Below are positions 1 to 64,000 of a stretch of 64,000 bases of DNA, in pieces. The DNA is from Arboricoccus pini. Lineage in GTDB: Bacteria; Pseudomonadota; Alphaproteobacteria; Geminicoccales; Geminicoccaceae. Numbering within the stretch: the stretch's first letter is position 1; the number at the start of each line of letters is the position of its first letter. A model generated the notes under the pieces. The model saw only the letters and a program-made list of their open reading frames with translations, had not been told where the DNA came from and made no database searches. The stretch lies in assembly GCF_900187945.1 (NCBI RefSeq), contig NZ_FYEH01000001.1, positions 434,001 to 498,000 on the forward strand, given 5' to 3'. The translations under genes and the position numbers were made by a program.

Positions 1-537
1 AGGTCCGAGGCTGAAGCCGCCGGCGTCACCCTCGAATTGGTCGAGGGCGGTTCGGCCACGCTCGAGCCCGGGCCGGTGCTGCTCTCGGCCGTCCTGATGG
101 GACGCTCCTTCCACTGGATGGATCGCGAGGCGACGCTGGCCCGGCTGGAAACGATGGTCGCGCCGTCGGGTGCCGTTGTCCTTTGCCAGAGCACTGCCCG
201 TGGCGGCGACTGGACAGAGGCCGTGGCAGCCGTGCGCGAGGCCTTCGCCAATGATCCGGATCATCCAAGAAAGCGAGGGCAGCATGATCATGAGGCGGTG
301 CTGGCCCGCTCGCCATTCAGCGTGATCGCGAAATTCGCAATCGAAGATGCGGACCGGGTGGATGTCGAGGACATTGTCGGCCAGGCCCTGACGATGTCCT
401 CGACCTCACCCGACAGGCTGGCGGAGCGGCGGCCCGCTTTTGAGGCGGCCATCCGGGCGGCCGTCGCCCCTTTTGTCCAAGATGGGTGCCTTGAGCGAGC
501 CCATACGTTCGAGGCGATCATCGCGCGCCGCCCCTGA
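1..537 (+). CDS. SAM-dependent methyltransferase, C-terminal part (cut by window edge)
   Basis: The reading frame is open from base 1, so the start lies outside the window; 178 residues are visible. The segment ending in Val-Glu-Gly-Gly, then Leu-x-Pro-Gly, then MGRSFHWMDR, then a hydrophobic strand (GAVVLCQ) matches the C-terminal half of class I SAM-dependent methyltransferases of the UbiE/type 11 group, after the SAM-binding glycine motif. The first in-frame start-like codon (TTG at 37) falls inside the domain and is not the real start. The substrate cannot be predicted. It precedes the sdh operon by about 145 bases and is probably a separate transcription unit. Confidence 0.75.
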   Translation, partial: RSEAEAAGVTLELVEGGSATLEPGPVLLSAVLMGRSFHWMDREATLARLETMVAPSGAVVLCQSTARGGDWTEAVAAVREAFANDPDHPRKRGQHDHEAVLARSPFSVIAKFAIEDADRVDVEDIVGQALTMSSTSPDRLAERRPAFEAAIRAAVAPFVQDGCLERAHTFEAIIARRP

Positions 538-681
538 CCCAGCCTGCCCGGCATGTGTCAGGTTGGGGACTGCGTTGCGCACAAGGGGGGTGCTACCCCT
601 GGTCGCGGCTTTGGAATTGCTCTATCTCGCGGTGCAGCAGGCCAACGCAGGAGCGGCCATTAGTCGCGGGAGCTGAACCAG
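538..681 (+). promoter_or_regulatory. Intergenic leader ahead of sdhC
   Basis: This gap separates the methyltransferase from sdhC and should carry the sdh promoter. It contains a G-run/C-run inverted repeat (AGGGG at about 584, CCCCT at about 598) that could fold as a small hairpin. No convincing -35/-10 pair stands out. A short purine-rich stretch, GGGAGC at 669-674, precedes the sdhC ATG and can serve as its ribosome binding site. Confidence 0.3.
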
Positions 682-1071
682 ATGGCAATATCCAAGAGCC
701 GCCCGCTCTCACCGCATTTGTCGGTTTATCGGTGGTATCTGACGATGGCGCTCTCGATCGCCCATCGTGCGACCGGCGTGGCGCTCTCGGCCGGTCTCGT
801 CATCATCGCCTGGTGGCTCCTGGCCCTGGCCGGTGGTGCCGGCAGCTACGATCTGGTTCAAACGGTCATGCACAGCATCCTGGGCCAGATCGTCCTCTTC
901 CTCTGGACCTTTGTCTTGTTCTTCCATGCGGCGAATGGGCTGCGTCATCTCTTTTGGGATGTTGGCTACGGCTTCGACAAAACTGTGGCCCACAAGAGCG
1001 GCATTGCCGTCATTGCCGCCGCCACGGGCCTCACGATCCTCGTGTGGCTGATCTCGTTCATCGTCGCCTGA
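682..1071 (+). CDS. sdhC: Succinate dehydrogenase cytochrome b556 subunit
   Basis: This is the larger membrane anchor of complex II, helping to bind haem b and ubiquinone in the inner membrane. The 129-residue protein begins with the family signature RPLSPHLSVYR (residues 7-17), followed by SIAHRATG (25-32), and has three hydrophobic helices. The haem-ligand region is FHAANGLRHLFWD, in which His82 is the likely axial ligand. It is first in a four-gene operon (C-D-A-B), with 12 bases to sdhD. Length and motifs are normal for the family. Confidence 0.95.
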   Translation: MAISKSRPLSPHLSVYRWYLTMALSIAHRATGVALSAGLVIIAWWLLALAGGAGSYDLVQTVMHSILGQIVLFLWTFVLFFHAANGLRHLFWDVGYGFDKTVAHKSGIAVIAAATGLTILVWLISFIVA

Positions 1072-1083
1072 AGGAACTGGCTC

Positions 1084-1467
1084 ATGGCAACAGGACGCAA
1101 CCCGCTGGCCATGCAAATGGCGCGTGGTTCCTCGCGCGAAGGCGTCGGTCACTGGAAGCTGCAACGCCTGACCTCGATTGCGAACCTTATCCTCATCGTC
1201 TGGTTCGTCATTTCGGTGCTGGCCCTCTCGAACGCCAATTATGCCGAGACGCGGGCTTGGCTCGCCGCACCTTCCAACACGATCCTTATGATCCTGCTGG
1301 TTATTTCGACCTATATCCATGCCCCCCTCGGGCTGCAGGTCGTCATCGAGGATTATGTCCATCACGAGGGGGCCAAGATGGCGGCCCTGGCCGCGATCAA
1401 GCTATTGGCCGTCGGTTTGGCCGTGGCGTCGCTGGTTGCCATCCTCAAGGTTTCGCTCGGGAGCTGA
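1084..1467 (+). CDS. sdhD: Succinate dehydrogenase hydrophobic membrane anchor subunit
   Basis: This second membrane anchor of complex II pairs with SdhC to hold haem b and the quinone site. The 127-residue protein has three transmembrane helices and the family motif HAPLGLQVVIEDYVHHEG, where His79 is the expected second haem ligand and the Asp-Tyr pair lies near the quinone pocket. An RRTxxxN-like entry (LQRLTSIANL) opens the first helix. It sits between sdhC (12-base gap) and sdhA (6 bases between stop and GTG), so translation is probably coupled. Confidence 0.93.
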   Translation: MATGRNPLAMQMARGSSREGVGHWKLQRLTSIANLILIVWFVISVLALSNANYAETRAWLAAPSNTILMILLVISTYIHAPLGLQVVIEDYVHHEGAKMAALAAIKLLAVGLAVASLVAILKVSLGS

Positions 1468-1473
1468 ACGTCC

Positions 1474-3267
1474 GTGACTAGCGCCACCTATCCGATCACT
1501 GATCATTTCTTCGACTGCATCGTCGTCGGTGCCGGCGGATCCGGCCTCAGGGCCGCCGTCGGCATGGTGGAGGCGGGTCTGAACGTCGCCTGCATCAGCA
1601 AGGTCTATCCCACCCGCTCGCATACTGTGGCGGCCCAGGGCGGCATCAATGCCGCGCTTGGCAACATGAACGAGGATAGCTGGCGCTTTCACATGTACGA
1701 CACCGTTAAGGGGTCGGACTGGCTAGGCGACCAGGATGCGATCGAGTACATGACGAAGGCCGCCCCGGCCGCCGTCTACGAGCTCGAGCATTATGGCGTG
1801 CCGTTCTCCCGGACCGAGGAAGGCAAGATCTACCAGCGCGCCTTCGGCGGTCAGTCGGTCAATTTCGGCAAGGGCCAGGCCTATCGCACCTGCGCTGCCG
1901 CCGATCGTACCGGCCATGTGATCCTGCACACGCTCTTCCAGCAGGCGCTTCACCACAAGGTGCAGTTCTTCAACGAGTATTTCGCGCTCGATCTCCTGAT
2001 GGACGAGGACGGCAGCTGCCTTGGCGTCATCGCCATGTGCATCGAGGATGGCTCGATCCATCGCTTCCGCTCGCACGAGACGGTGCTGGCGACCGGCGGC
2101 TATGGTCGCGTCTATTTCTCCTGCACCAGTGCCCATACCTGCACGGGCGACGGCAACGCCATGGTGCTTCGCGCCGGCCTGCCGCTGCAGGACATGGAGT
2201 TCGTCCAGTTCCACCCCTCTGGCATCTATGGCGCGGGCTGTCTGATCACCGAGGGGGCCCGTGGGGAAGGCGGCTACCTCACCAATTCCGAGGGCGAGCG
2301 CTTCATGGAGCGCTATGCCCCCTCCGCCAAGGACTTGGCCTCGCGCGACGTCGTCAGTCGGGCCGAGACCATCGAGATCAACGAGGGCAGGGGTGTCGGC
2401 CCCTTGAAGGATCACATCCATCTCCACCTCGAGCATCTGGATCCCAAGCTCCTGCACGAGCGGCTGCCGGGCATTTCGGAGACGGCCCGGATCTTCGCTG
2501 GCGTCGACGTCACGAAGGAGCCGATCCCGATCGTGCCGACCTGCCACTATAACATGGGTGGCATCCCAACCAACTACCGGACCGAGGTGGTCACGCGCGA
2601 CGGCGACAATCCGGACAAGGTGGTGCCGGGCCTGATGGCCGTGGGCGAGGCCGCCTGTACTTCCGTACATGGCGCTAACCGCTTGGGCGGCAATTCCCTC
2701 ATCGATCTCGTCGTCTTCGGGCGGGCCGCCGCCCACCGGGCGGCGGAGCTGGTGACACCCGGCGCCTCGCACAAGCCTTTGCCCAAGGATGCGGGGGAAG
2801 CCTCGGTCGCCCGTGTCGATCGCGTGCTGCACAACAAAGGCAGTCTTTCGAACGGCGAGATTCGCTTGAGCATGCAGCGTACGATGCAGCGTTATGCCAG
2901 CGTATTTCGAGACGGGCCGCAACTTGCTGAGGGCGTGAGCTCGATCGGCGAGGTGGCCAAGAGCCTGGCTGATTTGCGGACGAGCGATCAGAGCCGGATT
3001 TGGAACAGCGATCTCGTCGAATCGTTGGAATTGCAGAATTTGATGATCCAGGCCGTGGGCACGATGAATTCCGCCGCTTATCGCACCGAGAGCCGCGGCG
3101 CCCATGCGCGCGAGGATTATCCCGACCGTGACGACAAGGACTGGATGCGGCACACGCTGGCCTGGGTCGACACGTCCTTCGAGACCCGCATCAGCGACCG
3201 GCCGGTGCATATGTACACGCTATCCAATGAGGTCGAGCCGATCCCGCCGGCCAAGCGGGTCTATTGA
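1474..3267 (+). CDS. sdhA: Succinate dehydrogenase flavoprotein subunit
   Basis: This is the catalytic flavoprotein of complex II, oxidising succinate to fumarate on the cytoplasmic face in the TCA cycle. The 597-residue protein has the N-terminal FAD dinucleotide fold ([12 protein letters not shown], residues 18-29) and the covalent-FAD site [16 protein letters not shown] with His50. The active-site region [10 protein letters not shown] and the C-terminal [21 protein letters not shown] are also present. The start is GTG at 1474, 6 bases after sdhD stops. The C-terminus ([12 protein letters not shown]) is typical of the alphaproteobacterial/mitochondrial form. Full length and intact. Confidence 0.97.
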
Positions 3268-3315
3268 GGCCGATGCGCGTTCAAGGGCCGTCCTTCGTGG
3301 CAGGAGCAAGAGATC

Positions 3316-4095
3316 ATGGTTGAGTTCGCGTTGCCCAAGAACTCGCGAGTCGAGCGCGGCAAGGAGCATAAGGCGGGCCATGGCGGGACGAACCTCAAGC
3401 AGGTTCAGGTCTATCGCTACGAACCCGAGGACGGGAAGAATCCGCATGTCGACACGTTCGAGATCGATCTCGACAAGTGCGGACCGATGGTCCTGGATGC
3501 CCTGATCAAGATCAAGACCGAGATCGACAGCTCCTTGACCTTCCGCCGATCATGTCGCGAGGGGATCTGCGGCTCTTGCGCGATGAACATCGACGGCCAC
3601 AACACGCTGGCCTGCACCAAGGCTATCGGGGAGGTGAAGGGGCCGCTCAAGATCTATCCCCTGCCGCATATGCAGGTAATCAAGGATCTGGTTGTCGACT
3701 TCACCCAGTTCTGGGCGCAATACGAATCGATCCAGCCCTGGCTGCAAACCTACACGACGTCGCCGGAGAAGGAGCGCCGCCAGAGCCCTGACGACCGGCA
3801 GAAGCTGGATGGGCTTTATGAGTGCATCCTTTGCGCCTGCTGCTCGACGAGTTGTCCGTCCTACTGGTGGAACAGCGACAAATATCTGGGACCGGCTGCT
3901 CTGCTGCAGGCCTATCGCTGGATCGCTGACAGTCGCGACGAGGCCACTGGCGACCGGCTGGATGAGCTCGAAGATCCATTCAAGCTCTATCGCTGCCATA
4001 CCATCATGAACTGCACGAATTCCTGCCCGAAGGGACTAAATCCGGCCCAGGCGATCGGCAGCATCAAGCAGATGATCGCTGAGCGTAAAACCTGA
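3316..4095 (+). CDS. sdhB: Succinate dehydrogenase iron-sulfur subunit
   Basis: SdhB carries electrons from the FAD of SdhA to ubiquinone through three Fe-S clusters. The N-terminal ferredoxin domain holds the [2Fe-2S] ligands Cys80, Cys85, Cys88 and Cys100 ([13 protein letters not shown]). The C-terminal domain supplies the [4Fe-4S] set Cys170, Cys173, Cys176 ([16 protein letters not shown]) and the [3Fe-4S] set Cys180, Cys227, Cys233, with Cys237 completing the second series. It is 259 residues, a normal length, and last in the operon. The start is ATG at 3316, preceded by GGCAGGAGCAAGAGATC. An intrinsic terminator follows about 100 bases downstream. Confidence 0.96.
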
Positions 4096-4109
4096 ACAAT
4101 AGTTCAAAA

Positions 4110-4225
4110 TTGCTTGCGGGACCCGCGGCCTGCGTCTATAAGTCCCAGCCAACGAGGCATAAGCCCACACACGCAGGTCCGATCTGAGAGGGAGGCTACC
4201 TTAAGGGCAGCCTCCTTATTTTTTT
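4110..4225 (+). ncRNA. Possible small RNA or sdh trailer between sdhB and olsA
   Basis: Between sdhB and the convergent olsA lies a promoter-like pair, TTGCGG at 4114-4119 and TATAAG at 4137-4142, with a 17-base spacer. About 50 bases later comes a strong intrinsic terminator ending at 4225. A transcript from about 4149 to 4225 would be roughly 75 nt with no convincing open frame. The alternative is that this is only the 3' trailer of the sdh mRNA. I do not recognise it as a known RNA family. Confidence 0.3.
4191..4225 (+). terminator. Intrinsic terminator downstream of sdhCDAB
   Basis: GGAGGCT (4191-4197) pairs perfectly with AGCCTCC (4209-4215), and the T-rich tract TTATTTTTTT follows at 4216-4225. 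The loop contains its own palindrome, CCTTAAGG. The T-tract lies only on the plus-strand exit side, so it terminates sdh (or the putative small RNA) rather than olsA, whose stop codon overlaps the end of the tract. Confidence 0.85.
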
Positions 4226-5078
4226 ATGCGTGCGACGGCCAGTGTCCATCGATCCTGTCCTGGTCGGGCAAGCTGTCGCGCACTGGCAGCGTAGGGGGTG
4301 GGGATAGACCGTTGCCGGCAATGATCGCCTGCATCGTTTGCCGGAGATGCGGACCCAATTGCTTGCGCGCGATCGGCATGTCCGAGAGGGTCGCCGGCGA
4401 GAAGACGATCTCTGCCTCCATCCCGGGCAATTTCAGTAGCCGCCAAAGATGTGCGACCAGAGTCGCATCTCCCCACCAGGCATAGTAATCGGCGTCTCGG
4501 CCGACGATCGGCCGGCCATCCCTGAAACGGCGAAAGCAGAGCGTGATCGGCTGAATCGCGATCGTTCGGCCGACGACGCCAACCTCCGCTACGGACAGAA
4601 GCGAGGTCTTGATGGGCAGGACCGACAATCCGTCCGAGCTCGTGCCCTCGCCGAACAGGACGAGATCGTGGCCAGCCTCCAGCCTATCGGCGATCTGGTC
4701 CCGCTGCCGGCGTGCTTCGCGCCAGTGCCGGCGGACGAAGAGGGTGTCGGTCAGCTTGGCGAGCATGCCAAATAGCGGCCAGCCCGCGACCTCGGACTTG
4801 GCGATAAACGGCGCATCGAGACAGGTGGCGATGCATGGAATATCGATATAAGAGAGGTGGTTCGCGACATAGAGGGTTGGCAGCCCAGTGTATGGGCGTC
4901 CCGACCGCCGGAGCCTGATGCCCAGGATCCAAAGCGTGCTGGCGCTCCAGCCCCGCCTGATCTTGCGGCGCGCGGTCGGTCCCAGGGGGCGGGCCAAGCT
5001 GTAGATCGCCAGCAGCGCAAGAGTGATCGTGACGAAGCCGATGGCCCGACCTATTGCGCGGGGGAGGCTCTCGCGCAT
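4224..5078 (-). CDS. olsA: Lyso-ornithine lipid O-acyltransferase, PlsC family
   Basis: This is a membrane-associated acyltransferase of the PlsC/AGPAT family. It has an N-terminal hydrophobic segment (residues about 13-28), the acyl-transfer box NHLSYID (Asn73-Asp79, the HX4D motif) and a glycine-rich FGEGTSSDG box corresponding to the family's PEGTR motif. It lies 5 bases downstream of an OlsB-type N-acyltransferase on the same strand. This matches the olsB-olsA pairing in which OlsB makes lyso-ornithine lipid and OlsA adds the second acyl chain. Alone it could be a generic 1-acylglycerol-3-phosphate acyltransferase; the neighbour makes the ornithine-lipid role the better call. Confidence 0.82.
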   Translation of the reverse strand: MRESLPRAIGRAIGFVTITLALLAIYSLARPLGPTARRKIRRGWSASTLWILGIRLRRSGRPYTGLPTLYVANHLSYIDIPCIATCLDAPFIAKSEVAGWPLFGMLAKLTDTLFVRRHWREARRQRDQIADRLEAGHDLVLFGEGTSSDGLSVLPIKTSLLSVAEVGVVGRTIAIQPITLCFRRFRDGRPIVGRDADYYAWWGDATLVAHLWRLLKLPGMEAEIVFSPATLSDMPIARKQLGPHLRQTMQAIIAGNGLSPPPTLPVRDSLPDQDRIDGHWPSHA

Positions 5079-5083
5079 GGCGG

Positions 5084-5866
5084 TCAGGCGGCAGCCGTCG
5101 CTGTCAGCGACGGCTGATAATGTCGAAGATAGCGTTCGTCGATCTGCTGGGTAGGCAGAATCACGCAGACATCGATCGTGTTGAATTGTTGATCAAGAAC
5201 AGCACCTTCGCCGATCATGGCGCCGACGCGCAGATAGCCCCGCAAGAGCGGCGGCAACATGCGCTGTGCCCTGTCCGGCAGGTAATTGTCGGCGGCAAAG
5301 GGCTCATGGGCGACGCGGCATTGACTATGCGCGTGCGGCCGAAGGGGCAGCGGCGCCAGATGATGCTCGTGTAGATAGCGGATTTGCGGGGCCACTCGCG
5401 CAATGTCGGTCCCAGGCAGGCTGGCACAGCCAATCATGAGGCCGATCTCGTGTGTTTCAAGATATTCAGCGATGCCGCGCCAGAGAAGCTGCATGACCGT
5501 CCCGGTCCTGTAGGCCGCGTCGACGCATGAGCGTCCGAGTTCCAGGATCTCGCGGCGCCGCGAGGCCAGCACCGAGAGGTCATATTCCGCGGCGCTGTAG
5601 AATTCGTTGACGTCGCCGACGACGGTCCGGCGTAGCATGCGATAGCAGCCGATGACGGTTGAGCGGCCGCTCGAATGGTCGAGGACAACCAGATGGTCGG
5701 CCAACTCGTCGAATCGATCGACGTCCAGGCGGCGAGCTGCCGTCGTCGCATTAGCGACCGCACCCATCTCCTCGAAGAATACCCGGTAACGTAAAGCCTG
5801 TGCCTGCCGGAGTTCGCTCGCACTCTCGGCCAGCCGCACTTCGAGATTCGTGGTCGAAGTCGTCAT
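5084..5866 (-). CDS. olsB: Ornithine-acyl-ACP N-acyltransferase
   Basis: OlsB transfers a 3-hydroxyacyl chain from acyl carrier protein to the amino group of ornithine, the first step of phosphate-free ornithine-lipid synthesis. The 260-residue protein has the GNAT-like OlsB layout: ALRYRVFFEEMGA near residues 25-37, DRFDELADHLVVLD, a GCYRMLR strand, then ELGRSCVDAAYR and WRGIAEYL, which match the family core. The C-terminal part reads LPPLLRGYLRVGAMIGEGA, also characteristic. It is the first gene of a two-gene operon with olsA. The start is ATG at 5866. Confidence 0.88.
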   Translation of the reverse strand: MTTSTTNLEVRLAESASELRQAQALRYRVFFEEMGAVANATTAARRLDVDRFDELADHLVVLDHSSGRSTVIGCYRMLRRTVVGDVNEFYSAAEYDLSVLASRRREILELGRSCVDAAYRTGTVMQLLWRGIAEYLETHEIGLMIGCASLPGTDIARVAPQIRYLHEHHLAPLPLRPHAHSQCRVAHEPFAADNYLPDRAQRMLPPLLRGYLRVGAMIGEGAVLDQQFNTIDVCVILPTQQIDERYLRHYQPSLTATAAA

Positions 5867-6120
5867 GGCGCTTCCTGTCGACGCTCATGGTAGGGCGCGG
5901 TCATCATCCCGCTTATCGAGGTCCTCTTTATCCCCGCTAGACGAGAAGTCCTCGCTCGCGAGCGCTGCTTAAGGACTCTCAACGGCCGCTTCTCGACGGC
6001 AGCATGACGATTTTATGATGGTGCCTCCATGAAGCGAGCGCTGCAAGCACATGTCACCCAAGGTTGACCCTGCGGCCCCGTTGGAGTGAGATACTTGCAT
6101 GGCCAAGGAGGGGATCGGTG

Positions 6121-6639
6121 ATGTGGCGGGCTACCGCACCCACGAGCGATCTAGTGATTAGGCGAGCGCGGGCGCTCGACGCCGCTGCCTTGGCACAGGT
6201 CCAGGTGCAGAGCTGGCGCGAGACCTATAATGGTTTGATGCCGCAAAACTTCCTGGATGGCCTGTCGGTGACGGCGCACGAACGGCAATGGCGCCGTTCG
6301 CTCGGTGCTCGGGGCTGGGCCTTCATCGCCGTCTGGCAAGGGCAGATCGTGGGGCTTGCGAGCGGTGGCCGCTGCCGGGCCAGCAAGATCTTCAGCGGTG
6401 AACTCTACGTTCTATATCTGCTCCGTAGCGTCCAGGGGCGGGGAATAGGCCGTGCCCTTTTCGACGCGACGCACTTCGAGTTGGCGAGGCGTGGCTATGC
6501 CGACATGATGATCACGGTCCTGGCCGACAATCCGGCGCGAGGCTTCTACGAGCATCTGGGCGGCGAACTGGTCGGGGAAACCCAGTGCATGATCGGCGGC
6601 ACCACGCTCCGGGAAGTCGCCTATGGCTGGCCAGCCTGA
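6121..6639 (+). CDS. GNAT-family N-acetyltransferase
   Basis: This is a single-domain acetyl-CoA-dependent N-acetyltransferase of 172 residues. It begins LVIRRARALDAAALAQVQVQ and carries the acetyl-CoA loop VQGRGIGRALF (the Q/RxxGxG/A pattern), followed by VLADNPARGFYEHLGGELVG, the usual GNAT C-terminal motif B. An upstream in-frame TTG exists at 6064. ATG at 6121 is preferred because AAGGAGG (6105-6111) lies 9 bases before it, although GTG at 6118 would also fit. The acceptor substrate cannot be read from sequence. It stands alone, divergent from olsB. Confidence 0.8.
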   Translation: MWRATAPTSDLVIRRARALDAAALAQVQVQSWRETYNGLMPQNFLDGLSVTAHERQWRRSLGARGWAFIAVWQGQIVGLASGGRCRASKIFSGELYVLYLLRSVQGRGIGRALFDATHFELARRGYADMMITVLADNPARGFYEHLGGELVGETQCMIGGTTLREVAYGWPA

Positions 6640-6659
6640 GCAAGGCATCCCGACGAATT

Positions 6660-7670
6660 TCAGCCACTGTAGCTAAAGCGCCACTCCATGCGGTGGCGAT
6701 AAATTTCGCCTGGCCGAAGGATGGCGTCTGGAAACTCTGGATGGTTGGGCGCATCGGGAAAGCGTTCGGTCTCAAGGCAAAACCCGCTGCGTGCGCCATA
6801 ATGGCTGCCACCGCGTCCAGGAACGTCCAACATCAATCCGGCATAGACCTGAACCCCGGGCTGATCAGCCCACACTTCGAGCGACCGCTTGCTGGCCGGG
6901 TCGCGCAGCAGCGCCACGGGGCGAAGGCCTTCACCGCTGACGACGAAGCAATGGTCCAGATTGGGCGGCCCCGCATGGTCGAGTGGACGAATGGTCTGGA
7001 AGTCGAAGGCCGTGCCGCTCACGGGTAGAATGCGTCCAGAGGGAATACCCTCGGCGTCCACCTCGACATAGCGATCGGACCATAGTTTCAGTTCATGATG
7101 ATTGATCGCACCTTCCCCTGCCAGATTCCAATAGGCGTGATTGGCGATGTTGATGGGAGTGGGCGCGTCACACGTCGCCTCGATGTCGATTCGCACCACG
7201 TCCGCATCGTCCAGGCTGTAGGTGCAGCCGATCCGACAGGTGCCCGGATAGCCGGCGTCGCCGTCCGGCGAGAGCAGACGGAGATGCGCCGCGTTCGCCG
7301 CCGAGTCGATCTCGATGGTCCAATGCTTGTGGCTGAAGCCCAACACGCCACCGCCATGGAGATGGTGCCGGCCTCCCTCGTTGCGCGGCAGATCGAGTTC
7401 CCGGTCGTCCAGGCGGCAGCGTCCATGCGCGATACGGTTGGCGAAGCGACCGACCGTCGCTCCGAGGCTGCCCTCTCTGATCGCGTAGTCCGATGGCGCA
7501 TCGAAGCCCAGCGCCAACTGCACGCGCTCGCTGCCTTGCGGCACGCTGAGATATTGCAGTGTGCCGCCAAACGACAGAACGCCCAGTTCAAGGCCGCGAT
7601 CATTGGTAAGAAGGGCACGCTGCACCTGCAACCCCTGCACGGTTCCAGCGTTCTCAAGCGTGACGGGCAT
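6660..7670 (-). CDS. galM: Aldose 1-epimerase (mutarotase)
   Basis: GalM interconverts the alpha and beta anomers of aldoses such as galactose and glucose. The 336-residue protein shows the family order: FGGTLQYLSVP, then GRFANRIAHGRCRLD (around residues 75-90), the HHLHGGGVLGFSHKHW segment with the substrate-binding His, NIANHAYWNLAG with the catalytic His, and a C-terminal ARSGFCLETERFPDAPNHPEF carrying the catalytic Glu. The frame stays open for another 103 codons upstream but would run across the opgG start. ATG at 7670 matches the family N-terminus. It is divergent from opgG; any link to glucan metabolism is only positional. Confidence 0.93.
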   Translation of the reverse strand: MPVTLENAGTVQGLQVQRALLTNDRGLELGVLSFGGTLQYLSVPQGSERVQLALGFDAPSDYAIREGSLGATVGRFANRIAHGRCRLDDRELDLPRNEGGRHHLHGGGVLGFSHKHWTIEIDSAANAAHLRLLSPDGDAGYPGTCRIGCTYSLDDADVVRIDIEATCDAPTPINIANHAYWNLAGEGAINHHELKLWSDRYVEVDAEGIPSGRILPVSGTAFDFQTIRPLDHAGPPNLDHCFVVSGEGLRPVALLRDPASKRSLEVWADQPGVQVYAGLMLDVPGRGGSHYGARSGFCLETERFPDAPNHPEFPDAILRPGEIYRHRMEWRFSYSG

Positions 7671-7843
7671 GGGCTTTCCAGGCTTGAAGCGGCAAATGAC
7701 GAATGACGAATGTAGCAAGGCCCGGCCCGAGCCTGAAGAGCGACTTGGGTGGGGCACGGCTCTTGCCGCTCGATCGTGGATGATTATGGTCCGGTTCGTC
7801 GATGCCGAAAGGATGTAGATTGAACCGGGAGTTGAATAACGCG

Positions 7844-9445
7844 ATGCCGGAGAACCGCCTGACACGCCGCGCGATGGCCCGCGCCGGACTGGGCCTGCTG
7901 GGTGGGGTACCGCTTGTTGCGAGAGGCCGAGATGCGAGCGCGCAGGACCAACAGGCGCCCTCGGCCAACGAACAGGCATCCCCGGATCCGTTCGCCCCGA
8001 AACCCTTCTCGTTCGAACGCCTTATCGATCAGACGCGTGACCTTGCCAAGGCCGACTATGTGGCGCCGTCGGATCTGCCGGCTGCGCTGACCGCCCTCGA
8101 CCACGAGGCTTATAGTAAGCTTCGCTTCAGGCCCGAGGCCGAAATCTGGGCTAATTCGCCGGCCTACCGGCTCAGGCTCTTCATGCCTGGGGGCCCCTAC
8201 AAGTCGGCGGTGCGAATCAATCTTGTCAGTGACGGCATGGCGCGGCCGATCCGGCTCGACCCTGTCATGTTCGACTTGAGCAGCCTCGACAGCCCGGTCG
8301 ATCTGCCACCGGAGCTTGGCTTTGCCGGCTTTAGGGTAGTCTATCCCTTCGAACGGCCAGACGCCTTCAGCGAGCTCCTTACCTTTCTGGGCTTCAGCTA
8401 TTTCCGGGCACTGGGGCGGGGCACGAATTTTGGCACCTCCGCGCGTGGTTTGGCCTTGAACACAGGCTTGGGACGGCCGGAGGAATTTCCGGTTTTCCGC
8501 GAGTTCTGGCTCCAGGAACCCAGCCAGGCGAGCGATCCGTTGACGATCTTTGCCCTCTTGGACAGCAAGAGCGTGGCCGGTGCCTTTCGCTTCGATATCG
8601 TCGTACGTGAAAATACGCGGATCTCCGTCGACGCCAATCTTTTCTTCCGGGGCGATGTCGAGCAGATCGGTGTGGCTCCGCTCACGGGTATGTTTTTCTT
8701 CGGTCCGAACGATCGAGCCGGCGTCGACGATTATCGCGAGGCTGCCTATTCTGCGAGTGGGCTTTTGCATTGGGCGGGCTCGGGTGAGGTGCTTTGGCGT
8801 CCCTTCGTCAACCCCAGCGACCTGCGGATGAGCGTGTTTGCGGATGAAAATCCGCGTGGCTTCGGCATGGCCCAGCGACCTCGCGATCCCAAGGCTTATG
8901 AGGACGTCGAAAGTGGCTTTCATCTCAAGCCCGATGTCTGGGTCGAGCCGCGGGGTACCTGGGGCAAGGGTTCGGTCCGGCTGATCGAGATCCCCACCCA
9001 GGATGAGAACAACCAGAATATCGTGGCTTTCTGGACGCCGGCCGATCCTGTGAAGGCAGGCCAGGAGGTGCGCATGTCCTATGCGCTCGTCTGGTCGCTG
9101 CCACCCGCGATCGCGCCCGGCCTGGCCACAGTAGCAACGACACGGATCGGTGACGCGCGTCGGCTGGACGGAACGCTGCGTGATGGCGTGCGGACGATTG
9201 TCATCGACTACGACGTGCCGGCCGCCGACCAGATGCCACCGCTTGACAAGGTTCAGCCCGATATCTGGATCGGCAATGGCGAGATCGAATCCACGAAGCT
9301 TGAGCTCAATCCGATCAATGGCGGTTGGCGGCTGATCATGGCAGTCCGGCCGGGCAACTCGGACGCCGTGGAAATGCGTGTCGCCCTGCAGGAGAATGAA
9401 CGTGCGCTCTCGGAAACCTGGCTCTATCGCCTGGACAAGAGCTGA
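7844..9445 (+). CDS. opgG: Glucan biosynthesis protein, periplasmic (OpgG/OpgD family)
   Basis: OpgG acts in the periplasm on the glucan backbone extruded by OpgH to make osmoregulated periplasmic glucans. The 533-residue protein begins with a twin-arginine-like leader (LTRRAMARAGLGLLGG), suggesting Tat export as reported for OpgD relatives. It then has the family core: FSFERLIDQTRDLAK, YRLRLFMPGG, FRVVYPF, GASYFRALG-like text at about 400 bases in, and FVNPSDLRMSVFADENPRGF. ATG at 7844 is chosen because it puts the twin-arginine motif near the N-terminus; an in-frame ATG at 7802 is also possible. The opgH ATG follows the stop by two bases. Confidence 0.93.
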   Translation: MPENRLTRRAMARAGLGLLGGVPLVARGRDASAQDQQAPSANEQASPDPFAPKPFSFERLIDQTRDLAKADYVAPSDLPAALTALDHEAYSKLRFRPEAEIWANSPAYRLRLFMPGGPYKSAVRINLVSDGMARPIRLDPVMFDLSSLDSPVDLPPELGFAGFRVVYPFERPDAFSELLTFLGFSYFRALGRGTNFGTSARGLALNTGLGRPEEFPVFREFWLQEPSQASDPLTIFALLDSKSVAGAFRFDIVVRENTRISVDANLFFRGDVEQIGVAPLTGMFFFGPNDRAGVDDYREAAYSASGLLHWAGSGEVLWRPFVNPSDLRMSVFADENPRGFGMAQRPRDPKAYEDVESGFHLKPDVWVEPRGTWGKGSVRLIEIPTQDENNQNIVAFWTPADPVKAGQEVRMSYALVWSLPPAIAPGLATVATTRIGDARRLDGTLRDGVRTIVIDYDVPAADQMPPLDKVQPDIWIGNGEIESTKLELNPINGGWRLIMAVRPGNSDAVEMRVALQENERALSETWLYRLDKS

Positions 9446-9447
9446 GC

Positions 9448-11955
9448 ATGGGCGCACCTGAGGAGGTACTCCTGGACGACCGCCAGGCCCTTCGCTGGAT
9501 GGCGGCCGAGGAGCGTGTGATGGCCTATCTGCTGGCTGCCGGCCTGGACGCGGCGACGGCCGGCGATGCGGCGAGTGCCGTGATCGAGCGGCTAGCACTT
9601 AGCCATAAGCCGGAGACGGCGGAAGAGGCGATACTGCTGGCATTGGCCGAGATCCGTCGCGTTCTTGCCGAGGTGCCGGTCTCCTCGGATTGCTCGCTGG
9701 GCTCTTTGTTGCCACATGCCTTGCCGCTCGCGGTTCGCCGCCAGTCCCTCTCGCCCGCATTGCAATGGCGCCAGGGACGTTGGCTCCCAAGGCCCGTGGC
9801 CTTCAAGGCGGAGATGCGCGAGCGCCTTGAGCAGGAGCGGACCAGGGTCCAGCCTCGTGCGAAGCTGCCGGCCCGGGCCCGGCGCCGGCGTGCCATCTTC
9901 GCGATCCTGGGCCTGCTGACGGCCGCTTGGTGCGTCTCGCTATTCGTCCAGATCCTGGCGATCAACGGGCTGACGATTCTCGACATCGTCCACAGTGTGA
10001 TCTTCACGATCCTCGTTCTCTGGCTCTCGCAATCTTTCTGGACGCTCTCAGCCGGCTTTGGCGTACGACTCTGGCGTTTGCTGCGCGCACCGCGCGTCGC
10101 ACCTCCCGGATCGTTTGTGCCATCGCCCGACGTCCGGGGGCGTGCGGCACTCGTCATGCCTATTTATAACGAGGGGACGGAGCGGGTATTCGATGGCCTG
10201 AAGGCGATGTGGACGGACATGCGGCGCGAGGCGCCGGACGATCGCCGCTTCGACCTTTTTATCCTGTCCGACACCACCGATCCCGATGTCTGGCTAGCCG
10301 AAGTGGAGGCTTGGCGTCGCCTGCGCCTCGAGGTCGGCGACATGGACCGCATCTTCTACCGGCGGCGCGACCGCAATGTCGGCCGTAAAGCCGGCAATAT
10401 CGAGGATTTCGTCACGCGCTTTGGCGGGACCTACGAATATATGGTCGTTCTCGACGCCGACAGCATCATGACGGGCAAGAGCATCTTCGATCTCGTGCAG
10501 CGCATGGATGACAATCCCACGGTCGGACTCATCCAGGCGCCGCCCAAGCTGGTGCGCGGCAAGACGCTCTTTGCCCGCGTGCTGCAGTCGGCGGGCGAAC
10601 TCTATGGCCCCCTCGCGGCTGGCGGGACCGCCTACTGGGCGGCGGGCGAGGGCAATTATTGGGGCCACAACGCGATCATCAGGACGCGGCCCTTTAGCGA
10701 ACTCTGCGGCCTGCCCCAATTGCCGGGCAAGGCGCCGTTTGGCGGACAGATCCTCAGCCACGATTTTGTCGAGGCAGCGCTGATCCGGCGGGGCGGCTGG
10801 CAAGTCTGGATCGCCGATGACCTGCCTGGTTCTTACGAGGAGCCGCCGCCGACGATTGAAGACTTCGCCGTTCGCGATCGCCGTTGGTGCCAGGGCAACA
10901 TGCAGCATGTGCAGATTCTCTTCGCACGCCGGTTGCACTGGGTCAGCCGATTTCATTTTGCCATCGGCATAATGTCATATCTGACATCGCCGCTCTGGCT
11001 GATATTCCTCATTCTCTCGGCGATGCAGGCCTGGGAGATTACCCATACGACGCCGCTCTATTTCGCCGAGGACTGGCCCTTTCCGCTTTTGCCGGTGAGC
11101 GTGCAGGCAGAAGCCAGCCTGCTCATCACGGTAACGCTGGGGCTGCTCTTCCTGCCCAAGGTGATGGGGATCGTGCTGGCGCTACTCGATCCGCCGCGCC
11201 GGCGCGCTTTGGGAGGTGGTTTGCGGATCGTCGCGAGTTCATTGATCGAGACGCTTTATTCAGCGGCGCTGGCGCCCGTCATGATGCTGCTGCACACGCG
11301 TTTCGTCGTCTCGATTCTCTCAGGAGCCGCGATCGATTGGACACCTCAACGCCGGGCCGCCGGGCAGAGCCAGTTGGGCGCGACGATCCGCACCTTCTTC
11401 TGGGTCATGGCGGTCGGTATCCTGACGGCGATCGGCGTCTGGTTCGCCACGCCTATTCTCTTCTACTGGCTGCTGCCGGTCACACTCGGGATGGTGCTGG
11501 TGGTTCCCCTGGCGTTGATGGGAGCAAGCGAGGGCATCGGCCAAGCCCTGCGGCGGCGTGGCCTCCTGCTGGTAAGCGAGGAAACCGAGGAACCTCTCGT
11601 CATGCGAGCCCTGGATGAGGCCGAATCGGGCGAGCATCCCGACCCTGGTTCACCCATCGAGCGCATGACGCGTGTCGTCCTGGAGCCAGCTGCCAATGCC
11701 CTGCATGTGCAGTTGCAGCGGGCCTATGGGAGTCATACTGCCCGCAATGGTCAGGATCGATGGCTCCTTGAGCGCAAAGCCATATTTGTCGGCCCGATGT
11801 CGCTCGATAAAACGGAGCGGCGCGCGCTCCTTGAGGATGCGGACCTCATGGAACGCCTGCACGTTATGGCGTGGCTCCATTGGCCAGGCTATCTCCCAGG
11901 TGTGCTCGAAGACCTTGAAAGGTCAAGGCTGACGTCAGCCAAGCGTCTAGGCTGA
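9448..11955 (+). CDS. opgH: Glucans biosynthesis glucosyltransferase
   Basis: OpgH is an inner-membrane GT2-family transferase that polymerises glucose from UDP-glucose and passes the chain to the periplasm. The 835-residue length is close to characterised OpgH proteins. Visible parts are two N-terminal transmembrane helices (about residues 150-205), the UDP-binding region beginning ALVMPIYNEG, the Asp motifs SDTTDP and DADS, the catalytic base region SHDFVEAALIRRGGW and the RRWCQGN acceptor motif. At least four further membrane helices follow. It is translationally close to opgG. galU, which makes UDP-glucose, lies 5 kb downstream. Confidence 0.95.
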   Translation: MGAPEEVLLDDRQALRWMAAEERVMAYLLAAGLDAATAGDAASAVIERLALSHKPETAEEAILLALAEIRRVLAEVPVSSDCSLGSLLPHALPLAVRRQSLSPALQWRQGRWLPRPVAFKAEMRERLEQERTRVQPRAKLPARARRRRAIFAILGLLTAAWCVSLFVQILAINGLTILDIVHSVIFTILVLWLSQSFWTLSAGFGVRLWRLLRAPRVAPPGSFVPSPDVRGRAALVMPIYNEGTERVFDGLKAMWTDMRREAPDDRRFDLFILSDTTDPDVWLAEVEAWRRLRLEVGDMDRIFYRRRDRNVGRKAGNIEDFVTRFGGTYEYMVVLDADSIMTGKSIFDLVQRMDDNPTVGLIQAPPKLVRGKTLFARVLQSAGELYGPLAAGGTAYWAAGEGNYWGHNAIIRTRPFSELCGLPQLPGKAPFGGQILSHDFVEAALIRRGGWQVWIADDLPGSYEEPPPTIEDFAVRDRRWCQGNMQHVQILFARRLHWVSRFHFAIGIMSYLTSPLWLIFLILSAMQAWEITHTTPLYFAEDWPFPLLPVSVQAEASLLITVTLGLLFLPKVMGIVLALLDPPRRRALGGGLRIVASSLIETLYSAALAPVMMLLHTRFVVSILSGAAIDWTPQRRAAGQSQLGATIRTFFWVMAVGILTAIGVWFATPILFYWLLPVTLGMVLVVPLALMGASEGIGQALRRRGLLLVSEETEEPLVMRALDEAESGEHPDPGSPIERMTRVVLEPAANALHVQLQRAYGSHTARNGQDRWLLERKAIFVGPMSLDKTERRALLEDADLMERLHVMAWLHWPGYLPGVLEDLERSRLTSAKRLG

Positions 11956-11977
11956 GGCGCCAGCCGTCCAGGCCGAC

Positions 11978-12409
11978 CTAGAGGCTGGCTTTTATGGTCT
12001 CCAGCGCGCGGATGGCCGGGCGAGCATCGTAACCGGCCTCGGCGGCGGCGGCGACAATGGCAGGAATCTGCTGGGTCCGAACCGCATTGAAGGCCCACAT
12101 GATGCAGGAGCGCGTACCTGTCCGGCAGTAGGCGAGGAAGGGACCCTCGTGATCGTCGACGGCGGCCCAAAAGCTGGCGATGTCACCTTGCGTCATCTGG
12201 CCGGAGACCACCGGTACATGCACGTAGTTGAGGCCGGCAGCCTCGGCAGCCTCGCGCGCCTCGGCGTCGGATAGCTGATCCGGTGCCTCGCCATCTGGCC
12301 GGTTATTGATGATCGTGTTGATGCCTTCCGCCTTCAACTCGGCGAAATCCTCGACGGCAAGCTGCGGCGCCACATAGAAGCCATCCGCAACCTTCTTGAT
12401 CTCGACCAT
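11978..12409 (-). CDS. DUF442/TIGR01244-type phosphatase-like protein
   Basis: This 143-residue protein belongs to the small dual-specificity-phosphatase-like family found alone or fused to beta-lactamase-like hydrolases (Blh). It carries a CX5R phosphatase loop, CRTGTRS, after a hydrophobic strand (FLAYC), and the family N-terminus VADGFYVAPQLAVEDFAELKA. The INNRPDGEAPDQ segment is also characteristic. The frame extends 34 codons further upstream, but ATG at 12409 gives the family start. In relatives the domain has been linked to sulfide/persulfide handling and biofilm traits; nothing here decides between these. It converges with opgH. Confidence 0.78.
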   Translation of the reverse strand: MVEIKKVADGFYVAPQLAVEDFAELKAEGINTIINNRPDGEAPDQLSDAEAREAAEAAGLNYVHVPVVSGQMTQGDIASFWAAVDDHEGPFLAYCRTGTRSCIMWAFNAVRTQQIPAIVAAAAEAGYDARPAIRALETIKASL

Positions 12410-12572
12410 GATGTCTTGAAACCCTCTGCTTGGAGACCGCGCTGGTGGCTCATAAGGAAACGGGACGGCGCGTTCGCCATCCCGTTCTTCGCGGCCCCGG
12501 TTTCTGGGCAAGGAGCCTTAGTCGCCGACGAACGCATTCTTCATATAGGCGCTAGGGCGTCGCTCGGTAACC

Positions 12573-12788
12573 TCAGTTGCCGGAACTTCCCGAGGCAGGC
12601 GGCGTTGTCGTCGCCGATGGCGCGGATGTTGCGTCCGGCGGTGTCGAGGTGGCCGGAGGGGCAGTGGTGACAGATGGAGGCGCCGGTGCAGTCGCAATCT
12701 GCTGGCCGCCGAACAGGCCAAAATACCAGCCAAGACCGACGACGATGATGATCGCCACGATCACGTAGAGGATACGGCTGCCGCCCAT
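12573..12788 (-). CDS. Small single-pass membrane protein with Pro/Thr-rich tail
   Basis: This is a 71-residue protein with one strong N-terminal transmembrane helix (about residues 6-27, ILYVIVAIIIVVGLGWYFGL) and a 40-residue Pro/Thr/Ser/Ala-rich tail with no other structure. A GGAGA ribosome binding site lies 8 bases before the ATG. The tail would probably sit in the periplasm. I do not recognise a named family. It stands between the DUF442 phosphatase and chaC on the same strand. Confidence 0.6.
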   Translation of the reverse strand: MGGSRILYVIVAIIIVVGLGWYFGLFGGQQIATAPAPPSVTTAPPATSTPPDATSAPSATTTPPASGSSGN

Positions 12789-12883
12789 TGTTTGGGTCTC
12801 CCGAGTCGTTATCGCGTCAGCAAATTGATTTCGTTGCTTGTGGTGGAGACGTCTCAGGTCGGTAATGGTTCCAGGACGGCGGC

Positions 12884-13447
12884 CTAGCGCGTCCCGGAGG
12901 ACCGGCGCTCGACTAGCTTAAGGAGCGTTTCAAGTTCGGGCTCAACGATGCCCAGTTCGCGCAGATGCCGAACAGTGTTCTCCATATACTCGACATTCGA
13001 ACCGGCAACGCCGCTGGCAGCCTCTATGATCGTCGCGATTGTGCCAAGGTCGAGGTTGCCGGCAAAATCCTCATGATCGGGACGGCTGACATAACACCAT
13101 GCCTCCACATGCCGATCGGTAGAGGGGAGTCGTAGCGGCAGCTTGAGGCGGTCATAAACGTAGATGCCGCCCACCTGTTCGCGCGCATCTAGATAATCGA
13201 GCACCTCGGCCTCGCGCTCCGCTGATACGCCTAGTGCCCGGCCGGTGCATTGCCCTCCGGGAGCGAGTCCAAGGACAAGGCCGGGCAATTCAGGCGTGCC
13301 CCGGTAATGCCTGGAGGCGATGCAAAACCGGCGCTGCCAACCAACCAACTCGGCGACCTCGAAGGCATCCGCGGGAAATCCAGGGTTCCACATCAAAGAG
13401 CCGTAGCCAAAGAACCAGGCGAAGCCGTCTGTGGCGTCAGTCGTCAT
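12884..13447 (-). CDS. chaC: Gamma-glutamylcyclotransferase, ChaC family
   Basis: ChaC-type enzymes cleave glutathione to 5-oxoproline and Cys-Gly. The 187-residue protein opens with the family substrate loop FFGYGSLMWNPGF and continues with RRFCIASRHYRGTPELPG. YLDAREQVGGIYVYDRL holds the expected catalytic Glu in the family position, and GSNVEYMENTVRHLRELGI is the conserved C-terminal helix. Its ATG at 13447 overlaps the tyrA stop by four bases (ATGA), so it is the third gene of a hisC-tyrA-chaC operon. Pairing glutathione turnover with aromatic amino-acid synthesis is unusual. Confidence 0.88.
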   Translation of the reverse strand: MTTDATDGFAWFFGYGSLMWNPGFPADAFEVAELVGWQRRFCIASRHYRGTPELPGLVLGLAPGGQCTGRALGVSAEREAEVLDYLDAREQVGGIYVYDRLKLPLRLPSTDRHVEAWCYVSRPDHEDFAGNLDLGTIATIIEAASGVAGSNVEYMENTVRHLRELGIVEPELETLLKLVERRSSGTR

Positions 13448-14208
13448 CCGGCCTCGCCGTTGTCGGCGGCGTGGTTGGAGAGCCGCGCTTCAAGAGCTCT
13501 TGCCGCATCGAAGAAGCGGGTCTTGGCCTCGCCCACATAGGGGTTCTCGCTTTCGATCGCCTGGAACAACTCCTCGGAATCATACCGTACGATCTCCACG
13601 CTCTGCATGAGGAGCTCCCAGGTGCGCGTGGTCTGCTTGATGTCGGACACATCGATCTGCACCAGAATTTTGGCGATCAGATGCGTGAGCCCCTGCACGT
13701 AGGCCAGTTCGCGATCATGGCGTTCCGCAGTGGTCTCGATCACCTTGAGTCCCAGCCGTTCGCGCAGGAACGCAACGACGCACGCGTAGCTCTGGCCGCG
13801 CAGCGGGCAGACAGCGATGTTAAGTCCCGCAATGCCGTTCTTTCCGCTTTGCGGTCCGAAGAGTGGATGCGTGCAGACGATATCGACATTGGCCGGCAGA
13901 TTACGCGCCAGGATGGCTGCGGGCTTAAGCTTGACCGAAGCGACATCGAGGATGATCGCGCCGGGCCGCAGATGCGGGGCGATTGCCACCGTAAGCTCAT
14001 CTAATTGCTGCACCGGCACCGCCAGGACGACGATATCTGCTGTGCAGGCAGTCTCCAGCGTGGCCGCGATCTCCACATTATAGGTCTGACGGATACCGTC
14101 GAGGTCGCGGAACCGGTCGAAGACCCGCACCCGGAAAAAAGGCGCCAGATGCCGGAGCATGAATGTGCCGAACGCACCGCAGCCGATCAGGCCCAGGGAT
14201 TTGGTCAT
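13444..14208 (-). CDS. tyrC: Prephenate/arogenate (cyclohexadienyl) dehydrogenase
   Basis: This NAD(P)-dependent enzyme oxidatively decarboxylates prephenate or arogenate in tyrosine synthesis. The 254-residue protein starts with a Rossmann nucleotide fold, GLIGCGAFGTFMLRHL. It then has the TyrA signatures DIVVLAVPVQQL, DVASVKLKP, the catalytic THPLFGPQSGKNG and DRELAYVQGLTHLIAK. ATG at 14208 is favoured because it overlaps the hisC stop (ATGA) and begins at the Rossmann strand; an open extension to 14490 lies inside hisC. The hisC partner is the likely aromatic aminotransferase, as in the tyrC-hisH pair of Zymomonas. Confidence 0.9.
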   Translation of the reverse strand: MTKSLGLIGCGAFGTFMLRHLAPFFRVRVFDRFRDLDGIRQTYNVEIAATLETACTADIVVLAVPVQQLDELTVAIAPHLRPGAIILDVASVKLKPAAILARNLPANVDIVCTHPLFGPQSGKNGIAGLNIAVCPLRGQSYACVVAFLRERLGLKVIETTAERHDRELAYVQGLTHLIAKILVQIDVSDIKQTTRTWELLMQSVEIVRYDSEELFQAIESENPYVGEAKTRFFDAARALEARLSNHAADNGEAG

Positions 14209-15329
14209 CGGTCGGACCCGCCTGGGAGTGTATGTCTGGCCTGGAACGCGCCCAGTACCTGAACCAGCCTGCGGTTTTCGGCCTCGGTCCCGATGCTGAT
14301 CCGCAGACAATGACCCAGCCCATAGCTGCCCATGCCACGGGGTATCACGCCCGCCGCCTCGAGGAAGGCTTCGGCGGCCACCGCATCCTGGCCCAGCCGG
14401 CGCGGAAATTCGATCAGGAGGAAATTGCCAAGGCTGGGCCAGACCTTGAGGCCCAGGCCCTCGAGTTCCTGCTTGACCCAAGGCAGCCAACGATCGTTAT
14501 GGGCTCGCGCTGCGGCTTGATGGGCGAGATCGCTCAAGGCCGCAATGCCCGCCGCCTGGGCCGGCAGGCTCACATTGAAGGGGCCGCGTACGCGGTGCAA
14601 GGTATCGACGATGCGTTTCGGACCAAACAGCCAACCGAGCCGCAGGGCCGCCAGGCCGAACAGCTTGCTGAACGTCCGCAAGCTGACGACATTCTCATAT
14701 TGGTTGGCTAGGCTCAGCCCACTATCGTAACCGGGCGTTCCCTCGGCGTATTCGGCGTAGGCGGCATCGACCGCGAGGATGACGTGCGGCGGCAAGGCGG
14801 CGTGCAGTCTTGTCAACTCGGCCCCGTCGATGAAGCTGCCGGTCGGATTGTTGGGATTGGCGATGAAGAGAATGCGGGTCCGGCTTGTCACTCTTTGCAG
14901 GAGCGCGTCGACGTCGCTGCGCAACTCCGTCTCGGGTGCCTCGATCACGTGCGCCCCGGCTGCCAACGCCGCCAGCTTGTACATGAGGAAGCCATGCCTG
15001 CTGGTCAGCACCTCGTCGCCAGGACCGGCATAGGCACGGATCAGGACAGCGATGAGTTCGTCGGAGCCGGCACCGCAGATGATCCGGCTCGGATCGAGGT
15101 CGAATCGACGAGCGATCGCCTGGGTCAGGGTTTCCGATCCGCCTTCCGGATACCGGTGAAGGCTGGCGGCCGTGGCCTGATAGGCCTCGATCGCGTGAGG
15201 ACTGGGCCCAAGCGGATTTTCATTCGCGGATAGCTTGGCGATGTTGGCGCGATCGCCTGAACCGCCTTTGCCACCCACATAAGGAGTGATCTCGAGAATG
15301 CCGGGGCGCGGCTGTGGAAATGAGGACAT
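14205..15329 (-). CDS. hisC: Histidinol-phosphate / aromatic aminotransferase
   Basis: This PLP-dependent fold-type I aminotransferase makes histidinol phosphate and, in relatives next to tyrC, also transaminates aromatic keto acids. The 374-residue protein has LSANENPLGPSP (about 33-44), GAGSDELI, ANPNNPTGSF (about 158-167), the DAAYAEYAE region, and the PLP lysine in TFSKLFGLAALRLGW (Lys222). The C-terminal LRISIGTEAENRRLV binds substrate phosphate or carboxylate. ATG at 15329 replaces a 28-codon-longer open frame because it matches the family N-terminus; no strong ribosome site is visible. It is the first gene of the operon with tyrC and chaC. Confidence 0.92.
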   Translation of the reverse strand: MSSFPQPRPGILEITPYVGGKGGSGDRANIAKLSANENPLGPSPHAIEAYQATAASLHRYPEGGSETLTQAIARRFDLDPSRIICGAGSDELIAVLIRAYAGPGDEVLTSRHGFLMYKLAALAAGAHVIEAPETELRSDVDALLQRVTSRTRILFIANPNNPTGSFIDGAELTRLHAALPPHVILAVDAAYAEYAEGTPGYDSGLSLANQYENVVSLRTFSKLFGLAALRLGWLFGPKRIVDTLHRVRGPFNVSLPAQAAGIAALSDLAHQAAARAHNDRWLPWVKQELEGLGLKVWPSLGNFLLIEFPRRLGQDAVAAEAFLEAAGVIPRGMGSYGLGHCLRISIGTEAENRRLVQVLGAFQARHTLPGGSDR

Positions 15330-15547
15330 GGACCGTCGATCGTTGCAATGAGGGCGGGCTCGTCCCGCCGCCTTTCGATCCCCGCGGCAAGCTTGCCAGA
15401 CGCGAGGTCGCAAGGTGAACGAGGCGCATAGCCCTCATGGCCCTGCTCACGCAAGGATTCTTCACATCTGCGGCCGGACCTGTCGCACGCCGCGAGCGCA
15501 TGCCGGCCTTGTCTTGACTTGGCGGTCAGCAAGGCCCACCTCAATCC

Positions 15548-15605
15548 GCTGGTGGTGATTTGGCTGACCGGCTTGCGGCCACCTAAAACAAGCAGCTAAA
15601 AGGTT
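15548..15605 (+). promoter_or_regulatory. SAM-II riboswitch (metA motif)
   Basis: The segment fits the SAM-II aptamer: helix P1 from GGTGG (15551-15555) and CCACC (15579-15583), the conserved TGATTT stretch between them, the GGCTTGCGG segment, an A-rich linker (TAAAACAAGCA) and the terminal GCTAAA (15595-15600) that forms the pseudoknot. SAM-II elements bind S-adenosylmethionine and repress methionine synthesis genes in Alphaproteobacteria. The gene downstream is metA. Every conserved block is in the right order and spacing, so I regard this as reliable. Confidence 0.92.
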
Positions 15606-15643
15606 GAGAGCAACTTCTCTTGCGTCTTGATCTGGCCGGTCGG

Positions 15644-15664
15644 CCCGCCGCCAAGCGGGTTTTA
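15644..15664 (+). terminator. Terminator-like hairpin between riboswitch and metA
   Basis: CCCGC (15644-15648) and GCGGG (15655-15659) form a five-pair stem with a six-base loop, immediately followed by TTTTA. It lies about 40 bases after the SAM-II aptamer and 50 bases before the metA start. It could be the expression platform by transcription attenuation, whereas SAM-II is usually described as acting on translation. The stem is short, so this is a suggestion only. Confidence 0.45.
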
Positions 15665-15714
15665 GACGTGCGGTTCGGCGAGGCGAAGGCCGGCCGCGTG
15701 GACGGAGAGCAGTT

Positions 15715-16668
15715 GTGCCGATCAAGATCCCGAACGACTTGCCAGCCTTTGAGAAGCTGCGTGTCGAGGGCGTGCCCCTCATCGGTGCCGATGACGCGCT
15801 GCGCCAGGACATTCGGCCAATGCAGGTTGCGCTTCTCAACCTGATGCCTGACAAGCCCAAGACGGAAATGCAGCTGGCACGTCTCCTCGGTGCTACGCCG
15901 TTGCAGATCGAGTTAACGCTGCTTACCACTTCGAGCTACCGGCCCAACACTGTGCCGCTTTCGCATCTCCAGTCGTTCTATCAGACTTGGCAGGACGTGC
16001 GGGAGCGCCGTTTTGATGGCCTGATCGTCACGGGCGCGCCGGTCGAGCTTCTGCCGTTTGAGGAGGTCAAGTACTGGAACGAACTCTGCCAGATCTTCGA
16101 CTGGTCGCGTACCAATGTACATTCTTCTTTTCATATATGTTGGGGTGCGCAAGCTGCGCTCTATCATTTTCATGGCGTTCCGAAGCATGTGCTGCCAGTC
16201 AAGCGCTTCGGCGTGTTCACGCATGTCGTACGTGAGCGGCAGGATACGCGGCGACCGAATTTGATGCGGGGGCTGGACGATTATTTCCAGATTCCGGTAT
16301 CCAGGCATACTGAAGTGCGCGAGGCGGATCTGCCGGCCGACGCAGGGCTGGAGGTTCTGGCGCAATCCAATGCTGCCGGTCTTTGCCTGCTGCATGAACC
16401 GCGATTCCGGACAGTCTATATGTTCAATCATCTGGAGTACGATACCTACACGCTGCATGAAGAATTTCAGCGTGATCGGCTCAAAAGTCTAGGCGATGTG
16501 GCGCTTCCGTCGAATTATTACCCTGATGATGACTATGAGAAGGCGCCGCGCAACTGCTGGCGCGCTTACGCCCACTTGCTTTTTGGCAACTGGGTCAACG
16601 AAATGTATCAGACTACTCCCTATGATCTCGAAATGATCGGTCGGGAGCGTCAAGCGGCCGCTGCCTGA
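15715..16668 (+). CDS. metA: Homoserine O-acyltransferase (predicted O-acetyltransferase), MetA family
   Basis: MetA activates homoserine at the start of methionine synthesis. The 317-residue protein has MPDKPKTEMQLARLLGATPLQIE near its N-terminus, the nucleophile loop FHICWGAQAALY with Cys142, and a C-terminal HLEYDTYTLHEEF in place of the usual GHPEYD. The loop VTGAPVELLPFEEV carries Glu111. In this family Glu at 111 goes with acetyl-CoA use and Gly with succinyl-CoA use, so I predict O-acetylation. The start is GTG at 15715 with GGAGAG eight bases upstream. A SAM-II riboswitch lies in the leader. Confidence 0.93.
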   Translation: MPIKIPNDLPAFEKLRVEGVPLIGADDALRQDIRPMQVALLNLMPDKPKTEMQLARLLGATPLQIELTLLTTSSYRPNTVPLSHLQSFYQTWQDVRERRFDGLIVTGAPVELLPFEEVKYWNELCQIFDWSRTNVHSSFHICWGAQAALYHFHGVPKHVLPVKRFGVFTHVVRERQDTRRPNLMRGLDDYFQIPVSRHTEVREADLPADAGLEVLAQSNAAGLCLLHEPRFRTVYMFNHLEYDTYTLHEEFQRDRLKSLGDVALPSNYYPDDDYEKAPRNCWRAYAHLLFGNWVNEMYQTTPYDLEMIGRERQAAAA

Positions 16669-16789
16669 GGCTCGTAATCTCGCGTGGCGATTGATCGTCG
16701 GCCAATTGATAGATAAACGATCTCGGGTTGGGCAACCATATTGAAGCCCAGCCCTTATTGTGCGCGTTGTTTTTCTAAAGGACCGTTTC

Positions 16790-17656
16790 ATGGCGAAGCT
16801 TAAGACTGCCGTATTTCCAGTGGCAGGCCTCGGTACCCGTATGCTGCCAGCCACCAAGGTGTTGGCAAAGGAAATGCTGCCAGTCATCGACAAGCCGATT
16901 ATTCAATATGCGGTCGAGGAAGCGGCGGCCGCCGGCATCGAGAAGTTTGTCTTTGTCACCGGACGCGGCAAAGTGATGATCGAAGATCATTTCGATCGCG
17001 CCGTCGAACTCTTCGAGACGTTGGCTAAGCGGGGCAAGAAAGCGGAGTTGGAGCGACTGCAGCGCGAACTCTACACGCCGGGCGAGATCGTTTCGGTACG
17101 GCAGCAGGAGCCCCGCGGCCTTGGGCATGCGGTCTGGTGCGCCAGGCATCTGATCGAGGAAGAGGCCTTTGCGGTTATGCTTCCCGATGACCTTATCACG
17201 GGCGAAAAGGCTTGCCTTGCCCAGATGGCGGAAGCGCATGCTGAGACCGGCGGCAACGTTATCGCCGTCATGGAGGTGGCGAGTGAGCATACCGAGCGCT
17301 ATGGGGTCATCACACCGGGCGCGACAACGGGACGGCTGACCGAGGTCAAGGGGCTGGTCGAAAAGCCGAAGCCAGAGGTTGCGCCGTCGAGGCTGGCCGT
17401 GATCGGGCGTTATGTCCTGACAGCCGACGTGTTCGCCCATCTCTCGGCGCATGAGGTGGGTGCCGGCGGCGAGATCCAGTTGACTGACGCAATGGCCAAG
17501 CTGATTGGCGTGCGGCCCTTCCATGGGCTGGCCTTCGAGGGGCACCGCTATGATTGCGGCGACAAACTGGGCTATCTTGAAGCGATCGTCGGCATCGCGC
17601 TCGGTCGGTCCGACCTCAAGGACGGCTTTGCCCAGATCCTAAAGCGCTACGCTTGA
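16790..17656 (+). CDS. galU: UTP-glucose-1-phosphate uridylyltransferase
   Basis: GalU makes UDP-glucose from UTP and glucose 1-phosphate, supplying OpgH and other envelope glycosyltransferases. The 288-residue protein carries the nucleotide-binding signature VAGLGTRMLPATKVLAKEM (residues about 9-27), followed by LPVIDKPIIQYAVEEA, RGLGHAVWCAR, VMLPDDLI and a VEKPKPEVAPSRLAVIGRY segment. ATG at 16790 is chosen over an open frame starting ten codons earlier because AAAGGA (16777-16782) sits seven bases before it. A phosphohexomutase gene follows 81 bases downstream, giving a nucleotide-sugar pair. Confidence 0.96.
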   Translation: MAKLKTAVFPVAGLGTRMLPATKVLAKEMLPVIDKPIIQYAVEEAAAAGIEKFVFVTGRGKVMIEDHFDRAVELFETLAKRGKKAELERLQRELYTPGEIVSVRQQEPRGLGHAVWCARHLIEEEAFAVMLPDDLITGEKACLAQMAEAHAETGGNVIAVMEVASEHTERYGVITPGATTGRLTEVKGLVEKPKPEVAPSRLAVIGRYVLTADVFAHLSAHEVGAGGEIQLTDAMAKLIGVRPFHGLAFEGHRYDCGDKLGYLEAIVGIALGRSDLKDGFAQILKRYA

Positions 17657-17737
17657 GCAACAGGCGGCGGCGGACTGCCGTGTAATCGAACATATTGATA
17701 AGGCCTTCCTATTTTCGGAAGGTAGGGGACCCTAAAG

Positions 17738-19144
17738 ATGAGTGATTTGGCGCACCGGTTTCATCCCTCCGTGCTACGTGAGTATGATATCCGCGGCATC
17801 GTCGACGAGACGTTGTTTCCTGCCGACGCCGCGGCTATCGGCCGGGCCTACGGCACGATCCTGGTGCGCCAGGGGGGGAAGACGGTCGCGGTCGGTCGCG
17901 ATGGCCGGCTGAGTTCGCCCGCGCTCGAGGCAGCCTTGATCGATGGGCTGATAAGCGTCGGCATCGAAGTTTTGCATGTGGGGTTAGGCCCCACGCCGAT
18001 GCTCTATTTTGCCGTCAATGAGCTGGGCGCCGATGGCGGGATCATGGTGACCGGTTCGCATAACCCGCCCACGCATAATGGCTTCAAAATGATGCTGGGC
18101 AAGAAGTCGTTTTTCGGCAAGGACATCGTTGAACTGGGCCGGGTCGCGGCCGCAGGCGACTTCACCAACGGGCAGGGGCGGGTCCAGGAGATCGATCTTT
18201 TCGAGCGGTATGTCGGCCGTCTGCTGCAAGACTATCATGGCACGCGTCCGCTCAAGGCGGTCTGGGACGCTGGCAACGGCTCCGGGGGCGCAGTGATGGC
18301 GGCTCTGACGGCACGCCTGCCGGGCGAGCATGTCTGCCTCTTCGCCGAGATTGACGGCGCCTTCCCCAATCACCACCCGGATCCGACCGTGCCGGAAAAT
18401 CTCCAGGCCCTTATCGCCAAGGTCAAGGAGACCGGCTCCGAGATCGGCATCGCCTTCGATGGCGATGCCGATCGGATTGGCGTGGTCGATTCGGATGGCC
18501 GTATCGTCTGGGGGGATCAGATCTTGCAGATCCTTGCCTCCGACGTCCTGGAGCGGCTGCCGGGCTCGACGATCATCGCCGATGTCAAGGCCAGTCAGGT
18601 CCTCTTCGACGAGGTGGCACGGATGGGCGGCAAGCCCTTGATGTGGAAGACCGGCCACTCGCTGATCAAGGCCAAGATGATCGAGACGGGGGCGCCGCTC
18701 TCGGGTGAGATGTCCGGGCATATCTTTTATAAGGACGGCTTCTACGGTCACGATGACGCGCTCTACGTTGCCGTACGGCTTTTGGACATCCTGGCGCGTG
18801 GCAGCAGGACGCTCAAGGATTTCAGGGATGCCATGCCCGAGACCTTCACCACGCCTGAGACGCGTTTTGAATGCGCCGAGGATAGGAAGTTCGAGGCGGT
18901 GCGGAACGTGAAGGCCAGCCTTGCCCTTGAGAATGCGAATGTCGACGACGTCGACGGTGTGCGCGTGAAGACGGACGACGGCTGGTGGCTGTTGCGGGCC
19001 TCAAATACCCAGGCGGTGTTGGTGGCTCGCGCGGAATCGACGAGCGAGGCAGGGCTCGAGCGGCTCAAAGCCGCAGTCGTCGCCAATCTGCGCAAAGCGG
19101 GCGTCGACGCGCCCGATTTCAGTTCCTCTGCCGGAGCGCACTGA
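17738..19144 (+). CDS. Phosphomannomutase/phosphoglucomutase
   Basis: This alpha-D-phosphohexomutase interconverts hexose 6- and 1-phosphates, providing glucose 1-phosphate for GalU or mannose 1-phosphate. The 468-residue protein has all four domains: REYDIRGIVDETL at the N-terminus, the phosphoserine loop VTGSHNPPTHNGFK (about 104-117), the metal loop FDGDADRIGVVD, the sugar loop GAPLSGEMSGHIFY, and the C-terminal phosphate-binding RASNTQAVLVARAE. It belongs to the AlgC/ManB-type PMM/PGM group. A short inverted repeat (CCTTCC at 17704, GGAAGG at 17717) sits just before the ribosome site, possibly affecting initiation. Confidence 0.93.
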   Translation: MSDLAHRFHPSVLREYDIRGIVDETLFPADAAAIGRAYGTILVRQGGKTVAVGRDGRLSSPALEAALIDGLISVGIEVLHVGLGPTPMLYFAVNELGADGGIMVTGSHNPPTHNGFKMMLGKKSFFGKDIVELGRVAAAGDFTNGQGRVQEIDLFERYVGRLLQDYHGTRPLKAVWDAGNGSGGAVMAALTARLPGEHVCLFAEIDGAFPNHHPDPTVPENLQALIAKVKETGSEIGIAFDGDADRIGVVDSDGRIVWGDQILQILASDVLERLPGSTIIADVKASQVLFDEVARMGGKPLMWKTGHSLIKAKMIETGAPLSGEMSGHIFYKDGFYGHDDALYVAVRLLDILARGSRTLKDFRDAMPETFTTPETRFECAEDRKFEAVRNVKASLALENANVDDVDGVRVKTDDGWWLLRASNTQAVLVARAESTSEAGLERLKAAVVANLRKAGVDAPDFSSSAGAH

Positions 19145-19149
19145 GGCAG

Positions 19150-19166
19150 GGCCCATCGGGTCTTTT
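19150..19166 (+). terminator. Weak terminator-like hairpin after the phosphohexomutase
   Basis: GGCCC (19150-19154) can pair with GGGTC (19158-19162, one G-T pair) around a three-base loop, followed by TTTT. The stem is short and the T-tract brief, but it lies six bases after the stop codon, where a terminator is expected, and ahead of the separate cheY unit. Confidence 0.3.
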
Positions 19167-19279
19167 GCTGCAGCGCAATCCGTGGCGTTAACCGGCTGTT
19201 AAGTCGCACGAGGGTAATCTTTGTGAGTGAACCGGTCTGGATCAAGGCCGGCCTTGCCGCCCCAAGGAAAGAGAGCCCC

Positions 19280-19666
19280 GTGCAATTCGATAAGAACATG
19301 CCCGTCTTGATCGTCGACGACTACAAGACGATGCTGCGCATTGTCCGCAATCTTCTAAAGCAGATCGACCTTGCCGACGTCGACGAGGCGACGGACGGTG
19401 GAATGGCCTATTCGATGATGAAGGCGCGCCCGTACGGGCTGGTCATTTCCGACTGGAACATGGTGCCCGTTACCGGTCTCGAGCTTCTACAGAAGGTCCG
19501 GGCTGATTCGGATCTGAAGCATACCCCTTTCATCATGGTCACCGCCGAGAGCAAGACTGAGAATGTCATCGCCGCCAAGGCAGCCGGCGTCAGCAACTAT
19601 ATCGTCAAGCCATTCAATGCCGAGACCCTGCGCGCCAAGATTGCGGCCGTCATGAGTGCGGCCTGA
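19280..19666 (+). CDS. cheY: Single-domain response regulator, CheY-like
   Basis: This receiver-only protein probably relays phosphorylation to the flagellar switch in the cytoplasm. It has the receiver residues: the acidic pair VDDY (Asp13-Asp14), the phospho-acceptor Asp58 in VISDWNM, the switch Thr in IMVTAES and the Lys in IVKPF. DWNMVPVTGLELLQKVR fits CheY. GTG at 19280 gives a 128-residue protein starting just before the first strand. An in-frame GTG at 19223 would add 19 residues of unlikely sequence. No other chemotaxis gene is visible, so the CheY role is inferred from sequence alone. Confidence 0.85.
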   Translation: MQFDKNMPVLIVDDYKTMLRIVRNLLKQIDLADVDEATDGGMAYSMMKARPYGLVISDWNMVPVTGLELLQKVRADSDLKHTPFIMVTAESKTENVIAAKAAGVSNYIVKPFNAETLRAKIAAVMSAA

Positions 19667-19697
19667 GCGCGAGCGAGCGGAAAGGTGCTCGCCTGTC

Positions 19698-21725
19698 ATG
19701 CTCGGAGCGGAATCGCCCGGGAGGCTACCCCAATGGCGGGACCCGTTTGACCCCAAGCGACAGCAACGCTCTTGCGGCGAGGCGGGCAAGCTCGGCGCAC
19801 AGGGAGCTGATCGTCCGGCCGTCAAGCTCGATGAGCGGCCCTCCCTAGGTTCAGGCGGCGCATTGCATGTCGGTTCGTCGCTGGTTGTTATCCTGATCGG
19901 CCTTGGCATTTTCGCCGGCTCGACATCTATGGGATTGGCACAAAGTAGCGAGCCCGGACGAGCTGCGTCTGCAGCAATTCCGGCCCTCATCGGGACGGCA
20001 TGGACGGCGGCCGCCTCTGGTCGCGACCGCGCGCGGGCGAGGATTGCAGGGCCAGGAAATGCGGCGGCTGCAGTCGACGGCGGCTCGCAGCACGCATCGG
20101 CCATTCTCGGCGCCACAGCCAACGCGACAAGCATTGCGACCAGCAAGGTCCGCGTTGCCATCGGACGGACTGCCGTCGAGGAGGCGGCACATGCGGCAGC
20201 GACTGTCCAGTCGGGAGGCGTGTTGGTTCCCACAGTGAATTCGTTTCCGTCTATGTCCCCTGCCGAGACCTCCGCCCAACCGGCAAGCGAAACCGGCCAA
20301 ACCGTGTCAGCATTGGGGAGCGAGGTGTCGTCGGTGACGGCAAACGATACGGCCCGGGGCAAGGGTGGGGGGCGTGCCGACAAGGCCCCGGGTACTGCTT
20401 GGCAGGGCGGGCCCAATTCGGCTGCCTCCCTGAGCCAGCCGGCGGCAACGGCGGCAGCGGACTGGCCGGGCGTGGATTTCCGAGCGCTGGCGGCCGGGGC
20501 GTTCCCACCAATCAATGGCAGCCCGATCGACCGTGCTCGGCGCCTAGTCGCACTGGGGCTTGGTGCGGAAGCCTTGGCCGTGCTGGGCCAGGCTGACCCG
20601 CTCGACCGCGCTTATCCGTTTCTTAAGGGGGCAGCCGCCTGCTTGGCCGACCGCCCGGATGCGGTATTGGTTTTTGATCGCGCGCTCGATGCCGAGCCCG
20701 AAATAGGCTTTTGGCGGACGGTGGCAGCCTTGCGCCTGAGCCGCGCAGTCGATCCCGCAGCGCTACGCGCCGCCATAGGCACGCTCCTTGCCTATCCCAA
20801 GGAGATTGCCCGGCGCTTCGTCCCGCTTATCCTCGACGCGATGTTGGCCAAGCGCTCCTTGAGCGATGCCGCACGACTTGCCGAACTCATTCCCTTGAAG
20901 TGGCCTGAGCTTGCCGGAGAACCCGCCATCCAGCTTCTGCAGGGGCGGGTGCATCTCGCGGCTGGTGATACCGATAAGGCGCGCAATATTTTCGAGGTCG
21001 TGGCCCGCAGCGCCGACTTCGCTTCGGCAGTGGCTGCGCGGAAATATCTCGTCGATGCCGATGTCGCTGCTGGACGGCTTAACCTAGCCGCGGCTCTCAT
21101 CCTCCTGGATCGTCAACGCCCGCTCTGGAGAGGCCAGGACTTTGAAGAGAGCTTCATGGATGATCTGGCGTCGATCGCCGATCAGGCCGGTCTGGTGGAT
21201 CGCCAGTTGGCGGTGCTGAGCGAGATTGCCAGTTCAGCGGCCAACGCGGAGGATCACGATCGCGCTTTGGCTGCTGTCCGTGCCGCGCTGCTGGCTGCGG
21301 TCGATCGCCACGACCTGGGCGCAAAGCTTCGCGTGATGGCCTATGTGCGCATGCAGCCACAACTGGCCGAGGGGGCAGGTGATGGTCTCCGCGTGAGGGC
21401 GATCGCCAAGGATCAGGCCGAGACGATGGGACTGCCGCTACAGGCCCTGGCGGGCAACTTCTCAAAATTCGAGTCGCCATCGAATCCGGCGGCTGCCGCG
21501 TCGACCGCAGACGATCGCAAGATCGTGATCGAGCCCCCGCCGCGCAAGCCTGCTGTCCTCAACGTTGCTGCGATGGTTGATAGCGCGGCGTTACCACCTA
21601 TCGGTAAGGTAGCGGGCGAGCCCGACGCCATCGCCGCCGCCTTGGATCGGGAAATCGCTGCTGCACATGCGGTCCTGGCAGCGGCGCGCGAAACGCCCTC
21701 CTCTTCATCGCCGTTGGCACCCTGA
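19698..21725 (+). CDS. Large TPR-like periplasmic or membrane-anchored protein, unknown function
   Basis: I do not recognise this protein. From ATG at 19698 it is 675 residues. A hydrophobic segment (SLVVILIGLGIFAG) ends in an AQ signal-peptidase-like site. Next comes a low-complexity Ala/Ser/Gly-rich stretch of about 180 residues, then a helical repeat region from about residue 270 (RARRLVALGLGAEALAVL, LQGRVHLAAGDTDKARNIF) with the spacing of TPR/Sel1-like helices. The start is uncertain: GTG at 19656 overlaps the cheY stop, and TTG at 19863 would give a normal cleavable signal peptide. Its tight position behind cheY suggests a motility role, as for rhizobial MotC, but similarity to MotC is not established. 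Confidence 0.6.
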   Translation: MLGAESPGRLPQWRDPFDPKRQQRSCGEAGKLGAQGADRPAVKLDERPSLGSGGALHVGSSLVVILIGLGIFAGSTSMGLAQSSEPGRAASAAIPALIGTAWTAAASGRDRARARIAGPGNAAAAVDGGSQHASAILGATANATSIATSKVRVAIGRTAVEEAAHAAATVQSGGVLVPTVNSFPSMSPAETSAQPASETGQTVSALGSEVSSVTANDTARGKGGGRADKAPGTAWQGGPNSAASLSQPAATAAADWPGVDFRALAAGAFPPINGSPIDRARRLVALGLGAEALAVLGQADPLDRAYPFLKGAAACLADRPDAVLVFDRALDAEPEIGFWRTVAALRLSRAVDPAALRAAIGTLLAYPKEIARRFVPLILDAMLAKRSLSDAARLAELIPLKWPELAGEPAIQLLQGRVHLAAGDTDKARNIFEVVARSADFASAVAARKYLVDADVAAGRLNLAAALILLDRQRPLWRGQDFEESFMDDLASIADQAGLVDRQLAVLSEIASSAANAEDHDRALAAVRAALLAAVDRHDLGAKLRVMAYVRMQPQLAEGAGDGLRVRAIAKDQAETMGLPLQALAGNFSKFESPSNPAAAASTADDRKIVIEPPPRKPAVLNVAAMVDSAALPPIGKVAGEPDAIAAALDREIAAAHAVLAAARETPSSSSPLAP

Positions 21726-22009
21726 GACGCTGCCATCATCCCCTCAGTTTGGGCTTCATCGCGGCAAATGGCGGCGTTGCGTGCCTTGTTTGACAGGACC
21801 GAAAGATAACGTTCCTACGCCGCTACTCGCCCGGAAGGATCGGTCGGACCTTGCTTTCAGGCTATTTGCCTCCCGTCCGATCATGACGTCTTGAACTGCC
21901 GCCCGCCATGCCCGAGGTAGAAACGGGTTTCGCTGGCAATGGAGTTTAGCCGTCTCGACTTTTCGGTTGTCGGGCGGCAGAAAAATCATGGCCAAATGGA
22001 GGATCGAGG

Positions 22010-22630
22010 ATGCGGCGTGGACGGCGATTCGGCCTGCTGGTCGGATTCCTGCTCCTCGTTCTTGGAGGCTGGAGCCTTTGGGCCGAGGTCGATGATTGCG
22101 GCGGGCTCTGCATCTATCCCAGCCAAGGTGCGGTGCATGTCGGCGACATCCATCCGATTGGCGGCATTGTTTATGTTGGCGCCACCGCTTGGTTTGCCAT
22201 ACGTTACGTCGAGCCGATTCGCCTCCGGTTCAACAGCGGTGGCGGCGACTTTGCGACGGCGCGGTTGATGGCCGCCTGGACACGCTTTCTCACCAGTTAC
22301 CATCCGATCCGAGCGGAGTTGTCGGCAGATGCCCGCTGCGGTAGCTCCTGCACGATCATTTGGGCCGCGGCGCCGACCCGCATCGCCGATCGCAATGGTG
22401 TCTTCTTCTTCCACGCGGTGCGCTGGGCGCTGATCAGTGACCCGGCCTGGCGTTTCGTCGGCCTGGGCGGCCAGACTCGCCTGATGTCTGCGGCCGTAGC
22501 TGCCGTCGATCCGCGTCTCGCCGCCTATCTCGAGAGCCGGGGGGCCTATGACGGCCAAGGTCGGGACGTCACGCTGCTGGCTAGCGACATCGCCGCTCTC
22601 GGTGGGCCCTATGTCACCGTGCGCCGCTAA
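22010..22630 (+). CDS. Periplasmic ClpP/crotonase-fold-like protein (COG3904-like)
   Basis: The 206-residue protein has an N-terminal signal or anchor helix (FGLLVGFLLLVLGGWSLW). Its core resembles the ClpP-like group of small predicted periplasmic proteins: strand VEPIRLRFNSGGGDFATARLMA in the place of the ClpP NSPGG loop, then ADARCGSSCTIIWAAAPTRI, where a Ser flanked by Cys residues occupies the nucleophile elbow, and VFFFHAVRW supplying a His. The ATG has a GGAGG site eight bases upstream. A protease or peptidase role is inferred only from the fold-like pattern, and the Cys pair could be a disulfide. It is a single gene. Confidence 0.6.
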   Translation: MRRGRRFGLLVGFLLLVLGGWSLWAEVDDCGGLCIYPSQGAVHVGDIHPIGGIVYVGATAWFAIRYVEPIRLRFNSGGGDFATARLMAAWTRFLTSYHPIRAELSADARCGSSCTIIWAAAPTRIADRNGVFFFHAVRWALISDPAWRFVGLGGQTRLMSAAVAAVDPRLAAYLESRGAYDGQGRDVTLLASDIAALGGPYVTVRR

Positions 22631-23760
22631 AGGCGATCCTGCCTCCAGTCATTCAGGGAGCGTTGCGCTGACAGGGAGCCGCCGACCCAAATTTCGCCAA
22701 GCGCCCGCGAGGCTGAAGCGACCTGCCGCGCCGTCTCGAAGGCGATCCTCCGAGGCGGTGTGCTCCAAAGGATGGTCAGTGCTGGCAGCTCCTCGGGCAT
22801 GCCGCGTGACCAAAAGCCTTGCGCTGGAGGCGGTTAAGAGATCGATGGCTGGGGGCCAAAGCGGTTTTCTGCGGACCGTTCCGCCTTCCCGTAGTGGGAT
22901 GTGTTGCCCTGGGGCAAACCGCGCCTCGTTCTCCGTCACTCGGCCAGTCTTTGGAGAGGCTCGTTTCGCGTGGCGCCGATGCCCCGACACTTCCGGACCG
23001 TCCGTCCGCCCCGGTGAACGAATAAGAGAAGGGATGCGACGCTTGCAGATGGCTGCTCGGTTACACAGTTCTGGCCGCAGCACGTCGAGTGGGTCAGAGT
23101 GTCGCGTCATGGCGGCTCATGCTCGGCCTCTCGCGCTCTAGAGAGCCTGCCAATGCACCACGGCCTAAGCCCGGTATGCTGGTATCGGCGGCCGGGTCCA
23201 ATCGCCGATCGACGTGGTGATGTCGGACCGATCCTGATTTCTCCTCGCGTAACCAACCTTTCACTCTTGCTCGGCATTATCCTGTCTCGGATGTCCGTGT
23301 GGATGGTTGATCCTGGCAAAAGAGCGCCTTTCGGGGATCGTCGTCGTCAGCGGCCTATTGCAAAGAGCCCTTTGATGGGACCGGCAACCGCGTCGCTCGT
23401 CGGCGGGCCGCAGCGGTCCCGCTTAGGCGATAAACGCTAATCGACTTCCCCAGCTCTCGTTGCCGATCGTAACTCTGGCGGCGATGGCGAGTGCCGAAGA
23501 GCGGGGGGATGGTCGATACCCCACCGGCGACGGTGGATCAGGTGGTCCCATGGCACGTGCACCAAAGCGCTGCTCGTTGATGCTATCTCAACTACAGTCA
23601 TATCCTGGGACGCGAGCCACGCACGAAATCGCAGATTCTTACGGTGGCCAGCGTCCGTTGCCATAGCCTGATGCGTACATCGTCAATGCCGGTATTGCGC
23701 CACGTCGCCCGACCTTAATAATCCCATCCCGTAATCAGTTTTTAAGACGGTGATCCCGCC
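22631..23760. other. 1.1-kb gap without a convincing gene
   Basis: No open frame here has the codon pattern of its neighbours. The only protein-like stretch is on the minus strand at 22627-22800: ATG, 57 codons, stop, with helical sequence such as FETARQVASASRALGEIW and SLSAQRSLND. It has no ribosome binding site and could be the remnant of a phasin-like protein. The rest has GC-rich text broken by stops in all frames. No tRNA, repeat or hairpin terminator was seen. The gap looks like decayed coding DNA. Confidence 0.4.
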
Positions 23761-24024
23761 ATGATCGAAACCAAGAGTGTAGTTGGTACCAAGCCATCAC
23801 TGGTTTCGCACGCGATGGATAAGGGAACTTTATTGAACTGGGCTCGTCGAACCCTCAATCCGGCGATGGTCGTGCAGCTTTCTCGCAATGCCGAAGGCAT
23901 GGAGACGCTACGCCGCATGGAACAAGCTTCCCGGCCGTTCTCGCTCGCCTATCGGATCGAAATCGCCCCGATCGCGGCCTTGCTGCGCTGCGTCGAGTAT
24001 GTCCTGGCCCGGACCGACACGTAG
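23761..24024 (+). CDS. Hypothetical protein, 87 residues
   Basis: A short frame from ATG at 23761, with good codon bias in its second half (RPFSLAYRIEIAPIAALLRCVEYVLAR) and lower GC at the front. It is predicted helical and soluble, with no motif I recognise. No clear ribosome site precedes it (GGTGATCCCGCC). It is isolated between two gaps, so it may be a real small gene or the end of a decayed one. Confidence 0.35.
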   Translation: MIETKSVVGTKPSLVSHAMDKGTLLNWARRTLNPAMVVQLSRNAEGMETLRRMEQASRPFSLAYRIEIAPIAALLRCVEYVLARTDT

Positions 24025-24617
24025 CGCTGAGAGGTTTCGTGCCGACATTTGGGGACGAGAGGGCCCATGGCCTTCGTCGAAGATTGCCTTGGTGTCGCCG
24101 AGACCGCCTTGGAGGGAGGGATACGTTACAGTTCGACATCGGCCGCCGTTATCTCGACGAACTTTCGCTTCCTCCCGTCGGTGCTGAGCGAGATTGAACT
24201 CTCACACGTTGCGATCAATGGGCGCGCTGGCCTTGGACAGATCGCAAGGTGATTTCAGCCCCGATCATCCCGTCGCGGCTTGTTCGAGCGCGCGTTGGGA
24301 TGTGGACGGAGCCGAAGCGCATCTCGCCCGATCAACCCATCATGCTGGCCGGCTATCTTGTGCGGGTCGGTCGCCATTAGTCCGCGTCGGGTTTTTGCGA
24401 CAAGGATCACCTGACGCCAAGCGCATGGAGGCCGGCTCTTCAGCCTGTCGTCCATGACGAATCGCGACATGTCCGATTGCGCTCGAGAGCAATACCGAGG
24501 CGACGAGTAAGGAAATTAGTGGCGGGTGGTTTCGTCCGCTGCCAAACCCTTCTAGTTGTGCGCGACGAGAGCGGCATCTGGTCCAGCTGTCGCTCGCTAG
24601 CATGGGAGAGGAACGTG
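24025..24617. other. 590-base gap without a confident gene
   Basis: Short frames exist on both strands, for example 24067-24252 plus (61 codons), but none combines a ribosome site, codon bias and a recognisable motif. The gap precedes the cyclophilin gene, whose GGAGAGG site is at 24605-24611. No hairpin or repeat stands out. Confidence 0.4.
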
Positions 24618-25190
24618 ATGACACGGAGACAGGCAGCCTTGGGCTTGGCGGCGATGATGGCAGCCGAAGCCGGCGCCGGGGGCGCCAGTGCTGCCCCCGC
24701 GGTCGAGATCCCGGCCGGGCTCGATCCTGAGAACACGCTGGTGATCGTCCTGGAAAATGGCCCAGTCATCGTGAAGCTGTTGCCCGACGTGGCGCCCAAG
24801 CACGTTGCGCGAATCAAGGAACTGGCGCGTGCTGGCTTCTATGACGGCATCGTCTTCCACCGCGTCATTCCCGGCTTCATGGCGCAGACGGGTGATCCGA
24901 CGGGGACCGGTACGGGTGGATCAGACAAGCCCGACCTCAAGGCGGAGTTCTCAAAGACGCCCTTCGAGCGTGGCACGCTCGGCATGGCACGAACGATGAA
25001 TCCCAACAGTGCCAACAGCCAGTTCTTCATCTGCTTTGCCCCCGCACCGCATCTAAACGGCCAGTATACCGTTTTTGGTCAGGTAGTTCGCGGCATGGAC
25101 AACGTTGACAAGATCCCGACGGGCGAGCCGCCCCGTGACCCGGGCAAGATGCTCAAGGTCTATGTCGCAGCTGACGGTCCCAAAAGCTGA
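24618..25190 (+). CDS. Cyclophilin-type peptidyl-prolyl cis-trans isomerase, exported
   Basis: This enzyme speeds proline isomerisation in folding proteins. The 190-residue protein starts with a signal peptide (MTRRQAALGLAAMMAAEAGAGG, with a probable ASA cleavage site) and then a compact bacterial cyclophilin domain. Catalytic and binding motifs are present: FYDGIVFHRVIPGFMAQTGD with the catalytic Arg, GMARTMNPNSANSQFFICF (cyclosporin-pocket region) and LNGQYTVFGQVVRGMD. ATG at 24618 is preferred over an open frame to 24477 because GGAGAGG lies six bases before it and it gives a proper signal peptide. A small membrane protein gene follows 20 bases downstream. Confidence 0.9.
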   Translation: MTRRQAALGLAAMMAAEAGAGGASAAPAVEIPAGLDPENTLVIVLENGPVIVKLLPDVAPKHVARIKELARAGFYDGIVFHRVIPGFMAQTGDPTGTGTGGSDKPDLKAEFSKTPFERGTLGMARTMNPNSANSQFFICFAPAPHLNGQYTVFGQVVRGMDNVDKIPTGEPPRDPGKMLKVYVAADGPKS

Positions 25191-25210
25191 GCCTCAGGCT
25201 TGCCCAGGCG

Positions 25211-25699
25211 ATGACGCGGTCGGACTGGCCGCGTGTCGTCCTCTGCTGGGTAATCGGGTTGAACGAATTGCTCGGCGGGGCCATTGGGCTCTATGTCTCG
25301 TTGCCGGAATATCTGCGCGTCGCCCGCTTCATCCCTGTCGTCAACCAGGGCTTCATTCTCCTGGGCATCGTGCTGTTTGCGGTGGCGATCATTGCAGGTC
25401 TTCTTTTGATGGACGGTCGGCCGCAGGGCTGGAATCTATCCTTGTGGGTCCAAGGCCTGCAGATCCTGTCCATCCAGACGAGCGTGCTGCTCTATGAGCT
25501 CGTGCTCGGCTGTTATTTGAGGCTCTCTACCGAGGCCACGCATCTTGGCGCCTTGAATCTTTCCTTCGGCGGCGGCTTCAACGCCGCTGTGACCATCGGT
25601 CCAGCCCAGAATGTCGAGAGTTTCGTCGTCTCCTTGAACCTTCTGGCAATCCTGGCGTTTGCCGTCCTCGTCTGGCTACGTCCCCGCAGGCCCGTATAG
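25211..25699 (+). CDS. Four-helix integral membrane protein, unknown
   Basis: The 162-residue protein has about four transmembrane helices: VVLCWVIGLNELLGGAIGLYV, GFILLGIVLFAVAIIAGLLLM, a middle amphipathic or hydrophobic segment (LWVQGLQILSIQTSVLLYELVL) and the C-terminal VVSLNLLAILAFAVLVWL. It starts close behind the cyclophilin gene and is probably co-transcribed. I know no family or function. Codon use is like the surrounding genes. Confidence 0.7.
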   Translation: MTRSDWPRVVLCWVIGLNELLGGAIGLYVSLPEYLRVARFIPVVNQGFILLGIVLFAVAIIAGLLLMDGRPQGWNLSLWVQGLQILSIQTSVLLYELVLGCYLRLSTEATHLGALNLSFGGGFNAAVTIGPAQNVESFVVSLNLLAILAFAVLVWLRPRRPV

Positions 25700-25713
25700 C
25701 GGGCCGTCATTGT

Positions 25714-26217
25714 TCAACCTGTGGGCGAGGGTACGGGCTGATAGATCACGCCGCCGGTCGGCGCCGTGAAGGGCATGAACCAGGTATTGTTGGCAACAAA
25801 ATAGGTAACCCCACGTACGACCACCGGCTGCGCGCCCGTCGGCAGCGCCCCATAGGTTGGCGGCGCCACTACCTGATATTGCTGGCCGGACGGTACAAAG
25901 TAGGTGCCGCCCGCATAATAGAGCGGTGTCGGGGCATTCTCGACAACGATCGTTTGCGGCTTCGCTGGCAGGTTCGCGACATAGCTGCCGATCGCCAACC
26001 CTGCAGCTAGGCCGACGACACCCCCTGCAATCGGTGCGACCCAGCTAGGGCCACCACCATGCCAATGTTGCGGCGCGGCGGTCTCGTGCCAGGACGGTGG
26101 CCGATGCCAGTCAGGCCCCCAGGGGCCCGGCAGAGCGGGTTGCGCCGCGGCCGAAACCGCAGCAAGGCTGCTCAGTAGCGCCAAGGGAGCGGCAAAACGC
26201 CTTTTCAGGAACGTCAT
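25714..26217 (-). CDS. Exported protein with YYxxGxxF repeats (DUF6515-like)
   Basis: The 167-residue protein has a signal peptide (FAAPLALLSSLAAVSAAAQP), a Trp/His/Pro-rich segment, a glycine-rich transmembrane-like helix (WVAPIAGGVVGLAAGLAIGSYV) and two copies of a short beta motif: YYAGGTYFVPSGQQYQVVAPP and VVRGVTYFVANNTWFMPF. This repeat pattern is like the DUF6515 family of bacterial surface proteins. The function is unknown. ATG at 26217 is preferred to TTG at 26232. It is convergent with the membrane protein gene and divergent from the cbbY pseudogene. Confidence 0.65.
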   Translation of the reverse strand: MTFLKRRFAAPLALLSSLAAVSAAAQPALPGPWGPDWHRPPSWHETAAPQHWHGGGPSWVAPIAGGVVGLAAGLAIGSYVANLPAKPQTIVVENAPTPLYYAGGTYFVPSGQQYQVVAPPTYGALPTGAQPVVVRGVTYFVANNTWFMPFTAPTGGVIYQPVPSPTG

Positions 26218-26388
26218 CGCTTTGTCTCGCAAGAGTGATCCCGAAGCAGGATCTCACCTCCATTCAACGAATATCGGGGGCGGTTCCGTCGCCGATGGGG
26301 TCCATCGGTCGCGAGCGGTCATCGAACGCGAGTTCGCAAGGTAATCTTTCTCAACGCCCATCTTGGGCATGATGATCAAGGAGGTTTC

Positions 26389-27136
26389 TTGCTTGAGGTA
26401 CTCATCTTCGTCGTCGAAGGCACGTTTGCCGAAACCGAGGAGGCGCACCGTGCAGCGTTCAACGATAGCTTCGCCTCGGCCGGTCTTGGGTGGCATTGGG
26501 ACCAGCCCCCTTATGCGGCCCTCCTCAAGGTCAAGGGTGGTAAGGAGGCATGCGCTTCCTCATCGCTCCGCAAGGCATGACATCCCGACCTCGACGATGC
26601 CACCACTGCCTCGCTACATCGTGAGAAAACGGCCCGTTTACTGCTTTGGTTTGGGAAAGGGGACTGTCCTTGAGGCCGGGCGTGGAGCGTCTGATCCGCT
26701 AGGTCAAGGACCGCAGGCATTAAGATCGAGATCGCGATGACGACTAGCCGGGCCAACATCGATGCTCTCTCGCAGGCCACTTTCGGGTTCGAGTGAAAAC
26801 CGCTCTTCGAAATGATCGGCTTGTGGCGATGAGATTGCTGCCGAGAAGCCGGCGCTTGGCGTTTATATTCTCGCCCTGGAGCGCTAGGCCTGCCGCGCGA
26901 GGCAAGCTTGGACCTGGAGGATTCGGAGACGGCCTGAGGCCGGCGATGGTCGGCCTACAGTTCAACCTTGGTTGCGGTCAGCACCTATAAACAGTCAGAC
27001 ATTCTTTTCTGGAGCGCTCTCGGTGTTGGACAGTCCCGTGGAGCCGGGAGCGCCGGCCCATGTGCTTCACGGGGCGGCACTCGATGGACAGTTCGTTGAC
27101 GTTGGTCAAATACACTGGTGGCTTGCCGCACCTTGA
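26389..27136 (+). pseudogene. Decayed CbbY-like HAD phosphatase
   Basis: Pieces of a CbbY/phosphoglycolate-phosphatase-type HAD hydrolase can be read in order across three frames. TTG at 26389 (AAGGAGG at 26378-26384) starts a 63-codon fragment with TFAETEEAHRAAFNDSF and LLKVKGGKE. Next comes LRPGVERLIR and a stop near 26700, then IEIAMTTSRANIDAL, then AAEKPALGVYILALER, GLPREASLDLEDSETA, and finally ALDGQFVDVGQIHWWL ending at 27136. At least four frame changes and several stops are present, and the catalytic DxD of the first motif reads FVVEGTF. It is not functional. Confidence 0.82.
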
Positions 27137-27197
27137 CGGACCCAGTGTGCTTCCCCCTTCCTGAGGCCCGGAAGCGCAGGGATGATGGGAGGTTCCA

Positions 27198-27506
27198 ATG
27201 ACCAGCGAGGCGGCGCGAGCAAGGGCAGGACGTGAGCTTGCCGGCTTTACTCCGGAGGCCCGGCGGCAGGCCTGCATCAAACGACAGATCGGCACGATGC
27301 TGGCGATCGCCGCCCTCGAGTTGATCGCGGGCGACGGACCCGACAGTGTGACGGCGACGGCTGTTGCGACGAAAGCCGTGGCTAATCTCAAGGTGGCGGT
27401 TCCGGGGGTGGCGACGGCTACCGACTTCCCGCCGGTTGTGGTGGCTCTGAAGGCGGTGGCGCCTGCTACGCTGGATCATCTCAAGCGATTGGTCTCGGCC
27501 GGTTGA
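27198..27506 (+). CDS. Hypothetical protein, 102 residues
   Basis: The ATG at 27198 has GGGAGG five bases upstream, and the frame has high GC at third positions throughout, so it looks translated. The protein starts with a charged helical segment (TPEARRQACIKRQIGTMLAIAALELI) and has an Ala/Val-rich second half (VTATAVATKAVANLKVAVPGV). I recognise no family. It follows the cbbY remnant and precedes a gap; both flanks are degraded, so it may be an isolated survivor. Confidence 0.5.
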   Translation: MTSEAARARAGRELAGFTPEARRQACIKRQIGTMLAIAALELIAGDGPDSVTATAVATKAVANLKVAVPGVATATDFPPVVVALKAVAPATLDHLKRLVSAG

Positions 27507-27992
27507 CGATTCGTCCGGACTAGAGCGCGAAAGCTAACCCGCACCATAAGTTTGCGTGGGGGAAGTTCGTGTTCGAAGCCTCGTCACCAGCGCTACTGAA
27601 AAACCTTCTGGCCAGGGGCACTCGGCCCGGCTGCCGCGATGGCCGTCATACGCTGCCGCTGTCTAAGATCCGGGATCTCTTCGACGGGTCGGGCCTTGCC
27701 GTGGTTGCGTCACGCTTCTCGACGGCAGGGTCGGCGTGTCTCCCTCCTCGCCTATGCGTGCTTGCAATGCTCTATCCCGGCGACGGCTGCAGCCGTACTG
27801 ACCTTCGGCCCTTGCTGCGCTCGGTCGCGAACTCGAACCTAGCGGCGACGATATCGACGTTCGGAGATGGCGATGAAATTATGGCCCTAATGGCGCTATA
27901 CTGGGCAAATATTTCATGTTTGACATTGTGATCACAGGATATGTATCGGGTTATTTCGATGAATATTGACGATCGATGGCGAGTGCGCGGAA
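27507..27992. other. Gap with possible promoter for the aminotransferase genes
   Basis: An open frame at 27569-27931 (GTG start, 120 codons) lacks a ribosome site and any motif, and I do not call it. The end of the gap is AT-rich. TTGACA lies at 27920-27925, a perfect ten-base palindrome TGTGATCACA at 27927-27936, and TATCGG at 27944-27949 with an 18-base spacer. This could be a promoter with an overlapping operator for the two aminotransferase genes that follow. Confidence 0.3.
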
Positions 27993-29318
27993 ATGACGGA
28001 GTGGCCGGATCCCGAGAGCCAGTCGCGAAAGCTCTACGAGCGCGGCAGCAAGGTCTTTGCGGGTGGCATCACGCGCATCCAGCCCTGGCAGGAGCCTTTT
28101 CCCGTCTATGCAGCCCGCGGTGAGGGCCCCTATGTCATCGATGTCGATGGTACTAGGCGGGTCGATCTGCTCAACAATTTTGCCTCGCTGATCCATGGCC
28201 ATGCTCATCCGGCGATCGTCGAGGCGGTGCGTGATCGCATCGGGTTGGGCACGGCCTTCACGATGCCGACCGAGAGTGAGATCCAGCTGGCGGAGCTTCT
28301 CTGTGAGCGGGTGTCCGGCTTTGAATGGGTACGCTTTTCGAATTCCGGTTCGGAAGCAGTCATGTCGGCAGTCAAGGCGGCTCGGGCACTCACCGGTCGA
28401 TCCAAGATCGTCAAGATGGAAGGGGCCTATCACGGGTCGTACGACTATGTGGAAGTAAGCCTCGATTCCTCGCCGACGAACTGGGGCAATGAGCCAGCTT
28501 CCGTCCCTTACGCCAAGGGTACGCCCAAGGGCGTGACCGATGACGTCATCGTTATCCCTTTCAATGATCCCGAAGCCGCGGACCGGATCATCCGCGAACA
28601 TGGTCCCAGCCTGGCGGCCGTCCTGATCGACGCCACGCCCACCTACATGGGCATGACGCCAATTACTCAGCCTTTCATCAAGGCGGTGCAGACGGCGACC
28701 CGCGCCGTTGGCGCCCTTTTGATCCTGGACGAGGTGATCTCCTTTCGGCTGCATGAGGGCGGGGCGCAGACGCTTTTCGGCATCGAGCCAGATCTGACGA
28801 CACTGGCGAAGATTATCGGTGGCGGCTTTCCAGTCGGTGCTGTTGCCGGGAGGCGCGAGGTGATGAAGGTCTTCGATCATCGCCAGGGCCGTCCCGCATT
28901 GCCCTGGAGCGGCACCTTCAGCGCCAATCCTGTTTCCATGACGGCCGGGCGAGTGTCGATGGAACTCCTCACGCCCGCAGTCTTCGCCCGGCTGAATGCT
29001 CTGGGCGACCTGGCAAGGAGGCGGATCGACGAAACCTTTGCCGCCGTCGGGGTCGAGGGCCATGCCTCCGGTGTGGGCTCGATGTTCAATTTGCACCTCA
29101 CGAGACAGCCGATCGAGGACTATCGCAGCGCATGGCGGACGCCCGCCCAGGCCAAGGCGATGTTCGCGCTCCAGACACGGCTCGTTAAGGAGGGCTATGT
29201 CATCTCGACCAAGGGCATGGGCTTCCTCTCGACAGTGATGGACGAAGCGATCGTCGAGGGCTTTGCTCAGGCTCTGGGGCGTGCGCTCAGGGCGGGTGCT
29301 CTGGACCTGGTAGCTTAA
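27993..29318 (+). CDS. Class III aminotransferase (glutamate-1-semialdehyde aminomutase-like)
   Basis: This PLP enzyme has 441 residues. Family landmarks are SRKLYERGSKVFAGGITRIQP at the N-terminus, DVDGTRRVDLLNNFASLIHGHAHP, VRFSNSGSEAVMSAVKAARA, MEGAYHGSYDYVE, LLILDEVISFRLH (Asp-Glu for PLP) and the lysine in LTTLAKIIGGGFPVGAVAGR. It resembles HemL-like aminotransferases that are not true HemL: HemL normally has GGRxxIM, which here reads AGRREVM. The substrate is unknown. TTG at 27966 is an alternative start. Another class III aminotransferase follows 19 bases downstream in the same operon. Confidence 0.85.
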   Translation: MTEWPDPESQSRKLYERGSKVFAGGITRIQPWQEPFPVYAARGEGPYVIDVDGTRRVDLLNNFASLIHGHAHPAIVEAVRDRIGLGTAFTMPTESEIQLAELLCERVSGFEWVRFSNSGSEAVMSAVKAARALTGRSKIVKMEGAYHGSYDYVEVSLDSSPTNWGNEPASVPYAKGTPKGVTDDVIVIPFNDPEAADRIIREHGPSLAAVLIDATPTYMGMTPITQPFIKAVQTATRAVGALLILDEVISFRLHEGGAQTLFGIEPDLTTLAKIIGGGFPVGAVAGRREVMKVFDHRQGRPALPWSGTFSANPVSMTAGRVSMELLTPAVFARLNALGDLARRRIDETFAAVGVEGHASGVGSMFNLHLTRQPIEDYRSAWRTPAQAKAMFALQTRLVKEGYVISTKGMGFLSTVMDEAIVEGFAQALGRALRAGALDLVA

Positions 29319-29337
29319 GCGCAAAGGATCGGGTGGT

Positions 29338-30720
29338 ATGGATGGGATGATCGAAAACTCGATAGCGGCGCGCGATATCCGTTATCTCGTGCATGGCAGC
29401 GTCGATCTCGCACGCCAGCGCCAGAACCCGCCGACGATGATCAATGGTGGCAAGGGCATCTTCATCTTCGACGAGAACGGTACGCCCTATCTCGAGGCTG
29501 CTGCCGGCATGTGGTGCACGGCGCTGGGCTTCTCGGAGGAGGAGCTCATCGAAGCGGCTACCGAGCAGATGCGCAAGCTGCCCTATTACCATACGCTTGC
29601 TTATAAATCGGTTACGCCTGCAGCCGAGCTGGCGGAGAAGCTTGCAGCGCTCGTGCCCATTGAGAACGCACACCTCTATTTCGCGCTTTCGGGTTCCGAG
29701 GCAAACGATGCGTTCATTAAATTCGCTTGGTACGTCAACAATGCGCTGGGTCGGCCTGAAAAAAAGAAGATCATCGCGCGGAAGAACGGCTATCACGGCG
29801 CGACCTTGGGCAGCGCCAGTCTTTCGGGCATTTCCGCCAACCATAAGCTGTTCGATCTACCGATCGCGAACATCCTGCATGTCAGCGATCCACACTATTA
29901 TCGAAACGGCTTGCCTGGCGAGAGCGAGGCCGAATTCGTCGATCGGCTCGTGGGCGAGGTCGAAGCGCTGATCCTGGCCGAAGGCCCTGATACTGTGGCC
30001 GCTTTCGTCGCAGAACCGGTGACGGGGGCAGGCGGCGTGGTCATCCCGCCTGCCGGCTACTACACCAAGCTGCAGGCCGTGCTCGACCGCTACGATGTCA
30101 TCTTCCATGCCGACGAGGTGATCAACGGCTTTCTGCGCACCGGCAAGATGTGGGGTTCCGAGGCCATGGGCATCAGGCCGACCACCATGTCGATGGCCAA
30201 GGCCATTACGTCCGCCTATATGCCGCTGTCGGCGCTGGCCCTGCCGTCCTGGTTCTACGATGCCATGGAGAGAGGCTCGACTGAAGTCGGCGTCTTCGGT
30301 CATGCTGCTACCTATGCCGGCCATCCGGTGTCCTGCGCTGTCGCCCTCAAGATGCTGGAGATCGTCGAGCGTCGGAACCTGAAGGCGCATGTCGAGACCG
30401 TGGGCGCCCGCTTCAAAGAGCGCATTCTCGCTTTTAAGGATCACCCACTAGTAGGCGATGTGCGCGTTATTGGCCTTATGGGGGCCATCGAGTTCGTCAC
30501 CGACAAGGCGAACAAGACGAGCTTCGTGCCCACGGGCTCGTTCGCCAAGCGCCTGCGGGATCATGCCGAAGAGCGTCAAAAGCTCATTGTCCGCGCCGTG
30601 CCGGCCGGCGACAGCTGCGCTTTTTCGCCGCCTCTCGTCATTACGATCGAGGAAGTTGACGAGATGTTCGATCGATTCGCCAAGGCGCTGGACGAGGTCA
30701 CCGCCGAAGTCGGGGCTTAG
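29338..30720 (+). CDS. Class III omega-aminotransferase
   Basis: This PLP enzyme has 460 residues and belongs to the aspartate aminotransferase-family omega-transaminases. It contains YLEAAAGMWCTALGFSEEEL, the PLP-binding FALSGSEANDAFIKF, KNGYHGATLGSASLSG, FVAEPVTGAGGVVIPPAGYY, FHADEVINGFLRTGKMWG and the lysine region MSMAKAITSAYMPLSAL. It is typical of enzymes using amines, beta-alanine or taurine-like donors with pyruvate, but the substrate cannot be read from sequence. It follows the first aminotransferase closely, so the two may act in one pathway. There is no transporter or dehydrogenase beside them. Confidence 0.88.
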   Translation: MDGMIENSIAARDIRYLVHGSVDLARQRQNPPTMINGGKGIFIFDENGTPYLEAAAGMWCTALGFSEEELIEAATEQMRKLPYYHTLAYKSVTPAAELAEKLAALVPIENAHLYFALSGSEANDAFIKFAWYVNNALGRPEKKKIIARKNGYHGATLGSASLSGISANHKLFDLPIANILHVSDPHYYRNGLPGESEAEFVDRLVGEVEALILAEGPDTVAAFVAEPVTGAGGVVIPPAGYYTKLQAVLDRYDVIFHADEVINGFLRTGKMWGSEAMGIRPTTMSMAKAITSAYMPLSALALPSWFYDAMERGSTEVGVFGHAATYAGHPVSCAVALKMLEIVERRNLKAHVETVGARFKERILAFKDHPLVGDVRVIGLMGAIEFVTDKANKTSFVPTGSFAKRLRDHAEERQKLIVRAVPAGDSCAFSPPLVITIEEVDEMFDRFAKALDEVTAEVGA

Positions 30721-30726
30721 GCCGCT

Positions 30727-31839
30727 CTAGGGCGCCGCAGTTTCGATTGCCAGCGCATAGAAGATCGTGCGCTGGGACGGGTTGAAATTGTCGTCGCTGA
30801 CGAGGAGGAGCGTGCGGCGACCATCGCCGAGCTTCGGTCCAAAGGTGATGCCTTCGACGTTGTCGAGGCGCACGCCCAGTCTGGCCATGTCGAGAAGCAG
30901 TGTCTTTCGCATGGGTCTATAGGTTTCATTTTTGAGCGAGCCTAGATCCAGGACGTTGCTCGCCCCATCGAGGTCTGCCGCATAGAGGCGGATGGAATTG
31001 CCGACGCCCGGCGTGTAGCCCCGCTCGATCACCAGAAGATGCGTGGAGTCCAGGGCCAGGATATCTGCTATGCCATTGTCGCCCGGCCTCCCGGGATCGG
31101 GCGGCACGACCGGAATGCGGCCGACAGTGTAGACATATTGAGCGACCAGGCGCCCCGAGGGTAGATCGTAGAGCGAAATCCGCGACGGACTCTCGTCGGT
31201 CACCGAGGTCTGTGGCCCATCCTGGCGAAGTGCGTTCTCCAGCGAGATGGCCAGTCGCATGCTGCCCGGCAGTAAGCTGGCACCCTCGAAGATGAGATTA
31301 TCGCGCGCGCCACGCTGGCCATCGGGCGAGGGGGCGAATCCAGGCGGCAGCGGCAGCCGCCTTTTCAGTTGCAGCCCCCGATCGAAGATGCCGATGAAAG
31401 GAAGTACGCCTCGCTCGAGATCGCCCTCGCTGGTGATGACGAGGCCTTGATCCCCCGGCAGGCGCGCCATGCCCTCGGCGTCCACCGTCCCCGGTTTGAA
31501 GGGCTGCCCCGTCTCGTCCTTGAGCGGACTCACGCTTACGATGCTGACGCTCTCGAGGCCGCCCCTTTCGGCCAGGGTGGCTCGCAGGCTGTAGAGCCGC
31601 GCCGGTCCGCGTGTCGGATCGTCGCCGCGATCGTCGCTGACCGCCTGAAACATCCCGCTCGATGCATCGTAGGACAAAGCCGATAGGCCTCCGACGACGG
31701 TATCGCCCACCCTCAGGCCCTTGGGCATTTCGACCGAGCCTAGGAAATCGAGTCTAACGGGATCGGCGTTGGCGGCCGCCGTCAACAATACGCTCAACCC
31801 GAGGCCAAGCAGGATTCCTTGCCGCCCGCATCCCGTCAT
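30727..31839 (-). CDS. Esterase-like activity of phytase family protein, exported
   Basis: The 370-residue protein has a signal peptide (GILLGLGLSVLLTAAANADP) and the beta-propeller repeats of the phytase-like family (PF13449). These include VVGGLSALSYDASSGMFQAVSDDRG, VDAEGMARLPGDQGLVITSEGD, DNLIFEGASLLPGSMRLAISLENAL, DILALDSTHLLVIERGYTPG and LDNVEGITFGPKLGDGRRTL. Members are secreted or periplasmic, with poorly known phosphatase or esterase activity. ATG at 31839 is used; GTG at 31845 is equally possible. It converges with the aminotransferase operon, leaving only six bases between stops. Confidence 0.82.
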   Translation of the reverse strand: MTGCGRQGILLGLGLSVLLTAAANADPVRLDFLGSVEMPKGLRVGDTVVGGLSALSYDASSGMFQAVSDDRGDDPTRGPARLYSLRATLAERGGLESVSIVSVSPLKDETGQPFKPGTVDAEGMARLPGDQGLVITSEGDLERGVLPFIGIFDRGLQLKRRLPLPPGFAPSPDGQRGARDNLIFEGASLLPGSMRLAISLENALRQDGPQTSVTDESPSRISLYDLPSGRLVAQYVYTVGRIPVVPPDPGRPGDNGIADILALDSTHLLVIERGYTPGVGNSIRLYAADLDGASNVLDLGSLKNETYRPMRKTLLLDMARLGVRLDNVEGITFGPKLGDGRRTLLLVSDDNFNPSQRTIFYALAIETAAP

Positions 31840-31918
31840 GTCCACGACCTATGTCCGCTGAAGGCCTGGTTGCTCGAAGGGTCGCTGTCCGTTCGGGCCA
31901 GCCCGTGCGACGTCGGCT

Positions 31919-32719
31919 CTAATGTTCGAACTGGCGTGCTGCCTCCCTCTCGAGAACCGCCATCCGCGTCTCGATCCGTTCCTCGAGTATCCGCATGAAG
32001 CTTTTGCGATCGAGCCCGGGCGGAATCGGCTCCAGGAACTCCACCGTGACAATGCCCGGATACTTGCCTAGCGGCTGACCTCGGCGCCAGAAGCGGGCCG
32101 AATTGAGCGCGACCGGCACGACGGGTACGTCCAGACCCGAATACAGGGCCGCCACGCCCGGCTTGTAATCGGCCGGTGCCGAGGGCGGCCTGCGCGTGCC
32201 TTCTGGGTAGATGAAAATCGAACAACCATCGGCGATGGCCGCGCGGGCGTCCTGGATCATACCACGCAACGCCTTGGAACCGCCTGCCCGATCAAGAAAG
32301 ATGTTCTGGCCAATGCCCAGATACCAGCCGAAGATCGGCACCTTACGCAACTCCTGCTTTAAGGGGATGACGATGTCCGGGCGGACCGTGTGGAAAAAGA
32401 GTGTCTCCCATTCGGACTGGTGCTTGGACGCCAGGATGACCGGCGTGGACGGTAGATTTTCCAAGCCCTTGACCTCGTGGCGCAAGCCGACGATCCAGCG
32501 CAGAAGCGACAATGTTCCCCTTTGCCAGAAGCTGGCCAGACGCCGCATCTGCCTTCCGGAGGAGAAAGGAGCATATGGTAGCCAGCCAATGCAAAGAATC
32601 GTGGTCCAGACGACAAAGGCGACAGTGAACAAGCCGGCCCTAAGCCGCTGGCCAAAGGAGCCGGGCAGTGCTGGAACATCGGGGGGACCGAGATCGGTAG
32701 GATCGGACATGGGGGCCAT
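31919..32719 (-). CDS. plsC: 1-acyl-sn-glycerol-3-phosphate acyltransferase, PlsC family
   Basis: This enzyme acylates lysophosphatidic acid to phosphatidic acid at the inner membrane. The 266-residue protein has an N-terminal transmembrane region (LFTVAFVVWTTILCIGW), the acyl-transfer box ILASKHQSEWET, and FIYPEGTRRPP with the glycerol-phosphate-binding PEGTR motif. The HX4D motif here is His100-x4-Glu105, Glu replacing Asp, a known variation in this subfamily. No clear ribosome site precedes ATG 32719 or ATG 32710. It is divergent from tadA with only five bases between starts. It is distinct from OlsA and is probably the main PlsC. Confidence 0.85.
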   Translation of the reverse strand: MAPMSDPTDLGPPDVPALPGSFGQRLRAGLFTVAFVVWTTILCIGWLPYAPFSSGRQMRRLASFWQRGTLSLLRWIVGLRHEVKGLENLPSTPVILASKHQSEWETLFFHTVRPDIVIPLKQELRKVPIFGWYLGIGQNIFLDRAGGSKALRGMIQDARAAIADGCSIFIYPEGTRRPPSAPADYKPGVAALYSGLDVPVVPVALNSARFWRRGQPLGKYPGIVTVEFLEPIPPGLDRKSFMRILEERIETRMAVLEREAARQFEH

Positions 32720-32724
32720 GAATC

Positions 32725-33282
32725 ATGAGCAAGCCTGCCGCAGATGGCAAAGCCAGTGCGGCTTGGCAAGCGTCAGTGGATGATCCGCCGGTAAAGCGGC
32801 CCATCTCGCCAGAGGCCAAAGGGTGTGCTCCAGCCCAACCGACGGCGCCGATGACCGTGGCGTTGGCGGCAGCCGAGAGCGTCGGTCGGCTTGGCGAGGT
32901 GCCGGTCGGTGCCGTCATTCTGGGGCCCGATGGATCAGCCCTCGCCATCACCGGCAACCGTGTCTATCTCGACAACGACCCGACGGCGCATGCCGAAATT
33001 CTGGCGATCCGGACGGCATCCGCAAAACTCGGCCGCCCCCGTCTCGATGGCTGCGATCTTTACGTCACGCTCGAGCCTTGCCCGATGTGCGCTGCCGCGA
33101 TTAGCACAGCCCGCATCCGCCGGCTTTATTTCGGTGCCGCCGATCCCAAGAGTGGCGGGGTCGAACACGGTCCACGCGTGCTCGACTCCTCCAGCGCACA
33201 CCATCGGCCCGAGGTCTATGGTGGTATCAGCGAGACGGCGTCCGCGGCTCTTCTGCAGGCCTTCTTCAAGGAGCGACGTTGA
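32725..33282 (+). CDS. tadA: tRNA adenosine(34) deaminase / nucleoside deaminase
   Basis: TadA deaminates A34 of tRNA-Arg(ACG) to inosine. The zinc deaminase motifs are present: PTAHAEILAI with catalytic Glu and a His ligand, and TLEPCPMCAAAISTARIRRLYFG with the PCxxC ligands. The family core usually starts at MTVALAAAESV, so this 185-residue frame has about 42 extra N-terminal residues. ATG at 32851 may be the true start, although neither start has a good ribosome site. The last 17 bases overlap the end of a convergent GNAT gene. Confidence 0.9.
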   Translation: MSKPAADGKASAAWQASVDDPPVKRPISPEAKGCAPAQPTAPMTVALAAAESVGRLGEVPVGAVILGPDGSALAITGNRVYLDNDPTAHAEILAIRTASAKLGRPRLDGCDLYVTLEPCPMCAAAISTARIRRLYFGAADPKSGGVEHGPRVLDSSSAHHRPEVYGGISETASAALLQAFFKERR

Positions 33283-33733
33283 TGGCCTTGCTCATCCAGA
33301 CCTTGGTGCCGCCCTTGAACGGCTCTTCGCGGTCAGTGCCAAAGCCGAGCCCGGCATAGAGTTTCAGGTTGACCCTGAAGAGCTTATTCGTGAATAGACG
33401 GATCGTCCCGTAGCCCTCGGCTGCGGCCACCGCCTCCGCATGCGCCAGGAGCCGTCGCCCGAGGCCCTGGCCTTGGCATTTCGGCTGTACCGCGACGTTT
33501 TCTATCAGCAGATGATCGGTCTTGAAAATCATCTCGATGAGGCCAAGAATTTCGCCGTTTCGGCGTACCAGATCGATGCGATGCTCACGAAGCGCCCGTT
33601 CATAGTCAGCTATCATCGGCAGAGGCTCGCGGCCAATCACTGCAACCCAAGGCGCATATGCTGCGCGCGTAAGCGCTTGGATCGCCTCAACGTCCGCAAT
33701 CCGTGCTGGTTCTATGACAATGGTTTCGTTCAT
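33266..33733 (-). CDS. GNAT-family N-acetyltransferase
   Basis: A 155-residue single-domain GNAT protein. It starts with IEPARIADVEAIQALTRAAY, has the central strand ILGLIEMIFKTDHLLIENVAV, the acetyl-CoA loop QPKCQGQGLGRRLLAHAE, and TIRLFTNKLFRVNLKLYAGLGF. The Glu-Asn-Val-Ala-Val segment before the loop is typical. The acceptor substrate is unknown; length and layout fit enzymes acting on small molecules or peptides. It is convergent with tadA. Confidence 0.82.
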   Translation of the reverse strand: MNETIVIEPARIADVEAIQALTRAAYAPWVAVIGREPLPMIADYERALREHRIDLVRRNGEILGLIEMIFKTDHLLIENVAVQPKCQGQGLGRRLLAHAEAVAAAEGYGTIRLFTNKLFRVNLKLYAGLGFGTDREEPFKGGTKVWMSKAINVAP

Positions 33734-33861
33734 GTTAGGCCCCGAAAATTCTTACGGCGGAAATTTCCCTAGATCCGCCATGCGTAAGGCCCGCTTCGCG
33801 CAGGATTCTATCGAACCCGGCGACCCTAAATACAGTTCGGGCCGCAGTCGCCTTCTTGCCT

Positions 33862-34795
33862 CTTAGAGCCTAACCCGAAAAGAGTTGAGCAGTTTCACCA
33901 GGTTGTGATTCCGTCAGTTTGCGAGACTTGATGGAGGTCACGATGTCCTGGATCGAAACCGCTCGGCGTGATCATGCACGCCGAGGGCTGCGCTATTCAA
34001 GTGATCTGACCGATCGGGAATGGACGCTGAGATCGCCCTTCCTACCCAAGCCGAGGCCCCTTGGTCGCCCTCGGACCACGGACCTTCGCGAGGTCGTGAA
34101 TGCGCTCTTATATCTGGCGTCGAGCGGCTGCGCATGGTCGCTGCTGCCCAAGGGACTTCCGCCCTTCACGACCGTCCAGCGCTACTTCTACGATTGGCGC
34201 GACCGTGGGGTTCTGAAGACGATCAGCCACCATCTCGTCACGGCGGCGCGTGAACTGGAAGGCCGGGAGGCAAGTCCAACGGCCGGCGTCATTGACAGCC
34301 AGAGCGTCAAGACCACCGAAAGCGGCGGTGTTCGCGGCTTCGACGCCGGCAAGAAGATCAAGGGCCGCAAGCGCCACATCGTCACCGACACGCTCGGTCA
34401 TCTGGTCGGGCTCGTCGTCCACGGCGCCGATATTCAGGATCGAGACGGGGCCGTCGATGGCCTCGATCCGCCTTCGCTATCCCTGACTGCGTCATGTCTT
34501 CGCCGATGGCGGCTACGGCGGCGACAAACTGAAGGGGCGCTTGACCAAGCTCGGCCAATGAACCCTTCAGATCATCAAGCGCTCCGATCACGCCAAGGGC
34601 TTCGAGGCTTTGCCGCGGCGATGGGTCGTTGAACGCACCTTCGCCTGGCTCGGTCGCTGCCGTAGGCTCGCAAAGGACTACGAAAAAACCATCGCCAGCG
34701 CGGAGGCATGGATCTTCGTCGCAAATCTCCGCATCCTCACAAGGCGCGTCGCAAGGTACTGCTATCCCTCATAGAGTTTCGAGTCGGGATCTAAG
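33862..34795 (+). mobile_element. Degraded IS5-family insertion sequence
   Basis: The element is about 0.93 kb. The left end CTTAGAGCCTAACCCGAAA (33862-33880) and right end TTTCGAGTCGGGATCTAAG (34777-34795) are imperfect inverted repeats matching at 14 of 19 positions. They flank a single broken transposase frame. Size, ends and transposase type fit the IS5 family (IS427/IS1031-like). I could not settle the target duplication: the left flank suggests TTA and the right TAA, so it may have decayed or the ends may differ by a few bases. Confidence 0.8.
33943..34774 (+). pseudogene. IS5-family transposase, frameshifted with two nonsense codons
   Basis: ATG at 33943 (GGAGG five bases upstream) starts SWIETARRDHARRGLRYSSD, followed by LTDREWTL and the DDE-type VIDSQSVKTTESGGVRGFDA and KIKGRKRHIVTDTLGHLV. 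After about residue 175 the frame shifts by one base near 34460, and the rest (FADGGYGGDKLKGRLTKLGQ, then [20 protein letters not shown]) continues in another frame to 34774. Two conserved Trp codons there read TGA (34484 and 34559). It is inactive. Confidence 0.88.
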
Positions 34796-35507
34796 ATCCG
34801 CGCCTGATCGGCTGCCATCTTATGCGCTTGAATATCATTTCGCGTGACACCTGCACGCTGTCACGTGTCGTGTCTGAGCATGTAGGTCGGCCTGAATCGG
34901 GCGAAACTCAGCCTGGCGGTCGTGTGCCGAGCCCGGCATAGACTTGTGACGCGTCATCACGCAGCGCTTTCAGCCTGTCGGGGCGGCCATAGCACATGTG
35001 ACCACCAGGTAGACGGGACGGATACGCTGGTCCGGTCATGAATATACGACCCCAGGAACATCTGGTCGAAGAAATGGAAGCTTGCAAAATAAGGTTTGGC
35101 CGTGTCGTCGGCGCGCGGAAGTAGACCATATCGTTATAAACATAAGTAAATGTAGGATGGTGGTGTTATAATACCTGAAGTATTCAGTTTTACCTGACAG
35201 GAGGCCGTGTCTTTTCGACCTGACTATGCCGCCGGCATCGTCGCTATCTTCTGGCGGGGGATCCGGGCGGCACCGCGTCGCAATTGCGCTTTGCCCGTGT
35301 GCGTCGGAGAGCCGTGTGGATGCGCTTCGGGCATCGTTGATAGCCAACCAAAGCTGGTAGTGGGTCGCCCACCCCAGGAACGCGATCTTAGCTGGCGAAG
35401 CCGATCATCGCAGCCTGATGGAGGGAGAGAGGAGGAGGGGAGAGGATGAAGCAGGTAAGGCGTGCCTCGCCCCGTTTTGTTGAAGTGGATCGTGGGGCCC
35501 TGCCGGT
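34796..35507. other. 0.7-kb gap with decayed remnants
   Basis: No intact gene lies between the IS and the acyl-CoA-synthetase remnant. The first part holds a carboxypeptidase-like remnant on the minus strand (listed separately). The stretch 35150-35507 is unusually AT-rich at its start (about 35130-35200) and then shows short frames without motifs or ribosome sites. The region reads as accumulated gene debris. Confidence 0.45.
34908..35150 (-). pseudogene. Remnant of S10-type serine carboxypeptidase, C-terminal part
   Basis: On the minus strand one frame reads DDTAKPYFASFHFFDQMFLG and, after a frame change near 35030, LPGGHMCYGRPDRLKALRDD then ASQVYAGLG before a stop at 34908. These match the end of peptidase family S10 (the DxxTPYFAS segment, then the catalytic-His GGHMxY and an Asp-containing last helix). 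The N-terminal part with the Ser nucleophile is absent. The identification rests on about 60 residues, so it is tentative. Confidence 0.5.
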
Positions 35508-36005
35508 CTCGCAGCTTTGCTGTATGTCTCCGGCACGACCGGCCGCTCCAACGGGGCGATGCTCATTATCGAGAATCTTCTCGGCAACGCTGTGACGCTA
35601 AAGGACCTCTGGCGCTTTTCTCCGGCTGACGTGCTCCTGCACGCACTGTCACTTTACCATGTGACGGTAGGTCGTCGGTCGGTCGAAAGATGCCATCATC
35701 GCAGGTGGGCCCAATATTTACCCAAGCGAGATCGAGACGTTGATCGACGCCTTAGCGGCAGGCGAGGAATCGGCCTTGATCGGTTTGCCGCACCAGGGCC
35801 GGGTGAAGGTGTCGCGGCCGTGGTCGTGTTGCGACCGGCTGCCAGCCTGACGCTTGAAGAGATGACGCAGGCGCTCGTAGGAAGGCTTGTCCGCTTCAAG
35901 TTGACCCGGCGCCTTTTCATCGTAGATGCCTTGCCGCGCGACGCGACGACCGAGGTGAACAATGCGAGCCTCCGCTCGACATTCAGGGATGGTTTCTGCA
36001 CTTAA
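35508..36005 (+). pseudogene. Remnant of malonyl-CoA synthetase-like AMP-forming ligase
   Basis: The fragment starts at LLYVSGTTGRSNGAML, the phosphate loop of acyl-CoA synthetases, and continues NLLGNAVTLKDLWRFSPADV and LLHALSLYHV as in MatB-type enzymes. It then jumps to DAIIAGGPNIYPSEIETLID in another frame and PGEGVAAVVVLRPAASLTLE in the first, with no conserved catalytic Lys near the end (TTEVNN replaces the usual GKV region). About 280 internal residues and the N-terminus are missing. It is not functional. Confidence 0.8.
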
Positions 36006-36159
36006 GCGGTTGTTTATTGCCCTGTCGGCGTGTGGATGCGTGGCAATCGTCCCAGGTCGACCCCATGTCTGCTGACGTGCTTTGCCTGCAGTGAGATGGC
36101 TGTTTAGGCATCTGGGAAGCTGACGAGGGGAAGCCATTGCCGCTGGAGACCAGTCTTCG

Positions 36160-37350
36160 ATGAGCAGCGCCGCTAAAACAATGGACGCGGGCCCATTGGT
36201 CGCCGCGGCCCGTGCAGTGCTGGCTTCCGGCGCCGCGGTGCGCGTGCGCGACGGGCGCGAGGCGTGCCTCATCCAGGCAATCGACGGGCTGACGTCCGAG
36301 CGTTTCACTCTCCTTCGCGACGGGGCAAATGGCCCCTGCCGTCTCGTGCTGACGGGCGAGCGTACCCAGCATCTGGGCATAGCGCCTCGGAGTACGGGCA
36401 GCCTTGCCATGGCCCTGCCGGCTGATATCGGCTTCGATGCCGTGCGTGGGCTTGCCGAGCCTGGCTTCGAAGCCCTGGCCGGGGAAGTCCGTCCAGGCTT
36501 CTTTGCCGCTGCTAGCGAAGCTGAGACGGCCGGAATCGAACTCGTCAAGCGGGCCGGACTCCTGCCTGCCATTCTCTCGACCTCGGAGTCTGGCGCCCTT
36601 GATGCCGTCCTGGAGCTCGACGCCGCTCTCGTCTTCGCGCAGGCCGAGAGCGAGCTGTCGAGCCTAGTTCGGGTCGTGGAGACCCGTTTGCCGATCACTG
36701 CGTCGGAATCGTGCAGGATCGCCGTCTTTCGCTCGCCCATCGGCACTGCCGATCAGGTTGCGCTCTCGATCGGCAATCTCAAGGAGTCGCTTGAGCGCGG
36801 CGAGGCCCCCTTGGTCCGCCTCCATTCGGAGTGTCTGACAGGGGATCTCTTCGGCTCGCTGCGCTGTGATTGCGGCCTGCAATTGCAAGGAGCGATCGCC
36901 CATATGACCGATGAAGGTGCCGGCATCCTCCTCTATCTTCGCCAGGAGGGGCGGGGCATTGGGCTCATCAACAAGCTCCGTGCCTATCGCCTGCAGGACC
37001 AGGGCTACGACACGGTCGACGCCAACATGCATCTGGGCTTTCAGGCTGACGAACGGGATTTTCGCATTGCGGCCCGCATCCTGAGTCTGATGGGTGTAAA
37101 GCGGATCCGGCTATTGACGAACAATCCCGATAAAGTCCGGATCATCGCCCAACACGGCATCGAGGTCGTCGAACGCGTGCCATTGTTTTTTGCCGCCAAC
37201 TGCCATAACCGCGCCTATCTCCAGACGAAGCTTGAAAAAAGTGGGCACTTTCTTCGCGTCATCGACGGGGCTCGCGGCAGCAAAGGCGACGTGGCCAGCG
37301 ATCTTGCCCGCATCCTGCGTGGCGGGCCGGGCGAGGAGATCGGCGCCTGA
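36160..37350 (+). CDS. ribA: GTP cyclohydrolase II with degenerate RibB-like N-terminus
   Basis: GTP cyclohydrolase II opens GTP to 2,5-diamino-6-ribosylamino-pyrimidinone phosphate, the first riboflavin-pathway step. The C-terminal half (from about residue 180) is intact: zinc ligands Cys225, Cys236 and Cys238 in [55 protein letters not shown] and LLTNNPDKV. The N-terminal 170 residues resemble DHBP synthase but lack its acidic DDxxRENEGD active site. The 396-residue form is known in Alphaproteobacteria. It overlaps a RibD-type reductase gene by four bases and is part of a six-gene pterin-like locus, so it may serve that rather than riboflavin. Confidence 0.9.
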
Positions 37351-38264
37351 GCGGGCCGGGATCGCTGCCACTCGAGCCGGAATGCGGCATCACGCGATTC
37401 TGGCCGGCCCTACTCGCCGCCAGAGATGACGGGTCGATTCCAGATCTGGCGGGCTTTACCCTGACAGCGGTGGAACGACAGCTTGCGCAGAGCTATCTCG
37501 ATTTCCTCACGCCCGCGGCGGATGGACTGAGCGTTCTCGCCCACCTGGGGCAGAGCCTAGATGGTCGAATCGCCACATCGAGCGGCCATTCGACCTACGT
37601 GACCGGCAAGGCTGATCTCGTCCATATGCATCGCTTGCGCGCACTGGCTGATGCCGTGCTTGTGGGCGGGGGCACGGTGGCGAGCGACGATCCGCAACTG
37701 ACGGTGCGTCTGGTCGAAGGCCCGTCGCCCTTGCGCGTGGTCATCGACACGAGACGCAAGTTGACGTCGACTTGTCGGCTCTTTCGGGGCGGGCCGCCAA
37801 CCCTCGTGCTGTGCCGAGAGGATCGGCAGGAAGGCCCTGAGCTCGGCAACGCCGAGCTTTTAGGCCTGCCGAGTGAACTGAACGGCAGCCTCGCGCCCGC
37901 TACCATTCTAGATTGGCTGCGCCGCCGCGGCATCCGCCGCATATTCATAGAAGGAGGCGGCATCACGGTCTCGCGCTTCCTTGCCTCCGGGTGTCTTGAC
38001 CGTCTGCAGCTCTGCATAGCGCCGGTGGTCATCGGCTCCGGACGCGAGGCGCTTCGCCTTCCAGCTGTTGCCACCATGGACGAGGCGCTGCGGCTAAAAC
38101 CTGTCGTGATACCGATGGGCAGCGATTGGCTTTTTGACTGCGACCTCAAGCGCCGACCGCTTCCAGTTCAGCGCGTCTCAGGTGAAGGCGCGGAGCCTTA
38201 CGCCGTCGCCAGCGAAGAGATCGTCGTGGCCGACAAAAGCACCTCCGATGCCCTTTTCCGCTAG
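37347..38264 (+). CDS. RibD C-terminal-domain reductase (dihydrofolate reductase-like)
   Basis: This stand-alone NADPH reductase domain resembles the RibD C-terminal/Rib7 family, which reduces a ribosylamino to a ribitylamino pyrimidine. Motifs are [59 protein letters not shown] and [12 protein letters not shown]. No deaminase zinc motif is present. The first standard start in frame is GTG at 37470, but coding sequence clearly extends upstream ([20 protein letters not shown]) to a CTG at 37347 that overlaps the ribA stop as CTGA. I therefore infer a CTG start. The 3' end overlaps a convergent methyltransferase gene by 87 bases. Confidence 0.82.
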
Positions 38265-38984
38265 AGCCCGGCGCTCCGAGAGCCAGGCCAGGATGCGGGG
38301 CGTGGCACTCGGATTGGCCTCGCAGGCCGCTTCCGCCATCCCTTCGATGAACGCCACGATCATCGGCCCGTCTTTGGTGCCCAGCACCCATTCGGACGGT
38401 GCAGGCAGCACGCTGAAATCGATTGCCTGGCTCAAATGATCCCGCGCATTGCCACCGAGCGCCGGACCGAAACCTTTGTCACGTCGCTGATGTTCGTTGA
38501 AAAGCGAAATCATTTCCTGGTCGCCCTCGACCGGCGGGTGGAGTTCGATCTCGCCATTGAATGTTAGGGCTGCATAGAAAGGTAGGCGCCTTTGCGCCAG
38601 GAGGTGCAAGAGCCGATCCAGCCATTCGGCCGACACCAGATCCAGAAGGGCTGACGTGGTGACGAGGTCGGTATCGGCAGGAAAAGCCGCTTCGAGGTCG
38701 CTTGCGAGATCAAGCTCACGATAGCGCCATTCGACATCGGGCATGAGCCGCGAACTGCCGTCGGAAATCAGCTCCGGGTCGTTCTCGATAAGGGTCCAAC
38801 TTTGCGCGCAGCGAAGACGTGGCGCGAGGTAGCGCAGATTGGCTCCGGTCCCGGCGCCCAGATCGACGATGTTGAGGTGGCTGCGACCACTGCTCCACGC
38901 ACCGATCCGGATGGCCGTCTCGGGGTCACGTGCCATCTGGTCATAAGGTTCGCGCAGGTCCAGCCATGCGCTGGCAAAGCTCAT
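38178..38984 (-). CDS. SAM-dependent methyltransferase
   Basis: The 268-residue protein has a class I SAM-binding site, IVDLGAGTGANLRYLAPRL, with the acidic second motif WTLIENDPELI and a third motif AAFPADTDLVTTSALLDLVS. The C-terminal half (DHLSQAIDFSVLPAPSEWVL, then a helical end) is not that of a known substrate class. ATG at 38984 overlaps the stop of the upstream glycosyltransferase gene (ATGA). It is last in a minus-strand set of dehydrogenase, PTPS-like protein, glycosyltransferase and methyltransferase. A role in decorating a pterin-like or sugar product is inferred from context. Confidence 0.85.
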   Translation of the reverse strand: MSFASAWLDLREPYDQMARDPETAIRIGAWSSGRSHLNIVDLGAGTGANLRYLAPRLRCAQSWTLIENDPELISDGSSRLMPDVEWRYRELDLASDLEAAFPADTDLVTTSALLDLVSAEWLDRLLHLLAQRRLPFYAALTFNGEIELHPPVEGDQEMISLFNEHQRRDKGFGPALGGNARDHLSQAIDFSVLPAPSEWVLGTKDGPMIVAFIEGMAEAACEANPSATPRILAWLSERRALAEKGIGGAFVGHDDLFAGDGVRLRAFT

Positions 38985-40042
38985 CCCTTGTCCTCCAGAA
39001 GTGCAGCCACTTCAGCAGCGGTTGTCGGCCAGTCGCGCAGGGCCTGCCGCGCGATTCTCGAGCCCGCCTGAAGCCTCAGCCGCATGATGGGGTCCCCAAT
39101 GGTTCGGCGCAATGCCGAGGCCAACGCGTCGACGTCGCCGCTGTCGATCATGCAGGCGGCATCAGGCGACAGCCAATTGCCTATTGCGCCCGCACGTACG
39201 GCCACTACCGGGAGACCACAAGCAATCGCTTCGGCGACGGCCATGCCGAATCCTTCGTAGAGCGAGCTCGAAACGAAGAGATCGCTCGAGGCATAGACTC
39301 TTGCCAAGCTGTCTCCGTCAAGCTCGCCCAAAAGCGCTACACGTCCTCCGAGTGTGCCAAGATTTCCCAGGGCTTCGCGCAGTTGTCCAACCTCGACGGG
39401 ATCACGGATCATCGATCCCACGAGGTTGAGTCGCCAATCCAGATCGCCCAGCCTGCCCATCGCTCTGATCAGATTCGGAAAATTCTTGCGCGGGATGACC
39501 GAGCCGACAGCCAGGAGCGACAGGTATGGGCCAGGACCACCGGTGGAAAGCGGTGAGGGCGTTGTCCCGGGAAGGGCCACCTGGATGCGTGTGGCCGGCA
39601 CGTCGAAATCAGCGACCAATGCATCTCGTGTAACAGGTGAGGTGACGACGATCTTGTGCGCGAATTTAAGGGCGGCCCGCTCGCTTGCCTTCAATGCTGC
39701 AACGTTGACCGGCGATAATCCGGTCTCATAGGCAAGCGGGTGGTGGATCAGCGCCAGGATCCGCAGGCGCTGAGCCTCCCGCGCCATAATCTCGGGCATG
39801 ACCGAGAAGGCCATGCCGTCGATGAGCAAAGTGGTGTGCTCGGGCAGATCCGCAAGCATGGCTGCCGCCCGTGCGCGTTCGTCTGGCCCGGGAGAGGGAA
39901 AGCCGCCTGGGAGCCGGAGCGACTGGACGGTCAGTCCGCCAGCGCGCAGGGCAGAAAGGAGATGATGGTCGTAGAGATAGCCCCCCGTTCGCTGGGCGGG
40001 GTCACCTGGAACAGCAAAGACGAGGGATCGCTCGTCGCTCAA
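38981..40042 (-). CDS. Glycosyltransferase family 4
   Basis: The 353-residue protein is a GT-B fold retaining glycosyltransferase. It starts [20 protein letters not shown], with the GGYxYD loop of this subgroup. It carries [33 protein letters not shown] (acceptor/donor hinge), and the EX7E motif in [20 protein letters not shown]. It lacks membrane helices and probably acts in the cytoplasm on a small acceptor. It overlaps both neighbours by four bases (40039-40042 and 38981-38984), so it is translated with the PTPS-like protein and the methyltransferase. The sugar and acceptor are unknown. Confidence 0.87.
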
Positions 40043-40440
40043 CTAAGCGGCCCCTCGAACCCTGCCCAGGCCGTATGACTCTCGCCTAATTCGACGCCTA
40101 GCGCGTCGACGGCATTGGCGTCTGGCCCCAGTTTGCCGGCTTTGATAGCCTCGGCCATTTGGCCATGTATCCAGCGCGCCACGAACTCCGTGGTGGTATT
40201 CTCTCCAGCAAAAGCAGGCACATCGTCGAGATTGCGATAATTGATCTCTGCCAGAATCGCCTTCAACGTCATGGTCGCAAGACCTATGTCGACGACGATA
40301 TTGTGCCGGTCCAATTCCTTGCGTCTGAACGTTACGTCGACGACGAAGGTGGCTCCATGAAGAGCTTGGGCAGGTCCGAACACGTCGCCCTTGAAGCTGT
40401 GCGCGATCATGATGTGATCGCGAACCCGCACATTGAACAT
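40039..40440 (-). CDS. 6-pyruvoyl-tetrahydropterin synthase / QueD homologue, catalytic residues altered
   Basis: The 133-residue T-fold protein is homologous to PTPS/QueD. His14 in [11 protein letters not shown] and His28 in [14 protein letters not shown] occupy zinc-ligand places. The usual C-x3-HGH reads A-x3-HGA, so the catalytic Cys and one His ligand are missing, and the Asp-His dyad region reads NYRNLDD. The substrate-anchoring Glu survives in ENTTTEF. It therefore probably does not perform the standard lyase or carboxy-pterin reaction but may bind a pterin-like ring. It overlaps the glycosyltransferase by four bases; the dehydrogenase lies 12 bases upstream. Confidence 0.82.
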
Positions 40441-40452
40441 CCTTGTCTCCTG

Positions 40453-41439
40453 TCAGCCCTCGTCGTAACGCACCACATGGCAAAGTGTGCCGGTACCGTC
40501 CATGGCCAGTTGGCGCATCGTGGCCGGTAGCGACGCAAACGAGCTCTCTCCCGTCAGCAGCGCGTCGAGTCGGTCGTCCAGGAGAAGCTCGAGAGCCTTC
40601 GAAAGGCGGCGTCCATGCGTCCAGCGGGCCCGCTGGACGTTCGCCACCTGTCCGACCTGGGAGGAGATGAGTCGCAGCCGCTTGGCGTGAAAATCCTCGC
40701 CCAGCGGTAAAGCCGGGCTCGTCGTTCCATACCAGCCAAGGGCCAGGATGGTGGCCTCGAAGGCCGCCCTGCCAAAGCAAAAGGCCAGGGCCTCGGGATT
40801 ACCGCTGGCCTCGACGACGAGATCGGCATTGTCGAAGGTCCAGCTTGGTGAGGCAAAGGCGCAGCCAAGGCGGCGAGCCAGCGGTGCCTTTCGCTCGTCC
40901 TTGTCAACGATCGTGACCTGAACGCCGGGCATCCGTGCCGCCAAGAATGCTACGAGCAGACCTACCGTTCCGGCGCCGACGATGGTCACACGGTCGCCCG
41001 GCAGGATTCCCGCATCCCAGAGTCCGTTCAAGGCGGTCTCCATGTTGGCTGCCAGGACGGCGCGCCTTGGCGGCAGACCACTCGGTATGCGCTGCACCAA
41101 CGCCTCATCAATGTTCGCTCGGGTCTGGTGCGGATGCAGAGCGAAGACCGTGCGTCCCAACCAACGCGCCGGTCCGGCCTCGACGATGCCGACGAGGCTG
41201 TATCCATATTTGACGGGGAACGGGAACGCGCCTTCCTGGGCGGGGCAGCGCATGCGCGCCCATTCCCGGCGCGGCACCAACCCTTGGGCGACCATCGATT
41301 CCGTGCCGCGGCTGATCCCGGAAAAAAGGGCCTGAACGCGCACTTGCCCGTCGCTGAGATCCGGCAGCACGGCCTGCCGGATCTCACCCATCAGCGGTCC
41401 GGTCGTCCAATAGGCCTGACTCTTTAGCCGCGTCGTCAT
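40453..41439 (-). CDS. MDR-family dehydrogenase (zinc-alcohol-dehydrogenase-like)
   Basis: The 328-residue protein belongs to the medium-chain dehydrogenase/reductase family, with the NAD(P) site VTIVGAGTVGLLVAFLAARM and a following acidic VTIVDKDERK. The N-terminal domain has SGISRGTESMV and KYGYSLVGIVEAGPARWLGR instead of the standard GHE zinc motif, and no structural-zinc Cys cluster. This is like the BchC/2-desacetyl-hydroxyethyl group. HPHQTRANIDEALVQRIPSG and ANMETALNGLWD are characteristic. ATG at 41439 is chosen over upstream extensions. It is the first gene of the four-gene minus-strand set, so it may oxidise or reduce the pathway's hydroxyl group. Confidence 0.85.
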   Translation of the reverse strand: MTTRLKSQAYWTTGPLMGEIRQAVLPDLSDGQVRVQALFSGISRGTESMVAQGLVPRREWARMRCPAQEGAFPFPVKYGYSLVGIVEAGPARWLGRTVFALHPHQTRANIDEALVQRIPSGLPPRRAVLAANMETALNGLWDAGILPGDRVTIVGAGTVGLLVAFLAARMPGVQVTIVDKDERKAPLARRLGCAFASPSWTFDNADLVVEASGNPEALAFCFGRAAFEATILALGWYGTTSPALPLGEDFHAKRLRLISSQVGQVANVQRARWTHGRRLSKALELLLDDRLDALLTGESSFASLPATMRQLAMDGTGTLCHVVRYDEG

Positions 41440-41815
41440 GCTCAAGTGCGGTAGCATGAAGCGCGACCCGCGACCACCTGGTGTAGGACTGTAAAAAATA
41501 CGCCCCGGTGGCGAACCACCGAGGCGAGAAGCTGCGGGGGAAACTGTGATCGACGGCATCAATGCACCGTCACTTCGAGAAATGGACCGAAGCAACCGAC
41601 GATCAAGTTGAATCCACTCCAAATGTCGACATTTGTCGAGCAGCCTCGTCTTGAAGTTGCGAGCCAAGCCCAATCGGGCTTAGGAGCGTAGGCCAATGCT
41701 ATGTGTAAGTATGTGTTTCCGCATGCCACGCATGCAGGCAAGACATGAACCCTCTCGCTTACTTTTCCATTGCCGAGACTTAGGAACGAATTTTAGTTAA
41801 TCGGGGAGCAATCAT
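41440..41815. promoter_or_regulatory. Divergent intergenic region
   Basis: This 376-base gap lies between the minus-strand dehydrogenase operon and the plus-strand TPP enzyme and should contain both promoters. It is more AT-rich near 41600-41810. TTTTAGTTAATCGGGGAG (about 41790-41808) includes the GGGGAG ribosome site of the TPP-enzyme gene, seven bases before its TTG. I see no inverted repeat or riboswitch, and cannot assign -35/-10 boxes with confidence. Confidence 0.35.
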
Positions 41816-43354
41816 TTGACCAACGGCGCCGATTCGATCATCGCAACAGCGTTGGACCAGGGCATAGAAGTCTGTTTCGCCAATCCCGGCACGACCGAGA
41901 TGCCCCTCGTGGCAGCGCTGGATCGTGCTCCGCGGATGCGGCCGGTGCTGGCCCTTCACGAGACCGTGTGCACCGGCGCTGCCGATGGCTATGCCAGGGT
42001 CGCCGGCAAGCCAGCGCTCACGTTGCTCCATTTGGGTCCAGGCCTCGCCAATGGGGCTGCCAACCTTCACAACGCGCGTCGCGCGGTATCACCGGTCGTC
42101 AATCTCGTGGGTGAGCATGCGACCTGGCACAAGAGTGCGGATGCCCCGCTCGCGATGGATATCGAGGGGTTGGCCCGCACCTTCTCCGCGTGGGTCGGGA
42201 CAGCGGCATCGGCCGACGACATGGGGCGGCTGGCGGCCGAGGCTGTGGCAATCGCCAAGGGACGTCGCGCGATCGCCACACTTATCGCGCCGCACGATCT
42301 GCAGGCCATCGAGGTAGAGGCCCGGTCTTTCTCGCCGCCCCGCTATGCCGGACCTTCGGTGGATTTCGCCATGATCGAGGCTGCGGCCACTGCCCTTCGC
42401 CAGCCTAAAGCCGCACTCTATCTTGGTGGGGCGGGTTTATTCGGCGTCGGACTCGAGCGCGCTGGCCGTGTCGCCGCTGCAACGGGCTGCACGCTGATCG
42501 CTCCCTCGAGCTATAATCGCCTCGAGGTCGGACGCGGCCTGCCGACGATTCATAGGCTCCCTTATTTCGCGACGGCAGCGCAGGCCTATCTCGACGGATT
42601 CACTCATGTGGTGGGCTGTGGCGTTGATCGGCCGGTCTCCTTCTTCGGCTGGCCGGGCGAGCCCTCGCGCTATCTCGAAGGGCGCGAGGGTGTCATCTGG
42701 CTGTCCGGCCTGCACGAGGATGCCCTGCCGTTCCTGGATGCGCTCGTTCAGGCGCTGGATGCCAAGGAGCCGATTGCTCGATACGACGCTGAAATGGCGC
42801 AGATGCCGAGCGGCGGGCCGCTCACGGCCGAGACTCTGGTCGAGGTTCTAGCCGTTGGATTGCCCGAGGACGCGATTTTGATTCCGACAGCGGTGACCAC
42901 AGGCTTCGCCTTCGCAGCTCATGCAGGTCGGGCGCGACCGCATACTCAGTTGGCGCTTACCGGGGGAGCCATCGGTATGGGCCCGTCGCTTGCGGTTGGC
43001 GCCGCCATCGGCGCGCCCGGGCGAAAAATCGTCAATCTGGAGGCGGACGGGAGCGGCGCCTACGCGCTGCAGGCCTTCTGGACACAGGCCCGCGAAGGCC
43101 TCGATGTCACGACCATCATCTGCCATAATCGCGTCTACAAGATCCTGCAGATCGAGCTTGAACGGGCAGGTCTTGCGATCGGCGAGGCCTCAAAACACCT
43201 GACCGAACTCGATCGACCTGCGCTGGACTGGACCGGCCTGGCGCGAAGCCTGGGCCTCGAGGCGGAGAAAGTCGATGACGTCGCCGGATTTGCCGCTGCC
43301 CTGGAGCGAGGCCTCGCTACGCCAGGTCCCTATCTGATTGAGGCCATGATCTAG
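41816..43354 (+). CDS. Thiamine-diphosphate-dependent enzyme (acetolactate synthase-like)
   Basis: The 512-residue protein shares the acetolactate synthase/benzoylformate decarboxylase fold. The N-terminal pyrimidine-binding domain has the catalytic Glu49 (LALHETVCTGAADGYAR). A central domain with IEAAATALRQPKAALYLGGAG follows. The C-terminal domain has the diphosphate-binding loop EADGSGAYALQAFW, which is ADG rather than GDG, ending in ICHNRVY. It is shorter than acetolactate synthase large subunits, and no small subunit is nearby, so a decarboxylase or carboligase role is more likely. The start is TTG with GGGGAG seven bases before it. Confidence 0.85.
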   Translation: MTNGADSIIATALDQGIEVCFANPGTTEMPLVAALDRAPRMRPVLALHETVCTGAADGYARVAGKPALTLLHLGPGLANGAANLHNARRAVSPVVNLVGEHATWHKSADAPLAMDIEGLARTFSAWVGTAASADDMGRLAAEAVAIAKGRRAIATLIAPHDLQAIEVEARSFSPPRYAGPSVDFAMIEAAATALRQPKAALYLGGAGLFGVGLERAGRVAAATGCTLIAPSSYNRLEVGRGLPTIHRLPYFATAAQAYLDGFTHVVGCGVDRPVSFFGWPGEPSRYLEGREGVIWLSGLHEDALPFLDALVQALDAKEPIARYDAEMAQMPSGGPLTAETLVEVLAVGLPEDAILIPTAVTTGFAFAAHAGRARPHTQLALTGGAIGMGPSLAVGAAIGAPGRKIVNLEADGSGAYALQAFWTQAREGLDVTTIICHNRVYKILQIELERAGLAIGEASKHLTELDRPALDWTGLARSLGLEAEKVDDVAGFAAALERGLATPGPYLIEAMI

Positions 43355-43466
43355 CCCAGATCAGCCAGGTTGCCTGGAGCCGCTTGGGGTGGATACGGCA
43401 AGCGGGTGCCGACGGACGGCCCATCGCCTATGTATAGACCATGAAGGCTTGGCAAAGGATGCGCAG

Positions 43467-43961
43467 GTGGCGCTGGACGATCCATTCCTAAGTGCGTCGC
43501 ATGATCATGATCATTGCATCGAGACAGCCTTAGGCCGGGCCGTCGCTATCTGCGCGCATCAGGGCGCCCGGCTGACGGCGTTGCGGCGGCGTGTGCTTGA
43601 ACTTGTCTGGAGCAGCCATGCGCCAATAGGGGCTTACCAGATCATGGAAATGATGCGGGGCGAGCGCTCGCGTGTCGCCCCGCCGACCGTCTACCGCGCG
43701 CTCGATTTCCTTGCCGACAATGGCCTCATCCATCGGCTGGATACGCTCAATGCATTTATCGGCTGCTCGCGGCCCGGCGTCGGCCACAAGGCCTATTTTC
43801 TTATCTGTCGTCACTGCGGCAATGCGGTTGAGTTCGCCGACACGGCACTCGATGCGGCGATTGCCGACGCTTCCCATCGGGCCGGCTTCGCCATTGAGGT
43901 CGAGACGGTCGAATTACGCGGCCTTTGCGCCGCCTGTCGGCCGCTCAGCGCAAATTCCTAA
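43467..43961 (+). CDS. zur: Fur-family transcriptional regulator, probably zinc uptake regulator
   Basis: This metal-sensing repressor has 164 residues from GTG at 43467 (AAAGGA seven bases upstream); an open frame from 43389 adds unlikely sequence. The winged-helix part is LTALRRRVLELVWSSHAPIG, AYQIMEMM and APPTVYRALDFLADNGLIHR. The dimer domain has the structural-zinc Cys pairs CRHCG and CAACRP. The N-terminus is His-rich (ASHDHDHC), as in Zur proteins, and LDTLNAFIGCSRPGVGHKAY also resembles Zur. No znu transporter genes are adjacent, so the call rests on sequence. Confidence 0.8.
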   Translation: MALDDPFLSASHDHDHCIETALGRAVAICAHQGARLTALRRRVLELVWSSHAPIGAYQIMEMMRGERSRVAPPTVYRALDFLADNGLIHRLDTLNAFIGCSRPGVGHKAYFLICRHCGNAVEFADTALDAAIADASHRAGFAIEVETVELRGLCAACRPLSANS

Positions 43962-44028
43962 GGCAGGCGAGCCATACTGAATGGCCGGCGTTCGGTCACT
44001 TGCCTTGGTCATGCCACGATTTGCGAGT

Positions 44029-44691
44029 TCAACGGATGAACAAGGAGCGAGGCTGCGTGGCTGAAGCCGTTGAGGCAGGCGGCATGGGCGAGGGCTGCGC
44101 GGGTATAGGAGTTCCAGATAGGGGAAACGTCTCGATGCTCGTAGAAGCGGCTCCAGCGACATTCTGTTGTGTCGTCAAGGCATAGGGACTGGCCGAGCGG
44201 GCCGTGTAGGCGTCGAGCGACGCGGTGCCGATCCTGCCCGGCCGATTTTGCATTTTTGTAGCGGTAGGATCGGCGATCGGTACTGAGGCCGGTACACTGC
44301 GATAGCTCTGTTGTCGCGCCGCGGCCGCGGCGGCGGGCACGTTGATTGGCTTGCCCGCCGGCGTCACGACGCGGCGATAGCGCGGCGGTCCGATGGGATT
44401 GCCCAGTTCGTCCGTCTCTGGCGAGGTCCAGTATTCGAGGCTCGATTTGTCCAGCACATCTTTTTGATAAACGGCCGTGAACCGGTTCTCCTGACCGGGT
44501 TGAGGCGTCGGATAGCAATCGGCATCGGCCAGCGTCTGGTAGCAAAAGACCGGCACTTGCGGCCCGCTCGGCGCGGCTGCGCTGAAGTAGGGCGGCGGCG
44601 CATCGAAGCTGCAGGCGCTAATCGCGCAGCAGACCATTAGCCGGAGGAGCCGGTGGAGCAGAATGAATGGGGATCGGTGGGGCCTGTTCAT
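44029..44691 (-). CDS. Putative lipoprotein, unknown function
   Basis: The 220-residue protein has a lipoprotein signal: a charged start, a hydrophobic stretch (LLRLMVCCAI) and a lipobox-like ISAC before the probable lipidated Cys27. The mature part contains VFCYQTLADADCYPTP and ENRFTAVYQKDVLD, with two Cys that could pair, followed by a Pro/Ala/Ser-rich tail. I recognise no named family. Convergent with zur, it stands alone on the minus strand and is probably envelope-bound. Confidence 0.65.
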   Translation of the reverse strand: MNRPHRSPFILLHRLLRLMVCCAISACSFDAPPPYFSAAAPSGPQVPVFCYQTLADADCYPTPQPGQENRFTAVYQKDVLDKSSLEYWTSPETDELGNPIGPPRYRRVVTPAGKPINVPAAAAAARQQSYRSVPASVPIADPTATKMQNRPGRIGTASLDAYTARSASPYALTTQQNVAGAASTSIETFPLSGTPIPAQPSPMPPASTASATQPRSLFIR

Positions 44692-44883
44692 GCATCGACT
44701 ATCGACGCGATGGGTTAAGCGTCGGTTAACGCCTTGGGCGGAAAGTCGCAGGGCGTCCTGCTGCGTTGCAACCTAGCATGACACCTATACCCCAGCGCGG
44801 CATGATGGCACGTGCGCTCGCCCGCCGGGCGAACTACTATGCGCCCAGAAATACGTTTGATTTTGAGCATGGAGAAACGTCAG

Positions 44884-45423
44884 ATGCTGACCGTGGGTGA
44901 TAAATTTCCTTCTTTCGATCTTAAGGCCGTCATCGGCCTTGACCCCAAAACGGCGTTCACCCGTGTCACGGAAGGTTCGGACGAGGGCAAATGGAAGATC
45001 GTCTTCTTCTGGCCCATGGATTTCACGTTCGTTTGCCCGACCGAGATCGCCGCGTTCGGCAAGCTGAACGGCGAATTCAACGACCGCGATGCCGTTGTTT
45101 ATGGCGTTTCGACCGACAGCGAATTCGTGCATCTGGCATGGCGCCAGAACCACGATGACCTGAAGAGCATCCCCTTTCCCATGCTGGCCGACATCAAAAA
45201 AGATCTCACGGTCGCTTGCGGGGTGCTCCAGAAGGAAGCGGGCGTGGCTCTTCGAGCCACCTTCATCGTCGACCCCCAGGGCATCATCCGTTTCGCCTCG
45301 GTCAACGATCTCGATGTCGGCCGTAATCCGCAGGAAGTACTGCGCGTGCTGGATGCGCTGCAGACCGACGAGCTCTGCCCTTGCAATTGGCAGAAGGGCG
45401 ACGATGTCCTGAAGGCCGCCTGA
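44884..45423 (+). CDS. ahpC: Peroxiredoxin, AhpC family
   Basis: AhpC reduces hydrogen peroxide and organic hydroperoxides. The 179-residue protein has the peroxidatic Cys51 in FWPMDFTFVCPTEIAAFG and resolving cysteines near the C-terminus (CPCNWQKGD, Cys165 and Cys167). The structure is otherwise typical: FPMLADIKKDL and LRATFIVDPQGIIRFAS. ATG at 44884 is chosen because GGAGAAA lies eight bases upstream and it starts exactly at the family N-terminus MLTVGDKFPSF. ahpD follows after a strong hairpin; AhpD is the known reducing partner of AhpC in mycobacteria. Confidence 0.93.
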   Translation: MLTVGDKFPSFDLKAVIGLDPKTAFTRVTEGSDEGKWKIVFFWPMDFTFVCPTEIAAFGKLNGEFNDRDAVVYGVSTDSEFVHLAWRQNHDDLKSIPFPMLADIKKDLTVACGVLQKEAGVALRATFIVDPQGIIRFASVNDLDVGRNPQEVLRVLDALQTDELCPCNWQKGDDVLKAA

Positions 45424-45450
45424 TCGGCCTTACCCCCGGGCGGTTTTGAC

Positions 45451-45485
45451 AAAGCCCGGCCGGCAACGGCCGGGCTTTGCATTTC
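45451..45485 (+). terminator. Strong hairpin between ahpC and ahpD
   Basis: AAAGCCCGGCCG (45451-45462) and CGGCCGGGCTTT (45467-45478) form a perfect 12-pair stem with a four-base loop, followed by GCATTTCT. It looks like an intrinsic terminator or attenuator, although the T-run is short. It lies about 30 bases after the ahpC stop and could lower ahpD expression or stabilise ahpC mRNA. Confidence 0.75.
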
Positions 45486-45539
45486 TGCCCTCGCCCAGTT
45501 AACGGGCGCTTGCCCAATCATTGCCCGGGATGACGAACC

Positions 45540-46073
45540 ATGTCGTTGGAAGATCTGCGCGCCAGCCTGCCGGACTATGCCAAGGATCTGAAACTCAACC
45601 TGTCTTCACTTGCGAATGAGCAGGTTCTCTCGGCTCAGCAATTGGCCGGCACTTTTGTCGCCTGCGCCATTGCCTCGCGCAATGCCGCTCTTACATCGGC
45701 GGTGGTGGCCGAGTACGGCGCCAAGCTGTCGCCCGAGGCACTGAACGCCGCCAAGGCAGCGGCTGCGATCATGGGCATGAATAATATCTATTATCGCTTC
45801 ACCCATTTGGTCGAAGTCCCTGACTACAAGACGCTGCCCGCCAAGCTGCGCATGACCGTCATCGGCAGGCCCGGCGTCGAGAAAGTCGATTTCGAGCTCT
45901 GGTCGCTGGCCGTTTCCGCCATCAACGGCTGCGGCATGTGCCTTGAAAGCCACGAGCATGTCGTTCGAGAGGCGGGTCTCAACACGGAGCAGGTGCAGGC
46001 CGCCGTCCGCGTCGCCTCGGTCGTGCATGCTGTAGCCGTCGTCCTCGATGCCGAGGCAGCCCTCTCGGCCTGA
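45540..46073 (+). CDS. ahpD: Alkyl hydroperoxide reductase AhpD
   Basis: AhpD is a small thiol reductase that regenerates AhpC and has weak peroxidase activity itself. The 177-residue protein carries the active-site set Cys131, Cys134 and His138 in [12 protein letters not shown], matching the CxxC-x3-H arrangement of AhpD. The flanking helices ([18 protein letters not shown]) are typical. It is the second gene of ahpC-ahpD, 116 bases downstream of ahpC beyond a strong hairpin, and is convergent with the mscS-type gene. Confidence 0.92.
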
Positions 46074-46100
46074 GCGCATCGTGACGACGACGAAGGCCGC

Positions 46101-48368
46101 TCAGTTCGCGGCTTTCGTCTCGCCGCTTCGCATTGACTCGACGGCCGCGCTCGCTGCGGCCCCCAAAACTGCGTGCTCGATGTCGGCTACGCGTTCCACC
46201 CTGACCACGACGCCGCTGCCCATGAGCTCGATGCCGTTGGCTTCGAAAGCGGCCAGGATTCGCTGGTAGGCTTGGCGGCGGATGACAAACTGGCGACCTG
46301 GCCGGGTAATGTACTTCACGCCGACGACCAGCACATTGCCTTCGATATTCCGAACACCCTGTGACTTTGGCGGCTGGATGAAATCGGGTCCCATCTCGGG
46401 ATCCGCAGCCAGCTCTTCGCCAACGCGCTTCACCAGCCTGCGCACCAGATCGAGATCGGTGCCGACAGGCAGGCGAAATTCCAATCGCATCAGCGACCAG
46501 TCGCGCATGTAGTTCGTCAGCGATTTGATCTGCCCGAAGGGCAAGGTGTGCAGCATTCCTCGCTGATGGCGCAGCTTCAGGGAGCGCAGCGAGATCCCCT
46601 CGACGGTGCCGCGAATGTTGCCAACTTCGACATAGTCGCCCATGCGAAAACTATCCTCGAAGAGGAAGAAGACGCCGGCCAGGATGTCGGCGATCGTCTG
46701 CTGGGCACCCAAGCCGATCGCGATGCCGACCACGCCGGCACCTGCCAGGAGGGGGCCGATCTCGATGCCCAGCGAGGAGAGCACGATCATGAGGACGATG
46801 GCCGTGAGCGCGATGCGCAGGAAGTTGCGAAAGAGCGGCAACAGGGTCTGCATGCGCTGAGCCCGGCTGGAGTCCATGTCTCTGCTGGCCAGTTCGAGAC
46901 GCCGGTCGATCCAGCGCTGGATCAAGGCCCAGCCGACATAGCCCAGAAGGATGACGATCCCCACATTGGCGAAGATGCGCAGCCCATAGTCCGCAAGGCC
47001 CATACGCGCGGGGTCGAAACCCCATATATAGGCGACGACGAGGATGCCCAGAAGAATGAGCATGATCCAGACCGCACGCATCAGCTTGGCGACGTGCATC
47101 TCTGCACTCAGAGCAGGCTGAGACGCCGCGGCGTCGGGAAGCTCGACATGCGCCGCGCGGCCAGTTGCGGCAGCCTCGGTCTGCTGCATTTCAGCGCGCA
47201 TGAAGAACGTTAAGAGCAGATAATTGATGAGTCGTCCGGCCAGCGGGATAGCCAGAAGAATGGCAAAGCTCGCGATGGCGAGCGGCACCGCCGCGGCGTG
47301 CCCTTTCAATGAGGCATCGACGACGAGAAGCCAGATAGCGACCAGGTAGGCCCCGATTCCCAATGGGATGAGCGTGGCGGCCACGCCATCATGGTGGAGC
47401 ATGCCAAAGCGCGCCAATAGCTTCGGGACGACGTCCTTACGATGCGCGATGAGGAAAGCCAGCAGATAGAGAAAGGGCAGGGCGCTGGCCGGCAGCCACA
47501 AGGCGAGTGCCGAGTTCAGCGGCAGCCCTACATGCCAGAGCAGCAGAAGGAAGCCGGACGGAATGAGGATCAAGGCCATCGTCACGGTGATGGCGCGAGA
47601 GAGAACCTCCGCGGTCCGGTCGTCGACAGGTAGGAGGCGTAGGGTCGGCTCGTTCGGTGCGAGCGTCATCCCCGTCAGCGCGATGACGATCCAAAACGTG
47701 ATGCCCTGGCGGAGCAGCAATTCCAGGGCAATCGGTGCCGCGGGGTTGCCCGGATGAAGCACCAAGTAGGGCAGCACGATCAATAGAGCGTAGCTGGCGA
47801 TGGCGGCGATGGTGCTTGCAAGGAGGACAGCGCGTAGCCGGAATCCACGCAGGTTCGGATGACGCCGGCGCAAGATAGCGTTCAGCCAGCGGCGCATGAT
47901 GATCGAGCCCGCGATCGAGGCCAAGGCGATAACCACGATGGTTGCAATGAATGCGCCGGGCGGGGCGTTCATGGCTTCGCCCCGAGGATTGCGCAACGCG
48001 TGGCTGACGGTCTCGGACAGGCCGTCATAGCTGGCAAGCACTTCACGCAGACGCCGGCTATAGAATTCCAGCATCATTTCTTCTGAATTTTGGGAACTGA
48101 CCTGATGTCGCGCCGTCTGGGCGGTGAGGATTTGGCGTAAGGCCTCGCGGCCGAGTAAGGGGTCGGCTGAGCGCGTGATCGCCTCGATCTGGGACTCGCT
48201 CATTCCGTCGGGGAAAGCCTGGAGCAGCGAGTCGATGCTGTTCTCCTGGGTGGACGAGCTTGGCGCTGCCTTGAGTTGCGGCAGGCTTGCTGCGAGCGCG
48301 ACGCCCTCTGCTCCTGTTATGCAGAGCCAGAGGACCAGGAACGCCAACGGCTGAAGGCTCCACCGCAT
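46101..48368 (-). CDS. Large mechanosensitive ion channel, MscS family
   Basis: The 755-residue inner-membrane protein has a signal-like N-terminal helix, a periplasmic helical region (about residues 30-140) and roughly ten transmembrane helices. The conserved MscS pore and beta domain are present: LLAGAGVVGIAIGLGAQQTI, ADILAGVFFLFEDSFRMGD, and YVEVGNIRGTVEGISLRSLK. The C-terminal alpha/beta domain (MRLEFRLPVGTDLDLVRRLV) follows. It would release solutes on hypo-osmotic shock. It belongs to the larger multi-helix MscS group; the exact subfamily is unclear. The ATG at 48368 has a GAGGGGTGAT site. Confidence 0.88.
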   Translation of the reverse strand: MRWSLQPLAFLVLWLCITGAEGVALAASLPQLKAAPSSSTQENSIDSLLQAFPDGMSESQIEAITRSADPLLGREALRQILTAQTARHQVSSQNSEEMMLEFYSRRLREVLASYDGLSETVSHALRNPRGEAMNAPPGAFIATIVVIALASIAGSIIMRRWLNAILRRRHPNLRGFRLRAVLLASTIAAIASYALLIVLPYLVLHPGNPAAPIALELLLRQGITFWIVIALTGMTLAPNEPTLRLLPVDDRTAEVLSRAITVTMALILIPSGFLLLLWHVGLPLNSALALWLPASALPFLYLLAFLIAHRKDVVPKLLARFGMLHHDGVAATLIPLGIGAYLVAIWLLVVDASLKGHAAAVPLAIASFAILLAIPLAGRLINYLLLTFFMRAEMQQTEAAATGRAAHVELPDAAASQPALSAEMHVAKLMRAVWIMLILLGILVVAYIWGFDPARMGLADYGLRIFANVGIVILLGYVGWALIQRWIDRRLELASRDMDSSRAQRMQTLLPLFRNFLRIALTAIVLMIVLSSLGIEIGPLLAGAGVVGIAIGLGAQQTIADILAGVFFLFEDSFRMGDYVEVGNIRGTVEGISLRSLKLRHQRGMLHTLPFGQIKSLTNYMRDWSLMRLEFRLPVGTDLDLVRRLVKRVGEELAADPEMGPDFIQPPKSQGVRNIEGNVLVVGVKYITRPGRQFVIRRQAYQRILAAFEANGIELMGSGVVVRVERVADIEHAVLGAAASAAVESMRSGETKAAN

Positions 48369-48519
48369 AGATCACCCCTCGTTCATTTTTTGTTTTAGAG
48401 CATGTGCCAATGGTTGATAGCCAGCGTCTTGCTCCGGATGCGCGCTGGCGGCATAGTCCGCGCCGTTTGCGCCCTGCCTACAAGGCGGGCCGGCGACGGA
48501 TCGAGCGGGAGAATTGGCG

Positions 48520-49470
48520 ATGGACGTTGGCCGGGGGTTCGGTGGCAAGCATCTCCTTGGCATCGAGGGCTTGCAGCCCTTCGAGATCGCCGCCGTTCTC
48601 GATCGCGCCGACGGTTTTGTTGATTTGAACCGTCGCAATGACAAGAAGCTATCGATTCTCAAGGGGTTGACGCACATCAATCTCTTTTTCGAAGCCTCGA
48701 CACGGACCCAGACCAGCTTCGAGCTTGCTGGCAAGCGCCTGGGCGCCGACGTCGTCAACATGTCGATGGCCAATTCTTCCATGAAGAAGGGCGAAACGCT
48801 GATCGACACGGCGATGACGCTCAATGCCATGCATCCAGACGTGCTGGTCGTGCGGCATCAAGACAGCGGCGCCGTGGCCCTTCTCGCCCGCCATGTTCGC
48901 TGCGCCGTCATCAATGCGGGCGACGGAACGCACGAGCACCCCACCCAGGCCCTTCTCGATGCGCTTACCATCCGACGTCGCAAGGGACGCATCGAGGGTC
49001 TGACCGTCGCGATCTGCGGCGACATCCTGCACAGCCGGGTCGCGCGCTCCAATATCCATCTCCTCCTGGCCATGGGGGCTCGGGTGCGCATCGTGGCGCC
49101 TCCCACGCTCCTGGCGGCGGGACTCGAGGATTTCGGCGTCGAAGTGTACACTGACATGACTCGCGGTTTGGCGGGCGTCGATATCGTCATGATGTTGCGC
49201 TTGCAGGTTGAGCGTATGCAGGGGAGCTTCGTGCCGTCGCTGGCCGAATATTTTCATCTCTTCGGCCTCACCTACGACAAGCTGCGCGCCGCTCGCTCCG
49301 ACGCCTTGATCATGCATCCTGGGCCAATGAATCGAGGTGTCGAGATCGATGGCGTCGTCGCTGACGACATTGATCGGAGCGCCATTCTCGATCAGGTCGA
49401 AATGGGGGTGGCGGTCCGCATGGCCTGCCTCGATATTCTGACAGAAAGCCTTCGGGGAGCCGACGCTTGA
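48520..49470 (+). CDS. pyrB: Aspartate carbamoyltransferase catalytic subunit
   Basis: PyrB joins carbamoyl phosphate and aspartate in de novo pyrimidine synthesis. The 316-residue protein has the carbamoyl-phosphate loop [19 protein letters not shown], the [19 protein letters not shown] region, [16 protein letters not shown] and [20 protein letters not shown] at 48520 is preferred to TTG at 48514 because GGGAGAA (48507-48513) fits it. The next gene starts with TTG inside the pyrB stop (TTGA), so the two are translationally coupled. No pyrI regulatory subunit is visible. Confidence 0.95.
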
Positions 49471-50765
49471 GCCGTCCCCTTTTGATCATCAATGCTCGCC
49501 TCCTCGATCCAGCAACCGGTCTCGATGTCAAAGGCGGCCTTCTGGCCGTCGGTGAACGCATCGCTGAATTGGGCCCGCAGGTCACCGCAGCGATGGCGCC
49601 CAGTGGTGCCGAGATCATCGATGCTAAAGGGCTCTGCCTGGCTCCGGGACTGGTTGATATGCGCGTGCAACTGGGCGAGCCCGGCGCGGAGCATAAGGAG
49701 CGCATCGACAGCGGCGCCATGGCGGCTGCCGCTGGCGGCGTGACCAGTCTTGCCCTGCTGCCCAACACCGATCCGCCGATCGATAATCCAGCCATGCTGG
49801 AGTTCGTCGCGCGACGTGCTCGGCTCGTGAAGCTGGTGAAGGTCTATCCCTACGCCGCTCTAACGAAGAAGCTTGAAGGTAAGGAGCTAGCCGAACTCGG
49901 CCTTCTCAAGGCAGCCGGAGCGGTTGCCTTCACCGATGCCGACAGGACCATTGCCAACGCCCGGCTGCTGCGTCGCGCTCTATCCTATGCAACTTTATTC
50001 GATGGCTTGATCGTCCAGCATCCCGAAGAGCCGGAGCTTGCGCGCTATGGCTATGTCACGGAGGGGGCGCTTGCATCGAAGCTGGGTCTCTCTGGCATTC
50101 CCGCAGCTGCCGAGATCATCATGGTCGAGCGCGACCTTAGGATACTGGAACTGACCGGGGGACGGCTGCATATCGCGCACGTCTCGACGGCAGCAGCGAT
50201 CGAGGCCATCGCCGCTGCCAAGGCCAGGGGGCTGCGCGTCACCTGTGATGCCAGTCCTCATCATTTGGCTCTGAATGAGCTTGAGATCGAAGGCTATCGT
50301 ACCTTTGCCAAGGTGCGCCCGCCCTTGCGAAGCGAGCAAGATCGCCGTGCCGTCGTCGCCGGACTCAAGGACGGCACCATCGACGTCATTGCCTCGGACC
50401 ACTGCCCGCAGGACCAGGACAGCAAGCGGCAAACCTTCGCTCAGGCTGAGCCGGGTGTCATCGGCGTGCAGACAATGCTGCCCGTCGCCATGCGTCTGCA
50501 TTATGAGGATGGCATGCCGCTTTTGGATCTGCTGCGCCGCATGACGTCGGCTCCTGCCGATCTGCTTGGCCTCGATGCCGGCCGGCTGCGCAAGGGCAGC
50601 CCGGCCGATTGCGTTCTCTTCGATCCCGACGCACCCTGGAAAATCACTGAGCAGGCGCTTTTCAGTCTCTCCAAGAACAGCGCCTTCGAGGGCCGCCTCG
50701 TCCAGGGCAAGGTGCATCGAACCATCGTCGATGGCCGGACGATCTACACCGCCGCCGAGGCATGA
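49467..50765 (+). CDS. pyrC: Dihydroorotase homologue lacking the HxH metal pair (PyrC')
   Basis: This amidohydrolase-fold protein follows pyrB and resembles dihydroorotase type I. In active enzymes the first metal motif is PGxxDxHxH; here it reads [15 protein letters not shown], so both His ligands are missing. Other metal-site residues are kept: TDADR (Asp), QHPEEPE (His), LHIAHVSTA (His) and ASDHCPQ (Asp). Such pseudo-dihydroorotases (PyrC') stabilise PyrB as a non-catalytic partner in Pseudomonas, and many Alphaproteobacteria carry this MRV form. Whether any activity remains is unclear. The start is TTG at 49467. It is 432 residues, full length. Confidence 0.88.
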
Positions 50766-51014
50766 GCGGGGTTGCTGCGATGTTCGTTCAAAGTTCAATT
50801 AGGGTGCCGTCTCGCGACATGGAATGTCTCGGTTTCGGCAAGCGCCTGCGCGCAGGCCATGGGCCGTCCGTTCCGCGCGACGCCACATAATGCAGTCCTG
50901 CCGGGCGCTGCGCGCTGGATTTAGGGCTGCCTTCGCATGAACAGGCCACCCCTCTGGCCTTCCGATGCTTAAGCTTCTATCTGGCGAACCATCGTTGACT
51001 AGTGGACGGAGAGC

Positions 51015-51632
51015 ATGGGTGAGCAAGGAATGGCCTGGGGCTGGCCGGTAGCGATCGCCTTCGTCGTCGCCTATCTGATCGGCTCGATCCCGTTTGGCTT
51101 CCTGATCACTCGTCTTGCCGGCGCCGGTGACATTCGGACGATCGGGTCTGGCAATATCGGCGCCACCAACGTGCTGCGCACGGGCCGCAAGTCCCTGGCC
51201 TTGCTCACGTTGCTGGCCGACCTCCTCAAGGGGGCCGTCCCCGTCTGGGTCGCCTTCGGGCTGCTAGGTCCGGAGGCCGGACTTGCGGCCGGCGCCGCCA
51301 CTGTGCTCGGCCACTGCTTTCCGGTCTGGCTGAGCTTTAAAGGCGGCAAAGGCGTGGCTACGGCGGCCGGCGTCATCCTGGCCTTGACGCCCCTTGTCCT
51401 GGTGCCGATCCTCGCGGTGTTCATCATCGTGGTCTGGCTTACTCGCTACGTCTCGCTAGGCTCGATGCTGGCGGCGGCGTTGGCGCCAATCGTGGCACTT
51501 CTTCTCGGCCATGAGGGACCAGCCCTGCTTTTCCTAGGGCTGGCCCTCCTCATCGTAGCGAAGCACGGGCCCAATCTTGGCCGTCTCATCGGCGGCACGG
51601 AGAGCAAGGTCAGCTTTTCCAGCCGGCGCTGA
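51015..51632 (+). CDS. plsY: Glycerol-3-phosphate acyltransferase PlsY
   Basis: PlsY transfers an acyl group from acyl-phosphate to glycerol 3-phosphate, starting phospholipid synthesis in the inner membrane. The 205-residue protein has five or more membrane helices and the three conserved loops: LIGSIPFGF with TIGSGNIGATNVLRTG, LSFKGGKGVATAAGV, and KHGPNLGRLIGGTESK. The ATG at 51015 has GGAG five bases upstream; ATG at 51030 is less likely. It follows pyrC' after a 250-base gap, in an order common in Alphaproteobacteria. AAGCCC-TTA-GGGCTT directly after the stop may be a weak bidirectional hairpin. Confidence 0.94.
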   Translation: MGEQGMAWGWPVAIAFVVAYLIGSIPFGFLITRLAGAGDIRTIGSGNIGATNVLRTGRKSLALLTLLADLLKGAVPVWVAFGLLGPEAGLAAGAATVLGHCFPVWLSFKGGKGVATAAGVILALTPLVLVPILAVFIIVVWLTRYVSLGSMLAAALAPIVALLLGHEGPALLFLGLALLIVAKHGPNLGRLIGGTESKVSFSSRR

Positions 51633-51637
51633 AGCCC

Positions 51638-52258
51638 TTAGGGCTTGTGCAGCACCAGATGCCAGATATGCCAATATTTCGTTGTCCCGCGCGGCGTGAT
51701 CCCTTCGTGCGACTCTTCCTCGAGAAGTTCGACCGCATAGTCCTTGGTCAATCGGTCGATCTCCAGCCTGTCATGGCCGTGGCACGTGCCGCGTCGCACC
51801 CACGAATCGTCTGGCCCGAAGAGTTGCCCGGCAAAGCGACCGCCCTTTTCCAGCGCCCGGTTGATCCGTTGCCAAAGGTCGAGAAATGCTTCCTTCTCAA
51901 GGAAAGGAAGAACGAAGCTGGCATTCACGAGCTTGGCCAGGGGTAGGTCTGCCGTCTCCAGCCTATCCTCGCGCAGCGTCAGTTGTGCCTGAAGGCCGGG
52001 CTCGAGAGCTGCCCTCAGCCTCTCCAGCCCCTCGGATGTCGAATCGATCGCAACCACACGCCAGCCGGCTCGCAGCATTGGCAACGTCTCGCGGCCAGCA
52101 CCACAACCAAGATCGAGTGCAAGGGCAGGCCCAATGCCCTCGCGTTCGAAGCCTTGCAGTGCGGTCACCAGGGTATGGCGAGGCGGCCTACCCGCAGTGG
52201 CATCGTAATAGCCTTGCCAGCGATCCGGCATCGGTTCGTTCATTCTCCTGGACACCAT
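51638..52258 (-). CDS. SAM-dependent methyltransferase (TehB-like)
   Basis: The 206-residue protein is a class I methyltransferase with the SAM motif ALALDLGCGAGRETLPML, a second acidic motif VVAIDSTSEGLERLR and VNASFVLPFLEKEAFLDLW. The C-terminal KYWHIWHLVLHKP and RWQGYYDATAGRPPRHTL at the start place it near TehB-like and related small-molecule methyltransferases. The start is uncertain: ATG at 52258, 52243 and 52231 are all in frame and none has a well-placed ribosome site. It is convergent with plsY and divergent from dprA, interrupting the pyrimidine/topoisomerase block. Confidence 0.8.
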   Translation of the reverse strand: MVSRRMNEPMPDRWQGYYDATAGRPPRHTLVTALQGFEREGIGPALALDLGCGAGRETLPMLRAGWRVVAIDSTSEGLERLRAALEPGLQAQLTLREDRLETADLPLAKLVNASFVLPFLEKEAFLDLWQRINRALEKGGRFAGQLFGPDDSWVRRGTCHGHDRLEIDRLTKDYAVELLEEESHEGITPRGTTKYWHIWHLVLHKP

Positions 52259-52306
52259 GGCCTAGGGTTGATTACAGCGACATATTCTGCACGTAACGGG
52301 CGACTG

Positions 52307-53473
52307 ATGCAGCTATCGACCATCGATCCGGACGAGCAACGCGCTTGGCTACAATTGGCCCGCTCGCGTGGGATCGGGCCTACACATGCGTTACGCCTTT
52401 TCAATCGCTTCGGCAGCGCCGTCGAGGCGGTAGCTGCTCTGCCCAGGCTGATCTCCACGGATCGATGGCCAAATTGTGTGCTTTGCTCCGCCGGGCAGGC
52501 CGACCGCGAACGCGATGCCGTGGCGCGGAGCGGCGCCCATCTTTTGGTCTATGGCGATTCGCGCCTGCCAGCCGCACTGCGCGAGATCGCCGATCCACCA
52601 GTGGCACTCATCGTTCGCGGCAGCCCGGCATTGCTGACGGGCGAGGGCGTTGCGATCGTCGGTGCCAGGGATGCCAGCGCAAACGGCTGCACGCTTGCGA
52701 GCCGCATTGCCTTTGATCTGGCGGAAGCGGGGATGACGATCGTCTCCGGGCTCGCTCGCGGCATCGACACCTTCGCGCACCGAGGCGCCCTTGACGGCGG
52801 GGGGACGACGATCGCTTTCGTGGGTGGGGGCGCCGACGTGATCTATCCGCCGGAAAATGCCGAGCTGACCGCGAAGATCGCGGCGTGTGGCTGTGTAATC
52901 AGCGAAAGGCCGCTTGGTGCCATCCCGAGGGCACGTGACTTTCCAAGGCGCAATCGCTTGATCTCCGGTTTTGCCAAGGGCGTTTTGGTGGTCGAGGCCG
53001 CGTTGCGCTCCGGTTCGCTCATCACGGCGCGTCTCGCCGCCGAGCAGGGGCGTGAGGTCATGGCGGTGCCGGGCAGCCCGTTGGACCCACGACATGGCGG
53101 CACCAACCATCTTCTCAAACAAGGTGCCACCCTGGTCGAGAATGCCGCCGACATCCTGTCTTTTCTCCGCCCCTTGAGCGACGCCCGGATGGGGCCAGAC
53201 AGGCCGATCCATCCCTCCAAAGCCGAGTCGGCGGCTAGCCGCAGGCATTTTGCACCTGGAGGTACGGCGACGATGGCCTCGCCGCGGCGCCAAGTCCTGA
53301 CGCTGGAAGAGCAGCTTCTGCAACTGATAGCCATGGAGCCCGTTGCGGTTGACGAACTGGTGCGCCAATGCCAAGCATCCGTCGCTCATGTGCAGGAGGT
53401 TCTTTTGGAACTGGAATTGGATGGTCGCATCGACCGGCATTCCGGTAATCGCGTGTCCCGCCGTGCTGCTTGA
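52307..53473 (+). CDS. dprA: DNA-protecting protein DprA
   Basis: DprA loads RecA onto incoming single-stranded DNA during natural transformation. The 388-residue protein has an N-terminal SAM-like helical region, the Rossmann-fold core (VAIVGARDASANGCTLASRI, IVSGLARGIDTFAHRGALDG, GGADVIYPPEN, FPRRNRLISGFAKGVLVVEA and GSLITARLAAEQGREV) and a C-terminal winged-helix domain (EEQLLQLIAMEPVAVDELVR). ATG at 52307 replaces an open frame running 108 codons upstream over the methyltransferase start. topA follows 125 bases downstream. Confidence 0.94.
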   Translation: MQLSTIDPDEQRAWLQLARSRGIGPTHALRLFNRFGSAVEAVAALPRLISTDRWPNCVLCSAGQADRERDAVARSGAHLLVYGDSRLPAALREIADPPVALIVRGSPALLTGEGVAIVGARDASANGCTLASRIAFDLAEAGMTIVSGLARGIDTFAHRGALDGGGTTIAFVGGGADVIYPPENAELTAKIAACGCVISERPLGAIPRARDFPRRNRLISGFAKGVLVVEAALRSGSLITARLAAEQGREVMAVPGSPLDPRHGGTNHLLKQGATLVENAADILSFLRPLSDARMGPDRPIHPSKAESAASRRHFAPGGTATMASPRRQVLTLEEQLLQLIAMEPVAVDELVRQCQASVAHVQEVLLELELDGRIDRHSGNRVSRRAA

Positions 53474-53598
53474 ACCTTTGCCGCAGTTGCAGCGTGGCCT
53501 TCTTCCACCCATAGGATAGAGCGCGGTTCGTAAAGAACGATGGGCGGCCATCGCTTGCGAGACCGACCTGAACTCACGGACCGCGTAGCAGAGAGAGC

Positions 53599-56268
53599 AT
53601 GGACGTCGTCGTCGTCGAATCGCCGACCAAAGCCAAATCGATCGAAAAATATCTGGGCCCGGGCTATCGGGTCTTCGCTTCCTATGGGCATGTGCGCGAC
53701 CTGCCGGAGAAGGACGAGGCCGTGCAGCCCGATGCCGACTTCGCCATGGAATGGGAGGTGCTGGATCGGAAGAAGAAGGCGCTGGACGATATCCAGACAG
53801 CGCTCAAGACATCCGACAAACTGATTCTGGCGACCGATCCGGATCGCGAAGGTGAGGCGATCTCCTGGCATCTTCTCGAGGTACTGGCGAAAAAGAAGGC
53901 GATCGCCGACAAGCCCGTGGAGCGCGTCGTCTTCCATGAGATCACCAAGCGCGCCGTCCTCGAGGCGATGGCGAATGCCCGGCAACTCGATACCGACCTC
54001 ATCGACGCTTATCTGGCGCGTCGGGCACTTGATTATCTCGTGGGCTTTACGCTCAGCCCTGTCCTTTGGCGCAAGCTGCCAGGATCCCGCTCGGCTGGCC
54101 GAGTCCAGTCCGTGGCCTTGCGGCTCATCTGTGAGCGTGAGAATGAGATCGAAGCGTTCGTTGCCCGGGAGTACTGGACTGTCGAGGCGCTCCTCGAGAC
54201 GAGCGGCAAGGATCGTTTCACCGCGCGCCTGACTGAGCTTGCCGGCAAGAAGCTGGGCAAATTCGATATCGGTGACGCCAAGGCGGCAGAGGCTGCGACG
54301 TCGGCCGTACGCAAGGCCGAGCTTTCGGTGCGCAAGATCGAACGCAAGCAGGTGCAGCGTACGCCGTCCCCGCCATTTTCAACCTCTACGCTACAACAGG
54401 AGGCGTCGCGCAAGCTGGGCTTCTCGGCCTCGCGGACGATGCAGGTGGCGCAGCGGCTATTCGAGGGCATCGAGCTCGGTGGTGAGACGGTGGGCCTTAT
54501 CACCTATATGCGGACCGACAGCGTCAATCTTTCGAGCGAGGCCATCGGCGGCGCCCGCCGCGTCATCGCTGCTCGCTTTGGCGAACAATATCTGCCGGCC
54601 AGTCCTCGCGTCTACAAGACCAAGGCCAAGAATGCCCAGGAGGCGCATGAGGCGATCCGGCCGACCGATCCAGCTCGCGTGCCTGCTGATGTCGCCTCCT
54701 ATCTGGCGGCGGACGAGAAGCGGCTCTACGAGCTGATCTGGCAGCGAACGATGGCCTGCCAGATGGCGGCCGCCGTTTTGGATCGTGTCGTTGTCGAGAT
54801 CGGTGACAGCGGGCAGCAGATCGGGCTGCGGGCCACCGGCCAGACGATCGCCTTCGACGGGTTCCTCAAGCTCTACCAAGAGGGTCGCGACGATCGCCAG
54901 GCCGACGAGGAGGAGGACGATGACCGCCTCCTGCCGAATATCAAGGAAGGCGAAGGCCTGGGTCAGAGCGACGTCAAGCCCAGACAACATTTTACCGAGC
55001 CGCCGCCGCGCTTTACCGAGGCCTCGCTGGTCCGACGGCTGGAGGAATTGGGCATTGGGCGCCCCAGCACCTATGCCAGCATCATCTCGGTCCTTCAGGA
55101 CCGCCAATATGTGAAGCTCGAGCAGCGGCGCTTCGTGCCCGAGGATCGAGGCCGTCTGGTGACGGCGTTCCTCCTCTCCTTCTTCGACCGTTATATCGAG
55201 CCCAGCTTTACGGCTGGCCTCGAGAACAAGCTCGACGACGTGGCAGCGGGCGAACTTTCGTGGAAGGACGTGCTGCGGGAGTTCTGGGCCCCCTTCAAGG
55301 GGCGGATCGACGAGGTGATGGAGCGGCGCGTCGCCGAAGTCATCGAGAATCTGAACGAAAAGCTGGGTAGTTTCCTCTTCCCGGAGCGCGAGAACGGCGC
55401 GAACCCACGCGGCTGCCCCAATTGCGGTACAGGCACGCTGTCACTAAAGCTCGGTAAGTTCGGCGCCTTTGTCGGCTGTTCGAACTACCCTGAATGCCGC
55501 TACACGCGCCAACTGGGCGTGACGACGCTGGAGGGTGGTGCAACCGAGCGACTCCTTGGCGTCGATCCCGGCACGAGCGAGGAAGTCTGGCTGAAAGCTG
55601 GTCGTTTTGGGCCTTATCTGCAGCGCGGCACGGGAGAGGAACCCCGTCGCTCCTCGTTGCCGCCTGGCTACGAGCCCGCGACGATCGACTTCGCCACGGC
55701 TATGCAAATCCTGGCCTTGCCACGCGAGATCGGCACCGATCCCAATAGCGGCGAGCCCGTCGAAGCAATCCTCAATCGCTATGGCGCCTTCGTTCAATCG
55801 GGTGCCCAACGCCGCAAGCTCGACGCCGACGACGATGTCTTGACCGTCGGTCTCAACCGGGCACTGGCCCTGCTTGCCGAGAATCCGGGCAAGGGTGCTG
55901 CGCCGCGGCGTGCGGCCGGTCCGACCAAGGGGCGCGACCTTGGCGCCGATCCCGACACCGGCAAGGCGGTCAAGCTCCTTGATGGTAGGTTCGGCCCCTA
56001 CGTCACTGCGAACGGTGTCAACGCGACCCTCAAGAAGGATATGGATCCGGCGACCCTCACACTCGAGGCGGCCGTTGAACTTTTGCGCGCTAAAGCGGCG
56101 CGCTCAGGCAAACCCGTCCGCGGTCGAGGGAAAGCTGCCGCGAAACCGGCTTTGAAGACCAAGGCGGCAACAGCCACCTCCGCTCTCAAGCCTAAAGGAG
56201 CGACCGCGACCAAGAAGGCATCTAAGGACAAGCCGGCCAGCAAGGCTCCCGCCCGGCGGAAGGGCTGA
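53599..56268 (+). CDS. topA: DNA topoisomerase I
   Basis: TopA relaxes negative supercoils through a 5'-phosphotyrosine. The 889-residue protein has the Toprim domain VVVESPTKAKSIEKYLGPGY, ATDPDREGEAISWHLLEVL, the catalytic Tyr303 in LITYMRTDSVNLS, and one Cys4 zinc ribbon (GCPNCGTGTLSL, then GCSNYPECRYTRQ). After this come topoisomerase C-terminal repeats (LGVDPGTSEEVWLK, GRFGPYLQRG, LGADPDTGKAVKLLDGRFGP) and a Lys/Ala-rich tail. The ATG at 53599 has GAGAGAG just upstream. The gene is full length; rnr follows six bases later. Confidence 0.96.
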   Translation: MDVVVVESPTKAKSIEKYLGPGYRVFASYGHVRDLPEKDEAVQPDADFAMEWEVLDRKKKALDDIQTALKTSDKLILATDPDREGEAISWHLLEVLAKKKAIADKPVERVVFHEITKRAVLEAMANARQLDTDLIDAYLARRALDYLVGFTLSPVLWRKLPGSRSAGRVQSVALRLICERENEIEAFVAREYWTVEALLETSGKDRFTARLTELAGKKLGKFDIGDAKAAEAATSAVRKAELSVRKIERKQVQRTPSPPFSTSTLQQEASRKLGFSASRTMQVAQRLFEGIELGGETVGLITYMRTDSVNLSSEAIGGARRVIAARFGEQYLPASPRVYKTKAKNAQEAHEAIRPTDPARVPADVASYLAADEKRLYELIWQRTMACQMAAAVLDRVVVEIGDSGQQIGLRATGQTIAFDGFLKLYQEGRDDRQADEEEDDDRLLPNIKEGEGLGQSDVKPRQHFTEPPPRFTEASLVRRLEELGIGRPSTYASIISVLQDRQYVKLEQRRFVPEDRGRLVTAFLLSFFDRYIEPSFTAGLENKLDDVAAGELSWKDVLREFWAPFKGRIDEVMERRVAEVIENLNEKLGSFLFPERENGANPRGCPNCGTGTLSLKLGKFGAFVGCSNYPECRYTRQLGVTTLEGGATERLLGVDPGTSEEVWLKAGRFGPYLQRGTGEEPRRSSLPPGYEPATIDFATAMQILALPREIGTDPNSGEPVEAILNRYGAFVQSGAQRRKLDADDDVLTVGLNRALALLAENPGKGAAPRRAAGPTKGRDLGADPDTGKAVKLLDGRFGPYVTANGVNATLKKDMDPATLTLEAAVELLRAKAARSGKPVRGRGKAAAKPALKTKAATATSALKPKGATATKKASKDKPASKAPARRKG

Positions 56269-56273
56269 CGCAT

Positions 56274-58568
56274 TTGGCCTCGCCGCCACGCAAACCCGAG
56301 CGAATGCCCTCGCGGGACGAACTGCTGCGCGTTTTGAGCCAAGCCGAGGAGCGGCCCAGGACCAATGAGTTGCTCAAGGCTTTCGGCCTCAAGGCTACTG
56401 CCCGGCCGTTGATGAAGCGGATGGTGAGGGAGCTCGAGAGCGAAGGGCTGATCGTCAGCAGGCGTGGCCGCAAGCCACGCGACGTCGCGCTGGACGGTCT
56501 GCCGCCCGTCGGTGTCGTCGACGTCACTGCCATTGACGAGAATGGCGACCTCGTATGCCAGAGCGCCATGGCCGCCGCGGCGAGGATCCTTCTGCCGGTT
56601 GAGGCCCTGGATGGCAAGGCGCCTACCGTGGGCGATCGTCTCCTCGTTCGACTCTATCCCCGCGGTGCCGAGCGCTATGACGCGCATCTGATGCGGTTGT
56701 TGCCGCGCCTGGAGAACGAGGTCGTGGGTGTCCTCGAACAAAGCGAGGATGGCGTCCGGCTACGGCCAACCGACCGTAATGCCAAGATGGAATACCGCGT
56801 CGGACCAGAGGATCTGGGAGGAGCCGGTCTCGGCGATATGGTCAAAGCCAGTGTGGTCCAGTCGCCACGGCCCTTGGCTTTACCACGCGCTCGCGTGTTG
56901 GAGCGGCTGGGCCGAGCTGACGATCCCGGCATCGTCAGCCTCGCGGTGGCAACGCGGCTGGGGCTGCCCATGGCCTTCTCCGCTCAGGCGCTGGCATTGG
57001 CCGCGGCCGCAACTCAGGTCGAGCTTGGCAAGCGGACGGATTATCGCAATCTTGATCTCGTCACGATCGATGGCGCGGATGCGCGCGACTTCGACGATGC
57101 GGTCTGGGCCGCTGCCGATCATGCCCCATCCAATCCTGGGGGCTACCGGATCGTCGTCGCGATCGCTGACGTCGCGCATTATGTCCGGCCGGGCGATCCG
57201 CTCGATCGTGATGCGCATGAGCGCGGGAATTCCGTCTATTTCCCGGACCGCGTCATTCCCATGCTGCCGGAGGAGCTCTCGAACGAGCTCTGCTCGCTCA
57301 AGCCGGAGGTCGAGCGGGCTTGTGTCGTGGCGGAGATGCGCATCGATGCCAACGGATCCTTGCTTGATCAGCGCTTCAGGCGCGGTCTCATGCGTTCGCG
57401 CGCGAGGCTGACTTATGAGCGCGTCCAGGCGGCGCGTGACGGCTTTCCCGATGACGAGATCGCCCCCCTGTTGGAGCCCGTGATCGGACCGCTTTATGCG
57501 GCCTATGAGATCCTGGCTGCGGCCAGGCGCAAGCGAGGGGCTATCGATCTCGATCTGCCCGAGCGTCGTGTGATCTTCGCCGAGCCGGGTCAGATGGCCG
57601 AGGTCACGCGGCGCGTGCGGCTGGACTCGCATATGTTGATCGAAGAATTCATGATCCTCGCCAACGTGGCGGCGGCAACCGTCCTTGAGGAAGCGAACCA
57701 ACCAGCGCTCTATCGCGTCCACGACAAGCCGGATCCGCTCAAGCTTGAGACCTTGTCCGAGTTCCTCGAGCGCGTCGGCGTGCCCTGGACCAGAGGCGCC
57801 AAGCGGCCCGGCGATTTCACGGCTCTTCTCGAAAAGATCAGCGAGCCAGCGATGCGAGAAACCGTATCGGGCTTCATTCTTCGAAGCCAGGCGCAGGCCG
57901 TTTACAGTCCGCGCAATATCGGCCATTTCGGCCTGAACCTTCGGCGCTACGCGCATTTCACTTCGCCCATCCGACGCTATAGCGACCTTGTGGTGCACCG
58001 GGCCCTCATCAAGGTCTGCAGGCTCGGTGAAGGCGCGCTGCCCGAGACGGACGTCGAGGCGCTGGCCGAGGAGGGGGCTCATCTCTCACGTTGCGAGCGG
58101 CGCGCCATGGAGGCCGAGCGGGCCGCGCTCGACCGACTTGTCGCCCTCTACATGGCGGACAAGGAGGGCAGTCGCTTCGCTGCCAAGATTACAGGTTGCC
58201 AGCGATTCGGCCTGTTCGTCGTTCTAGATCAGATCGGCGCCGAGGGGTTGGTCCCGGTCTCGTCGCTGGGCGAGGACATGTTTCAGTTCGACGAGCGCCA
58301 CCATGCGTTGGTCGGACGGCGCTGGGGCAAGGTTTTTGCCTTGGGCGACCGTGTCGAGGTGGTGCTGGCCCTGGCGGACACGACCACGGGTGCACTGCTT
58401 TTTCGTATCGTCGAGCACAAGCCCGGCGCGACGGCGGAACTGGCACGCGACACCTGGTCGAAAGGTTATTCGGCGGGCCGTGGTGGCGCTTGCGGCCGCA
58501 ATCGATCCGGCCGACCGGCCAATATCCGCATGGGACGCGGCAAGAAGAGCGCGCCGCGGCGCAAGTAG
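56274..58568 (+). CDS. rnr: Ribonuclease R
   Basis: RNase R is a 3'-to-5' exoribonuclease that degrades structured RNA. The 764-residue protein has an N-terminal winged-helix/CSD region, the catalytic RNB domain with DGADARDFDDAVW (about residue 265) and the IRRYSDLVVHRAL signature, and a C-terminal S1 domain (ITGCQRFGLFVVLDQIGAEG, LVPVSSLGEDMFQF). A basic tail follows (MGRGKKSAPRRK). The start is TTG at 56274, six bases after topA, with GGAAGGG upstream; ATG at 56304 is an alternative. It is probably co-transcribed with topA. Confidence 0.95.
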   Translation: MASPPRKPERMPSRDELLRVLSQAEERPRTNELLKAFGLKATARPLMKRMVRELESEGLIVSRRGRKPRDVALDGLPPVGVVDVTAIDENGDLVCQSAMAAAARILLPVEALDGKAPTVGDRLLVRLYPRGAERYDAHLMRLLPRLENEVVGVLEQSEDGVRLRPTDRNAKMEYRVGPEDLGGAGLGDMVKASVVQSPRPLALPRARVLERLGRADDPGIVSLAVATRLGLPMAFSAQALALAAAATQVELGKRTDYRNLDLVTIDGADARDFDDAVWAAADHAPSNPGGYRIVVAIADVAHYVRPGDPLDRDAHERGNSVYFPDRVIPMLPEELSNELCSLKPEVERACVVAEMRIDANGSLLDQRFRRGLMRSRARLTYERVQAARDGFPDDEIAPLLEPVIGPLYAAYEILAAARRKRGAIDLDLPERRVIFAEPGQMAEVTRRVRLDSHMLIEEFMILANVAAATVLEEANQPALYRVHDKPDPLKLETLSEFLERVGVPWTRGAKRPGDFTALLEKISEPAMRETVSGFILRSQAQAVYSPRNIGHFGLNLRRYAHFTSPIRRYSDLVVHRALIKVCRLGEGALPETDVEALAEEGAHLSRCERRAMEAERAALDRLVALYMADKEGSRFAAKITGCQRFGLFVVLDQIGAEGLVPVSSLGEDMFQFDERHHALVGRRWGKVFALGDRVEVVLALADTTTGALLFRIVEHKPGATAELARDTWSKGYSAGRGGACGRNRSGRPANIRMGRGKKSAPRRK

Positions 58569-58598
58569 CAGCTCCGTTCGAGCCCGTCCGGCCGCTGC

Positions 58599-59621
58599 TC
58601 AGCCACTTGCGCGAATGTCAATGAAGGCGTTGCGCCTGAGATCACGAAGATAGCGCTCCGCCAGCCGCTCGAGCTGGCTCTGGGAGAGCTGTTGGCGTAC
58701 GGCATTTCGGTCGTTCTGTCCGGCCTGCGCGCCAGCCGCTCGACGCTCCGAGACGTAGAAGATATGGATGCCGACGGGTGTTTCGACTGGGTCGGAGACT
58801 TGGCCCGGCTGCAGTCGGCCGATGATCGGCTGGAGATCGGGCAGGACGGATGATACCGGCACCCAGCCGAGATCGCCGCCATTGTCCTTACTCTGCGCTG
58901 CGCTGAACTGGCGCGCCACGGAATTGAAATTGGCGCCGTTACGAACCTCCTGCGTCAATTGTCGCGCATCCTCCATCACCGCCTTCAACTGGCCGGGCTC
59001 ATAGACGGGCAGTAGAATCTCGGAGAGACGGACTTCTTCGTTGGCGGTGTTGGGGGCTCGCATGGCGAGACTGATCTGATCCTCGGTGACGACCACCTTG
59101 GGTCTGACCTCACGCTGGACCACGCGGATCCAGTCGATCTGCGCACGAAGCTGATCGCGCACCAACCCTGCGGCCACCCCTCGGCTGCCCAGGAACTGAG
59201 TGAGTTGATCGCGTGTCATATTATTGCGCTGGGCGATGTTGTCGAACGCTTTATCGACATCAGTCTCGTCCGCATCCAGCTTCAGGCGTTTGGATTCCTG
59301 AATCTCTAGTCGTTCGTCGATGAGCGCGCGTAGCACTTGCGGTGCAATTCGCTGTCGTGTGTCCGTCGTGTCGGGCAAGCCGGAGATCACGATCGCCAGG
59401 AGGATGCGTGCGCGCAACTCCTGCTCGGTGATAATCTCGCTATTGACGACCGCGATGATGCGCTGGACCGTGGTGGCCTGGGCCTGGGCCTGGGCCTGGG
59501 CCTGGTGCGGAACCAAGGAGGGAGCCGAGCCAAGGACACACGCAAGGCAGAGCGCTATGCCACTTCGTAGCGGACGCCTGCTGGCGTGACCGGCAGACTG
59601 GATCAAGAAGGAATGCGGCAT
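58599..59621 (-). CDS. surA: Periplasmic peptidyl-prolyl isomerase / outer-membrane protein chaperone SurA
   Basis: SurA chaperones outer-membrane proteins, LptD included, in the periplasm. The 340-residue protein has a signal peptide, an N-terminal chaperone domain (IIAVVNSEIITEQELRARI, LIDERLEIQESKRLKLDADE) and one parvulin domain (VRLSEILLPVYEP, then GDLGWVPVSSVLPDLQPII, and TPVGIHIFYVSERRA). The signal region ends in an Ala-Gln repeat encoded by five GGCCTG units. ATG at 59621 is used; ATG at 59648 would add nine residues, and neither start has a strong ribosome site. It lies downstream of lptD on the same strand, as in E. coli. Confidence 0.9.
   Translation of the reverse strand: MPHSFLIQSAGHASRRPLRSGIALCLACVLGSAPSLVPHQAQAQAQAQATTVQRIIAVVNSEIITEQELRARILLAIVISGLPDTTDTRQRIAPQVLRALIDERLEIQESKRLKLDADETDVDKAFDNIAQRNNMTRDQLTQFLGSRGVAAGLVRDQLRAQIDWIRVVQREVRPKVVVTEDQISLAMRAPNTANEEVRLSEILLPVYEPGQLKAVMEDARQLTQEVRNGANFNSVARQFSAAQSKDNGGDLGWVPVSSVLPDLQPIIGRLQPGQVSDPVETPVGIHIFYVSERRAAGAQAGQNDRNAVRQQLSQSQLERLAERYLRDLRRNAFIDIRASG
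59475..59504 (-). repeat. Hexanucleotide tandem repeat in the surA signal region
   Basis: Five perfect copies of GGCCTG (plus strand) run from 59475 to 59504 and encode the Ala-Gln repeat at the signal-peptide cleavage region of surA. Slippage in six-base steps would keep the frame and only change the length of the linker by two residues. It may vary among strains. Confidence 0.9.
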
Positions 59622-59739
59622 GGCTCGCCCGTCGAGTGTGATACGCATCGTTGACTAACGGGGAACTGCTTCCGCCTCAAGGCCAAGCGGCCTTCAATGC
59701 GTGTTTTACCGAATACGACCCTAGGGCCTTCTCCCATCC

Positions 59740-62028
59740 TCAATAGCCTGAAGATACGCTGCCAATGGTGGCAAGGGACACGCGTATCTTGAATGATACC
59801 TCGTCTTTGAGTTCACCTTGCTGGACGAAGCTCTGCTCCAAGCCGGCCAGGATCTGTATGCAAGGATGGGTATAGAGAAGCCCGAAGAGGTTGGAGACCT
59901 CGGAATCGCTGGTCAGATCACGGCGAAATTGCGAGGCCACCGCCAAGCGATCGGTCATCTGATAGCGTACGCCCGCGGTAATTTCCTCGCGGGTGTCGTC
60001 GGTCAGATCGACCGCGTCGTCATAGAGTTTCAGATAGCCGATGTCGAAACGCAGCCGTGGTGGCCCGAAACTCACCTTGATATCGCTGCGCCGAAGCTTG
60101 AAATTGTCCTTGTCCAGCCGGAAGCGATAGCGGAAGTTCAAGAGTTCCGTCGGCCGAAAGTCGATTCGGCCCACATAGTCGGAGAAGGTCGTGTCGAGCC
60201 CCGAGCCGCTGGGGAAATAGTCGTTGACCTTCGGCTGATAGGTTTGGCCGATGACCCCGTCAATGTCGACGACCCCAGGCCCAAGCGAGCCGAATCGAAG
60301 ACCATAGGAGACGCGTGTCCCGTCATCGACGAGATCTAGGCCGGTGAAGCGGTTTTCCTCGAAGATATTCGTCTCGTCGTATTCAAACTCGATGCTGTCT
60401 TCGTTCGGAAAACGCCTGCTGTTTAGCCCGTAGGGGGCTAGCTGCGCTGCCACGACCGGCTCGAGGAAATTCTGCCAGGATCCCGTCTCACCGATGAGCG
60501 GAATGCTATAGGTGCCAAACGCCTTGGGAAAAGCGCGAGCTTGCGTACCGTTGCTATTGTCGGTCGAGGTCAGATTTCGCGGATCGCCCGCATAGTCGTA
60601 GAAGTCCGCGCGACCACTCAATCTCAGTCGGCCGACACCACCGATCTGGTCGACCCACGGAAGCTCCCAGCCGACCGTGTTGGAGATCCGGCGCGTGTCC
60701 AGGCCCTCGTCGCGAGTAAGTGCGACGAAGTTCGCATCATAGGTAGCGGTGCTGCCCCAACGCAGCGGCGCCGAGCGCGTATTGTATTCGATGACCGGCA
60801 AGACGAGCGGAATGGTGCCCTGCTGCTCGCCCTCCCGCAGTGACTGGAAGCCGTAAGCGGACAGGCCGAAGAAATCCTGGTCGACGATGCGCTGCACATA
60901 GACGTCGTTTTGCAGAATGTCGGCTGAGGAGATGTTGAAGCGGTCGAGATAGGTATTGTCGCTCGAAAGATTGAGATCGAAGCCGCCTACCCAATCTTGA
61001 GAAAACTTGTAGCGACCCGTGCCCGAAATATTGCCCCGGAAGTCGAACTCGTCGTCTTTGCTAGCCTGGGCCGTCTTCGCGTATTTCTGGGTGTAGGCAC
61101 CGCTGGCCTGAAGCGTCGTGAGGCCGAAATTCTCAAGATCGCGTCCCGTGACGAAGAGAGCTTCACCGCCACTCGTCGTAAACATCGGCGTCAATGTTAT
61201 GTCGCGGTTGGGCGCGAGGTTGACGAAGTAGGGTGTTTCGAACGTCAGGCCCAATTCCGAATTGGTGCCTCCAGTGGGCGCGAGAAAGCCCGATTTGCGC
61301 GTCACCGTCGGATCTGGCTGCGAGAAGAAGGGCGTATAGAAGACCGGGATGCCCAGCACCTCGAACCGGGCATCCCGAAAGACGATCTCGCGCGCCGTTT
61401 CATCCCAGACTGCCCGCTGTGCCTTGATCTGCCAGAGTGGCTGGCTGCCTTCTTGCTTGCAGACCGGGCAGGGCGTGTAGACGACCTTGTCGAAGGTGTT
61501 GATCGTCCCGTCCGTACGCGTGCCTTGAACCGCCGCGATCCGCAGTTGATCCTGCGTCAGCGTCCTGATGCCTTGCGCCATGCCGGTCTTGAGATCGCCC
61601 GTGACCTCCATCTCGTCGGCAAAGGATGTGTGGCCGCTCGGATCGAGCAGGATGACGTTGCCATAGGCATGCGCGCGGTCGGTGCGCCGATCATAGACGA
61701 CCTTGTCCGCGCGCAGGCGCTGGTCGCCCTGGCTGAGTTCGACATGCCCGGTCGCCGTCAGATTGTCGGCTCCTTGGTCGAATGCCAGCTGGTCGGCGGT
61801 AATGACCGTGGGCTCCTTGCTGCCCGAGCCGATCGGCGCCATCGCCAGTGGCGGCTTATCGGTCGAGACGCCGTCGCTGGTATCTTGGCTGTTGGGCAGC
61901 GGTTGCGAGGGATTACCGCTATTGCCTTGCGAGCCAAGGGTCTGGGCCAAGGCTTCGGCCGCAGGCAAGAAGGCGGAAGCCAGGCCCAAGACTAAGAGAG
62001 CCAGGGATGGGGAGGGGCGACGTTTCAC
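59740..62028 (-). CDS. lptD: LPS-assembly protein LptD
   Basis: LptD is the outer-membrane barrel that inserts lipopolysaccharide into the outer leaflet. The 762-residue protein has a signal peptide (SLALLVLGLASAFLPAAEALA), an N-terminal OstA/LptA-like beta-jellyroll (VITADQLAFDQGADNLTATG, HVELSQGDQRLRADKVVYDR), and a long C-terminal barrel with alternating strands ending in SFKIRVSLATIGSVSSGY. Cys residues in TPCPVCKQEG could form disulfides. GTG at 62028 is preferred to ATG at 62067 because GGGAGG lies six bases before it. surA follows downstream. There is no lptF/lptG next to it; pepA is divergent. Confidence 0.92.
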   Translation of the reverse strand: MKRRPSPSLALLVLGLASAFLPAAEALAQTLGSQGNSGNPSQPLPNSQDTSDGVSTDKPPLAMAPIGSGSKEPTVITADQLAFDQGADNLTATGHVELSQGDQRLRADKVVYDRRTDRAHAYGNVILLDPSGHTSFADEMEVTGDLKTGMAQGIRTLTQDQLRIAAVQGTRTDGTINTFDKVVYTPCPVCKQEGSQPLWQIKAQRAVWDETAREIVFRDARFEVLGIPVFYTPFFSQPDPTVTRKSGFLAPTGGTNSELGLTFETPYFVNLAPNRDITLTPMFTTSGGEALFVTGRDLENFGLTTLQASGAYTQKYAKTAQASKDDEFDFRGNISGTGRYKFSQDWVGGFDLNLSSDNTYLDRFNISSADILQNDVYVQRIVDQDFFGLSAYGFQSLREGEQQGTIPLVLPVIEYNTRSAPLRWGSTATYDANFVALTRDEGLDTRRISNTVGWELPWVDQIGGVGRLRLSGRADFYDYAGDPRNLTSTDNSNGTQARAFPKAFGTYSIPLIGETGSWQNFLEPVVAAQLAPYGLNSRRFPNEDSIEFEYDETNIFEENRFTGLDLVDDGTRVSYGLRFGSLGPGVVDIDGVIGQTYQPKVNDYFPSGSGLDTTFSDYVGRIDFRPTELLNFRYRFRLDKDNFKLRRSDIKVSFGPPRLRFDIGYLKLYDDAVDLTDDTREEITAGVRYQMTDRLAVASQFRRDLTSDSEVSNLFGLLYTHPCIQILAGLEQSFVQQGELKDEVSFKIRVSLATIGSVSSGY

Positions 62029-62394
62029 CACCGTCCTCCCTCGTTGCGAGCCATGCGCTCGCCCCATTCAGCACTCAAGGTGCGGTCCCTCCTGCTAGCG
62101 GTCTTGAACGGCTCCAAGGGCGCTCTCTTCAAATGGCTCGAAACACTGTCGGGCAAATCGACAGACTCTTGCGGCGAGCATCTTTAGTGACCGGCGCGGT
62201 GAGCGTCCACAGCGGCGCCCGGCTCCTCTTGCATTCTTCCTCGCCAGGGTGTCGCATTTGGCACGCATCCTGCCGCCGAGGCCAACGAGGTCCCGTCCGC
62301 AGTTGAGCGTCCGAGGCCAAGCCTCTGCACCGCTTCGTCTTTTGCGATCGGCGGCAAGGCGTTAATCTCGCGCAAAAGCTGGAGTCAAAGTTTG
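62029..62394. promoter_or_regulatory. Divergent intergenic region between lptD and pepA
   Basis: The gap should hold the promoters of lptD (minus) and pepA (plus). The stretch nearest pepA includes GGAG at 62381-62384, ten bases before the ATG. I see no clear hairpin or operator and no -35/-10 pair. Nothing in it looks coding. Confidence 0.35.
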
Positions 62395-63909
62395 ATGGAT
62401 CTGATCCTGAGCAAAACGTCGCCTGCCGTGGAGAGTACGCTCGTCGTGCTCGTCGATGCCGATGGCGGTCTATCCGCGCCGGCACGGCAACTCGACGACA
62501 AGGCGGGCGGCATTGTTCGTCGTGCCCTGAAGGCACAGGGCCCGGATGGCCCGAAGTCGGGCTCAGTCCTGCATCTTTTGGCACCTGGCGGCCTCGAGCT
62601 CGACCATCTCCTCCTCGCGGTCCTGGGAAAAAAGGAAGCGGGTGCCCCAAAGCGACTGGAGATCGAAGAGCTTGGCGCGGTCATCGCTCAGAAGCTCGGG
62701 GCGCTCAAGGTGGCCGAAGCCAGCCTCGCGCTCCCCGAGGCAAGCTTTGCCGCCACGGCTGCTCCGGCTTTGCTCGAGGCGCTGGCCGCCGGCGCAGCCC
62801 TTCGAAGCTACCATTTCGGCAAGTATCAGCGACCGGAGAAGAAGGATCAGCGCCCCCGACTCGAAAAGCTGACCTTCGTGCTGCCGTCGGATGCCGGTTG
62901 GGAGCCATCGGCTGCCGAGGCAGCTTTGACGGCGGCCCGGCACGTGGCAGACGGTGTCGTGCGGACCAAGGACCTCGTGAGCGAGCCTTCCAATGTGAAA
63001 TATCCTGAGACGGTCGCTCTCGCCTGCTTGGAACTCAAGGCTTTCGGTGTCGAGGTCGACGTCCTGGACGAAAAAAAACAGGCCGAGCTCAAGATGGGGG
63101 CCTTGCTGGCCGTAAGTCAGGGTAGCGCTCGCCCCTCCAGGGTGGTCGTCATGCGCTGGAACGGTGCCGGCGCCGACGAGGCGCCGTTGGCCTTCATCGG
63201 CAAGGGCGTCACCTTCGATACGGGCGGTATCTCGATCAAGCCCGCGGCCGGCATGGAGGAGATGAAATGGGATATGGCTGGTGCCGGCACCGTCATCGGC
63301 CTCATGCAGCTCCTGGCCAGTCGCAAGGCCAAGGTCAACGTGGTGGGCGTCATTGGCCTTGCCGAGAACATGCCCTCGGGCACGGCGACGCGGCCGGGCG
63401 ACGTCGTCACGGCGATGTCGGGAACCACGATCGAGGTCATCAATACCGATGCCGAGGGGCGGCTCGTGCTCTCGGACGTCCTTTGGTACACGAACGAGAC
63501 CTTCAAGCCGCGTTTCATGGTCGATCTGGCAACGCTGACGGGTGCGGTCGTGGTTGCCCTTGGCAAGGAGCGGGCGGGGCTATTTGCCAATGACGACAAG
63601 CTGGCCGCCCAGCTTCTCGCCGCGGGCGACGCCACCGGCGAGAAGCTCTGGCGCCTGCCGCTCGGCAGCGACTATGACAAGCACATCAAGAGCGATATCG
63701 CCGATATCAAGAATGTCGGTCGGTCGCGCGAGGCCGGCTCGACGGCGGGTGCTGTCTTCTTGCAGCGCTTCGTCGGCGAGACGCCATGGGCGCACCTGGA
63801 CATAGCCGGAACCGCCTGGAGCAACCGCGACTTGCCGCTGTCGCCCAAGGGTGCCACGGCGTTCGGCGTTCGCCTCCTAGACCGACTGGTGGCTGAAAAC
63901 TTCGAATAG
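62395..63909 (+). CDS. pepA: Leucyl aminopeptidase, M17 family
   Basis: PepA removes N-terminal residues from peptides, and in E. coli also binds DNA. The 504-residue protein has a variable N-terminal domain and the M17 catalytic domain. Metal and catalytic motifs are GKGVTFDTGGISIKPAAGME, KWDMAGAGTVIGLMQLLA and NTDAEGRLVLSDVLWYTN, with FMVDLATLTGAVVVALG following. ATG at 62395 is chosen (TTG at 62392 is one codon earlier). It is normal in length and followed by holC 14 bases later, an order also found in E. coli. Confidence 0.95.
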   Translation: MDLILSKTSPAVESTLVVLVDADGGLSAPARQLDDKAGGIVRRALKAQGPDGPKSGSVLHLLAPGGLELDHLLLAVLGKKEAGAPKRLEIEELGAVIAQKLGALKVAEASLALPEASFAATAAPALLEALAAGAALRSYHFGKYQRPEKKDQRPRLEKLTFVLPSDAGWEPSAAEAALTAARHVADGVVRTKDLVSEPSNVKYPETVALACLELKAFGVEVDVLDEKKQAELKMGALLAVSQGSARPSRVVVMRWNGAGADEAPLAFIGKGVTFDTGGISIKPAAGMEEMKWDMAGAGTVIGLMQLLASRKAKVNVVGVIGLAENMPSGTATRPGDVVTAMSGTTIEVINTDAEGRLVLSDVLWYTNETFKPRFMVDLATLTGAVVVALGKERAGLFANDDKLAAQLLAAGDATGEKLWRLPLGSDYDKHIKSDIADIKNVGRSREAGSTAGAVFLQRFVGETPWAHLDIAGTAWSNRDLPLSPKGATAFGVRLLDRLVAENFE

Positions 63910-63923
63910 GTCGTTCGAGCGCG

Positions 63924-64000
63924 ATGCCCGAGTTCGGTTTTTACCATTTGACCCGCGATTCTCTCGAACGGGCGCTGCCGCGCCTGCTCGAGAAGTTGCT
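63924..64000 (+). CDS. holC: DNA polymerase III chi subunit, N-terminal part (cut by window edge)
   Basis: The frame from ATG at 63924 reads PEFGFYHLTRDSLERALPRL and continues to the window end. The F/Y-Y-H-L-T start followed by a helix (LERALPRLLEKLL) is the typical N-terminus of HolC, which links the polymerase III clamp loader to SSB. It lies 14 bases behind pepA, as in other Proteobacteria. Only 25 residues are visible. Confidence 0.8.
   Translation, partial: MPEFGFYHLTRDSLERALPRLLEKL

Follow-up and report, generated by a model that had tools for sequence, protein, structure and literature searches.

Several described systems resemble parts of the locus analyzed here. The riboflavin pathway (RibA and RibD, with the archaeal ArfA/ArfB/ArfC) shares with it a GTP-opening cyclohydrolase, in some lineages a separate formamidase, and a RibD_C-type reductase; our locus, in contrast, has no deaminase domain, RibH or RibE, and its RibB domain is degenerate. 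The 6-carboxy- and 6-pyruvoyl-tetrahydropterin synthases (QueD/PTPS) share with one of its proteins the T-fold, the PF01242 domain and the ring-anchoring Glu, but that protein lacks the Cys, the Asp-His pair and one zinc His. RibBX, like the RibA of the locus, is a fusion of RibB and GTP cyclohydrolase II (GCH II) in which one half has decayed; in the locus the case is reversed, GCH II being intact and RibB the half that has decayed. The cyanobacterial tetrahydrobiopterin-glucoside route consists of GTP cyclohydrolase I (GCH I), PTPS, sepiapterin reductase and a pterin glycosyltransferase. Its combination of a cyclohydrolase, a T-fold protein, an oxidoreductase and a glycosyltransferase recurs in the wider cluster to which our locus belongs, most nearly in a single relative, L279; however, the cluster has GCH II rather than GCH I (71 of 97 loci), along with an MDR dehydrogenase, an inactive-looking PTPS and a methyltransferase. 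The chlamydial RibA+TrpF bypass reportedly also diverts the GCH II product to a pterin, but it works by TrpF isomerization and, to our knowledge, lacks the MDR, PTPS-like, GT4 glycosyltransferase and methyltransferase components. The toxoflavin cluster likewise reportedly combines GCH II, a RibD-type protein and a methyltransferase, but we know of no PTPS-like protein, MDR or GT4 in it. The SCO6650 cluster of Streptomyces holds MDR, PTPS, GT4, methyltransferase, creatininase and RibA together, and differs in that its RibA is a short stand-alone protein with Met for Tyr and that the stand-alone reductase (RibDc) lies within the locus stretch in only 1 of 26 such Met-type Streptomyces loci. SCO6650 itself is reportedly devoid of PTPS activity, and SCO6655 is said to form the formyl intermediate.

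In the window, a 64,000-nucleotide stretch of the Arboricoccus pini genome, all six genes are present. On the plus strand lie ribA, coding for a GCH II with a degenerate RibB-like N-terminal domain (36160–37350; PF00925, E 4e-60), and a gene for the stand-alone RibD_C-type reductase RibDc (37347–38264; PF01872, E 1e-38). These run into four minus-strand genes coding for a BchC-like MDR without zinc ligands (40453–41439; bchC NCBIfam, E 6e-10, below cutoff), a PTPS-like T-fold protein of the SCO6650 family (40039–40440; PF01242, E 9e-23; 3d7j_A, E 9e-49), a GT4 family glycosyltransferase (38981–40042; PF13692, E 2e-23) and a class I SAM-dependent methyltransferase of an unnamed family (MT; 38178–38984; a weak PF13649 match, below cutoff). 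The MDR and PTPS-like genes are 12 bases apart, the PTPS-like/GT4 and GT4/MT junctions are 4-base overlaps, and the 3' ends of the two convergent sets share 87 bases (38178–38264). Coordinates and domain matches thus bear out the six-gene tail-to-tail arrangement, with this gap and these overlaps, proposed in the sequence-only reading.

The GCH II domain of RibA spans residues 171–341 and scores 230.3 bits against TIGR00505, over the cutoff of 205.85. An alignment with E. coli GCH II (2bz0) showed that the HSECxTGD motif, the CDCG Cys residues and the Tyr105 position are all kept, the Cys residues and Tyr presumably having the zinc-binding and catalytic roles that we assign to them. Its N-terminal part has a RibB-like fold, with the solved RibBX (6mnz) among the fold matches, but the motif DDExRENE, which we take to be the acidic motif of RibB, is found in the genome's own rib-operon gene and is absent from the window RibA, so this half is not intact. 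RibDc, in turn, showed PF01872 as its only Pfam domain in a scan of the window protein, with no deaminase domain, and its best solved relatives are reductases of 2,5-diamino-6-ribosylamino-pyrimidinone 5'-phosphate or related uracils. The first ATG/GTG/TTG of its reading frame is a GTG at 37470, while homology in most relatives begins near 37374–37401; translation may start at the CTG at 37347, which overlaps the stop codon of ribA. Pfam, alignment and fold matches therefore agree with the initial description of a RibA with a degenerate RibB part beside a deaminase-less RibD-type reductase.

The genome contains three GCH II domain matches, which suggested that the cluster RibA might be a dedicated second or spare enzyme; alignment showed the other two to be degenerate, so that only the one in the window RibA was found intact. 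The question of a second ribA raised at the outset is thereby answered against a spare copy, whereas the accompanying expectation of a rib set elsewhere held, with ribD, ribE, ribB and ribH (the rib operon) lying outside the locus. Neither RibH nor RibE occurs among the window genes of the locus, and both were recognized by eye elsewhere in the genome, on C12; RibDc is accordingly a second copy beside a full RibD. The rib operon, both here and in the cluster-bearing genome G287, carries a RibBX-type gene, and neither genome yielded an intact GCH II other than the cluster RibA. A study of Aeromonas salmonicida describes a RibBX gene that leaves ribA as the sole GCH II (PMC10012899). Since the other two GCH II domains of the genome are degenerate, the window RibA, as judged from these alignments, probably also serves riboflavin synthesis besides the cluster.

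The PTPS-like protein falls below the family cutoffs for both TIGR03367 (39.8 vs 89.25 bits) and TIGR00039 (29 vs 125.5). Aligned with the genome's own QueD, it has lost the Cys, one of the three zinc His and the Asp-His pair, while two Glu are kept; we take these residues to have their usual QueD/PTPS roles (three zinc His, catalytic Cys, Asp-His pair). The claim that this member lacks the standard catalytic residues was therefore right, and it extends to relatives: HGH is replaced by HGA in all 12 PTPS-like sequences aligned, Glu85 and Glu120 are invariant in the same 12, and in four members aligned with the genome's QueD the Cys is absent and the DH is not kept. The solved homologue is 3D7J (SCO6650 of Streptomyces coelicolor; E 9e-49 over 130 residues), which carries the PDB title 'Uncharacterized protein'. 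A true queD lies elsewhere in the genome in a queC-queD-queE set; the label 6-carboxytetrahydropterin synthase, given to the PTPS-like gene in 14 of 20 plasmid records, is probably wrong.

As to the remaining three proteins, zinc-dependent MDR alcohol dehydrogenases have Cys and His-Glu as catalytic zinc ligands. Compared with E. coli Tdh, the cluster MDR shows Ser for Cys and GY- for GHE, so that the zinc-ligand positions are not kept; its NCBIfam matches after bchC are threonine and polyol dehydrogenases. Its longest reading frame starts at TTG 41673, and in most relatives homology starts just past ATG 41439. The glycosyltransferase has matches to PF00534 (E 1e-21) in addition to PF13692, and weak matches to MshA-type, PimB-type and Tll1590 chains. 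For MT, there was no match in NCBIfam or, by sequence, in the PDB; the predicted model (pLDDT 93) has the class I methyltransferase fold, and a fold search returned generic class I methyltransferases only. GT4 and MT are fused in one reading frame in four loci (L105, L106, L122, L124).

Within the class, the PTPS-like gene occurs in 45 of 385 genomes and the MDR gene in those same 45, with the two at most 150 bp apart on one strand in 43; MT is present in 40 of the 45, missing in 5, and found in none of the other class genomes. At the level of the order, the PTPS-like gene is absent from 6 of 31 genomes. We compiled 97 distinct loci from 20 of the 25 positive genomes of the order and 80 named loci, dropping three duplicates (L099, L053 and L073, the same DNA as L030, L033 and L036, respectively). 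Among these, MDR is present in 95, GT4 in 92, MT in 89, RibA in 71 and RibDc in 53, and the order and strand of MDR-PTPS-GT4 are kept in 84 of 91. RibDc lies directly upstream of MDR, on the same strand, in several loci. The cluster is also found in Actinobacteria, Gamma- and Betaproteobacteria, Acidobacteria and Gemmatimonadota. A compact form, the six genes plus a creatininase-type gene, is retained by three streamlined genomes of 1.4–1.6 Mb; L170, L171 and L172 pack creatininase, MDR, PTPS, GT4, MT, RibDc and RibA into ~6 kb with no intervening gene. In one scan of species genomes, at least 586 of 595 candidate stretches were confirmed as carrying the gene set. Co-occurrence and order are thus kept across several phyla, the GT4-MT linkage on which the sequence-only reading had staked its pathway shows in the four shared reading frames, and by these genome comparisons the six-gene neighborhood is one conserved module and no chance grouping. 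A viral or phage origin is unsupported: of 25 viral stretches retrieved by pattern matching, none proved a relative by tblastn, and three phage records gave partial matches only (32–35%).

The gene set has further companions elsewhere, which, like the solved homologue 3D7J, go beyond what was apparent from the window alone. The RibA position equal to E. coli Tyr105 is Met in 26 loci and His in 7, and profile searches found a creatininase in all 33 of these; among Tyr-type loci it is found in 14 of 38 overall and in 0 of 8 actinobacterial ones, an association of Tyr and creatininase that is confounded with phylogeny. BrbF, a creatininase-family protein, is described as deformylating the GCH II-derived intermediate (PMC9478397). 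The constant presence of creatininase beside a Tyr-less RibA suggests that the entry product of the cluster would be a deformylated diaminopyrimidine. Of the 97 loci, 77 encode a CDP-alcohol phosphatidyltransferase and 59 a flippase-like protein, and a sulfatase-like protein also joins the set in many other lineages; from the presence of these genes, the compound is probably lipid-attached or exported there. None of the three was found in positions 20000–58000 of the window, and the CDP-alcohol phosphatidyltransferase is also missing from 13 of the 20 fetched loci of the order and from the three streamlined genomes.

A GCH I gene neighbors the set in 1 of 127 loci scanned, namely L279, where its reading frame begins 17 bases from MDR and the locus has neither RibA nor RibDc. 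The lack of these two is not peculiar to L279, since six other loci (L033, L040, L083, L085, L183, L282) have no RibA, RibDc or nearby FolE in the stretch examined. The pairing of GCH I with MDR in a locus without a RibA/RibDc-type gene hints at a dihydroneopterin-type pterin. As L279 retains MDR, this enzyme cannot act solely in ring formation, which weakens the candidate role of MDR as a ring-forming oxidase only. In the window's genome, FolE is encoded on another contig.

On this basis, we lean, if only slightly, towards the locus directing the synthesis, from GTP, of a pterin-type compound that is glycosylated and usually methylated; we infer both the identity of the product and the order of the steps. 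GCH II would open GTP, with deformylation by RibA itself or, where RibA lacks the Tyr, by the creatininase-type formamidase of the locus. The 2-amino group would probably be kept, because the window reductase has no deaminase domain; the Glu residues by which its relatives hold the 2-amino-4-oxo ring are still there in the PTPS-like protein. Reduction of the ribosyl chain, or of a ring, may then fall to RibDc; MDR, lacking zinc, may use a secondary alcohol or ketone in the polyol chain as its substrate; and the PTPS-like partner may hold the ring during closure or side-chain reshaping. GT4, followed by MT, would decorate the side chain. In one possible order, reduction by RibDc and oxidation by MDR at C2' would equal the GCH I Amadori step and yield a dihydroneopterin-type pterin. 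Of the original proposal, that GTP is turned into a decorated pterin or pyrimidine outside the riboflavin, folate and queuosine routes, the core stands, strengthened by the conserved gene order and by the rib set and queD elsewhere, and the spare RibA does not; a flavin-type product, which it had kept as an option, is unlikely. A search of the open-access literature, with most subscription journals outside its coverage, returned no paper describing the gene set or its product.

Several observations weigh against this explanation: GCH I is a neighbor in just one of the 127 loci, 25 of the 26 Met-type Streptomyces loci have no RibDc in the stretch examined, and the window RibA, as the sole intact GCH II, may exist mainly for riboflavin. 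The loci without RibA, RibDc or FolE, the retention of MDR in L279, the class genomes without MT, the genomes of the order without the PTPS-like gene and the phylogenetic confounding of the Tyr/creatininase link count against it as well. The product could instead be a ribityl-diaminopyrimidine that bears sugar and methyl groups and resembles the head group of a nucleolipid. RibA and RibDc would then lead to the ribityl phosphate, MDR together with the PTPS-like protein would alter the chain without building a second ring, and the CDP-alcohol phosphatidyltransferase would link it to lipid in other lineages. The frequency of that transferase and of the flippase-like protein, the kinship of RibDc to diaminopyrimidine reductases and the loss of catalytic residues in the PTPS-like protein all fit such a compound; we nevertheless regard it as rather unlikely, as the GCH I of L279 would not yield a ribityl pyrimidine and the transferase is missing from the window, most fetched loci of the order (13 of 20) and the streamlined genomes.

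Another reading takes RibA as nothing more than the GCH II of riboflavin synthesis and RibDc as a reductase, both lying next to an operon (MDR, PTPS-like, GT4, MT) that tailors a glycan or lipid and has no connection with them; we consider this improbable. The RibBX-type gene in the rib operon here and in G287, with the cluster RibA as sole intact GCH II found in each, agrees with it, as do the Aeromonas precedent and the several loci lacking both enzymes. However, RibA types with Tyr, Met, His and KLDAY active-site motifs accompany the same operon in different phyla, RibDc here duplicates a full RibD and elsewhere directly precedes MDR on one strand, and S. coelicolor presumably has further GCH II enzymes besides the cluster RibA. 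More improbable still is a main role in GCH I-independent supply of dihydroneopterin for folate, the sugar and methyl groups marking storage or transport forms. We searched for FolE and FolE2 in 50 of the 65 cluster-bearing genomes (39 of the 45 of the class and 11 of the 20 named); both are absent in 4, and in G287, a nearly whole genome, folP, folB and folK stand in a run, with folC present, pabA and pabB recognized by eye, and no GCH I. Nonetheless, G287 also encodes TrpF, which in Chlamydia, together with RibA, reportedly bypasses FolE, and because FolE is present in the other 46 genomes, the window's included, folate supply is unlikely as a general role.

If the product does prove to be a pterin with such decorations, a compound widespread in bacteria, be it a cofactor, a pigment or part of the envelope, would have been missed so far, and the queuosine-enzyme annotations of the PTPS-like gene would be wrong. 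In many lineages, such a glycosylated pterin is probably made for the envelope. A more far-reaching reading, which we offer as a doubtful speculation, is a GCH I-independent pterin route spread across phyla. What GCH I does by Amadori rearrangement would fall jointly to GCH II (helped in some lineages by a separate formamidase), the RibD-type reductase and the MDR as a polyol dehydrogenase without zinc, and a rebuilt T-fold protein would close the ring. The resulting pterin would carry sugar and methyl groups; many lineages would couple it to lipid and flip it outward, giving a new redox-active envelope component, and in streamlined bacteria without FolE/FolE2 the route would also feed folate. 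The chemistry can be tested directly with the minimal seven-gene set and with L279, where a GCH I gene is part of the locus, and the FolE-less cluster-bearing genomes, one with folP, folB and folK, turn the puzzle of a missing folate gene into an experimental question.

ORF reading of the window recovered the six genes proposed in the sequence-only reading at 36160-41439, with the minus-strand order MDR-PTPS-GT4-MT and the one 12-base gap and two 4-base overlaps that it described. Their products match Pfam GTP_cyclohydro2 (RibA), RibD_C (the stand-alone reductase RibDc), PTPS and Glycos_transf_1, the matches of MT (methyltransferase) and MDR (ADH_zinc_N) being sub-cutoff. The convergent genes MT and RibDc share 87 bases at their 3' ends. 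RibDc starts either at a CTG near 37347, which overlaps the ribA stop, or at a late GTG at 37470, before which there is no ATG, GTG or TTG. Just upstream of RibA, a transposase-like ORF (33919-34632) and a truncated AMP-binding ligase-like fragment (35517-36005), both found by eye, suggest that the left flank is rearranged. The PTPS-like protein occurs in 25 of the 31 genomes of the order; among 20 of these 25 neighborhoods that were compared, 13 hold all six genes and 10 show the tail-to-tail layout of the window. The named family members in this set are Marinimicrococcus flavescens (locus L030, the same DNA as L099) and a Geminicoccaceae MAG (L033, the same DNA as L053). In four loci of Geminicoccaceae relatives (L030, L031, L032 and L042) RibA and RibDc are separated by a YceI gene (by eye; Pfam on the L042 copy only, L042:6663-7286), for which the overlap of these two genes leaves no place in the window.

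The sequence-only reading had called for the co-occurrence and order of the families to be checked, and both were borne out. The PTPS-like (E 1e-20) and MDR (E 1e-50) profiles recovered the same 45 of 385 genomes drawn from the class, with the two genes on the same strand and at most 150 bp apart in 43 of the 45; the MT profile (E 1e-15) recovered 40, every one among the 45, with PTPS and MT at most 1.5 kb apart in 38. This exact PTPS/MDR co-occurrence over 34 genera is not chance, though kinship makes the counts dependent. As a tailoring enzyme MT appears to be optional, because four of the five genomes missing it keep MDR, PTPS, GT4 and RibDc (L175-L178); the locus of the fifth, G083, stops at a contig edge (L174). 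Three streamlined genomes (1.4-1.6 Mb, 26-28% GC; loci L170, L171 and L172, the latter two from one genus) pack creatininase, MDR, PTPS, GT4, MT, RibDc and RibA into some 6 kb, with no other gene between the seven in the L170 and L171 gene lists.

A scan with one genome per species confirmed at least 586 of 595 candidate stretches, whose best 80, kept for neighborhood counts (10 kb scope, several on short contigs), include Streptomyces, Micromonospora, Lentzea, Amycolatopsis, Halomonas, Thioalkalivibrio, Variovorax, Acidobacteria, Gemmatimonadota and Kofleriaceae, among others; these 80 contain MDR in 79, GT4 in 78, MT in 75, RibA in 57 and RibDc in 39. One copy (L094, 5190 bases) comes from a short contig assigned to an archaeal MAG (Natrialbaceae), which may be a binning error. 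Together with the 20 from the order, minus three duplicates, the 80 give 97 distinct loci, with PTPS in 97, MDR in 95, GT4 in 92, MT in 89, RibA in 71 and RibDc in 53. GT4 and MT occupy a single ORF in four Halomonas and related records (L105, L106, L122 and L124; from about 10396 to 12320-12408). Accessory genes, named by Pfam, comprise CDP-alcohol phosphatidyltransferase (77), LPG_synthase_TM flippase-like (59), creatininase (49) and FkbM methyltransferase (17), besides a sulfatase-like protein (25) with no Pfam match, named from plasmid-record annotation.

The 4.07 Mb host genome (99% complete) has FolE and, elsewhere, the runs nrdR-ribD-ribE-ribB(X)-ribH-nusB and queC-queD-queE (by eye and Pfam hits), the former supplying the separate ribD/ribB/ribH set that the sequence-only reading had asked about. 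A spare ribA did not materialize: the other GCH II domain hits, on contigs C12 and C15 (L164:4840-5994 and L165:3586-4713), have lost the HSECxTGD, CDCG and EGRGIGL motifs, and these proteins, RibB with a degenerate GCH II half, look like RibBX in alignment. The window RibA is thus the only intact GCH II found; it is the reverse case, with an N-terminal RibB-like fold whose RibB motif is lost. In Aeromonas salmonicida, RibBX has RibB activity only and GCH II comes from ribA alone (PMC10012899). From the degenerate domains and this precedent, the window RibA probably serves riboflavin too. Likewise, the streamlined genome G287 has a RibBX-type gene in its rib operon, and the cluster GCH II motif is the only one found there.

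The window RibA retains the E. coli GCH II signature in alignment. The equivalent of Tyr105 is Met in 26 Streptomyces loci and His in seven Amycolatopsis/Lentzea/Thermomonospora loci; all 33 of these have a creatininase in the locus, as against none of eight Tyr-type Micromonospora/Actinoplanes loci. Over all 97 loci, 14 Tyr types have it and 24 lack it, the RibA motif not being readable in 26. The Met-type SCO6655 reportedly stops at the formyl intermediate. We read this pattern as a sign that a RibA no longer able to deformylate needs a formamidase beside it, so that the pathway would require the deformylated diaminopyrimidine as an intermediate. BrbF, a formamidase of the creatininase family, is known to deformylate the formyl intermediate in question (PMC9478397). 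The host genome has two creatininases away from the locus, in neighborhoods that look unrelated by eye.

The Cys, zinc His, Asp-His and Glu residues have established roles in QueD/PTPS; compared with the genome's own QueD, the window PTPS-like protein has lost the Cys, one of the zinc His and the Asp-His pair, whereas two Glu are conserved. In 14 of 20 plasmid records the PTPS-like gene is named 6-carboxytetrahydropterin synthase (queuosine), although the catalytic residues are absent from the family members in our alignment. The nearest solved structure is SCO6650 (3D7J), listed as 'Uncharacterized protein'. The best-matching named family for MDR is bchC, ahead of threonine and polyol dehydrogenases, with every score short of its cutoff, and the zinc ligands are not retained in alignment.

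A hint of a pterin comes from locus L279 of genome G260, which carries MDR, PTPS, GT4, MT, CDP-alcohol phosphatidyltransferase, FkbM and sulfatase-like genes, with neither RibA nor RibDc found in its 19.8 kb. A divergent ORF starting 17 bases from MDR (L279:10850-11578, contig C121) is a GCH I gene with the CxHH and HLC motifs, one of three FolE genes in G260. The simplest explanation would be a pathway that passes through a pterin, in which case MDR must act beyond ring formation, because it stays in L279. However, such an arrangement was seen in one of 127 loci scanned (three duplicates included), and confidence is lowered because six loci without RibA and RibDc (L033, L040, L083, L085, L183 and L282) also have no FolE in the scanned stretch. 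A general role in folate supply is disfavored by the presence of FolE in 46 of 50 cluster-bearing genomes examined; three have FolE2, and G190, G287, G364 and G258 have neither. G287, covered almost in full by 1.39 Mb of pieces (overlaps included), has a folP-folB-folK run (L223:4825-6483), folC and TrpF, as well as genes recognized by eye as pabA and pabB; GCH I was not found in it. In Chlamydia, RibA plus TrpF provide a route to dihydroneopterin; in G287 it would have to come from the cluster or from RibA plus TrpF, unless imported.

Outside the window's order, the phosphatidyltransferase is usual and the flippase-like gene frequent within the set; no accessory genes were found in window 20000-58000, nor a close phosphatidyltransferase orthologue in the host genome (best E 8e-4). 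The Peteryoungia plasmid is annotated with sulfatase, FkbM methyltransferase and cytochrome b beside RibD along with the phosphatidyltransferase/flippase set, the Thiodictyon plasmid cluster likewise has cytochrome b (L191:12055-12582 and L194:11528-12085 in the two), and the Methylosinus plasmid has only MDR, PTPS, GT4, a protein at the position of MT, and RibD. The cytochrome b and YceI neighbors hint at an envelope redox partner.

In conclusion, the gene set is real, widely conserved and functionally coupled, with a putative product that we judge, at slightly better than even confidence, to be a glycosylated, usually methylated pterin. The gene families are already known, the PTPS-like one including a structural orphan, and the cluster would represent a variant within pterin biosynthesis.
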